Shown here in pieces: positions 1 through 42,386 of a stretch of DNA of 42,386 nucleotides (positions are counted from its first letter, which is position 1; every line of letters starts with the position of its first letter). The DNA comes from Patescibacteria group bacterium (GTDB taxonomy: Bacteria; Patescibacteriota; WWE3; UBA101185; UBA10185). The position numbers were made by a program, and so were the translations under genes. Below the pieces are notes generated by a model. It made no database searches, was not told where the DNA came from, and worked only from the letters and a program-made list of their open reading frames with translations. Where the stretch lies: NCBI GenBank assembly GCA_018825365.1, contig JAHJEV010000003.1, positions 66,284 through 108,669 of the forward strand, in the 5' to 3' direction.

Positions 1-61
1 TTTTCTTTGGGAACGGACAGTTTTCCGAAGAAACTGAGAATTTTCGGTATCTGAAATTCAT

Positions 62-259
62 TTACAATATATAAGTTCCGTAATCTTTTGGGACTCTAGT
101 CAATACGGGGCTTTCAACCCCACTTTTTCTTGCCTTATCAATCACAATCTTGGGAGTTCTACCTACTGCCACAACATCTGCTGTGTTGGGCTTAAGGGCC
201 ACCCACTTGCTTGGGTATTTATTTAATACTTTAGATAAATCCTCCGACTTAAGTTTCAT
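62..259 (-). CDS. Small DUF5678-like protein
   Basis: 65 aa ORF; pattern W-VAL-P-T-VVAVG-P--V--KARKSG--SPVLTRVP resembles DUF5678 family proteins. Confidence 0.5.
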   Translation of the reverse strand: MKLKSEDLSKVLNKYPSKWVALKPNTADVVAVGRTPKIVIDKARKSGVESPVLTRVPKDYGTYIL

Positions 260-309
260 GGGTGAATAATATCACGAAATGATTAAAGGAAGATGAAATC
301 CGTTCTTTA

Positions 310-364
310 AAAGAGTATCTACTGCTTAAGTTTAGAGAAAAGGAAGGACCGGAGGGATATTTTA
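310..364 (+). repeat. Direct repeat copy 1 (55 bp, 3 mismatches with 1332-1386)
   Basis: aaagagtatctactgCttaagtttagagaaaaggaaggaccggagggaTATttta; near-identical copy at 1332. Confidence 0.9.
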
Positions 365-648
365 TTTAAGGATAAAAACAAGGTTACTAGAAATCCGGAT
401 CTTAGTTTACTGTTCATATGTTCCAAAATTTCCAATTGGCTGGTGGCGCGGCAACTTGTTAAAACTTTTATTACTATTATTTCTCCGTAGTTTTCCTTTT
501 AGTTTTGAAGAAACTAACATGTACACTAGACCCTCCCCAGCTCTTATAAGTATTTATTGATCCCTATTTCCCAGAATGAATAGGAAGGCTAACCAGACTA
601 GGACGATTATTAAACCTTCCAGCATACTGTTGATTATCTCCCAAGTCT

Positions 649-1290
649 TTACTCTACGGTACTTATATATTCACACCACTTACACCCCGGGGTTCCTTCA
701 GGAACAGGACCATTTAAAAGTTTTGAGATCTCCCCTATAAAGTTATAAAAGCCTTCCATGTCCTCCTTGATTTCAAAATACAGTGGTTTAGCCTTAAAAA
801 CCACATCTTCTCCGGGAAAGCTTATTTCTGTTGGATTTATAGCTATCACGCCCATGTTACTAACTTTTTTAGAGGGGCCCACTAGCGGGTTTTCCAGGGC
901 GTATTTGTAAGCATGTAGTTGAGGGGTAAACTTTTGAATTTTATCTTCAGCCGGATCTGTAATCTTAAAATCAATTATCGCATAGGTACCGTCATCTAAT
1001 TTTGTTGCAATGTCAAAACGTCCGCTTATGAAACAGTCATTTAACGGTGGAATTGGCTTGGATTTGAGAAATCCTTCTTTTACCTCTATTTTTCCGGAAG
1101 GTAGTTCGGAGTTTATTTCTCTTAGACCCATGCCCATAATTGCATTTTGCAAAAGTGAATTCATTTTCATAAAGACGCCCGGTATACCAATTGAGGGGAG
1201 TACAATATTATATTTTACTTTTTGGTAGTAACAGTGTTTGCAGTCTTCGTACAAGTATTTAAAGTCTGATGGTGATAGTTTATATGCCAT
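649..1290 (-). CDS. PD-(D/E)XK nuclease-like protein (Cas4/RecB-like) with two CxxC pairs
   Basis: GRFDIA..DGTYAIIDFKIT core, QLHAYKYALE motif, CKHC near N-terminus and CKWC at C-terminus. Confidence 0.65.
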   Translation of the reverse strand: MAYKLSPSDFKYLYEDCKHCYYQKVKYNIVLPSIGIPGVFMKMNSLLQNAIMGMGLREINSELPSGKIEVKEGFLKSKPIPPLNDCFISGRFDIATKLDDGTYAIIDFKITDPAEDKIQKFTPQLHAYKYALENPLVGPSKKVSNMGVIAINPTEISFPGEDVVFKAKPLYFEIKEDMEGFYNFIGEISKLLNGPVPEGTPGCKWCEYISTVE

Positions 1291-1331
1291 GGGTTTATTC
1301 TAGCATTTCTGCTTAAGGTTAATTTGAGGTT

Positions 1332-1386
1332 AAAGAGTATCTACTGTTTAAGTTTAGAGAAAAGGAAGGACCGGAGGGACGTTTTA
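1332..1386 (+). repeat. Direct repeat copy 2 of 310-364
   Basis: aaagagtatctactgTttaagtttagagaaaaggaaggaccggagggaCGTttta. Confidence 0.9.
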
Positions 1387-1526
1387 TTACAAGGACTTTA
1401 TCAAGATAGAAGTATTTTAGACATTCTATGAAAAGAGCTATTTTGATCTGCTTATTTTAGTTGGCATTTAGCCACTCACATGTATAACTTTGATGGGTGT
1501 TCAGATTCGAATCTATACTGAAAATA

Positions 1527-2465
1527 TTATTTTTTATACTCTCTTAGGTACGCACCAAAAACTTTTTGGAATAATATAACGTTCCTATACAACCACTCGA
1601 AGTACTCTAGAGATTTATTCTCGTTAAAAATATCGTCGACTTCTTTTGAGATCTTGATCCTTGACGCAACAGGTGCATCTATCCATTCAATCTTCTGACC
1701 AACCTCCTTTTCTACCTGAGAACTCTTTTTTCTTAGGAAGTTAAATAGTTCTTTGTTCCTACTTATATAAACTTCGCAGCACAGCACACTTTCCCTAGAA
1801 TTCGCCGTTAGACCTATGTGAGCATCTGCACTGCCCATGCTGACATCGTAGTAATGCTGGGGACGTGGGGTTTGGAGTTTTAGCTTAGTGTCTTTGGCAC
1901 GAACATAGTTTTTGAATCGTGTCCAAAACTCTAGTTGTTGCAATTTTGTATCCGTTAACTCATTACTACCTGCATTAGTTTTAATGGCTTTTGCCCATTC
2001 ATTAGGACTTACAATCACATCGAATTTTGGTGCGGGGCTTGAATCTCCTATTTGCCAAAGTTCTACGTTTATTAAAAAGAAGCTAATATTTTCATCTGTG
2101 TGTTCGTTTAGCCACTCGATTGATTTTTTATGCTCTTCTCTGGCATTTCTGACGATCCAGATTATTATTTCCGTGTCATATCCAGCAGCGTAGGTAATTA
2201 TTTTTCCCAAGTGATCGTGGTTTGTATCTTCTAGTTGATTTTCGATGATTATTTTTCTTCCTGACCCGTCTTCCTCTGCTAATATGTCAACGTTGAACTT
2301 TCCGACGTTAGCTTCTGTTTGGACAAGCTTGATCTCGACTCCTACTGCCTCACTTAACAAAGATAGGTTTTCTTCCTGTGAGAGCCAGCGGGTAAAATCT
2401 ATTGCTTCGTGCCCCCATACTTCTCGAAGGTCTATTTTTTGTAGTTTTGCTAGATCCTTTTTCAT
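1527..2465 (-). CDS. DUF4268-like protein with N-terminal PD-(D/E)XK-type nuclease region
   Basis: WLSQEENLSLLSEAVG..FNVDILAED..KIIIENQLEDTNHDHLGKIITYAAGYD signature. Confidence 0.7.
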   Translation of the reverse strand: MKKDLAKLQKIDLREVWGHEAIDFTRWLSQEENLSLLSEAVGVEIKLVQTEANVGKFNVDILAEEDGSGRKIIIENQLEDTNHDHLGKIITYAAGYDTEIIIWIVRNAREEHKKSIEWLNEHTDENISFFLINVELWQIGDSSPAPKFDVIVSPNEWAKAIKTNAGSNELTDTKLQQLEFWTRFKNYVRAKDTKLKLQTPRPQHYYDVSMGSADAHIGLTANSRESVLCCEVYISRNKELFNFLRKKSSQVEKEVGQKIEWIDAPVASRIKISKEVDDIFNENKSLEYFEWLYRNVILFQKVFGAYLREYKK

Positions 2466-2613
2466 GGAGCAATTCTAACACTTTTAGAGGTACTCTGATC
2501 ACCTCTATTCATAATAGAATATAGGTAGTTGTAGTAGAAGCACTGTGATGTAAAATAACTGTACTCGAGAACTAAAATTGATAGTTTTGATCGTTGTATT
2601 ATTAATAGGTTCT

Positions 2614-3858
2614 ATGAAAGAATATTATTTAGACAAAATTTTTAAAAAAAGCAATAAGTACTTAACACAACTTTTTGATAAGCCAACGTTAGATGAGTTC
2701 GAAAGAAAAATCCATTATATCCACAAAGAAGAGGATACAAAAAAGGTAATAACGAAATTTATAAACGAATATACAAGCTTTGTAAAAAAAGAATTCCAGC
2801 GTCTTTATAAGTTATCTGATAAGAAGTTGAACAGTTTTTTGGAGGACCAGGATAATAAGGTAAAAGCTGTCTGGGGAGATTGTTATAAGGTATTGCGCTC
2901 AATGAAACCAGAATCTATACACTTAATGGTCACTTCCCCACCTTATTATAATGCAAGAGAATACACACAGTGGAAGGACCTAAAGGAATACCTTGCTGAA
3001 ATGCGACTAATAATACGCGAAGCTTACAGAGTTCTGGATAATCACAGAGTATTCGTGTTTAATGTGGGTGATATTTTTGATAACGATAATTTAGTTACAA
3101 AATCCGTTTGGGGTAAGAGAAGGCTTCCGTTAGCAGCGTATTTCATAAAAGTTTTTGAAGAGGAAGGATTCACATTTGTAGATGATTTCATTTGGGACAA
3201 GGGAGAAGTACAGAGTGAGCGTCACAAGAATGGTGACAAACCGTTCCCGTTTTACCAATATCCCACAAATTGTTATGAGCACATATTGATATTTCATAAA
3301 CACCGCTTAGACAAAACGAGGTACCCATGCCCCGTATGTGGAACGTTACAAGTGAGTGGTAACACACAGTCAGAACCTGGGATTCAGAGTTGGGAGTGCA
3401 AAAATAACGAATGTTTCACAAGAAGTAAATGTAACAGAGGAAAGAGGTTTTCACTAAAAACGTTGACTACTCAGTCCATGCAGCTAGATCAGCATATAAT
3501 ACCTGAGGAATTCGTAAAAAAGTGGAGAAGAGATATTATACGTTTTTCCCCAGTGATAAAAATAAATAGCAAGGGGGAAAATGCCCTTGGTCACACGGCA
3601 CCGTTTCCTGAAGATATACCAGATTTTGCGATCCGTATGTATTCTTATCCTGGTGAGAGCGTCCTGGATCCTTTTGCCGGTAGTTTCACCAGTGCTATCT
3701 GTGCACAGAAGTTAAGGAGGGTTGGCATTGGTATTGAAATAAATAAGAAACTGTTCAGAGATTCTATTCTAAGAAACATTAATAAAAAACTATCGATGCC
3801 CATTTTTCAAAAGGACTCTAGCATCATATCGGAATTCAATGGCCAAGGGTTTATTTAG
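2614..3858 (+). CDS. Site-specific DNA methyltransferase (beta-type motif order) with inserted zinc-ribbon-like segment
   Basis: TSPPYYNAREY (motif IV) then DPFAGSFTSAICAQ (motif I); CPVC...CKNNEC insert. ORF track starts at TTG 2578; ATG at 2614 is more likely. Confidence 0.85.
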   Translation: MKEYYLDKIFKKSNKYLTQLFDKPTLDEFERKIHYIHKEEDTKKVITKFINEYTSFVKKEFQRLYKLSDKKLNSFLEDQDNKVKAVWGDCYKVLRSMKPESIHLMVTSPPYYNAREYTQWKDLKEYLAEMRLIIREAYRVLDNHRVFVFNVGDIFDNDNLVTKSVWGKRRLPLAAYFIKVFEEEGFTFVDDFIWDKGEVQSERHKNGDKPFPFYQYPTNCYEHILIFHKHRLDKTRYPCPVCGTLQVSGNTQSEPGIQSWECKNNECFTRSKCNRGKRFSLKTLTTQSMQLDQHIIPEEFVKKWRRDIIRFSPVIKINSKGENALGHTAPFPEDIPDFAIRMYSYPGESVLDPFAGSFTSAICAQKLRRVGIGIEINKKLFRDSILRNINKKLSMPIFQKDSSIISEFNGQGFI

Positions 3859-3861
3859 ACA

Positions 3862-4962
3862 TTATTGATTGGTTATAATATCTCTTAATAATAATATAGT
3901 GTCTTTTATATCGTACGCACCTTGTATTGTATTGCAGTGTTTGTGTCCCCACCCCAAGTTGTAGGTATGGTGGTTAAGTTCTCCTGGCCTTAATCCCCTA
4001 ATGTGCATTAAAACGATCTCTGCCTGAGTGTTGTCCTCTTCTTCTCTACCTTCGTCTTGTGCAGAAACCTCAAAGAATTTATCAGGGGTCAACCCCTTGA
4101 GGCATAGGGGGCATATAGGCTGGCCAGATTCCTTGTCCCATGCTCGTATTTCACTTAAACTTTCAAAATTAAGTAGTGCATTTTCCTGACAATATTTTTC
4201 CACATGACCGAAGACTTTGTCGATATACTCTAAGACTTTTCCCGTATTTATGGCTCTTTGAATCCCTATGGCTAGATCTTCTTTAGAAGTAGAGTTAAAC
4301 ACGTTTATCAAGTAATCCTTCATTCCAGAAACCTTGAATATCATGTAAGACAATTGGTACTTTATTTTCTTTATTTCGCTTTCACTGGCGTAGTCATAAT
4401 CAAAATTTCCCAAGCCCGTCTGCTCTGGTATAGTTCGTAATCCGTATTTATTTCTAAGTGATTCTAAATATTCGGAGTTATTCGCTGTTCCACATATATG
4501 GGAGATTCTCTTGGGGGTTGTGTTGGGAATGAATAGACAGTATTGACCGGCCCACTGTTCGTCGTTGGGGACAGTGCTGCTTTTGGTGTATAGCTCGACA
4601 ACTTCGTCCCAATCTTTTCTGGAAGTAGTCTTACAAAAATGTCCAAATTTATCCCAATCTGGTATGGTCTTAAAATAGACGAATGCGTTACGACCAAGTG
4701 TTAAAGTTTTAGGAAAATCCGTCGCTACCTGCCCATTTTCGGAGAAATACTCATTGGGCTTGATACGAACGGCGTAACCTCTCTTAAAGTTGTTCAAAAA
4801 CGTAGGAGCTGTGCCCATGATCCTTTTATATGTGGATAATTGCATTATTACTCGATAAGACCTGCTGTTTCTACGTTTGTAGATTCCGTTACCGCTGCGA
4901 GCCTCACCTGTTTTATCTATTTTCTTTTTTAAGATATATGGAAAAGCGTCAGTACAGTTCAT
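3862..4962 (-). CDS. HNH-type restriction endonuclease candidate, BstXI-family-like
   Basis: CPLC...LRPGELNHHTYNLGWGHKHCNTIQG C-terminal HNH-like/zinc motif; convergent and 3 bp from the DNA methyltransferase. Confidence 0.6.
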   Translation of the reverse strand: MNCTDAFPYILKKKIDKTGEARSGNGIYKRRNSRSYRVIMQLSTYKRIMGTAPTFLNNFKRGYAVRIKPNEYFSENGQVATDFPKTLTLGRNAFVYFKTIPDWDKFGHFCKTTSRKDWDEVVELYTKSSTVPNDEQWAGQYCLFIPNTTPKRISHICGTANNSEYLESLRNKYGLRTIPEQTGLGNFDYDYASESEIKKIKYQLSYMIFKVSGMKDYLINVFNSTSKEDLAIGIQRAINTGKVLEYIDKVFGHVEKYCQENALLNFESLSEIRAWDKESGQPICPLCLKGLTPDKFFEVSAQDEGREEEDNTQAEIVLMHIRGLRPGELNHHTYNLGWGHKHCNTIQGAYDIKDTILLLRDIITNQ

Positions 4963-5023
4963 GTTGCCCCTATCCCGATTATAGCAGTAAACTAATAAAC
5001 AAAAAAGTGAAAAAGAAGAAATA

Positions 5024-5106
5024 TAGTGGGCGAGAGAGGACTCGAACCTCCAACCTTTCGGATACGGTCCTAAGCCGTACGCGTATGCAATTTCACAACT
5101 TGCTCT
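5024..5106 (-). pseudogene. Decayed tRNA-Leu(TAG) copy / putative attachment-site remnant
   Basis: 5026-5088 identical to 16221-16283; the remainder is a degenerate match to the tRNA 5' arm (1 deletion plus several substitutions) and CCA is mutated to CTA. Confidence 0.85.
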
Positions 5107-5173
5107 ATTTATATGTAATTATACATTTGCTAACCTCATTTTACTTGATGTTTCATTTGAGTAACTACCCTAA

Positions 5174-5203
5174 TGGTGGGCTATGTGTTAGGACGTGCGA
5201 ACT
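5174..5203 (+). repeat. Cassette-boundary repeat copy a
   Basis: tggtgggctatgtgttaggacgtgcgaact. Confidence 0.75.
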
Positions 5204-5375
5204 ACGATACATGTAACGATTTGTTAGACTAAAGGTGTGGTATATAACCTGATTTTAAAAAATATATTTGGAAATAATGGTAGGATATTTGGGGAGTAGT
5301 TGTGAAACATTGTTAATTAAATCAGCCGACTTTTATTGTCAAGCGCAATTATCTGAGCTATAAGCTTATAGCATA

Positions 5376-6677
5376 ATGAATAACAAAGAAACTAAAAAAT
5401 CAATAGACTCTTGCCTGGAGGAAACATATCGTATACTCGACGCTCCCTCGGAAAAACTCATCTCTTTAAACTCCATGATCATAGAATTAATTGATAGAGG
5501 TTACTTAGATGATACACCTCGAAACAAATCTAAATACTGGACAACAATAACTTTTAGGGATGTATTTATAACAACAACGGTTAGCTCCAAACCCAGTATC
5601 GGTCTTAAAAAATGGGTGCCTTTTACATACAAAAGAAAATTAATCAACCGGCGTTATAGGTCTGTTTTCACAGAATTAGACAACGCAGTTAATCACCAAG
5701 AACAATTGGACCAAAATTTATTCAGGCATGTTCTAAGTTATGAAGAAATTAGTAAGCACTTTTTTTATTTAGCACCTGTATTTATTAGCCGATTTAAATC
5801 AAAAACAGAGATAATTCCTACTACAATATACCTGTATGGTGGCTTTGACTTTATTGGGTGGATACTACCTGAGAAAAACATTCTTTTTGACGATCATGAT
5901 AAATTAAGGGAATTTATTCAAGAAAATCAGCTTGAACCAGGTGATTTTATTGTATACTCTCCAAACACTCAAGACGCCACGGGTATAGATATTTATACCA
6001 CTTGGCAACGCGACATGGATAAATATTACCGTGAAGGAAAAAGAGATAAAATTGATTACATCTTAAGTCACGAAACAAAAATCTCTGTTCGTGACCTAGT
6101 GTACCTTTACCTGATTGAGCATAATTTTATTGCAGAGGATTCTGAAATCATTGCTTTTGTTCAAAAACATCGCCCACTAATTGGTAAAGCAACTATTATG
6201 GGTGCTATCAGCCAGTTCCGTCATCGTATAAAAACCACAAAAGTAGAATCTGCTGATTCTGCAAACGAACAATCTACTACACACGAATCGACAATCGACC
6301 CGAGATATTTACTAGCTATAATCCAGAAAAAAGATTTAGTCTACAAATACCTACAATCTAATGGTCCAGCTACTGCAGACCAAATTGCTGGTGCCATAGC
6401 AGAAATCATCGGAGTAACAAAACAAAAGCTTTTGTCTCTTACATTTATCGATCCTCAAGATTCCCGAATAATCCGACTTGAAACTGGTGAGTTTGCATTG
6501 GCTCCCCAATTAGCAGATAAAGAAAATAATCTATTACTTTCCCCGCCTCCGGATCCCATTACTGCTCCCCCCTTTGTTCAATCACGCGCTCTGAAGTATA
6601 CAAAAACTTTTTTAATTGCCATAATAACAGTGGTTTCTATTATTATCTTATTAATTATACGGTCTAAAAATATATGA
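5376..6677 (+). CDS. Unknown protein with winged-helix-like C-terminal region and C-terminal TM anchor
   Basis: 433 aa ORF; LVYKYLQSNGPATADQIAGAIAEIIGV...RIIRLETGEFALAP resembles a HARE-HTH/wHTH; hydrophobic tail TFLIAIITVVSIIILLII; overlaps next gene by 4 bp. Confidence 0.8.
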   Translation: MNNKETKKSIDSCLEETYRILDAPSEKLISLNSMIIELIDRGYLDDTPRNKSKYWTTITFRDVFITTTVSSKPSIGLKKWVPFTYKRKLINRRYRSVFTELDNAVNHQEQLDQNLFRHVLSYEEISKHFFYLAPVFISRFKSKTEIIPTTIYLYGGFDFIGWILPEKNILFDDHDKLREFIQENQLEPGDFIVYSPNTQDATGIDIYTTWQRDMDKYYREGKRDKIDYILSHETKISVRDLVYLYLIEHNFIAEDSEIIAFVQKHRPLIGKATIMGAISQFRHRIKTTKVESADSANEQSTTHESTIDPRYLLAIIQKKDLVYKYLQSNGPATADQIAGAIAEIIGVTKQKLLSLTFIDPQDSRIIRLETGEFALAPQLADKENNLLLSPPPDPITAPPFVQSRALKYTKTFLIAIITVVSIIILLIIRSKNI

Positions 6678-8410
6678 TATACACGTGTAAATGGAACACT
6701 GATAAAAACTCGTTACCGTTGCAGGATGACTTTAAACTCCAATTTAAAGCACAAAACCAGGATGATATTCCGCTCATTCTTATCGACGACAATGATAATA
6801 AACAAAGTGTTATATACAGTTACCCCAAAAACGCAATACACCTAAGCTCACTAGTTGACTGGATCAATGATTTTCAACCCAAAAAGAACGAAGTTATTGA
6901 GTTAGTACAAGTAACCGGTACAAGTTTTAAAATTCGCATCGGTAGCCGTGAATCAAACGATGCCGAAGGTATATATCTTGGTAAGTTGAAAGATAGTTAC
7001 GCTCAATATACATCCCACCGGAATTTTATTCTTCCAACAGAAGATTTAGTCACGCACACATTTATTTGCGGTGCGACTGGTTCAGGAAAAACGGTTTTGG
7101 GTAAGGCAATTGTCGAGGAACTTGCTTTAAAAGAAATACCAGCCATTATTGTGGATCTCAAAGGTGATTTAAGCTCCCTTGGCTTAATGGCACCCCAATA
7201 CACACCAGAAACAATTGGTTCGTGGATTAACACAGAGCCCTCCAAGAAAGAAGCTCTGTGCCAACAAAAAGTAAATGAAATCAATACAGGACTTGATGAG
7301 TTTGGTTTGACTTCTGAAAAAGTTAAAACTTACATCGATTCTTTAAGTGTTGCGGTTTTCACACCTAAAGCCGGAAAGGGTATTCACCTTTCGATTTCCT
7401 CACCTTTGGCAGCACCAAAAGATATTGCTTCCTTAATGCTCAGCGATCGTTCCGAAGTACTGGAAATGATCGGTTCGTATACAGATTCCTTTATAAGAAG
7501 CCTTTTTGCTGAAAGAAAAATTGGGCGTCTTGATAAGTACAAAACTTTCCTACATGAAATAGTCCAATACTGTTGGGAACACAGTATTTCTCTGAACGGT
7601 AAAGAAGGTTTAGTTACCGTTCAGCAAATGATTAATGAACCACCCTTCCGTGAAATCGGTGGTATGAACCTAAATAAATTTATTGATGACAAAATGAGGG
7701 TTGAACTTGCCAATCGCATAGCCATGTGTCTCACAGGAGTTGAACAATTGTGGTTTGAAGGTATTCCAATAAATATCCCTATGTTGCTTTCTCGACCAAC
7801 TGAACACGGGGATAAAACACCAGTAAGCATAGTTAACGTCTCCGATTTGCCATTTGACGAACAGATGTACGTCGTTTCACATTTGGCTTATTCCATCTAT
7901 AACTGGGCTAGGCCGCAAGGAGATTCAGGTGAAAAACCACGCATACTATTTTTTATTGATGAAATAGGAGGAGGAGGAGGTAAACAAGCGTTTTATCCAA
8001 GTCACCCGTATAACCCACCCTCGAAACCACCTTTAAATGTACTCCTAAAAAAAGGTCGAACCTTTGGAATTAGTTGTTTATTTGCTACACAAAACCCAGG
8101 CGATATAGACTATAAGGGTCTAAGTAACTGTGGAACCTGGTTTGTTGGTCGACTACAAACAGAACGTGATCGGAGAAAAATAATGGAGGGAATATCTACT
8201 GCAGAAATTCAAATCCAAAATATAAAGAATAAAATTGAAGATCTGTCCTTCAAAGAATTTCTAGTTAAAACTAAAGACGGTAAGGTGAATTTTGTTAAGG
8301 AACGATGGTTAGTAACCTACCACAAGACTCTTTCCGAAAATGATTTGTCCACTATTAATGGCCCGGAAATAAAAAAACACTTTCAAGAATGTGCAAAGAT
8401 AACCAGTTAA
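6674..8410 (+). CDS. HerA/DUF87-DUF853-like P-loop ATPase
   Basis: GATGSGKT Walker A, ILFFIDEIGG Walker B, FATQNPGDIDYKGLSNCGTWFVGRLQTERDR. Confidence 0.85.
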   Translation: MIYTCKWNTDKNSLPLQDDFKLQFKAQNQDDIPLILIDDNDNKQSVIYSYPKNAIHLSSLVDWINDFQPKKNEVIELVQVTGTSFKIRIGSRESNDAEGIYLGKLKDSYAQYTSHRNFILPTEDLVTHTFICGATGSGKTVLGKAIVEELALKEIPAIIVDLKGDLSSLGLMAPQYTPETIGSWINTEPSKKEALCQQKVNEINTGLDEFGLTSEKVKTYIDSLSVAVFTPKAGKGIHLSISSPLAAPKDIASLMLSDRSEVLEMIGSYTDSFIRSLFAERKIGRLDKYKTFLHEIVQYCWEHSISLNGKEGLVTVQQMINEPPFREIGGMNLNKFIDDKMRVELANRIAMCLTGVEQLWFEGIPINIPMLLSRPTEHGDKTPVSIVNVSDLPFDEQMYVVSHLAYSIYNWARPQGDSGEKPRILFFIDEIGGGGGKQAFYPSHPYNPPSKPPLNVLLKKGRTFGISCLFATQNPGDIDYKGLSNCGTWFVGRLQTERDRRKIMEGISTAEIQIQNIKNKIEDLSFKEFLVKTKDGKVNFVKERWLVTYHKTLSENDLSTINGPEIKKHFQECAKITS

Positions 8411-8442
8411 ATAACGCTTCTCTAAGACTTATTACCGACATC

Positions 8443-8472
8443 TGGTGGGCCATCTGACAGAATGTGCGAACC
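8443..8472 (+). repeat. Cassette-boundary repeat copy b
   Basis: tggtgggccatctgacagaatgtgcgaacc. Confidence 0.85.
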
Positions 8473-8714
8473 TGTTAGTTACAGGAAAGATTTAACAGGT
8501 GAGAGATGTTTAATACACATGAAGACCTGAAAAATGTGCCAAGTTGAAATATCTATTTTATAAATTACCACCAAATCTCTACGCTACTTTGGCTCGGCGG
8601 GGAATGTATCCCCCGTCTCATGTGAGATAAAGGAGTTTGTTACAAAAAACAAAATTGCATCCCTATTAGTAAGTCCCTATACGTTTTTTTCCACTTTTCT
8701 GAAAGACCGATGTT

Positions 8715-9005
8715 TTATTCTTCATCTTGAGTTAGATCTTGAATTTGATTAAGTACGATTTTATCCAACTCCACCCCTGCGGCTTGCTCTATTTGATCCA
8801 ATTCCAAACATAGTTTGTTGACCTCATTTATTCCATCGTCAATCTCTTTGCTAAGCTGGGCCATTTTTTGTTTCCTTTTTACATCTGAATCTGCGATAGA
8901 GTTTATCACTCCCCTAGCTTCACGAAGTAGCTTTTGTATAAGTTCATAAGACTCCTGATCATTTTGCGTATCTATTATGCTTGTATCTTTTTGTGTGTAA
9001 TCCAT
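8715..9005 (-). CDS. Small coiled-coil protein, unknown function
   Basis: 96 aa ORF, charged helical heptad-like composition; 6 bp downstream of the next gene on the same strand. Confidence 0.7.
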   Translation of the reverse strand: MDYTQKDTSIIDTQNDQESYELIQKLLREARGVINSIADSDVKRKQKMAQLSKEIDDGINEVNKLCLELDQIEQAAGVELDKIVLNQIQDLTQDEE

Positions 9006-9011
9006 ATTTAA

Positions 9012-10259
9012 TTATTCAGCGTCTAGAATCAATCCAGTTTTATATTTATATCTCCACAATACCCTTTTATACTCTAAATAGACGTCCTTGAAATTGGCTG
9101 TTGTCATTCTACTATCTTCCGGAAAATCGGTTATTCTAAGAAACTGTTTTAACTGTCTGGGTTTTATTATATCGCGTGCGTTTACCCCGTTTAGATTAGT
9201 AAGCTCTCTATTCCAATTTTCCACTAAATTATCAAGATCCCAAAGCTTCTGCTTCGAAGAAGTTTCTATTGCTTCTGGCATTACTTTTTCTTCTAGGTCT
9301 TTAACCCCCTGTATATACCTGGCCTCGTCTCTTTGTTTCAAAGCTTCTCGATTAGGGGGGTTTGCTGCATTTTGCTCTTTTATTTTCTCGAACTGCTCTC
9401 TTTTCGTTCTATAGGGCTCAGCCTTTTTTTCATCGATCTGCTGAATTCTCTCTTTTTGTTCTATTATCTCAAGCCTTAAATCAAATACATCCTTTTGTTC
9501 TTTTTCAGCAGCTTTCCTCCCTGTCTTTAAATGTCGCTCAATTTCTCTGATATCTTTTCTTGATACTCCCGCCTTTGTCTCCAAACGTTTTTTAATTTCT
9601 TCTATTTCATCGAGTTTAGCAACACTATCCTTGTGTTTAATTTCATCCACCTTAAGGTCTAGCTCCATAACATCGGCTGAAAGCTGGAGTTTGGAGATTT
9701 TATTCTCAATGGGTTCTAATCTTCCGTCGTAATACTCAATAAGTTTGTCAGCAATTGCATTTCTTTTTTCTATAAAGGTTGTCTTTTTTTCGACCCTTGC
9801 ATTGTATCTTGCCTGTTTTTTTTCTTTATCAAACTCCAGACGAATTTTCTCTTTTTCAATAGCGTTTAACCGTTTTTGAAGAGATGGTGTAATAACGCCC
9901 CTACCTGATAACTCCTGCATAGAAGATGTAATTTCAACGGATTTTTCGTCCAATTCACTGATCCGTCCGCCTACCTTGTTTATTCCATCTTTTATTAGAT
10001 TTGCTTTCTCATCATGCTTATCTACCCAAAACTGGTTATATGTGATTTTTAATCTACCAAGAATCCTATCTCCAATCTGCATTTTCTCGACATGCTCAAA
10101 AACGTCAGTCGCAAAATCTTTTGCTTTGCCGGATAAACTCTCGAATACTTCCTTCGCAGGACGGTCAAAAAAGTTCTGTACATCCTCTGCTGCGTATATT
10201 GCTCTATCGACAATATCTAAGGGCATAATATTAACTGTTGAAATTATAACCATACACAC
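9012..10259 (-). CDS. Long coiled-coil protein, unknown function
   Basis: 415 aa ORF rich in E/K/R/Q/L with extended helix-forming sequence; start may be the internal MPLDIVDRAIYAAEDV. Confidence 0.75.
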   Translation of the reverse strand: MCMVIISTVNIMPLDIVDRAIYAAEDVQNFFDRPAKEVFESLSGKAKDFATDVFEHVEKMQIGDRILGRLKITYNQFWVDKHDEKANLIKDGINKVGGRISELDEKSVEITSSMQELSGRGVITPSLQKRLNAIEKEKIRLEFDKEKKQARYNARVEKKTTFIEKRNAIADKLIEYYDGRLEPIENKISKLQLSADVMELDLKVDEIKHKDSVAKLDEIEEIKKRLETKAGVSRKDIREIERHLKTGRKAAEKEQKDVFDLRLEIIEQKERIQQIDEKKAEPYRTKREQFEKIKEQNAANPPNREALKQRDEARYIQGVKDLEEKVMPEAIETSSKQKLWDLDNLVENWNRELTNLNGVNARDIIKPRQLKQFLRITDFPEDSRMTTANFKDVYLEYKRVLWRYKYKTGLILDAE

Positions 10260-10331
10260 AGTTGTTTACAACAAAAACAATACAGAGAGCGAAAGACGTT
10301 AATAGATGTTTTTAATTTGATAAATTTTTTT

Positions 10332-10361
10332 TGGTGGGCCATCTGCCAGGATGTGCGAACC
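10332..10361 (+). repeat. Cassette-boundary repeat copy c
   Basis: tggtgggccatctgccaggatgtgcgaacc. Confidence 0.85.
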
Positions 10362-10490
10362 ACTACCTCCTGAGAATTCGTCAGTGCTGGCTAATTGCTG
10401 AAAACTGCGAAGTTACTTTAGTTGACAGGTTTGTGATTTTTAAATATATTTAAACTGCAAGTTAGTTTAAAGCTAACATCCAGTAGGAAT

Positions 10491-11063
10491 ATGCAAAAAG
10501 GTGACTATTTAACTACCATACTAAGATCAACTAAAACTGTCCTAACTCTTAAGGACATTGCTCTTTTATGGCAGGATTCTGATACCAACGCCGCAAGAGT
10601 CAGACTTAACTATTACGTTAGAAGGGGGCATTTGTGTCGTGTCCGAAGAGGTTTGTATTCCAAAGATAAAAACTACAACAAACTAGAGTTAGCAACCCGC
10701 ATATTCACCCCGTCCTACATTAGTTTTGAGACGGTTCTTGCAAAAGAAGGATTGGTGTTTCAATACCAAACCCAAATTACGGTTGCGTCCTATTTAACAA
10801 GAGAAATTATTATCGATAACCAAACCTACTCCTATAGAAGTATTAAAGAACCTGTGCTTATAAATACCTTGGGGGTTGAGCTTTCTGACGAAATATCAAT
10901 TGCTACCAAAGAGCGTGCCTTTTTAGATACTTTGTATATAAATACCGATTATCATTTTGACAACCTTAGATCCCTAAATTGGGATAAAGTATTTTCGATA
11001 TTACCAATATATAAAAACAAGCGTATGACCGGAACAGTTAATAAATTATTTAAGCAATCATGA
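10491..11063 (+). CDS. abiEi: AbiEi-family antitoxin / transcriptional regulator
   Basis: LTLKDIALLWQ..RVRLNYYVRRGHLCRVRRGLYSKDKNYNKLELATRIFTPSYISFETVL pattern; 4-bp overlap with AbiEii-like gene. Confidence 0.8.
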   Translation: MQKGDYLTTILRSTKTVLTLKDIALLWQDSDTNAARVRLNYYVRRGHLCRVRRGLYSKDKNYNKLELATRIFTPSYISFETVLAKEGLVFQYQTQITVASYLTREIIIDNQTYSYRSIKEPVLINTLGVELSDEISIATKERAFLDTLYINTDYHFDNLRSLNWDKVFSILPIYKNKRMTGTVNKLFKQS

Positions 11064-11755
11064 CCTTAGACATATCTCTACATAAGACGATCCTGTTTCA
11101 GATTTTGAAGGACATTTATTCTGATACCACGATCTCACCTTTTTTAGGGTTTAAAGGTGGTACTGCGGCATTGATGTTTTACAAACTTGACCGCTTTTCT
11201 GTGGATCTTGATTTTGATCTGTTGGATGAAAGTAAAGAAGATGAGGTTTTTGCTAAAGTTTTAAAAATTGCTGCTAAGTACGGTACGATAAAAGAATCAT
11301 ATAAGAAACGCTATAACTTGTTTTGTTTAATATCCTATGAGGATAAGGCTCGCAATATTAAGGTGGAGATAAACCGCAGACAGTTTGGATCAAAGTACGA
11401 AATGAAAACCTATTTAGGTATATCGATGCTGACAATGGTTTCTGAGGATATGTTTGCACACAAATTAATGGCTATGTATGAGAGAATGGGAAAGACGAGC
11501 CGTGATATTTACGATGTTTGGTTTTTTCTGTCTAACCGTTTTCCAATTAATAAAGAGATTGTGGAAAAACGCTCCAATATGCCATTTAAACAACTGATTC
11601 AAACGTGTATTTTACAACTAGAGAAAATTAATAATAACCGTATACTGGAAGGGCTTGGGGAACTGTTAACACCGAATCAAAAAGACTGGGCTAAAGCCAA
11701 ACTAAAAGAGGAAACAATAGCCTTACTAAAACTTCGTATAGAAGCAGAAAAATAA
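11060..11755 (+). CDS. abiEii: AbiEii/AbiGii-type nucleotidyltransferase toxin
   Basis: FLGFKGGTAALMFYKLDRFSVDLDFDLL nucleotidyltransferase motif. Confidence 0.88.
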   Translation: MTLDISLHKTILFQILKDIYSDTTISPFLGFKGGTAALMFYKLDRFSVDLDFDLLDESKEDEVFAKVLKIAAKYGTIKESYKKRYNLFCLISYEDKARNIKVEINRRQFGSKYEMKTYLGISMLTMVSEDMFAHKLMAMYERMGKTSRDIYDVWFFLSNRFPINKEIVEKRSNMPFKQLIQTCILQLEKINNNRILEGLGELLTPNQKDWAKAKLKEETIALLKLRIEAEK

Positions 11756-11816
11756 TATCTGATAAATAAATTCCGGTGGGTTTAGCAAATATGAAGTTGT
11801 TATAACAATAAAAGCG

Positions 11817-11846
11817 TGGTGGGCCAAGTGTCAGGATGTGCGAACC
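11817..11846 (+). repeat. Cassette-boundary repeat copy d
   Basis: tggtgggccaagtgtcaggatgtgcgaacc; the preceding ~25 bp also match the flank of tRNA-Leu(TAA) at 37899. Confidence 0.88.
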
Positions 11847-11957
11847 AGCTTTTTTTGTGACGTTAGTTATAAGCTGTGTCACTGCAAGTCTAGGATCGTC
11901 TTAAACTCAACCCACCCCCCTCAACCGTCCAATAAACTGCTAATATTATAATACTCA

Positions 11958-13826
11958 ATGAAAAAGCTTAAGAAAATAATACTGCGCATATTTTCTTTAC
12001 TTTTGCTGTTAGCTTTCAGCGCTATTTTAGTTCTTTATTCAATCTCTTATTTAATCCAATGGAATGATGACCGTGTTTCAAATAAAGGCGCAGAGGTTGT
12101 TAATGTTGAGGTAATAAGAAAAGATAATGTCTTGATCGGTCAAATAACAAACAAAGATGACGTCTCTTCAAAAAATCTTGAAGTTGGTTTAGACAACGAA
12201 GCACCTATTAATGTTAAGGAGGACGGTACATTCAGAATCGAGGATATAAATAAGGGAAATAAACACCTTTTCTATATAAATGGATCGCTCAGCAAAAAAA
12301 TCGGCTGGGCCAATGTTTCAGCTAAAAATAACAAAACCACTGCATTTATAGTAAAGCGTCCGTTGGTGGATTTTACATTTGGAGCAGATACTTATAATGA
12401 CAAAAGTTTGTATTCAGCAATAAATCACTGGTCTTTAGATCGAAGTGAGCTGTTTTACATAAATTCCACTATTGTTGCAAATATGCTAAGCACGTTTTCT
12501 GCGAGAGCCGCCTACAAAATCGATAAGGCGTTTTTTGGCCGTTCTACTCCATTTGTGGAATTAACGGGGTTTAATCAAAAGTACTTTACTCACCTTGATG
12601 ATCATGTGGAAGATAATCCAGAGGAGGAGTACACACTCAACGATATATATGGGTATACCTACGACAAAGCTGGGGTTCTTTGGATGATTACACCTATTGA
12701 TACTGTTGAATTTGCGAATCAGTTTAGAAATCTTTACGGTTCCGGGGCTATGAGATGTGAGGGATTTGCATTGTGGGATGTTGCTATGCTGAGAATTCTT
12801 GGATACGGCGTTGATGAAGTTATTGTAGGTTCATTTAGAGGGTCGGTGGGTCATGTAGCCGTTATTGTTAATACATCTTTAGGAGCAAATTATTTACTCT
12901 CAAATCAGTATTTGTTTGACAAAGGTGGTGAGGCTGCCCCTGGTACTTCTAGGTTATATGGAGATCTTAAGCAAGCTGAAAATTTTGTGGTGGAAGACAC
13001 CGGTATAGATACTTTTGCTAATGATTTTTATAACGTTTTCACGCCCGAAGCTATTGTTAACAATATGCCTGTTGAAACCTTAAAAGACTATTATGATGTT
13101 TTCTCCGAAATGATAGGTCGCCAAGTTCCATTAGTAGAAAAAGAGGAAGATTACAACAAAAAGATCAAAGACGAACCTACAATATCAATTGAGGATTACT
13201 TAAAGCAATATACACAAAGTACCAGCAACCCGTACCCTGAAATAGACACGTCGATTTACTTAAATGGAAATTGGGTTACTTACCATAACACTCTTCAAAA
13301 AGAGATTTGGGAACTAGCTTCTTTATACCCCAAGAATTCCCCGTATGTATTAGCTAAATACAATAACCGATCGCTTTTTGTGTCGAGGCCGGAACTGTAC
13401 GCACAAGTTTCTTTGAAAGGAAACAAAGTTATTGATTTGGCAAAGACTGTTAGGTCCCCCAATGCGATACTTGCTTGGATTAGCAAAAACGTAAATATGC
13501 CGGTTTATACGGAAAACACTCAAATAATGCTTGCTGATGAGCCAATTGTTTTTTCTGCAGGAAGACCTCAGGATAAGGCTATGTTGGCTTTTACCTTGTT
13601 AAAATTGAACAACTACGAAGCAGAAATAGTAATCGCAGAGGATACAAGTTACGTATTATTTAAAGAGGGTGGGAAGGTAAAAGTTTGGGACATGGCTACA
13701 TTAAGCGAAACCGGGATCATAGCTGATAGAGTGCATATTGTGTTTAATGAAAGTAAAACCTACTACCCCAACGCAAACCGTTTTGACGAAATGCCTATCA
13801 ATTTTGTAGAATTAACCAAGAAATGA
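11958..13826 (+). CDS. Membrane-anchored protein with transglutaminase/cysteine-protease-like core
   Basis: N-terminal TM; RCEGFALWDVAMLRILGYGVDEVIVGSFRGSVGHVAVIVN (Cys then His of a transglutaminase-like fold). Confidence 0.65.
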   Translation: MKKLKKIILRIFSLLLLLAFSAILVLYSISYLIQWNDDRVSNKGAEVVNVEVIRKDNVLIGQITNKDDVSSKNLEVGLDNEAPINVKEDGTFRIEDINKGNKHLFYINGSLSKKIGWANVSAKNNKTTAFIVKRPLVDFTFGADTYNDKSLYSAINHWSLDRSELFYINSTIVANMLSTFSARAAYKIDKAFFGRSTPFVELTGFNQKYFTHLDDHVEDNPEEEYTLNDIYGYTYDKAGVLWMITPIDTVEFANQFRNLYGSGAMRCEGFALWDVAMLRILGYGVDEVIVGSFRGSVGHVAVIVNTSLGANYLLSNQYLFDKGGEAAPGTSRLYGDLKQAENFVVEDTGIDTFANDFYNVFTPEAIVNNMPVETLKDYYDVFSEMIGRQVPLVEKEEDYNKKIKDEPTISIEDYLKQYTQSTSNPYPEIDTSIYLNGNWVTYHNTLQKEIWELASLYPKNSPYVLAKYNNRSLFVSRPELYAQVSLKGNKVIDLAKTVRSPNAILAWISKNVNMPVYTENTQIMLADEPIVFSAGRPQDKAMLAFTLLKLNNYEAEIVIAEDTSYVLFKEGGKVKVWDMATLSETGIIADRVHIVFNESKTYYPNANRFDEMPINFVELTKK

Positions 13827-15289
13827 AATATACCAGGGGTGTTATCTATGTGCTTCTGTTTTCGCTTCCTATCCTTTTGATCGGATGCTTCCCTTCTGTA
13901 TTTGCCATGAAATCTAAAACGGACACCACGCCTGAAACCACAATTAAAAATCAAATAGTCTTGATTGATGGAGTACCTTTTTTCTGTAAAGATGCGAAGG
14001 ATGCTCAAGAAAAAGCTGACGCACTCTTTAAGCTTTATACGGAAACAGAGTGGGATGACCCGGCTGCCGCAGTTGCGGCAAGGCAAGGTGCCTCCAGTAT
14101 GATTCAAAGTGGCTACGTTTCCCCGGAACATAGGAGTGCTAACACGCCGGTTGCCTCGACGGTTTTTAATGCTGATCCGATAACTAGCAATACTGGTAAC
14201 TTTGGACCGGCAATCACAAGCATCCTACCGGGTAAGTCGATTAATTTGGGTGATACGGACGTGGCTAAGGGAATCGGTAATTCGGCGATTGGCATAGCTA
14301 CAACCAAACTAATTGTTGATGCGGCTAATAAACAAGCAGTTGCGTCAGGTGCCCTTCCCCAAGTGAGTCAGGCTGCACTAAGCGACGTCGCCAAACTTAC
14401 GGGAAAAATAAACACTGTAGCAACTGCGGTAGATATTTCAACCGCGGGGTTAGCCTATATACAGGCAAACGAGGCCTTTATTAAAAGTGGTCAGCCGGCG
14501 GCAGACCCGAAAACGGGCACACCAAATCTCCTATATGTAGATGCATCTAATAAACTAATGGATTTGGCAGCTGCAGTAGCCCCAGTGTATTACACACCAG
14601 TATTTAATATTATGAAAGATGCCGGCCAAGGTGTCGCCACTTTACAAATCGGTCAGTCGCCGACAACTGGAATTGGAAAAGCCGAACATAAAGTATTAAA
14701 GCTTTTTTCGAACTATGCTATAACAGATGCTGAAAAAGCAGCCGTAGGACTCAGCTCAAATGAGAAAGTGACACCACCATGCTATGGCCCCAGCGCTCCT
14801 GGGTGTATTAAGCGCTTGGCTATTGCAACTAAATGTCCCCTAAATTTTATAGTGACAGCGCCAGATGGAAAAAAAGCCGGTGTCGATCCCACAACCAAAA
14901 AAGTGGTGGAAGAAATACCGGGCTCTTTTGTTCTTGATGCAGATAACTATAATGTTGATAGCCAGATAGTTTACCTGCCGGCACTGCAATCAGGTGACTA
15001 TCAAATCACGGCAACGGGGTTTGGAAAAGGAGATTACAATCTATACTACAAAACGTTTGACGCCGACGGAAACGTGCTGACTAGCCAACAATCTAAAGGA
15101 AAGATCAGTAATGGCGAAGTATTGGGAGCGAAATTTAACCCAAATGCGGACAGTTTAGCACGAGATAGCGAAAAAATTGTTTTTGTAAAAGATGTGATTT
15201 ATAAATATATTCTTCCATCAGCTGGTTTTGTACTGATTGTGCTTGTCGTTTCATTTTTAGCTTTTCGGAAAAAGAGAAAAAGATTGTAA
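13823..15289 (+). CDS. Secreted protein with C-terminal TM anchor, unknown function
   Basis: Signal peptide-like N-terminus (VIYVLLFSLPILLIGCFPSVFA), C-terminal TM plus KKRKRL; overlaps upstream gene by 4 bp. Confidence 0.75.
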   Translation: MKYTRGVIYVLLFSLPILLIGCFPSVFAMKSKTDTTPETTIKNQIVLIDGVPFFCKDAKDAQEKADALFKLYTETEWDDPAAAVAARQGASSMIQSGYVSPEHRSANTPVASTVFNADPITSNTGNFGPAITSILPGKSINLGDTDVAKGIGNSAIGIATTKLIVDAANKQAVASGALPQVSQAALSDVAKLTGKINTVATAVDISTAGLAYIQANEAFIKSGQPAADPKTGTPNLLYVDASNKLMDLAAAVAPVYYTPVFNIMKDAGQGVATLQIGQSPTTGIGKAEHKVLKLFSNYAITDAEKAAVGLSSNEKVTPPCYGPSAPGCIKRLAIATKCPLNFIVTAPDGKKAGVDPTTKKVVEEIPGSFVLDADNYNVDSQIVYLPALQSGDYQITATGFGKGDYNLYYKTFDADGNVLTSQQSKGKISNGEVLGAKFNPNADSLARDSEKIVFVKDVIYKYILPSAGFVLIVLVVSFLAFRKKRKRL

Positions 15290-15296
15290 TTTTAAT

Positions 15297-15322
15297 AGGA
15301 TAGCTCGTCGCGATGTGCGAAC
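15297..15322 (+). repeat. Cassette-boundary repeat copy e (degenerate)
   Basis: aggatagctcgtcgcgatgtgcgaact; only the GATGTGCGAACT half is well conserved. Confidence 0.5.
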
Positions 15323-15389
15323 TACCTTGACAAAAATAAATGTTAGTATGTTATCATTTTGAAGAGTGGGAATGACATTTTTTAACTAG

Positions 15390-16076
15390 ATGTTTAAAAA
15401 TAAAGAAAATACAGGTAACAAAACAGTAAGGGAAATGAGTTTAAAAACTGTTATTGGGTATATCTTCAACGCACTCATCCTGATTTTTTTCATCTTTTCA
15501 GGAGTTGTAACAGTTAAAGCGGGCCAGTTGGTTGTTGGTATACTCTATTATGTTTTAGCTGCCCTGGTCGTTGTGCCTCACCACCGCCTAAGAGTCACTA
15601 AATCTTTAAAATTTGTAATTCTCGTTATACTTTTCTTTATACTTACCATAATAAGTGGTGTTAATAACACACCTGATAAACAAAAGTATGACTATTTTAC
15701 CTTAGCGCAGGAATTTAATCTAAAATATGGAGGTAATACATACTCAATTGTGGTTAAAGATGTGCGACAGGAGACCAAAATTATCGTACAACAAAAAGAG
15801 GTAACCACATCCGGTTATTTTCTCATTGTTCGGGCGGATATTGTGAATCTTGGATCGGAATCCATAGATTTTAAGCTCGGAAAAAATCCCGAGTTAATAG
15901 ATAACCAGGATAGACGCTATACTTTATATGGCTCAAATATACCTGCGGGAAAATTGCAACCTAGTGTGGCTAAGGAGGTTTCCTATTTTTTTGAAATACC
16001 CAAGGATGCATCAGGCTTAAAATTTATCATTAAAGATGGATCTGTAGTTGCTAAATCTATAGATCTGAAAAGATAA
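15390..16076 (+). CDS. Membrane protein with DUF4352-like extracellular domain
   Basis: Three N-terminal TM segments followed by YSIVVKDVRQ...GYFLIVRADIVNLGSESIDF pattern. Confidence 0.6.
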   Translation: MFKNKENTGNKTVREMSLKTVIGYIFNALILIFFIFSGVVTVKAGQLVVGILYYVLAALVVVPHHRLRVTKSLKFVILVILFFILTIISGVNNTPDKQKYDYFTLAQEFNLKYGGNTYSIVVKDVRQETKIIVQQKEVTTSGYFLIVRADIVNLGSESIDFKLGKNPELIDNQDRRYTLYGSNIPAGKLQPSVAKEVSYFFEIPKDASGLKFIIKDGSVVAKSIDLKR

Positions 16077-16218
16077 TCATACTGCTTTTCATCCGAGTCG
16101 TTAAATTTTCCTAGAAAAATAGTTGGATACTTGGTAGAGGTCGTGATTTAGTGGTTAGTTATTGGGAAAAAGTTTGAACCTTCGAACTACTTTATTTTGT
16201 TATAAAAACAAAAAGCCG

Positions 16219-16301
16219 TGGTGGGCGAGAGAGGACTCGAACCTCCAACCTTTCGGATACGGTCCTAAGCCGTACGCGTATGCCAATTCCGCCACTCGCC
16301 C
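16219..16301 (-). tRNA. tRNA-Leu (anticodon TAG), CCA encoded
   Basis: GGGCGAG/CTCGCCC acceptor, TACGG CTTAGGA CCGTA anticodon arm, T-arm GGTTCGAGTCC, variable arm. Confidence 0.93.
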
Positions 16302-16398
16302 AAAATATAAGTAATTATAGCAAACAAAAAGACCCGCTTCCGCGAGCCCTCCTGTATAAACTAAATAATTTCTAACTAACCTTTAATTTCTTTAAGAG

Positions 16399-17028
16399 TT
16401 ATCCTAAGAACGAAACTCCAGTTCCGCCACTCTTGCAAGCATCAATCCTACTTATAAAGTAATTAACTCCGTTCCTCCAGTTAACATAGTTTGGAGGAGT
16501 ATATACTGGTGCAATCTTTTCCGGAGTATTTAGCCCCTTACTTGTATAGTTATCTCTTATACCCTTAGCAACTGTGTCAATAGCCTCATCATATGATTTA
16601 AAGTAAATTGCATTTTTACCATATATACCCCATCCGAAAGGATTGTAGGAACCTTCAATCAAAAACTTACCGCAAGTTGACTCCATACAAGAAATAGCCG
16701 GTAACAATCTGTAGTCCAGATTGTATTTATCAGCGACATCAACAAACGTTGCAGCATTTGCCTTTAATGGAGATTTAAGCTTTGTGAAAAACTTCTCCAA
16801 AGCTTCTATTCTCTCTTCCCTGCTTTTCTTGATCTGAGCATCTATAAGTCTTGCCTCAGCTGTTTTTACCGTCCTTTCGCTGTCTAACCCACTTTTATTA
16901 TCGGGTGAATTAGGCTTTGAGGTTGCAGTAACAAGGAAAATCAGGATTAAAGGCAAAATATTAACTTGTGCAAACAAGTTTCTTTTTGCCATAGGGGTTA
17001 TTTTACCAGAATTTAGGCTATTTATCAA
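16399..17028 (-). CDS. Secreted lysozyme/glucosaminidase-like protein (paralog 1)
   Basis: AISCMESTCGKF...YNPFGWGIYG...FKSYDEAIDTVAKGI; start may be internal MAKRNLFAQ. Confidence 0.65.
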   Translation of the reverse strand: MINSLNSGKITPMAKRNLFAQVNILPLILIFLVTATSKPNSPDNKSGLDSERTVKTAEARLIDAQIKKSREERIEALEKFFTKLKSPLKANAATFVDVADKYNLDYRLLPAISCMESTCGKFLIEGSYNPFGWGIYGKNAIYFKSYDEAIDTVAKGIRDNYTSKGLNTPEKIAPVYTPPNYVNWRNGVNYFISRIDACKSGGTGVSFLG

Positions 17029-17082
17029 ACGCTATAGGGTCATGGAAATAAGGCGAAAAACGTATAGAAAACGTCTAAAAGA

Positions 17083-17120
17083 TATAAAAAACACCTCGTT
17101 GCGTGTAGCATTGAGGTGTT
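17083..17120 (-). terminator. Rho-independent terminator
   Basis: Minus strand AACACCTC-loop-GAGGTGTT followed by T-run. Confidence 0.8.
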
Positions 17121-17225
17121 GTTGCAAAACTATTTGTTGATGGTGATTGTACATAGGTGTCAGTTTTCTGTCAACAGCTATGGGATATGAATTATAATTC
17201 CTTACCACAGATTGGGGTGTGAGGT

Positions 17226-18017
17226 TTAATTCTGAGGAGTTTTGTAGTCTTTTATAAGATCCGCAAAATGCTGTACCCCGTTGCACCAGGAGCCGTTTGA
17301 TGGTGGAGTGTATACCTTCATAATCTCACAAACATCAGTTACTCCCCTTGATATGAACTGGTCATATAAGTAGTTTGAGACCGTTCCTATTCCTTTTTCA
17401 TAGCTATCAAATGATCTTACTGTATTTCCGTATACTGCCCAGCCCCATGCGTTGTAAGTTTCTTTTCCTTCAACTTTGGGAGTGTTTTTTCCACAGCTTG
17501 ATTCCTGAAATGCAATTGATGCGGCAAGCCACCAGGGAATATTGCTTTTATCAGCTTCGTAAACAAACGACTCCCCCAATCCTTCCATCGGACACTTAAA
17601 CATTCTAAATACTTCGTTTATTCTTTGAGCTCTTGAATCTTTAGCATAGATGGTACTTGTGGCTTCGGATAATGTCAGGGGTTCTGATGCGTATATTGCA
17701 TACCTTCTTGTGTCTTCCGGCCTTGCTTTTGTGGGGGTGATCATGACTGATATTAAAAATGAGAATATAAATACAACGGACAATGATGCCCAAGCGGTGG
17801 CTGCGTCTCTTCCGAGATTTTTTCCTTTAACTTTGTTTCTTATCTTTGTTAAGATGTTTTCCCTTTGCTGTTTTTTATCTGAAATTTCTTCTTTTGTTTC
17901 AAAAATTGAGGCTACAACATCAATATTACCCTTCTTGGAATTCAAGATTGATTTCGGTTCAGCTTGTTTTAAAGTCTTTCCGTTTTTGGTGAAGAACTTT
18001 TTAGGTTTTGCATGCAT
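17226..18017 (-). CDS. Membrane-anchored lysozyme/glucosaminidase-like protein (paralog 2)
   Basis: SIAFQESSCGK...YNAWGWAVYG...FDSYEKGIGTVSNYL; N-terminal TM. Confidence 0.65.
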   Translation of the reverse strand: MHAKPKKFFTKNGKTLKQAEPKSILNSKKGNIDVVASIFETKEEISDKKQQRENILTKIRNKVKGKNLGRDAATAWASLSVVFIFSFLISVMITPTKARPEDTRRYAIYASEPLTLSEATSTIYAKDSRAQRINEVFRMFKCPMEGLGESFVYEADKSNIPWWLAASIAFQESSCGKNTPKVEGKETYNAWGWAVYGNTVRSFDSYEKGIGTVSNYLYDQFISRGVTDVCEIMKVYTPPSNGSWCNGVQHFADLIKDYKTPQN

Positions 18018-18185
18018 TGTTTAAATACATTAACACATGTTTTGAAGAAGATTCAAGATGACAAAATTACCGGTAGCGTTTGGCATGTCTTATATGGCTG
18101 TGTTGTTGGAGTGGTTCGAAGTGAATAACCTCCTATAGTGTGTTAGAATGTTTCTAATTCAAACAAAAAGGAAAAGGAGAGAAAA

Positions 18186-18524
18186 ATGGAAAAGAAAGTT
18201 AACCTTGTGTATAGCGTCGCATTTTTGGTTATACCACTTTTGCTAACGGGGATTATTTACGGAGAGCTGTTAATTTGGGGGTATTATGGTCCAATCGCTT
18301 TCGGCTTGACACTCCTTATTAGCTTTCTGGTCTTTTTAGCAGCCATGGTGATCGCCATTGGAGTGTGGTCTCTAACAAGGCTCTCAGAAGAATATGGGAA
18401 AGTAACCAAATCGGCCAGATTTTTCACAAATGCCTCAACAATCTTGGGGGTTTTAGCAATACTTCAGTTTGTCCCGATGATTCTGAGGGGTATCTGGCTT
18501 CTATTTGGCCTATTTTTCAGTTAG
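18186..18524 (+). CDS. Small membrane protein
   Basis: 112 aa, three hydrophobic segments, AAGGAGAG RBS. Confidence 0.7.
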   Translation: MEKKVNLVYSVAFLVIPLLLTGIIYGELLIWGYYGPIAFGLTLLISFLVFLAAMVIAIGVWSLTRLSEEYGKVTKSARFFTNASTILGVLAILQFVPMILRGIWLLFGLFFS

Positions 18525-18546
18525 ATGTCGTTTGGAATCACGTTTG

Positions 18547-18590
18547 ACCGCAGTTTAGTGATTTACTCACAGAGCTGCGGTTTTTATTTT
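18547..18590 (+). terminator. Rho-independent terminator
   Basis: ACCGCAG...CTGCGGT followed by TTTTATTTTATTT. Confidence 0.8.
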
Positions 18591-19696
18591 ATTTCGCCGA
18601 CACCGACTACCGAATTTACGATATGAAATACTGCATATTGTCCCGGAGTTACTGCCAACTGTGGTTTTACAAAAACCAGCTTGTACAAGACTCTGCCACC
18701 AGTATTTTTATCTTTTATAATCACCGCACTTGCGGGCTTGTGTTGGTATCTGATTTTTACTTTAACTTTTATCCCCTCTTTCTTACCAGCTTGTTTTTCA
18801 AAAATACCATTGGCAAATAAAACACTTATTAAATCAATTTCCTTTTTAAGCACGTCCGATTTTTTTGTTGAAACCACTAACTCATTTGTTTTCACATTTT
18901 TCTCAACAACAAAATAGGGTCCTCCGCTAAGCCCCATATTTTTTCTCTGCCCTATTGTGTAATTTGCAAGACCATTGTGTTTTCCTAAAGTTTTTCCTTG
19001 TTTGTTTATTATTAAACCTTTTTTTACTCCAATTTCTTTTTCAACAAAACTTTTAAGTGACTTTTCGGAAACAAAACAAAAATCCTGGCTTTGAGCCAAC
19101 TTCAAATAAAAATCCAAATCTTCTTCCACCGCCATTTGATAAACTTCTTCCTTAGTTAAATTTGATAAGGGAAATATTATATTTGGCAACCATTCCTGAG
19201 GAAGCAAAGCCAAATAATAAGTCTGGTCTTTTTTCTTATCCTTTGGTTTTGAAATAAAAAGACCCCCAAGTTTTTTGCTTTTGGTTATCTTTGCGTAGTG
19301 TCCGGTTGCTACGTATTCAATTTCATTTTTCTTTGCGTATTTGAACAACTCTAAAAACTTAAGATATCGGTTGCAAATAATACAGGGATTTGGAGTTTTT
19401 GCTGATTTTAAAGTTTCGGTAAAGTATTTAATAACCTTTTCATGGAAATTCTCCCCTACTTTAAGCGTCACGTGCTTACAACTATACTTCATGCAAACTT
19501 TTTGAGCAGTTTTTATTGATTCATCTGTGCAACATGAGTTTTCTCTTACGTTGTTACAGGAATTTTCCCAGGTTCCGAATTTAAGTGACACACCAACCGG
19601 ATTCCAGCCATTTTTCTTAAGTAAAATTAGGGAGATTGAGGAGTCTATTCCGCCGGACATTCCAACAACTATTTTTCTGCCCTTTCCTTTTTCCAT
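18584..19696 (-). CDS. mnmA: tRNA-specific 2-thiouridylase
   Basis: VVGMSGGIDSSISLILLKKNGWNPVGV PP-loop; TPNPCIICNRYLKF; ATGHYAKI; DQTYYLALLPQ. Confidence 0.95.
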   Translation of the reverse strand: MEKGKGRKIVVGMSGGIDSSISLILLKKNGWNPVGVSLKFGTWENSCNNVRENSCCTDESIKTAQKVCMKYSCKHVTLKVGENFHEKVIKYFTETLKSAKTPNPCIICNRYLKFLELFKYAKKNEIEYVATGHYAKITKSKKLGGLFISKPKDKKKDQTYYLALLPQEWLPNIIFPLSNLTKEEVYQMAVEEDLDFYLKLAQSQDFCFVSEKSLKSFVEKEIGVKKGLIINKQGKTLGKHNGLANYTIGQRKNMGLSGGPYFVVEKNVKTNELVVSTKKSDVLKKEIDLISVLFANGIFEKQAGKKEGIKVKVKIRYQHKPASAVIIKDKNTGGRVLYKLVFVKPQLAVTPGQYAVFHIVNSVVGVGEIK

Positions 19697-19698
19697 GC

Positions 19699-20187
19699 TT
19701 ACTCCAATTCTTGTGTATCTAAGTATTCTTTATACTGCTCCTCAAGCATCTTGTTGTGTCTGACAATATCTTCGTGCTTTGCTTTAAGTTCTTTTGAGAT
19801 GGGTTTCTTGTTTCTTTTGTAGTGATCGTAAATTGCATCAGACAGTGCTTCCGTTGCCAAAACTGAGCAATGAACCTTTATCGGCGGAAGTCCAGATAAA
19901 GACTGCATAATATCTGTGTTATTAACTTTTAAAGCATCTGAAAGCGGCTTTCCCTTTACAAGTTCTGTTATTACTGATGAGGTTGCAATTGCCGCAACGC
20001 ACCCGAATGTTTGGAATTTTATGTCTTTGATTATATCCTCACCCTGTTTGTTTTTCGCAACTTTGATATACATGTACATCATGTCACCGCAGGCCATATT
20101 TCCAACCTTCCCTACTCCATCGGGGTTTGCTATTTTTCCCATATTTGCGGGATTATGAAAGTGTTTCATTACCTTTTCCGTATACAT
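19699..20187 (-). CDS. iscU: IscU/NifU-like Fe-S scaffold protein
   Basis: NMACGDMMYMYIKV, FQTFGCVAAIATSS, LPPIKVHCSVLATEAL. Confidence 0.92.
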   Translation of the reverse strand: MYTEKVMKHFHNPANMGKIANPDGVGKVGNMACGDMMYMYIKVAKNKQGEDIIKDIKFQTFGCVAAIATSSVITELVKGKPLSDALKVNNTDIMQSLSGLPPIKVHCSVLATEALSDAIYDHYKRNKKPISKELKAKHEDIVRHNKMLEEQYKEYLDTQELE

Positions 20188-21372
20188 TTAGCAGTTCCTT
20201 GTATTTAAGGGCGACATCACCCTTAATTTTGTGACTGATTTTTCTAAAGTCGTGAGGAAGTACTTTACATCTTTTTCACTTGTAAATCTTCCGATTGTTA
20301 TTCTTATTGTTCCGTGGGCATCTCCTTTTGAAATTCCAAGAGCGGTCAAAACATGTGAAGCCTCAAGTTTTGGAGATGAGCACGCCGATGATGTTGAAAC
20401 CGCAATGCCATGTGAATCAAGATCCATAAGCAGCGACTCTCCTTCAATAAAATCAAATCTTACATTTACGTTATTGCAAAGCCTTGGCTTTCCTAAAGCG
20501 GGTCCATTTAAGTGAGAGTTTGGAATTTTCTCTTTAATATATTTGGTTATTTTGTCCCTTAGTTTTGATTGTTTTTTCCACTCTTTTTTCATTTCTTTGA
20601 CGCAGATTTCAGTTGCCTTTCTAAATCCCACGATTCCGGGAACGTTTAATGTTGAAGATCTTTTGTCTGACTCCTGTCCCCCTCCGTGAAGAAGAGCCTC
20701 TATTTGAGTTCCCCCTCTAATGTACAAAATAGCCGTTCCTTTTGGCCCGTAAATTTTGTGTGAGGAGGCCGTTAAAAGATCCACATTCATTTCGTTAACA
20801 TTTAAAGGCATTTTTCCATAGCTTTGAACTGCGTCGGTGTGAAAAGTTACATTTTTATCATCGCAAATCTTGCCGATCTCTTTTATCGGCTCGATCGTTC
20901 CCATTTCATTGTTTGAGTGCATTATGGAAACAAGAAGAGTTTTATCATCAACTAATTCTTTAAGTTTTTCTACATCAACAATCCCCTCTTTATCAACGGG
21001 AGTTTCAACTATCTCAAACCCCATCTTTTTGAGATATTTGGCAGTATTTAAAACGCAGTGATGTTCAATTGGGGATATTATTATTTTCTTTTTATCCCCT
21101 TTTGCCGTTGCCGCAATACCCTTTAGTGCCCAGTTATTGCTTTCTGTTGCTGACGATGTGAAAAATATCTCGCTTGGGGTGGCTCCGAGGTAATTTGCGA
21201 TTATCTTTCTACTGCTTTCTACCGCCTCACTGGCGTCCATCCCCGGTGTATGAATTGACGATGGGTTTGCGAAATTATCCGAGAAATAAGGCTTCATAGC
21301 CTTAAGAACCCTCTTATCAACGGGGGTTGTTGCTGCATAGTCGAAATAGTATCTTTTTTGTTCCTTTTTCAT
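20188..21372 (-). CDS. iscS: Cysteine desulfurase
   Basis: YFDYAATTPVD, SSHKIYGPKGTAILYIRGG, STSSACSS. Confidence 0.95.
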   Translation of the reverse strand: MKKEQKRYYFDYAATTPVDKRVLKAMKPYFSDNFANPSSIHTPGMDASEAVESSRKIIANYLGATPSEIFFTSSATESNNWALKGIAATAKGDKKKIIISPIEHHCVLNTAKYLKKMGFEIVETPVDKEGIVDVEKLKELVDDKTLLVSIMHSNNEMGTIEPIKEIGKICDDKNVTFHTDAVQSYGKMPLNVNEMNVDLLTASSHKIYGPKGTAILYIRGGTQIEALLHGGGQESDKRSSTLNVPGIVGFRKATEICVKEMKKEWKKQSKLRDKITKYIKEKIPNSHLNGPALGKPRLCNNVNVRFDFIEGESLLMDLDSHGIAVSTSSACSSPKLEASHVLTALGISKGDAHGTIRITIGRFTSEKDVKYFLTTLEKSVTKLRVMSPLNTRNC

Positions 21373-21516
21373 CTTGTCTTAAAACAGTTTACGGTATTTA
21401 TACCGAATTATTCTAACATTTTAAGCTAGTTGACGCTTGTGAAACCTCAGTTTGATTTGTCTTGGGACTTATAGTGTAGTACAATGTTTGCAATTCAACC
21501 AAAAAGGAGAGAAAAA

Positions 21517-22353
21517 ATGATCGGGTATTTGTTGGGACTTGTTCCCTACGCTCTGGGTATTGCTGTGGGAGTTCTTCTGCCCGCGGTAATCATTGCAAGA
21601 CAGGAGATCTCAATTGAAGGTCCGTTTGGGTGGAGTGCGCTAACATTCACCCGCAGATTTCCCACCAACCACTGGTTTAGCAAACTTTACCGGTTTTACA
21701 CTGGTAAGGATAAGTGGGCGACAGAGTACCATCTAACATCCAACGCAATTTGGCTGTTTATGTACTTCCTGTCGTTTCTTTACATCCCCTACTATTCCAG
21801 GTTGGCAGGTTTTTCAAGCAGCTCCGCGCTTCTTGGAACCTTTGTATTGGCAATAGCCTCATTTGTTGAGCTTGGGTGGGTGGAGGATTACATCTGGTTT
21901 CTTATTCACCCGTATTATGGGCCCGAGCGGCACAATTCAGAATACGTGCCTTGGTTTACCAATTACAAAGGTGGCATTCCGGTAGGTTATTGGGCTGGTA
22001 TGATAGCAACGATATTGCTAACTGCAGTAGCGGCATTTTTCCTTGGGAAGCCAGAGATTTTTATAATCTGGCTAATGGTTACGGCGCTTGTGATTGTGGT
22101 TTGTTTTGGGATTATAAAACCATGGTCAAAAAAGATGCATCGTGAACCGCTAGGGAAATATTGGTGGAAAGGGATAAAATACGTGGTTATCCAAAGATGC
22201 CCCTACCCCATAGAGTCAGACAGGCCCTTTACCAGTGTCAGTGCGCATGTTATTAGCTGTGGGACCCTGAATAGGTTAATGTTGCATAACAAACTCAAAC
22301 CTTTAAATAAGGCTTTGAGAGAATCTTCTGACGATCGAAATGTACTAACCTAA
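21517..22353 (+). CDS. Multi-TM membrane protein, unknown
   Basis: MIGYLLGLVPYALGIAVGV start preceded by AAGGAGAG RBS (ORF track starts earlier at 21484). Confidence 0.7.
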   Translation: MIGYLLGLVPYALGIAVGVLLPAVIIARQEISIEGPFGWSALTFTRRFPTNHWFSKLYRFYTGKDKWATEYHLTSNAIWLFMYFLSFLYIPYYSRLAGFSSSSALLGTFVLAIASFVELGWVEDYIWFLIHPYYGPERHNSEYVPWFTNYKGGIPVGYWAGMIATILLTAVAAFFLGKPEIFIIWLMVTALVIVVCFGIIKPWSKKMHREPLGKYWWKGIKYVVIQRCPYPIESDRPFTSVSAHVISCGTLNRLMLHNKLKPLNKALRESSDDRNVLT

Positions 22354-22375
22354 ATTTTCGCTGTCTTAAACCGAA

Positions 22376-22416
22376 GCTGACTTGCGTTGAAAAATACAAG
22401 TCAGCCTATTTTTTTA
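22376..22416 (+). terminator. Rho-independent terminator
   Basis: GCTGACTTG...CAAGTCAGC then CTATTTTTTT. Confidence 0.88.
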
Positions 22417-22481
22417 TCTACTTAGTCCATTGCTCTGACCGAGTTTTTCCCGGATTAAATACCTCACATAACTTATAGTAC

Positions 22482-22510
22482 TTGACACATTGGCCCTTTG
22501 TTGTTATAAT
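22482..22510 (+). promoter_or_regulatory. Consensus sigma70-type promoter TTGACA-17-TATAAT
   Basis: ttgaca 22482-22487, 17-nt spacer, tataat 22505-22510. Confidence 0.9.
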
Positions 22511-22520
22511 AACGATATCT

Positions 22521-22557
22521 AGGGCGTATTGCCCTGTAGCCTGTGGCTTATTGCCAC
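22521..22557 (+). promoter_or_regulatory. Tandem 5'-UTR mini-hairpins
   Basis: AGGGC-GTATT-GCCCT and GTGGC-TTATT-GCCAC, just downstream of predicted TSS and upstream of RBS. Confidence 0.7.
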
Positions 22558-22575
22558 GTTCAAAAGGAGAAAGAA

Positions 22576-23157
22576 ATGATTGAGGTAAGGAAAGACATCA
22601 GTTTGTTTTGGCAGTTTGTACTGCTAGCCATCGTAGCCGAACTCTTTGGGTTTGGTTGTCGGTGGTTGTTCGGGGTGTTGGGCGGTTTTCTGAGTAGCCC
22701 AATGTGGCACGGATGGCTCGGCATCTTGTTGTACTGCGTTGTTTGGATATACGCTGCAATAGCATGGGTCGTTTGCTGGATTTGCAGTTATGCGTGTATC
22801 TATGGGGGTGTGCTTATCGCGCTTCTTCCTGTATTACAGGGTGCTAGTGAGCGACGTAGATCTAAGAAGGAAACCTTCAAGGTAATAGTCCAATTTCAAA
22901 CAAGGAAATTAATAAGGACATTTGAAGGGAGCCGGGGATTTGGCACTCAAGAGTTGAAAGGTTTCTTGAATGCTATTCACGCTGCTAATTTGGCCAATGT
23001 CCGAAACAAGGATATTGAAAGTTGGGTGACAGAATGTTTTGCGAAAAACCCCCAACTCATGACAATGTTCGGACTAGCTAACCTTAGTATAGAATACAGC
23101 AGGACTGGGAGGCTTCCGAAGTTTCTAATAAACCAAGTTCCTTGCCCGACGCATTAG
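22576..23157 (+). CDS. Membrane protein, unknown
   Basis: MIEVRKDISLFWQFVLLAIVAELF; RBS AAAGGAGAAAG; ORF track start 22543 lies inside the hairpin. Confidence 0.7.
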   Translation: MIEVRKDISLFWQFVLLAIVAELFGFGCRWLFGVLGGFLSSPMWHGWLGILLYCVVWIYAAIAWVVCWICSYACIYGGVLIALLPVLQGASERRRSKKETFKVIVQFQTRKLIRTFEGSRGFGTQELKGFLNAIHAANLANVRNKDIESWVTECFAKNPQLMTMFGLANLSIEYSRTGRLPKFLINQVPCPTH

Positions 23158-23171
23158 TAAGTAGTAGCGAG

Positions 23172-23208
23172 GCCCTCATTTGTGAAAGTTATGCAAATGG
23201 GGGCTTTT
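23172..23208 (+). terminator. Rho-independent terminator
   Basis: GCCCTCATTTG...CAAATGGGGGC TTTTAATT. Confidence 0.8.
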
Positions 23209-23219
23209 AATTGGTTAGT

Positions 23220-23435
23220 TTATTCGATAGGTTGCGTTCCTGATGGAACAAACCCACCTGGGAAAGACCCAGATCTTCTCATACCGTTTGCCGGTCTTCC
23301 CTGTAAGTTTCCTCTCATTCTTTGAAAGTTTCGTGCGGTATTCATTCTTTCGAAATATCTTCCGCTATAAAACCCTAACACTAAGGAAACAGCTGCAGCA
23401 CCTATAATTGAGATTATGAATGTTTTTTTATCCAT
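23220..23435 (-). CDS. Small membrane protein
   Basis: 71 aa with N-terminal TM (FIISIIGAAAVSLVLGFYSGRYF). Confidence 0.6.
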   Translation of the reverse strand: MDKKTFIISIIGAAAVSLVLGFYSGRYFERMNTARNFQRMRGNLQGRPANGMRRSGSFPGGFVPSGTQPIE

Positions 23436-23459
23436 AAATCCTCCTTTTAAATTTAATAA

Positions 23460-23812
23460 TTATTCATACCTCAGAGCCTCGATTGGTTGAAGTTTTGAAG
23501 CTTTTTGGGCAGGATACCACCCAAAAACTATTCCGATTATCGAAGAAACTACTACCGCAGGTCCGATTGAGCTTACAGCCAATACACTTGGAAGTTTCAT
23601 TATATGTGTAAGTATAAGTGAGGCTCCGACACCAATTACCACGCCCACTACCCCTCCGGTTACCGTTAGGATTATTGATTCTACTAAAAACTGAGTAATG
23701 ATCGATTTTCTTTTTGCACCAAGTGCTTTTCTAAGTCCAATCTCGCTTGTTCCAAACCTCCTTTAATAGCATTTGCGATTTTGTGTTCATCCTCAACGAT
23801 TAGTATTTTCAT
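23460..23812 (-). pseudogene. Chimeric remnant: response-regulator N-terminus joined out of frame to MacB/FtsX-type permease C-terminus
   Basis: Minus strand begins MKILIVEDEHKIANAIKGGLEQ, then in another frame SEIGLRKALGAKRKSIITQFLVESIILTVTGGVVGVVIGVG...GWYPAQKASKLQPIEALRYE. Confidence 0.85.
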
Positions 23813-23879
23813 TAAGGCATATTATATTCTGAATGCTGAAAAATTTCTGAAAAGTAATCGTGTGTGTTATTCGGTCTAT

Positions 23880-24305
23880 TTATTTTGCGAAGGTTGTGTT
23901 TAATTCTATTTTTGAAATACGTTTTTCGTGGTTATCTAGTTTATTCTTAAGAGAGACCTTTTCCTGTCTGTACGATAAAACTTCGCCCATCATCTTATCT
24001 ACGCTGTTATAAAGTTTAGGAAGTAGCTTTATTGTTTCACCTATATCTCCTAACTTGGATTGAATTTTTATATCATTTATTTGCAGATTTGATATTCTGT
24101 TGTCCATACTATCCAGTCGCTTGTCTACCCCATCTAATCTGTTGTCCATACTACTTAGCCGCTCATCTACACCGTCTAGTCTATTAGTCAATCTTTTGTC
24201 CATGTTAACTAATTTTCCATCTAGATTAGCAAGTCTTTTGTTTATTGGTTCTAAATCATTTTTCATAGCTAGTTGTAAATTATCATTGTGGAACTTACAT
24301 TTCAA
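23880..24305 (-). CDS. Repetitive coiled-coil protein
   Basis: Iterated NRLDGVDERLSSMDNRLDGVDKRLDSMDNRISNL units. Confidence 0.7.
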   Translation of the reverse strand: MKCKFHNDNLQLAMKNDLEPINKRLANLDGKLVNMDKRLTNRLDGVDERLSSMDNRLDGVDKRLDSMDNRISNLQINDIKIQSKLGDIGETIKLLPKLYNSVDKMMGEVLSYRQEKVSLKNKLDNHEKRISKIELNTTFAK

Positions 24306-24440
24306 TATGAATAAATATGAAAATAGACAATTGATATTTTATGATCGTCTACAGCATTGGATGTTGGCAACTTCTTACGTGTAAAAACCTTGATAATATT
24401 TCGTCTTGCACATATAAGCATGTGCATGGAGAAATAGTAT

Positions 24441-24635
24441 ATGGAAAATCGCTCAAAAGTAGACAAATTAACAATGCCTTACTATGTACGCCAAAATCTA
24501 GAACTGATCTTAAGTTCTAATAGATGTACCTTGGACTATAGAATATCCAGATTAATAGCAGACGGCACCCTGGAAAAAATAAAACCCGTATTTTATCTTC
24601 AAAGGCAACCAGGAATTAGTAAATATGTCTTTTGA
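24441..24635 (+). CDS. Small winged-helix-like protein, possibly a truncated AbiEi-like regulator
   Basis: CTLDYRISRLIADGTLEKIKPVFYL HTH-like pattern; overlapped by a 25-codon ORF (MSFEAIELPEYADVTV...). Confidence 0.4.
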   Translation: MENRSKVDKLTMPYYVRQNLELILSSNRCTLDYRISRLIADGTLEKIKPVFYLQRQPGISKYVF

Positions 24636-24705
24636 AGCTATCGAACTACCCGAATACGCTGATGTTACGGTAAGTAGTGGTGACTTTGAATATTGGTTTT
24701 TAAAA

Positions 24706-24782
24706 TGGTCGGGGTGGCGCGACTCGAACGCGCGACCTCACGGTCCCAAACCGTGCGCTCTAGCCAACTGAGCTACACCCCG
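24706..24782 (-). tRNA. tRNA-Pro (anticodon GGG), CCA encoded
   Basis: CGGGGTG/CACCCCG acceptor, ACGGTTTGGGACCGT anticodon arm. Confidence 0.93.
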
Positions 24783-24828
24783 AGGAAGTTTCGTAATTCT
24801 ACCCTAAAAACCTATGCTTCTCCACATC

Positions 24829-25545
24829 TCAAAGGTTTTGGATCCATCCGCTTAGATTTAGATCAAACGTTTTGCTTTTGTATATATACCTTTTGTTATG
24901 CATCAAATCCACCATGTGAAGCTTTATAGCGTACGTACAAACTGAGGTAATTGGGCACACTGGAATGGTTTCATCCTTTTTGCTAATATCTCTGGACCAT
25001 TCTGTGATTACAAAAACATCATTGTCCAGCCAATAGGCTCTGTCAAAGTAGCAGTTTCCTCTTTCGGAGCAATCAAGAATTCTCGCATCCAGGATTTTAT
25101 CTTCTTTTAAGCCGTATAGATGTACCTGATTTGGAAAGTAGCCATCCTTATAAGTATTTCTATAGTCCAAATACATAGTTCCGCTTGGTGCGAAAACAAC
25201 CTTTAAAATATCTTTGTGGTCTAGCAAATTTTGATCAAATGCTGCTTTAACTTGGGGATCGTCAATGGACGTGATTTTTATCCACTGGCTGTTGTAAACC
25301 TCATTTTCTTCAACAAGACTAAAATCTTCCGGTGTGATCTGAAGGCCCTTGTTTCTGATGTTGGTGTTCCATCTTTGAAAATCTCTTTCGTTTTCAACTT
25401 TTAAGGGAATCTTTGTTTGGTCAATAGCTTTCTTTTTGACTTCGTTTTGGTAAACCCCAAGTGCTACCGAACAAAATATAACTGCGATAAGAAAAACGTT
25501 AACGAATTTTTTCATAGATGTATGATACCGCGATTTTACCATCAA
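24829..25545 (-). CDS. Secreted or membrane-anchored protein, unknown
   Basis: N-terminal signal/TM KKFVNVFLIAVIFCSVALGVY. Confidence 0.7.
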   Translation of the reverse strand: MMVKSRYHTSMKKFVNVFLIAVIFCSVALGVYQNEVKKKAIDQTKIPLKVENERDFQRWNTNIRNKGLQITPEDFSLVEENEVYNSQWIKITSIDDPQVKAAFDQNLLDHKDILKVVFAPSGTMYLDYRNTYKDGYFPNQVHLYGLKEDKILDARILDCSERGNCYFDRAYWLDNDVFVITEWSRDISKKDETIPVCPITSVCTYAIKLHMVDLMHNKRYIYKSKTFDLNLSGWIQNL

Positions 25546-25600
25546 CTGTTATAGGAAAGTGAGTTAGTTGGTGGTCGTGAGAAGGTAAAGTTTGTAGAAA

Positions 25601-25651
25601 AATAAAAACCGTAGAATTTCACTCGCTTTCGCAAAGTGTCTACGGTTTTAT
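25601..25651 (-). terminator. Bidirectional hairpin terminator
   Basis: AAAACCGTAGA...TCTACGGTTTT. Confidence 0.8.
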
Positions 25652-25659
25652 GCTTGAAC

Positions 25660-25935
25660 TTAGCTACCTTCAAGCCAGGTATGTACTCGTTGTGTGCGGT
25701 GGACGGTGAAGGTTTCTATTAAAGCCCTATCCCGAAGGAAAACGATGAACGCCGATTGATCAGCAAGACTTTTATCTGAAAGACACACATCGGTATCACG
25801 TCCATCCGCACTAATGTTAAATAAGCTGCGGTTTGTACTTTCTGCATCCTGGTAAGCCCACCAAGCTGCAATAGCTTTGCAGGCATCACCAAAATCTGGA
25901 AAGTGAAGGTACTTTTTAGGCAATTTGTTAGCCAT
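25660..25935 (-). CDS. Hypothetical protein
   Basis: 91 aa ORF with AAAAGGAGTAGAGA RBS. Confidence 0.6.
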   Translation of the reverse strand: MANKLPKKYLHFPDFGDACKAIAAWWAYQDAESTNRSLFNISADGRDTDVCLSDKSLADQSAFIVFLRDRALIETFTVHRTQRVHTWLEGS

Positions 25936-26138
25936 TCTCTACTCCTTTTTTAGATATGGGCACCTGATTTTTGGTGCGGGACTAATGATTATTACGTCCA
26001 TGTATACTATTCATTTGTTGATTTGTCAATTTAGATCAACACTCTATTAATGGTTGTTCTTGTGGATAGTATGAAGTTAAACATTAAACACTCTACGTCT
26101 CACTTAAGCTGTAATATAATAGGTGAATACTTAAGGTT

Positions 26139-27716
26139 ATGAAAAATCTAAAAACAAAATTTCCTATGATTGAGATTGCCGCACTTTTATTGTTGATTGC
26201 GTTTTTCCCACTTATTGCAAAAGTAAATTTTATGCAAAATGATGATTGGAACAGGACCACCAGTGTTGCTCGTTTCCTAAATGGAGATTTTAAACTTTTG
26301 GACGTCACCGCAACAACTTTTTATACGCAGGGAGTACTTGGTTTGTTTTTTGCTTTGATTTTCGGATTAAAGAAACTCCCCCTTTTGACTCTAATTGTTT
26401 CGGTTTTGGATTTTTATGTTTTTGCAAGAATTCTTTTTGATCATTTTAATCTCTCAAGATTCAAGTCTTCCTTAGTTTCTTTAGTTTTGTTTTTTACGCC
26501 TCTTCATATGTATTCTGCGATCGGGTTTATGACCGAGAACTACGTTATGCTCTTCATGCTTTTGTCTTTATACTTTTTCCTTTCATATGAAAAGAAACCG
26601 AAATGGTCACAATTTATATTGTTTAACATCTCAGGATTTTTGGCCTTCTTTGCAAAGCAAAGCGGACTTTTGATAAATGCAGCCGCATTTTTATACTTTT
26701 TGCTTAAGAAAAAATACAAAGAAGCCTTGATCCAACTTGGTTTTTTGGTCGTATTGCTTGGTTACTACTCTTTCTTCTTTCCAAAGACTGATGAAATGGG
26801 CGACAAGGGGTTTATAAGAGGAATTAGAATAAGTCATCTGCTTGATGTTGGTTACGCTTATTCAATAGTGTATGGGATGTTACTTGTTGCCGCCTCTTTT
26901 GCGCTTCCGATTGTTATTTATTTTGTGGTTTCTACATTTTTTAATGTTAGAAAATCGAAATTGACCATAGCGGGACTTTTAATATCTGCTATTTGTTTGT
27001 TTTTTCTTTTAAACAAAATTTACGATCCGGGAAAAATATCGTGGGCCGAGTATCCATATTTTGAAAACACTTTCGAAAGAACGGGATTTTTTCCGAGATC
27101 TGTTCTTGGAACCAAATATCAATTTAGAGGTAATTACAAACTATTTACCTATTGGGATTTGACGTCTAAAGTTTTTTTGGCTTTAGCAATTCCTTGTCTT
27201 TATGTTTACGGGAGAAAAATTATAAACATCTACTCAATATCTATAGCCGGTTACTGCGTGCTGATGATTTTTGTGAAAGTCTTTTTTGACAGATACACTC
27301 TTCCGGTAATTCCCCTTTTTATCTTGTTTTTGCTTTGTTTAAGAGTTCCAGATACGAAGCCTCTTTTAACCGAGAAGTTTTTTCCATTTGTTGTTGGATC
27401 TTTTGTTTTAGTTATGGCATTTGTTTCAACCCAACTTGCAATAGATTTTGTTTTATCAAACAACTACATTTGGGGTAAAAGTGAGCAGCTTGTAAGCACT
27501 GGTGTCAAACCGGAAAAGATAAGAGCAACAACATCTTGGGGAAAGCTTTATGGTCTTTGTTGGCAAGGAGGGTGCAGATATCTTTTCTCTTACGACACGC
27601 TTGAGAAAAACCCTTCTTTAAAAGTTGATTATGTTTTGGATGATGAAAAAGATTTAAGTTTTCCAGGAAGTATTTTTATAAAACCGAAAGTTTATCTATA
27701 TAAAAGGGTGCTTTAA
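26139..27716 (+). CDS. Multi-TM glycosyltransferase-like membrane protein (GT39/ArnT-like)
   Basis: Many TM segments; N-terminal loop MQNDDWNRTTSVARFLNGDF typical of GT-C enzymes. Confidence 0.65.
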   Translation: MKNLKTKFPMIEIAALLLLIAFFPLIAKVNFMQNDDWNRTTSVARFLNGDFKLLDVTATTFYTQGVLGLFFALIFGLKKLPLLTLIVSVLDFYVFARILFDHFNLSRFKSSLVSLVLFFTPLHMYSAIGFMTENYVMLFMLLSLYFFLSYEKKPKWSQFILFNISGFLAFFAKQSGLLINAAAFLYFLLKKKYKEALIQLGFLVVLLGYYSFFFPKTDEMGDKGFIRGIRISHLLDVGYAYSIVYGMLLVAASFALPIVIYFVVSTFFNVRKSKLTIAGLLISAICLFFLLNKIYDPGKISWAEYPYFENTFERTGFFPRSVLGTKYQFRGNYKLFTYWDLTSKVFLALAIPCLYVYGRKIINIYSISIAGYCVLMIFVKVFFDRYTLPVIPLFILFLLCLRVPDTKPLLTEKFFPFVVGSFVLVMAFVSTQLAIDFVLSNNYIWGKSEQLVSTGVKPEKIRATTSWGKLYGLCWQGGCRYLFSYDTLEKNPSLKVDYVLDDEKDLSFPGSIFIKPKVYLYKRVL

Positions 27717-27762
27717 TATCCGTGGTTTGTGAGGTTAGGAAGTGTTTTGTATGGAAAGAAGT

Positions 27763-27805
27763 GGGTAACTCAAGTAGCAGTTAGCTAGCTAAAGTTACCC
27801 TCTTT
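27763..27805 (+). terminator. Putative rho-independent terminator
   Basis: GGGTAACT...AGTTACCC TCTTTT. Confidence 0.7.
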
Positions 27806-27824
27806 TGGTTAGGACAGCGAGAAA

Positions 27825-28286
27825 TTATGGACAGCGGCCCGTACGGAACAGCTCCAGTGAAGGTTTTCCCTCCTCCACATAAGAGTCATAGAGATAAAGG
27901 AGTGAAAAGGCTCGCTTTGAGAACTTTTTTTCCATTTTGGCCAAACCGCCCTTCTTTAGTCGGTGGAACTCTTCGTTTGTAAGGATAATTGTGAAGAGTG
28001 TGTTGACTGCGGCGGCAATGTTGATAAGTTCAATCAGAGGTTTCCAGTTCCCTTTAAACTCCCGTTGAAACGTATCGTCTGCCGAAATTACCACCCGAGC
28101 GGTAAGAGCCCCCTCTTTCGAGGCTGCGTTTTCTTCCACCTCAGGAAAGTACCCTTTAGGCACAGTCACGGTGACCAGGCTTCCAGCTGGTAGTTTAACG
28201 GGTTTGCCATTTCGAAGTTCGCTCTCGTCCACGTCAAGTGCGTAGATATTCCCTCTCCAGGGATACTGAAAGTAGGTAACTTCCAT
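27825..28286 (-). CDS. Hypothetical protein
   Basis: MEVTYFQYPWRGNIYALDVDE; start preceded by AAAAAGGAGAGAACA RBS (ORF track start 28355 is upstream). Confidence 0.65.
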   Translation of the reverse strand: MEVTYFQYPWRGNIYALDVDESELRNGKPVKLPAGSLVTVTVPKGYFPEVEENAASKEGALTARVVISADDTFQREFKGNWKPLIELINIAAAVNTLFTIILTNEEFHRLKKGGLAKMEKKFSKRAFSLLYLYDSYVEEGKPSLELFRTGRCP

Positions 28287-28540
28287 TGTTCTCTCCTTTT
28301 TGTCTGATTTTGAATTTCTCGTGGTGATTGTATTGTAGATAGTGGTTAAAGTCAAGTACTACAGGGTAATAATATGGCTACGAAATATTGGTTCAACGGG
28401 TTGTTGATTAACCTTGTCAATGCTTTGGCTCTCCGTAGTTTGTGATGAGGTTCGAAAGTGTTTTATAAACTGGAAAGCCACTCCTTTTAACACCAAATAT
28501 AAGCTAATTTGTTTATTAGTAAAACCTGTCCCTCCAAATG

Positions 28541-29206
28541 TTATTTGTTAAATAATTTAGCTACCCAGCCGAATAAACTGAATTTACTTTCATTTTGAGT
28601 AACAAAGTTACTAATATTTGTCTGTTCCTGCTCAAGTGCTGTGATTTGATTTTGCAATATCGTCTTATCTTCCTCAATTGTTGCTCTTTCAACTAATCCT
28701 TTAAGTTGGTCTACTCTATTTCTAGTTTTTACCATCTCACTTCTGAGGCCCCCAAGATTTTTATAGTCCGATCCGATAAGGAAAGTCTTTATCTTGCTTC
28801 TGCCCTCAACCGCATTAAGTTTTTCGGAAACCTTAGTCTTGGAATCATTCTGTTGCTGTGCAATTACTCTAACTTGCTCCCCAATGCCACCTTCTCTATC
28901 AGCTACGGTTAGAAGGTTTTGAACAAAGGTTGCTACTACGCTTCTGTGAGTAGCGGCGGTTTCCTGACCTTTCCTTTCTTTTACTATGCTTTTCTTGTTA
29001 CTATTTTGGTTCTGCTCGTCTGACAGGCTATTTTGATTTTGATTATTCGCATTCCCAGTTTCTTTTCCTTTTGAATTCTGGGCCTCTATCGCTTGTCCTG
29101 ATTTAGGGGCGGCTAGTACTCTTACAAAAGAGGAAGGAACAGCAAAAACTAGAAAAGAAGATACTGCTACTAATGCTGTTAGCATCTTTGTGTTTTGTTT
29201 TTTCAT
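28541..29206 (-). CDS. Secreted coiled-coil protein, unknown
   Basis: Signal peptide, Asn/Gln-rich linker, helical C-terminus. Confidence 0.65.
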   Translation of the reverse strand: MKKQNTKMLTALVAVSSFLVFAVPSSFVRVLAAPKSGQAIEAQNSKGKETGNANNQNQNSLSDEQNQNSNKKSIVKERKGQETAATHRSVVATFVQNLLTVADREGGIGEQVRVIAQQQNDSKTKVSEKLNAVEGRSKIKTFLIGSDYKNLGGLRSEMVKTRNRVDQLKGLVERATIEEDKTILQNQITALEQEQTNISNFVTQNESKFSLFGWVAKLFNK

Positions 29207-29242
29207 GTTATTAGCATAGCATAAATCTTGTCAACGTATAAC

Positions 29243-30820
29243 TCATTTTAGTGTATTCGAAACAACTCTAGGTTCGAATCTATATATTACGGTAACAACC
29301 TTATTGTTTTGTACAAAAGAGTAAATAAGTTTCCTTGATCCGTAATTTATAAAGCGATAATCCATAACAAAATTCATCGGCCGTTTTATTCCGATGGCAT
29401 AAAAACCTCCCTCTACCCCATATTTTGTGTCCATATATTTTTCGCCTATACTCTTATCCTCATTAGTTATGTATTTGAAATTTTCATTATTAGTTTGATT
29501 CAGATTATTTACCAAGTCATTCACTTCATTCCAAAATCGGTGATGAGTAAAACCAAAAAGCGGTATGTAGGAGCCTCTCATATACTCCGGTTTTATTTCT
29601 TTTATTCCTTTTGCAACTAGATTAATGATATCTTTCTTTGGCCTAAGGTAATTTTTTACCTTTAGTGTTTTATTTACGAATGGATATTCCACTGAATGAT
29701 CAACATATAAAACGTATGTTTGGAAATACAAGAAAGAGACTAACACAAGAATAATCGGGGCATAAAGTATTTTTGTTACTATATGTAAGTTAATGATTGA
29801 TCCTAATCCAATTCCGGCCAGAATAATTAGAGGTAATAGGAAGTTATAGAAGTGGGTACCTGGATTTTTTACAAATATTTCAAAAAATCCAAATACGACC
29901 CCAAACCATATTAGCATTGGAAAACTTTTTTTAATGCTGATTAAACCTACGACTGCTGATATGAGCAGCAGAGGTAATGTGAGAAATGGATTATATAGTT
30001 CTGTTAGCGCTTTATATAAAGGTATTTTTGAGTATCCCAAATCAAGTCCTATTCTAGCTGTGGCGTACGTTAGGTTCCTTTCATAGAAACTGAAGGTAAC
30101 AGTGTACGGAATGATGTAAGGCAGTGTAATAGCAAGACCAAGTGTAATATTTAAAAGCAATACTTTAATAGTAGCTTTCCTGTTTTCTTTACCCTTTAGA
30201 AAAGACTTAGTGATAATAAACATAACTATTGGGGCAACTAGTATGGCATCCCAATGTGAAAGAACCGATAAACACCAAAAGAAGGTTCCCAAAAGGCTGA
30301 TTTTGAGGCTCCTTTTATCAGAAAGGGGTTGATCAATAATTTTTGAATACAGATAAAGGGCAATAAAAGAAAAAAGGAGGTTAAGATTTTGATACTGAGC
30401 TATTCTTCCAAATCCCGAAATGAAACCATTAGTAATAAAAAGAAGAGATGACAAGAAAGCCATTAATTTACTTTTAGTAATGTTTTTTACAAATAAGAAA
30501 AAGAAAACAATCGATAGTGTTGAGGCGATGCTAAACGGAAGTCTTTCAGCGGTCTCGTTGAGAAAGTTCCCGGTAAAAAGATACGGAATATATGAAACGA
30601 TAAACTGCATCGGGCCTTTTCTTTGTCTCAATAAAAAATTCCAAGCAGTCTCACCATTATTAAGACTTAGGAACGCTTTGTATTCGTCACCGTGATAGTC
30701 CGAGTAACCGAGATTTTTAAATCTTAGGGGTATCGCGAGTGAAACCAAAATAGCTATCAAAAAAATTGTAGATTTGTTTCTTTTAAAATAATCAAAGAGT
30801 TTAGATATTAATTTTTTCAT
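29243..30820 (-). CDS. GT39-like multi-TM glycosyltransferase
   Basis: GT-C style loop GYSDYHGDEYKAFLSLNNGE; ATG at 30820 gives ATGA overlap with upstream gene. Confidence 0.7.
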   Translation of the reverse strand: MKKLISKLFDYFKRNKSTIFLIAILVSLAIPLRFKNLGYSDYHGDEYKAFLSLNNGETAWNFLLRQRKGPMQFIVSYIPYLFTGNFLNETAERLPFSIASTLSIVFFFLFVKNITKSKLMAFLSSLLFITNGFISGFGRIAQYQNLNLLFSFIALYLYSKIIDQPLSDKRSLKISLLGTFFWCLSVLSHWDAILVAPIVMFIITKSFLKGKENRKATIKVLLLNITLGLAITLPYIIPYTVTFSFYERNLTYATARIGLDLGYSKIPLYKALTELYNPFLTLPLLLISAVVGLISIKKSFPMLIWFGVVFGFFEIFVKNPGTHFYNFLLPLIILAGIGLGSIINLHIVTKILYAPIILVLVSFLYFQTYVLYVDHSVEYPFVNKTLKVKNYLRPKKDIINLVAKGIKEIKPEYMRGSYIPLFGFTHHRFWNEVNDLVNNLNQTNNENFKYITNEDKSIGEKYMDTKYGVEGGFYAIGIKRPMNFVMDYRFINYGSRKLIYSFVQNNKVVTVIYRFEPRVVSNTLK

Positions 30821-31929
30821 GGGTGCCATACGTGAAAACCATCTTCCCACTGTTTTAAGTACCAAAAGCAGAATATCCAATAAAGTATATTTGGTAAATA
30901 ATACAAAATCTGTTTTTTGTATTTTTGCGAGATTTCAAAAGTTGCCAATAGGAAAATTGGTACAAACCAAGTCAAATAGGTTCTGTTCAAAACCGGGGTA
31001 AATATAAGGAAATTCAAAGCTGAAAGAGAAGCTAAAGTGTATTTGTTTTTAATCTTGAATAAAAAGTAACCCGCTAAGATTAAAACCCACCCGAAAAACG
31101 TGGCAAGTTTGTTGTAAACAGATAGCGGAATGATCTGAAATAACTCAATTTTATAAAAATAACTAATGTAAAAAAGAAAAGGTCTGCCCTGCAACACTCT
31201 ATTTGAATGAACAAGTAGTGTACCGTTAAGGTAAGTCGTTATTTCCTTAAGCCCCAAAATAAAAGGAATGGAAACAATGATAAAAATAATTCCACAGGCT
31301 AAAACAAATTGGTACCACTTTTTTGATTTGATAAGAAATAGTGGGAGAAAAATTAAAGCAATAGGTTTAAATATCACCGAAAGTGTGAAAAAGGATGCGG
31401 TCAAAACATCGTCTTTTTCAAGATAGATTAAAGACAGAAGTATAAAAAATACAGGTATCGGATCAACTAAAGAGTAGCCGCTTCTCGCTGCCATATAGGG
31501 GTTAAAAATCCATGCGGTAAGCGCAAAAAGCCCAGCAAAGTAGTTTTTCTTGTAAAGGTGTTTAAAAAGAATTATTGCAACTCCCAAGTCGCATAACAAA
31601 ACCGGTATTTTCCAAAGTATGTAATAGGGAATTTGTGTGACAGGTGCTAAAGCGTACAAAAAAGTAAAAAGATATAAAAATCCCGGAAAATATGCGTATC
31701 CGTGTCCACCAATGTCACCTGCGTTTTTATATGATTCGATCGTTTGTTGATAGAGATTTCCACCACTTAGAAGTGTTTCGATAGCCGAAATATAAGTTCT
31801 ATAATCTTTTCCTGACTCAGGAAAATCTAATACCCGCTTAAATGTTCCACAAGCTAAAACTAGGATAACAGCAGATATTTTTAAGTATTTCAATAGAGGT
31901 TTTGATAAGAAAGATCTTAGGATGTTCAT
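30817..31929 (-). CDS. GT87/DUF2029-like mannosyltransferase-type membrane protein
   Basis: GKDYRTYISAIETLLSGGNLYQ...GGHGYAYFPGFLYLF. Confidence 0.7.
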   Translation of the reverse strand: MNILRSFLSKPLLKYLKISAVILVLACGTFKRVLDFPESGKDYRTYISAIETLLSGGNLYQQTIESYKNAGDIGGHGYAYFPGFLYLFTFLYALAPVTQIPYYILWKIPVLLCDLGVAIILFKHLYKKNYFAGLFALTAWIFNPYMAARSGYSLVDPIPVFFILLSLIYLEKDDVLTASFFTLSVIFKPIALIFLPLFLIKSKKWYQFVLACGIIFIIVSIPFILGLKEITTYLNGTLLVHSNRVLQGRPFLFYISYFYKIELFQIIPLSVYNKLATFFGWVLILAGYFLFKIKNKYTLASLSALNFLIFTPVLNRTYLTWFVPIFLLATFEISQKYKKQILYYLPNILYWIFCFWYLKQWEDGFHVWHP

Positions 31930-32050
31930 ATGACGATGATACTACAGGAAATTAACACTATAAAGTGTTATGAGCGTTTCCACTAACATTAGGATTTACG
32001 CTTTCATCATTAAGTTTTTGTGAAGTAAGTCTTTTAGAATGTCCGTAAAA
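31930..32050 (-). pseudogene. Duplicated remnant of ATP-grasp gene 3' end plus intergenic region
   Basis: Minus-strand FTDILKDLLHKNLMMKA* versus FTDILKRLIARKLNDDSGNASSAL of the intact gene; adjoining intergenic sequence also matches 32826-32930. Confidence 0.8.
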
Positions 32051-32051
32051 G

Positions 32052-32825
32052 TTATATAGCGAAATAATCTGCCGTCGATTTAATTATTAGTCTGTTTGTT
32101 TCAACTCGTTTGTTTATATCGTTTTTTCCGGGGGTTTCGGTGCACGCGCATTTGGGTACACCCCGACTAAACATAAAATCTTCAAAAGTTCCGTCGTGCT
32201 CATTAAACGAAAGACCATCTTTGATGATGCTGCCTTCAATTTCGCAATCCTTTATTATTTGAAATTGTTGTGTTCCAACATCAAGTAAAGTTTGTGTAAA
32301 CTTCCCGGGAGTCTTCGAGTTCTCAAATGTATATAGATAAAACCCATCCTTTTCCGCTGGTTCTTCGTGCAATGAAATAAAACAGTCCTTTGCGCAGGAT
32401 AGCAACAAGTCGAGGTTATTCATCAAAATCAGTCCCTCCTTGGATAATGGTTCTGTGCTAGGAGGACAAAACCCCAAAGCTGCGTTTTCCCCATATTTAT
32501 TATATGGACAGCCGACCGCAAATCCAGTTGGATTCACTAAAGGCAGAAAAGAAATGTTTGCTTGTTTAGTTGCGTTTTCTTTTTCTGTTTTCAGAAATTT
32601 CAAAATCCCCCAACAACCAGCAGGTTCTTCCCCATGGAAACCACCTGCTATTAAAATATGCGGCTTACTTTTGTGAGCACGTTTGGGCGACAGAAGCGTT
32701 ATCGGGTATTTATCAACCATTCCCAAACAAGTATTTTTATAACCCGCGCTTTCGCTAACATCGCTTTGTATTGTCAGAAAAGTATCAATATCGAATGGTT
32801 TTGTTATATTATTTAGGTTCTGCAT
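32052..32825 (-). CDS. M14-like zinc carboxypeptidase / succinylglutamate desuccinylase-like protein
   Basis: HILIAGGFHGEEPAGCWGIL, PLVNPTGFAVG, FISLHEEPAEKDGFYLY. Confidence 0.75.
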   Translation of the reverse strand: MQNLNNITKPFDIDTFLTIQSDVSESAGYKNTCLGMVDKYPITLLSPKRAHKSKPHILIAGGFHGEEPAGCWGILKFLKTEKENATKQANISFLPLVNPTGFAVGCPYNKYGENAALGFCPPSTEPLSKEGLILMNNLDLLLSCAKDCFISLHEEPAEKDGFYLYTFENSKTPGKFTQTLLDVGTQQFQIIKDCEIEGSIIKDGLSFNEHDGTFEDFMFSRGVPKCACTETPGKNDINKRVETNRLIIKSTADYFAI

Positions 32826-32853
32826 GTAGCTACGATATTACAGGAAATTTGCA

Positions 32854-33924
32854 CTATAAAGCACTAGAGGCGTTTCCACTATCGTCATTAAGTTTTCGTG
32901 CAATAAGTCTTTTTAGAATGTCTGTAAATGGTATCCCATATAAGCCTTCAATAATAAGGCCAATTGCTGTATCTAATTTCTTTGGGCCAAATGCTGGATT
33001 TAGATTTACATCTATAAAATAAAATCTTCCTGAGGCGTCCTGTCTCACATCGAATTTTCCGTAATCTTCCATTCTTGTTATCTCAAAAGCTTTTCTGGCA
33101 AATTCCTTAAGATTGGCATCTTCGTATTTCTGATATGTGTATGCTTGATCTTCAGGTTTCTTATCTGCTTCTGTCCACTGATCCTCAAAGGTTGCGATTT
33201 TATATTTCTGGCCAGGTTTATTAAATATCTTTTCAGCCATATATGTTTTAATGTTTAAACCTTGAAGCATATACACAACTATTTCTCTTCCCGCGATATA
33301 CTCTTCAACTAAAACCGATTGTTTGTATGTTTTGATAAGAAACTCCATGCGTTCTCTAAGCTCTTTCTCGTTCTCTGAGATTGCTTTATTTGATATTTCT
33401 ACCGCTCCGTGTATTTCGTTTAGTTTTGAAATTAATGGAAATCTCAAATTTATATCTAGGGGTTCGTGCGAGGTGTTGAAAAGCTGAAAATTTGGAACGG
33501 GAACACCTGAGTTTTGTAAAAGTTTTTTAGTTAAAAACTTATTGTAACAAAGAGCAAGTCCCAAAAGCCCCGCACCTGTATATGGTATGTCCATCATATC
33601 CAGAATTCCGGGAATGGTTGAGGATAGGTAGTCGTTCCCTTTTATGGAATCGACAAGATTAAAAATCATTCCGGGCCTGTTTCTTAAAATAGATGAAGCT
33701 AGTGTTTCGTTTCCGGGGTAAAGAAAAACCTGACACCCAAGTTTTTTAATTTCCTCTGCAATTATAGTTGCGTCGCTTAACGCATCCTTCTCTGTAATGT
33801 AGTGCTGTTCGGTTGAGAAGTACTCTCTTTTGACATCGCTATACACAACACCAATTTTTGGTGTCTCACTAAGTTTACTTAAGTCTGGGGGCTCCTTTGT
33901 CGAAACCGCGTCTGTACTCATCAA
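32854..33924 (-). CDS. D-alanine-D-alanine ligase-like ATP-grasp protein
   Basis: GMIFNLVDSIKGNDYLSSTIPGILDMMDIPYTGAG, KFLTKKLLQNSGVPVPNF, KFDVRQDASGRFYFIDVNLNPAF. Confidence 0.88.
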   Translation of the reverse strand: MMSTDAVSTKEPPDLSKLSETPKIGVVYSDVKREYFSTEQHYITEKDALSDATIIAEEIKKLGCQVFLYPGNETLASSILRNRPGMIFNLVDSIKGNDYLSSTIPGILDMMDIPYTGAGLLGLALCYNKFLTKKLLQNSGVPVPNFQLFNTSHEPLDINLRFPLISKLNEIHGAVEISNKAISENEKELRERMEFLIKTYKQSVLVEEYIAGREIVVYMLQGLNIKTYMAEKIFNKPGQKYKIATFEDQWTEADKKPEDQAYTYQKYEDANLKEFARKAFEITRMEDYGKFDVRQDASGRFYFIDVNLNPAFGPKKLDTAIGLIIEGLYGIPFTDILKRLIARKLNDDSGNASSAL

Positions 33925-33987
33925 GTAAAAATTATAGACATAATGTTGGAAATGTTAATAGGTAATATCCGAATATTTATAACTGAA

Positions 33988-34941
33988 TTACACACGAACA
34001 AGTGTTAATGAGTATAAGTAAAGTCCCATCAGCAACAGTAATATGACACCAACAGATTTAGGCACCGTGATGTTTTTAAAGATTTTAACAATACTAAAAA
34101 TTGTTAAGGTGGCAAAAGCAAACCAAATCCAGTCTGTTACAAATAAGTCGACCGCTTGTGAGAAAAATGCGGATATTCCCCCAATGATCGTTAGATTATA
34201 TATGTTGCTTCCAATTATATTGCCTAAAGTTAGTTTCTCTTCGTTTTCGTTTTGGCTGAATATTGTTGTTAATAATTCTGGCAGTGATGTGGCTATTGCA
34301 GTTAAAGAAAGTCCCAGAATAGCAGTACTATAGCCGGAAAGTTCCGAGAGGCTTTCGGTAGATTTTACAATTAATATCCCACCCAACATGATTCCAATTA
34401 ATGAAAGAAAAAGAGTCAGTAGACTAATGAGTGTAAAGTTCCTACCTTCGTTTTGTTGTTTACGGACCCGGAATGCATCTTCGTGAGACCCTCCCTCTAC
34501 GCCCCATTTGTATTCCAAAAATGTAACCAAAATACCCAAACCTATTAGCAAAATTCCGGAAAAAAAGGAGTTGATCTTAAAAACATATAGAATAAAAAAT
34601 ACAACTGATATTATCGCTAAAGCAGTGATTGTTCTTTGTGTCTTTGTCGTTCCTATCCTCAGTTTTCCTATTAAAATTCCGATGGGTAGTACTAATAAAA
34701 CGTTAGAAATATTAGACCCGATTATATTTCCTATAGCCAGACCATAATCATTGCTAATCGCAGCAGTTGCAGATACAGCAAGTTCCGGAAGAGATGTCCC
34801 CAACGCCACAATCGTAATTCCGGTTATTAATGGGGAGATGCGCAGTTTGTTGGCCAGTAGTTTTGAAAGCTTTACTAAAAGGCTGGTGCTTGGTAATAGA
34901 ACCAATAGTCCCAAAATAAAAATCATGGACTGAATTGCCAT
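33988..34941 (-). CDS. Calcium/sodium antiporter (CaCA family, YrbG-like)
   Basis: ITIVALGTSLPELAVSATAA..AIGNIIGSNISNVLLVL and second repeat LSLTAIATSLPELLTTI...LGNIIGSNIYNL. Confidence 0.93.
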   Translation of the reverse strand: MAIQSMIFILGLLVLLPSTSLLVKLSKLLANKLRISPLITGITIVALGTSLPELAVSATAAISNDYGLAIGNIIGSNISNVLLVLPIGILIGKLRIGTTKTQRTITALAIISVVFFILYVFKINSFFSGILLIGLGILVTFLEYKWGVEGGSHEDAFRVRKQQNEGRNFTLISLLTLFLSLIGIMLGGILIVKSTESLSELSGYSTAILGLSLTAIATSLPELLTTIFSQNENEEKLTLGNIIGSNIYNLTIIGGISAFFSQAVDLFVTDWIWFAFATLTIFSIVKIFKNITVPKSVGVILLLLMGLYLYSLTLVRV

Positions 34942-35069
34942 AGTCTAATTATACATATTTTATAAACAGCGACTTATGAAAGGGAATTGGGTTACATTGA
35001 TTGAGTAGAAAAATGTGTTAAATGAATAAACCGTTTTGCATTTCGCTGACTATTTTGTACGATTACCTT

Positions 35070-35510
35070 ATGAATACTAAAAAACAATTCGAAAATATAG
35101 TTGTGTTTTCCGCATCGACTCGTACATCTCTTGAGGCAGCAAAACAACTAGGATGTGAGGTAGCACAAATAGCCAAATCTATAGTGTTTCGCGGATCAAA
35201 AACCGGAAAACCGGTTTTAGTAATAGCTTGCGGTAACCACCGTATCGATGAGAAAAAGGTGGCTGCACTTATTGGCGAGGGTGTTGAGAAAGCTGACGCT
35301 AACTACTGTAGGGAAAAAACCGGTTTTGTCATTGGAGGAATTCCTCCCTATGGGCATCCGACTAAAATTCAAACACTTTTTGATGAGTCTTTGTTTCAGT
35401 ATGACGTTATCTGGGCGGCTGCGGGCACTCCTAATTCAGTATTTCAAACGATCCCGAGTGAACTTATGGAAAAAACATTGGCAACATGTGCTGATGTGGC
35501 ATTAGAGTGA
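35070..35510 (+). CDS. YbaK/EbsC-family aminoacyl-tRNA deacylase-like protein
   Basis: AQIAKSIVFRGSKTGKPVLVIACGNHRID, GFVIGGIPPYGH, DVIWAAAGTPNSVF; ATG 35070 preferred over 35022. Confidence 0.9.
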   Translation: MNTKKQFENIVVFSASTRTSLEAAKQLGCEVAQIAKSIVFRGSKTGKPVLVIACGNHRIDEKKVAALIGEGVEKADANYCREKTGFVIGGIPPYGHPTKIQTLFDESLFQYDVIWAAAGTPNSVFQTIPSELMEKTLATCADVALE

Positions 35511-35564
35511 GTAGATGAGTTGAATAATCAGGAAACAATACTAATGTGCTTCCAAATTAGTATT

Positions 35565-35594
35565 GGTGGACCGAGTGTCAGGATGTGCAAACTA
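35565..35594 (+). repeat. Cassette-boundary repeat copy g (array 2)
   Basis: tggtggaccgagtgtcaggatgtgcaaact. Confidence 0.8.
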
Positions 35595-35636
35595 TGTATA
35601 TCATCAGAACATCAATAGAAGATGTAAAATAAACGT

Positions 35637-36551
35637 GTGGAAACTCTTGAAGAAAAATTAAAGCGCGTTAAATTAGTTTTTAATATTGACGAAGTTATAA
35701 GCAGACGTACAAACCTGGATGATATTAAAAATTATTATAGGGTTAATATAATCCCCTATTTTCTTTTTCATAATAAACGAGACTTCGTTCATAATGGTAT
35801 ATCTAGAGGCAAAAGATATTCGGATAAAGATGTATATGAACAGCCCAAAATAGTAGAAAAATATATAAGAGAGATGGGTGCAAAAAGGTGTTTAGAATTA
35901 GCGACTGGAAAAGGAGCCTCAAGTTTTTATTTAGCAGAAATATTTCCCAACGTAAAATTCTTTGCTATTAATCTTGCTGACGGACAGTTAGAGATTGCTA
36001 AAAAGAAAGCCCGTCGAGTAGATAACTTCTTCCCAGAAGAAGGAGACTACCACGATTTAGGCAATTACCATGATAACGACTTTGATATAGTATTTGTGTT
36101 TGAGGCTCTTTGCCACAGCAATGACAAGGGAAAAGTCGCAAAGCAGGTATACAGACTGTTAAAGCAAGGTGGTTTGTTTATAGTCATTGATGGTTACTTA
36201 AATAAACCGTTAGGTGAACTTAGCGAAACCGAATTGTTAGCAAAAAAGCTTTCGGAAAGGGGGATAGTAGTAGAAAAATTCGAATTATATGACGATGTTA
36301 AGAAAGACATCGTTACAAAAGGTTTTCAAGTAATATATGAAAAGAATGCTTCTCTCTTGGTCCTACCTTCCTTGTATAGATTTGAGAAACTATCTCATGA
36401 AGTGCTTTTTAGAATTCCTTTGTTTGGAAAAATGATAGTCAAATTACTACCAAGAGATTTTGTTAATAACGCTTTGTCAGGTTACTTAATGCCCACTTTA
36501 ATCCAAACTAAAGTAGCTTGCTATTGCATCACTGTTTTTGAAAAGGTTTAG
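35637..36551 (+). CDS. SAM-dependent methyltransferase (class I)
   Basis: CLELATGKGASSFYLAEIFPNVKFFAINLADGQLEIAKKKA; GTG start. Confidence 0.85.
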   Translation: METLEEKLKRVKLVFNIDEVISRRTNLDDIKNYYRVNIIPYFLFHNKRDFVHNGISRGKRYSDKDVYEQPKIVEKYIREMGAKRCLELATGKGASSFYLAEIFPNVKFFAINLADGQLEIAKKKARRVDNFFPEEGDYHDLGNYHDNDFDIVFVFEALCHSNDKGKVAKQVYRLLKQGGLFIVIDGYLNKPLGELSETELLAKKLSERGIVVEKFELYDDVKKDIVTKGFQVIYEKNASLLVLPSLYRFEKLSHEVLFRIPLFGKMIVKLLPRDFVNNALSGYLMPTLIQTKVACYCITVFEKV

Positions 36552-36586
36552 TGTTGTAATTATGTCGTTATGATAACCAAAAGTCG

Positions 36587-36616
36587 TGGTGGATCATCTG
36601 TCAGGATGTGCGAACT
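36587..36616 (+). repeat. Cassette-boundary repeat copy h (array 2)
   Basis: tggtggatcatctgtcaggatgtgcgaact; preceded by gtcgttatgataaccaaaagtcg. Confidence 0.85.
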
Positions 36617-36662
36617 GAGGTAAAGTTTCTGAAATGCTGGTAAGAAAAAATCTGCGTTACTG

Positions 36663-37805
36663 TTACTCTGGAATATTTAAGGCATCTCTAGTTTTGGGGT
36701 TCTTGATTCCTTTTCTACCCGCATCCACTCCGTGGGCATTGATACATCTATCAATATAGAAAAATAGATTTTCTAAAGTGCCCTCGTAAAGTTGGACACC
36801 TTCCTCATGCATGAGTTTCTTTCCAATAACAAGTGCTCGTGCCCAGGCATTACGTTCATGGAGAGCCGTAACAGTCGCTTGAAACTCGTCGCTTTCTTTA
36901 CTAAGACGATCGGCCACGACCTTTAGCTCACTTTTTACGCATTTCGAGATACCGTCCTGCGCTGTGTCCTGCCTATTTGCCTCAGTATGAGCATAGATTT
37001 CTCTTAGAATGTTTCGTGCCTGCTCATTCAACATATTTTCAAAATCAGCTAGCGAAACCCCCGTGGCCTCAACCCGACGGTTTAACGGATAATTAGCGTG
37101 CGCGGAAAGAGTTGTTTCAATAGAAATAAATTCATGTGTTTTCACTTCCAACAGATTATTTAGTCTTTCCTCAACTTGGGGATTTTTGTAATCTGGGTTT
37201 AAGCCGACAAAAGAGCCCAAACTATCTGAGTTTACATTAAGAAATAATTGTAATGCGCGGAACTGCTCTGAAATCAAACTCTCCTGTTGTCGTTCTTTGG
37301 CGTTTTCTACGTAATCCCATGCGTGTCCTATCTCATGTAATATAGCCAAAGAAGAATCTTTAGTCTCGCCAACTAACAAACCCGTTACCCCCTTTTCTTT
37401 AGCTACTGGCAAACCGATAATGTGCTCCATATCGAAGTAATAAGGACTCAATCCTTCACATTCGTTTATAGATTTAGGGTCCCCGTCCACACTAAGTACG
37501 CCAAGAAAAGTAACTCCACTCGGTAAATACTGGTTCAGGTTCACGTCTTTTATGTAGACCGAAAGCGCCTCTCCTACTCCGCCATGAATTTTTGCGCGGT
37601 CAACATAATGTCCAGCCTCTAGCGTAGCTTTACAATCATTCCAAAAATTTGTCATTAGCTGTTGGATTTTGGGAGCATCATATACCTCTCTACCAATGGA
37701 GTGGCGACTTTCGTTTTCTGCCAATATTTGTAACTCTTCATGTGTCATTTCATATTTCGAGTCGGTACCCATCTGCGTCGAAGGGAAAGTTGTTTCAGAG
37801 GTCAT
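36663..37805 (-). CDS. HExxH metallopeptidase-like protein
   Basis: SSLAILHEIGHAWDYVENA zinc-peptidase motif. Confidence 0.6.
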   Translation of the reverse strand: MTSETTFPSTQMGTDSKYEMTHEELQILAENESRHSIGREVYDAPKIQQLMTNFWNDCKATLEAGHYVDRAKIHGGVGEALSVYIKDVNLNQYLPSGVTFLGVLSVDGDPKSINECEGLSPYYFDMEHIIGLPVAKEKGVTGLLVGETKDSSLAILHEIGHAWDYVENAKERQQESLISEQFRALQLFLNVNSDSLGSFVGLNPDYKNPQVEERLNNLLEVKTHEFISIETTLSAHANYPLNRRVEATGVSLADFENMLNEQARNILREIYAHTEANRQDTAQDGISKCVKSELKVVADRLSKESDEFQATVTALHERNAWARALVIGKKLMHEEGVQLYEGTLENLFFYIDRCINAHGVDAGRKGIKNPKTRDALNIPE

Positions 37806-37898
37806 AATTGCATTTTAGCATTGAAATTGGTGAAAAGTGCAACTCCTTCTTGTTCTTGGGTTTGCCGAAAGCGGAGTTGTTATAACAACCAAAAAGCG

Positions 37899-37984
37899 TG
37901 GTGGGCGAGGAGGGAGTCGAACCCTCATCAGCCGAAGCTGACGACATTTTAAGTGTCGCGTGTATGCCATTCCACCACTCGCCC
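37899..37984 (-). tRNA. tRNA-Leu (anticodon TAA), CCA encoded
   Basis: GGGCGAG/CTCGCCC acceptor, CGACA CTTAAAA TGTCG anticodon arm, GGGTTCGACTCCC T-arm. Confidence 0.92.
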
Positions 37985-38064
37985 GAATAATTAGAAACTA
38001 TCACATATTAGCAAATTTCAAAGAATAAGAAAAACCTTGTGAAGCGAGTTGAAAAATATTTTAA

Positions 38065-38140
38065 TGGCGCGCCTGGGGGGAATTGAACCTCCGACCTTTT
38101 CCTTAGAAGGGAACTGCTCTATCCGCTGAGCTACAGGCGC
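38065..38140 (-). tRNA. tRNA-Arg (anticodon TCT), CCA encoded
   Basis: GCGCCTG/CAGGCGC acceptor, CTTCTAA anticodon loop. Confidence 0.9.
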
Positions 38141-38237
38141 AGACATAGTCAATTGTATTAGATTTTAGCGCACAATACAGGTTTTGTCACAGGGGTACCC
38201 TTAGCTTTAAAAGAAGCCGTGTTTTATTATTTCTTTG

Positions 38238-39512
38238 TCAATTTTTCCAAAACTTCTTTTCCTTTTTCTTCAGCACGATCGCTAACTCCCTGTGCGGCAT
38301 TTTTATCTTTCTTGGAAGTACAACGAGAGCATACAAGGCAGAAATTATTATTAAAATCCCTGCAAATAGAAAAGATGCTCCAAAATCAGATTTATAACAG
38401 ATATAACCCATTAACACGGGTCCTATCGTATAAGCTAAATTTCCGGATAGTTGATTAATGCTTACCAGATCCTGCTTTGTAGTATCAAGCCTGGTGATGT
38501 AATCCTCAAAAGTTGCGCAGATTAAAACCGTTGCAACATCATAGCCAATTGAAATTAAAACCACAAGACCCAAGATAGTAAATATATTACTGGAAAGACC
38601 AAGAAAAATTAGTGAAATTCCAGCCCCTATTCCTGCAACCAAGGCCGTCCGTTTCTTACCAAGTGATTGATACAGATGTGGAATAATCCATCCTATAAAA
38701 ATTGTTGGAAGACAGTACAAAATTAAAAACATCCCTCCCCATTTACTTTCAACTCTTAGCTTTTCGGCGTACAAAACCCCAGTTGTCCAGAAAGTTACAT
38801 CCAAAAGAGTAATCGCGAAGCTAAAAATAACCAGTGCCCATATTCTTTTTGTTAAAACCTTGATAATACTCAGTTCCTTCCAAAAACTTCGTGGTTTTTC
38901 ATCAGCACTTTGATTTCCATAATCTTTTTTCTTGTAAAAACTCATAAAGACGAAAAATACAAGCATTGTTATAGCAGTAATTATTAAAGATGCGTAAAGT
39001 GGAAGGTTAGTTTGTTTGCTCACAAGATATACTGTTATTGCAGGGCCAAGCATGTAAGATGTTGATTGAAATATAGTCATGACGGACCACGCTAGAGTGT
39101 TTTTTTCGGTTGGTAAAAATCGATGTACAAAATCGTATTTGGAGTAATTTCTCATCTCGTAATAAACGGACCATATAATCATTGCAAATATAAATGGAAG
39201 AAGATCTCTGGGTAAAAATAAAAAAGCCAAGGGCAGTCCCAGCGCAAACAGCAAAGTCCCTCCCATAAAGAAGGTATAGTCTTTAAGTGAGAAAAACTGG
39301 GCAATAATGAAATTTAAAAACATTCCGAAAAACGCAGACACTGATAAAACGGCACCTACTAAAAATGTGTTATTGAGCTTGTCCTGAATTATGACCGGAG
39401 CCATGTAAGACATAATCCCGTCATGCAGTGAAATCAGAAAGATAATAAATGAAAAAACAATGAGCGGGATGTATAACTTAAGCCTTTGCTTTCTTCGGGC
39501 AGAAAAACTCAT
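38238..39512 (-). CDS. MFS transporter
   Basis: 12-TM-like 424 aa ORF. Confidence 0.8.
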   Translation of the reverse strand: MSFSARRKQRLKLYIPLIVFSFIIFLISLHDGIMSYMAPVIIQDKLNNTFLVGAVLSVSAFFGMFLNFIIAQFFSLKDYTFFMGGTLLFALGLPLAFLFLPRDLLPFIFAMIIWSVYYEMRNYSKYDFVHRFLPTEKNTLAWSVMTIFQSTSYMLGPAITVYLVSKQTNLPLYASLIITAITMLVFFVFMSFYKKKDYGNQSADEKPRSFWKELSIIKVLTKRIWALVIFSFAITLLDVTFWTTGVLYAEKLRVESKWGGMFLILYCLPTIFIGWIIPHLYQSLGKKRTALVAGIGAGISLIFLGLSSNIFTILGLVVLISIGYDVATVLICATFEDYITRLDTTKQDLVSINQLSGNLAYTIGPVLMGYICYKSDFGASFLFAGILIIISALYALVVLPRKIKMPHRELAIVLKKKEKKFWKN

Positions 39513-39557
39513 ATTTATAATATTAACAGGTTAGGGAAACGTTGTAATTAGAGTCTT

Positions 39558-39633
39558 TGGAGCGACGGACCGGGGTCGAACCGGCGACCTTCTCCTTGGA
39601 AGGGAGACGTTCTACCAACTGAACTACCGTCGC
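39558..39633 (-). tRNA. tRNA-Gly (anticodon TCC), CCA encoded
   Basis: GCGACGG/CCGTCGC acceptor, CTTCCAA loop, U discriminator. Confidence 0.93.
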
Positions 39634-39648
39634 CTGTCTTAGTACCCT

Positions 39649-39891
39649 TTATTCTATACCATCGCTAAGCAGCTGATCAAACGGAGACGGCTCGTCATTT
39701 TCGAGTTCCGCAATGTAATCAACTTCGCGTATTTTCTTCTTCGGCTGCTTCTTTACAATTCCCAGCGCTTCTTGCACATCTTCAGGCAAATCCTCGTGTT
39801 CTGGTATAACTTGGTCTTTATCTTCCTCCTCAACTATAACTTTTTTGATCTGTTTTTTAGTTTCTTTTATTTTTTTAGGCATGTCTTTCAT
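39649..39891 (-). CDS. Small acidic/basic hypothetical protein
   Basis: 80 aa charged ORF. Confidence 0.5.
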   Translation of the reverse strand: MKDMPKKIKETKKQIKKVIVEEEDKDQVIPEHEDLPEDVQEALGIVKKQPKKKIREVDYIAELENDEPSPFDQLLSDGIE

Positions 39892-39945
39892 TGATAAATT
39901 TGTAAAATATTTTTAAATTGTACATAAGTGTAATACAATATTTCC

Positions 39946-40893
39946 ATGACAAGTTCAAGTACAGTTTTTGATGTAATCATAATAGGGAGCGGTCCGGCGG
40001 GTTCAACGGGAGCTTTATATACCTCCAGAGCATCCTTAAAGACGTTAGTTATAGGGGGTAATCCACCAGGAGGGCAACTTGTAAATACGACTTTGGTGGA
40101 AAATTTTCCAGGATTTCCAAATGGGATTTTGGGTCCGGAGTTAGTTTCAAATATTAGAAAGCAGATGAAAAACTATGGATCAACTGTTGTTGACGAAAAT
40201 GTCGTTAAGGTTTCCGGTTCGTTTAAAGATGGATTTACCGTAGAGACTGATTTAAATAATAAATATATTGGAAAAACTATTCTTGTGGCTTCCGGATCTT
40301 CAGCCAAATGGCTTGGACTTGAAAGCGAGCAAAGACTAAAAGGATATGGGGTCTCCGCCTGTGCGGTTTGTGACGGACCATTGTACAAAGGAAAGATCGT
40401 AGCGATCGTTGGTGGCGGTGACGCCTCTATGGAAGAGTCAGTGTACCTTACAAGATTCGTGGAAAGAGTTTATGTGCTTGTGAGATCTGCTAAGGGGGAA
40501 ATGAAGGCCAGCAAAATAATGCAGAAAAGAGCCTTTTCTAATCCAAAGCTTGAATTTTTATTTAATACAGAAGTAAAAGAGATATTGGGAGAAAAATTTG
40601 TTGAGGGATTAAGAATTTTCAACAACAAAACCAATGAAGAAAGTGAGCTTAAAGATATTAAAGGTGTGTTTATTGCGGTAGGACACCAACCTAACACAGA
40701 GTTTTTGAGGGGGGTTGTTGAGTTGGACGAAAAAGGTTACATTAAGACATTCGGGAAGCATATGACATCCGTGGAAGGTGTTTTTGTGGCTGGGGATGTT
40801 CATGATTATAACTATAGGCAGGCCGTAACGGCTTCGGGGTATGGCTGTATAGCCGCTACTGAATTAATAAGGTTTTTAACAGGAGAGAGGTAA
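39946..40893 (+). CDS. trxB: Thioredoxin reductase
   Basis: IIGSGPAGSTGALYTSRA, SACAVCDGPLYKGK redox CxxC, VFVAGDVHDYNYRQAVTASGYGCIAA. Confidence 0.95.
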   Translation: MTSSSTVFDVIIIGSGPAGSTGALYTSRASLKTLVIGGNPPGGQLVNTTLVENFPGFPNGILGPELVSNIRKQMKNYGSTVVDENVVKVSGSFKDGFTVETDLNNKYIGKTILVASGSSAKWLGLESEQRLKGYGVSACAVCDGPLYKGKIVAIVGGGDASMEESVYLTRFVERVYVLVRSAKGEMKASKIMQKRAFSNPKLEFLFNTEVKEILGEKFVEGLRIFNNKTNEESELKDIKGVFIAVGHQPNTEFLRGVVELDEKGYIKTFGKHMTSVEGVFVAGDVHDYNYRQAVTASGYGCIAATELIRFLTGER

Positions 40894-40935
40894 ATCACAG
40901 CTATTTATTTTCTTTAGACACATTCTTAGGATTAT

Positions 40936-41382
40936 TCAGAAGAAGCCGGGCATTGTATGCTGATAGGTATCGGTATCCTCTTTTGGTTCTTCTGGAGTCT
41001 CTTCGAAAAGAGGCCATCCGGGATCATCAATTGCTGGTACGTTATAAAGTTCGTTCCACTTGTAGTACTTTCCCCTACTCGTTTGTTTTGTTACAGAGAA
41101 ATATTTCGGTAATAGTCTATTTACTTCTTTTTCCTTAAGTTTCGATTTATAAACGATTTGCCTTTTTGTAAGTTCTGATATCCAATCCTGGTGTAAGGTC
41201 GCCCACATGGCCCTTGCCCTTTTTCGGTCCTTTTCACTGACTAGTAAAGAGCCTACTTTTATTTCCGACTCTTCTTTTTCTGAAGTAGGTTTTCTAACTT
41301 CTTGTTCTACCTCCTCCACTATTGAATTGATTGTTTCGGCATCCTCAGTTTCTTCTTTTGGAGTTTCTAGATCTTCTCCCAT
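40936..41382 (-). CDS. Hypothetical protein
   Basis: 148 aa ORF, acidic N-terminus, no recognised family. Confidence 0.55.
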   Translation of the reverse strand: MGEDLETPKEETEDAETINSIVEEVEQEVRKPTSEKEESEIKVGSLLVSEKDRKRARAMWATLHQDWISELTKRQIVYKSKLKEKEVNRLLPKYFSVTKQTSRGKYYKWNELYNVPAIDDPGWPLFEETPEEPKEDTDTYQHTMPGFF

Positions 41383-41416
41383 AATAAAATTCTACAACAT
41401 TATGTAGAATATACGT

Positions 41417-42386
41417 ATGAAAAAGCTTTTGCCTTTTTTTAAAATTGGATTGATTTTAGGAATTTTTTTGGTATCGACCTACTTAAAATATAGAGTTTTA
41501 GATGAAGCAGGTGGGGACCTGACGATTTTTAGGCAGGCAGTTACAGAGTTTATGAGCGGTAAAAACCCATATTCCTACACTGTGGCTTCCTTTAAAAAGA
41601 ATGATCCGGGTTTAGATCACGGGTACGCTTACTTTCCAACAATGCTTTATATTTATACCCCACTTTATAGTTTTCATTTAGCCTCGGAAATTCCACTTCA
41701 AAGAGTTTGGAAAGCTTCTGTTTTTCTAGTCGAGATAGGTGTTGCCTTGATGATTATCAAAGTTCTTTATAAGAAAGATTATCTTGCGTGTTTAGCTGGA
41801 ATTGCAATGTGGTTTTTAAACCCTTTTTTGATAGCAAGAAACTCTTTTGTTTATACGGAACCTTTTGGAATTTTGTTTATGTTGTTGGCCCTATACTATC
41901 TTGAGAAAAACGATCTTTGGTCAGGAGTATTTTTTGCAATTTCATTCTCTTTTAAAGTTTTTCCCATTATTCTTTTCCCCGTATTTCTACTGAAATCCGA
42001 AAAGAGATTAAAATTTATTCTGGGAGGAGCGGTTTACATGTTTGTAATGAGCGTTCCCTTTATGGGAAATTGGGAAAACTTTTGGACCTACATTCAAGGT
42101 TCCCTGCTTGTACACGGGATGAGAGACCCTCAAGGAAGGCCTCTTTTATTCTTTATTAGTAATTATTTAGGATTCCCGCCCTACTCTTTAAAACTTGCAT
42201 CTTTTTATAAGTACATGGCTATATTACTTGGATGGGTAGTTACTTCTTACCTGTTACTAAAGAAAAAAGTAGTCGATAAATACGTTCTATCGGTAATTTC
42301 ATTTGCGGTTTTCTATATATTTACCCCCGTACTAACCAGAACATACATGCTTTGGTTTATACCAATTTATGCAATTGGCATGTATA
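41417..42386 (+). CDS. GT87/DUF2029-like membrane glycosyltransferase, truncated by window end
   Basis: Read directly: MKKLLPFFKIGLILGIFLVSTYLKYRVLDEAGGDLTIFRQAVTEFMSGKNPYSYT...; paralogous to the protein at 30817-31929; absent from ORF track because no stop in window. Confidence 0.8.
   Translation, partial: MKKLLPFFKIGLILGIFLVSTYLKYRVLDEAGGDLTIFRQAVTEFMSGKNPYSYTVASFKKNDPGLDHGYAYFPTMLYIYTPLYSFHLASEIPLQRVWKASVFLVEIGVALMIIKVLYKKDYLACLAGIAMWFLNPFLIARNSFVYTEPFGILFMLLALYYLEKNDLWSGVFFAISFSFKVFPIILFPVFLLKSEKRLKFILGGAVYMFVMSVPFMGNWENFWTYIQGSLLVHGMRDPQGRPLLFFISNYLGFPPYSLKLASFYKYMAILLGWVVTSYLLLKKKVVDKYVLSVISFAVFYIFTPVLTRTYMLWFIPIYAIGMY

Follow-up and report, generated by a model that had tools for sequence, protein, structure and literature searches.

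In this study, we report tandem arrays of very small gene cassettes downstream of intact tRNA genes in a genome of the candidate division WWE3, and propose, with a probability of roughly 0.8, that they arose as integrase-less cassettes were inserted one after another, site-specifically, at the 3' ends of tRNAs through an enzyme working in trans. The window, meaning the whole stretch of 42,386 nucleotides that was analysed (C3:66284-108669), belongs to a tiny genome (G000; 732 kb in four contigs), for which own-genome searches and selected stretches are the basis of the results. Relatives were drawn from a set of 27 WWE3-family genomes and from wider sets of 189 relatives and 380 phylum genomes, and the genomes compared are largely metagenome assemblies.

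Layout of the arrays and their border motifs

Array 2 consists of two one-gene cassettes behind tRNA-Leu(TAA), located on the minus strand at 37899-37984 (ARAGORN; comparison of the 3' ends of all tRNAs), and the last 8 nt of this gene, GCCCACCA (37899-37906), are the part held in common with the repeats. The first cassette (37898-36587) begins with a start motif, S, which comprises the palindrome GTTGTTATAACAAC (37876-37889, minus strand; 14/14 match, 10-23 nt past the tRNA end) and a degenerate inverted copy of the tRNA T-arm, GGAGTTGCAC (37837-37846, minus strand; 8/10 match). Its cargo is a 380-aa protein (36663-37805, minus strand) with a zincin-like HEIGH motif, read directly from the ORF translation; the protein gave no significant match in Pfam, NCBIfam or PDB and falls into no known family. 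The cassette is closed by the repeat E, GTTCGCACATCCTGACAGATGATCCACCA (36587-36615, minus strand), identified by repeat searches and the shuffle test. The second cassette (36586-35564) starts with GTTATCATAACGAC (36564-36577, minus strand; 11/14 match at the expected distance), encodes a 304-aa SAM-dependent methyltransferase on the plus strand (35637-36551; Pfam Methyltransf_31/11/25) and ends with the outermost repeat E, GTTTGCACATCCTGACACTCGGTCCACCA (35564-35592, minus strand), beyond which start-motif scoring found no S. A previous sequence-only reading had described two repeats here in a series ending at a minus-strand tRNA-Leu(TAA) gene, with a lone methyltransferase and an HExxH ORF as cargo, and this was confirmed: both repeats are real, have the same orientation and a motif in common with array 1, no chance matches arose in shuffles, and the two genes lie on opposite strands.

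Array 1 is anchored on tRNA-Leu(TAG) (16219-16301; ARAGORN), which start-motif scoring found to be followed by S. Further out, repeat searches located a degenerate repeat (15298-15322) and copies of E at 11817-11845, this one again followed by a scored start motif, at 10332-10360, at 8443-8471 and, outermost, at 5174-5202; all of these features are on the minus strand. One of the cassettes, at 10332-11816, encodes an AbiE toxin-antitoxin. A third array, outside the window, lies behind tRNA-Val(GAC) (C3:61241-61927) and holds one small-kinase cassette. Most cassettes are ~0.6-3 kb in length with 1-2 genes, and the cargo of arrays elsewhere includes AbiE toxin-antitoxin, DUF4037-type nucleotidyltransferases, HD hydrolases, LysM plus amidase proteins, peptidases and a small kinase-like protein. 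Just outside array 1 there is a decayed copy of tRNA-Leu(TAG) (5026-5105; 90% identical, with a broken acceptor stem), beside which a BstXI-like restriction-modification locus occupies 2578-4962. That two arrays of one kind, both anchored on tRNAs, are not a coincidence had been argued before and is upheld. With up to 3 mismatches allowed, the window contains four copies of the repeat pattern, whereas 100 dinucleotide shuffles gave an expectation of 0.00.

The repeat is 29 nt long; its minus-strand consensus is GTTCGCACATCCTGACAGATG plus GCCCACCA and reads GTTCGCACATCCTGACAGATGGCCCACCA. Comparison of repeat and tRNA divides E into 21 nt of the element followed by the 8 nt GCCCACCA equal to the tRNA 3' end, and the idea that the repeat is a plain tRNA fragment had to be given up, as only these last 8 nt agree. 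Variants of E keep the ends and differ in the middle (GTTCGCAACCTGGTCAACGATGGCCCACCA in G022 and G023). A description of E as an 11-6-11 pair of inverted half-sites was dropped (7/11 in E1 and 3/11 in the variant E2, by hand count).

S, which lies past the tRNA end or past an internal repeat, is a T-rich stretch and then the palindrome GTTGnTATAACAAC 8-14 nt downstream. A score of at least 10 of 14 was obtained at 16 of the 23 internal or tRNA-proximal sites and at none of the 8 outermost sites (Fisher p 0.0008), with a background of 6.4% in random windows and 2/21 among tRNAs taken as having no adjacent S-type cassette. The presence of S at internal sites and its absence at outermost ones are in line with cassettes that begin with S and end with E. 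The match to S drops the farther a site lies from the tRNA (rho -0.70, p 0.0025, in a small sample); no S was recognisable at 7 of the 23 internal sites, and some cassettes begin with a different sequence (L128:15452, L027:3170). At 5/24 sites S also contains the T-arm of the tRNA in inverted form when at least 8/10 positions are required, compared with 1.8% of random windows.

Alternatively, these motifs might be normal regulatory elements or terminators of tRNA-Leu that were copied by homologous recombination, and S does sit where a tRNA terminator would be. This reading is hardly credible, given that array-less tRNA-Leu genes of relatives have no E and mostly no S, and that E is tied to cassette ends and is common across genera while the cargo changes.

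Target tRNAs, distribution and cassettes common to different genera

G000 gave 48 tRNA calls, and the 3' end of each was listed; one call is the pseudogene at 5026, which leaves 47 intact genes. Five of these terminate in GCCCACCA, namely Leu(TAG), Leu(TAA), Val(GAC), Leu(AAG) and Val(TAC); the T-loop is GTTCGA in the first three and GTTCAA in the other two. The GTTCGA T-loop and the GCCCACCA end thus coincide in only three of the 47, and exactly those three carry arrays, a choice that would be made by chance with a probability of 6e-5 (1 in 16,215), the rule having been framed after the arrays were seen. Anchoring had been attributed to tRNA-Leu, which stands for both arrays of the window but does not extend to the genome, where tRNA-Leu AAG, CAG and CAA stand without an array and tRNA-Val(GAC) is followed by one. 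The anchor rule that fits G000 would accordingly be worded as a GTTCGA T-loop plus the 3' end GCCCACCA, and not as leucine as such. In G001 and G002, of the same genus, tRNA-Leu(TAA) ends in GGGCACCA and has no array, consistent with this rule. An empty version of exactly the array-2 locus was not found among the relatives; the nearest is that of G001, with ~720 bp from tRNA-Leu(TAA) to the next conserved gene.

The tRNA-Leu(TAA) gene of G000 is 81-83% identical to that of two same-genus genomes, in which it has the GGGCACCA end, and 92% identical to that of G023 of another genus, while tRNA-Leu(TAG) is 96-99% identical within the genus, and for this reason the tRNA-Leu(TAA) gene may have been replaced horizontally.

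Strong matches to E were found with a sequence model in 10 of the 27 WWE3-family genomes. Outside the family, a tighter pattern gave no match in other families among the 189 relatives, and a looser one gave a single GC-rich match, probably by chance, in the 380 phylum genomes; a scan of named genomes returned only WWE3/Patescibacteria contigs (e.g. MEVN01000021.1, JAHYJU010000003.1 and MEWJ01000055.1). Wherever the contig reaches far enough, the matches sit downstream of tRNA-Leu(TAA/TAG), and once of tRNA-Val(GAC), in the same relative orientation, and in G000 itself the repeats occur only downstream of particular tRNAs; the repeat series of G002 and G022 lie on contigs that stop before any tRNA. 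Two tRNA-Tyr genes and a tyrosyl-tRNA synthetase gene are placed between two E repeats in G003 (L022:4490-9893), and partial copies of the 5' part of tRNA-Leu(TAG) occur upstream of the intact gene in two genera (L022:1703-1980, L026:8753-8787).

The cargo had been thought to look mobile, and comparison across genera agrees. One cassette is common to two genera, lying behind E in G003 (L022:12968-13663) and directly behind tRNA-Leu(TAG) in G023 (L026:8928-9622), with 79% DNA identity against ~68% for the adjoining core genes. A DUF4037 cassette lies behind E in G013 (L023:12327-13241) and behind the variant E in G026 (L028:11376-12289), with 75.5% identity, and the homology of both cross-genus cassettes begins at the CCACCA end of the site. 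Stretches of 2 kb are common at 85-90% to G022 and to G025/G023 of a different genus. Content at the equivalent site also varies between close relatives (G025/G026; G000/G001-G003): in G025 and G026, of one genus, the outermost repeat and the chromosome flank are common (87%) and the inner cassettes differ. Likewise, the methyltransferase/HExxH synteny of array 2 is not conserved, the HExxH gene having no homologue among 56 relatives and neither gene matching the array of any relative. Both refuting checks put forward in the previous sequence-only reading were carried out, and neither overturned it. The presence of some of the same cassettes in relatives of other genera indicates that the cassettes are mobile.

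Proposed mechanism and candidate enzymes

In the proposed mechanism, a predicted circular form of the cassette would bear a junction made up of E (GTTCGCACATCCTGACAGATG), GCCCACCA and S (nnTTTTTnnGTTGnTATAACAAC...), and a site-specific recombinase, presumably acting in trans, would swap strands at a putative exchange site within the GCCCACCA common to cassette and tRNA. Each time, the tRNA would retain an intact 3' end, with the S of the cassette now behind it, and the E of the cassette, together with GCCCACCA, would move to the far side, beside the former downstream DNA. A later cassette would again use the tRNA as its point of entry, or else an older E, with the result that all repeats would point in the same direction and the newest cassette would tend to adjoin the tRNA. 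No recombinase gene was found in the array-2 cassettes, and none was seen among the annotated array genes. An identity of 8 bp suits the overlap of a tyrosine recombinase, and for this reason we infer that an enzyme of the tyrosine type is the likelier, the candidates being the housekeeping Xer or a helper absent from these genomes.

Such a helper could be the integrase of a visiting phage or plasmid with the same attachment site, the cassettes being its satellites, and we regard this tentatively as a possible source of the enzyme, since the cassettes have no integrase and helper-dependent elements are common. Three scans, however, found no viral contig with E or the variant E2. The extra tyrosine recombinases of five relatives (G008, G011, G012, G014 and G017) were considered as autonomous parents and rejected, as none adjoins a tRNA-Leu/Val array with E, although two of the contigs (G014 and G017) are only ~3 kb long.

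It is rather doubtful that the host's housekeeping Xer (~340 aa, beside rnhB and gyrA) is the mobilising enzyme, hijacked as in IMEX phages and pdif modules, even though no other tyrosine recombinase found in G000 is catalytically complete. Genomes with the repeats each encode two tyrosine recombinases, of which the second is a family-wide Xer-like protein (~295 aa; L021:1156-2028, L068). In the two copies read (TGATISEL and TGITISEL) its first catalytic arginine is missing, so it may be inactive as a recombinase. Xer is, however, present in nearly all family genomes whether or not they have the repeats, E is not a clean inverted pair of half-sites, and a search for dif with the canonical Xer pattern gave a match count like that of the reversed-pattern control, so that no dif was recognised for comparison with E. 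GC-skew sampling of G023 for the terminus and dif revealed no clear switch. Both tyrosine recombinases of G000 match XerC/XerD best and neither is near an array. More speculative still is a wider picture in which the arrays are an integron-like cassette collection lacking an integron, where one-gene integrase-less cassettes enter at the 8-nt 3' end of three tRNAs, are moved by the host's housekeeping Xer and spread genes among genera of an ultrasmall, reduced-genome lineage.

Mobilisation in trans by a large serine recombinase, as in the ssrA islands of Dehalococcoides, appears improbable. Of the 27 family genomes, 18 have genes for such enzymes, 9 of the 10 repeat carriers among them, and in Dehalococcoides, too, the repeats combine a motif from outside the RNA gene with the tmRNA 3' end (PMC3146451). 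Against this, the WWE3 genes adjoin other tRNAs (Lys, Glu, Gln, His, Pro, Trp, Asp and Asn), E is absent near those examined, the distal repeat, where found, is a different one (...GGTGAC followed by exactly 21 nt of tRNA sequence that begins at the T-loop), and the copy in G000 has an in-frame stop codon. No serine recombinase module lies beside the tRNA-Leu/Val arrays, and a T-loop crossover with duplication of ~20 nt of the RNA gene, of the Dehalococcoides type, is not seen there, only 8 nt being common. Large serine recombinases were rejected as the driver, and those examined were placed in another element family that targets tRNAs and has its own form of repeat. In this family, which resembles the Dehalococcoides ssrA islands, the recombinase gene lies ~1 kb downstream of many different tRNAs (L185-L204, L031). 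Two apparently non-coding units of ~180 bp, one after tRNA-Leu(TAG) (L022:2129-2308) and one after E (L022:11975-12153), each terminate in a GTGAC motif joined to the 3' end of the tRNA and are likely a non-autonomous mini-element of the serine-recombinase family.

An integron or CALIN, with E as an attC site recombined as a folded single strand, would account for one-gene cassettes, one-way repeats and a preferred entry site, yet it is very improbable, as most E-S and tRNA-S sites fold no more strongly than shuffled sequences do, in G000 the NCBIfam integron models stay well short of their cut-off and an integron integrase is absent, and the entry site here is a tRNA end.

Relation to known systems and significance

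Part of what is proposed here, serial insertion of integrase-less cassettes at tRNA 3' ends, is known already, namely the addition of cassettes at tRNA genes and repeats composed of a non-RNA motif and an RNA 3' end. In Dehalococcoides, ssrA islands stand in tandem behind one RNA gene, with a far-end repeat in which a non-RNA-gene motif precedes the RNA gene 3' end; the repeat keeps 20 bp of ssrA, 16 islands bear a serine-recombinase module, and some have no integration module (PMC3146451). In contrast, the WWE3 arrays keep 8 bp, have cassettes that mostly measure ~0.6-3 kb with no recombinase present, and use three different tRNAs. Additive flexible genomic islands of streamlined genomes consist of gene cassettes joined at tRNA genes by site-directed recombination, with tRNA fragments as repeats (PMC5217437, PMC7771536, PMC10872708), for example the last 20 nt of tRNA-Lys (PMC10872708). 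The WWE3 units are similarly downstream of an intact tRNA gene, but their repeat is mostly conserved non-tRNA sequence, its tRNA-derived part, GCCCACCA, is with 8 nt shorter than that example, and in many cassettes the start is marked by another conserved motif. Tycheposons are given as elements of 4-200 kb associated with a tyrosine recombinase (PMC10872708); they resemble the WWE3 arrays in tRNA-anchored cargo and genome-streamlined hosts and differ in that the WWE3 units are far smaller and have no tyrosine recombinase at the tRNA. The pdif modules (Xer modules) of Acinetobacter (PMC7399989), and integrons, are also small gene modules with short recombination-site borders that are mobilised without an enzyme of their own, but they have no tRNA anchor, and no identity with dif or attC was recognised for the WWE3 sites. 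A search of the open literature, with subscription papers mostly outside it, returned no description of such arrays for WWE3/Katanobacteria. What is new is that several features come together: the cassettes are very small and integrase-less, two motifs are conserved at their ends, three tRNAs have the 8-nt target in common, and the host is WWE3.

Gene acquisition in Patescibacteria, with genomes of ~0.7 Mb, is poorly known. The arrays offer a definable cassette whose start and end are recognisable from motifs, a target that follows a predictable rule, and cross-genus copies, so that genomes and metagenomes permit a direct count of gains and losses. They also provide a clean case of recombinase-less elements, so that the question of what moves them becomes testable.
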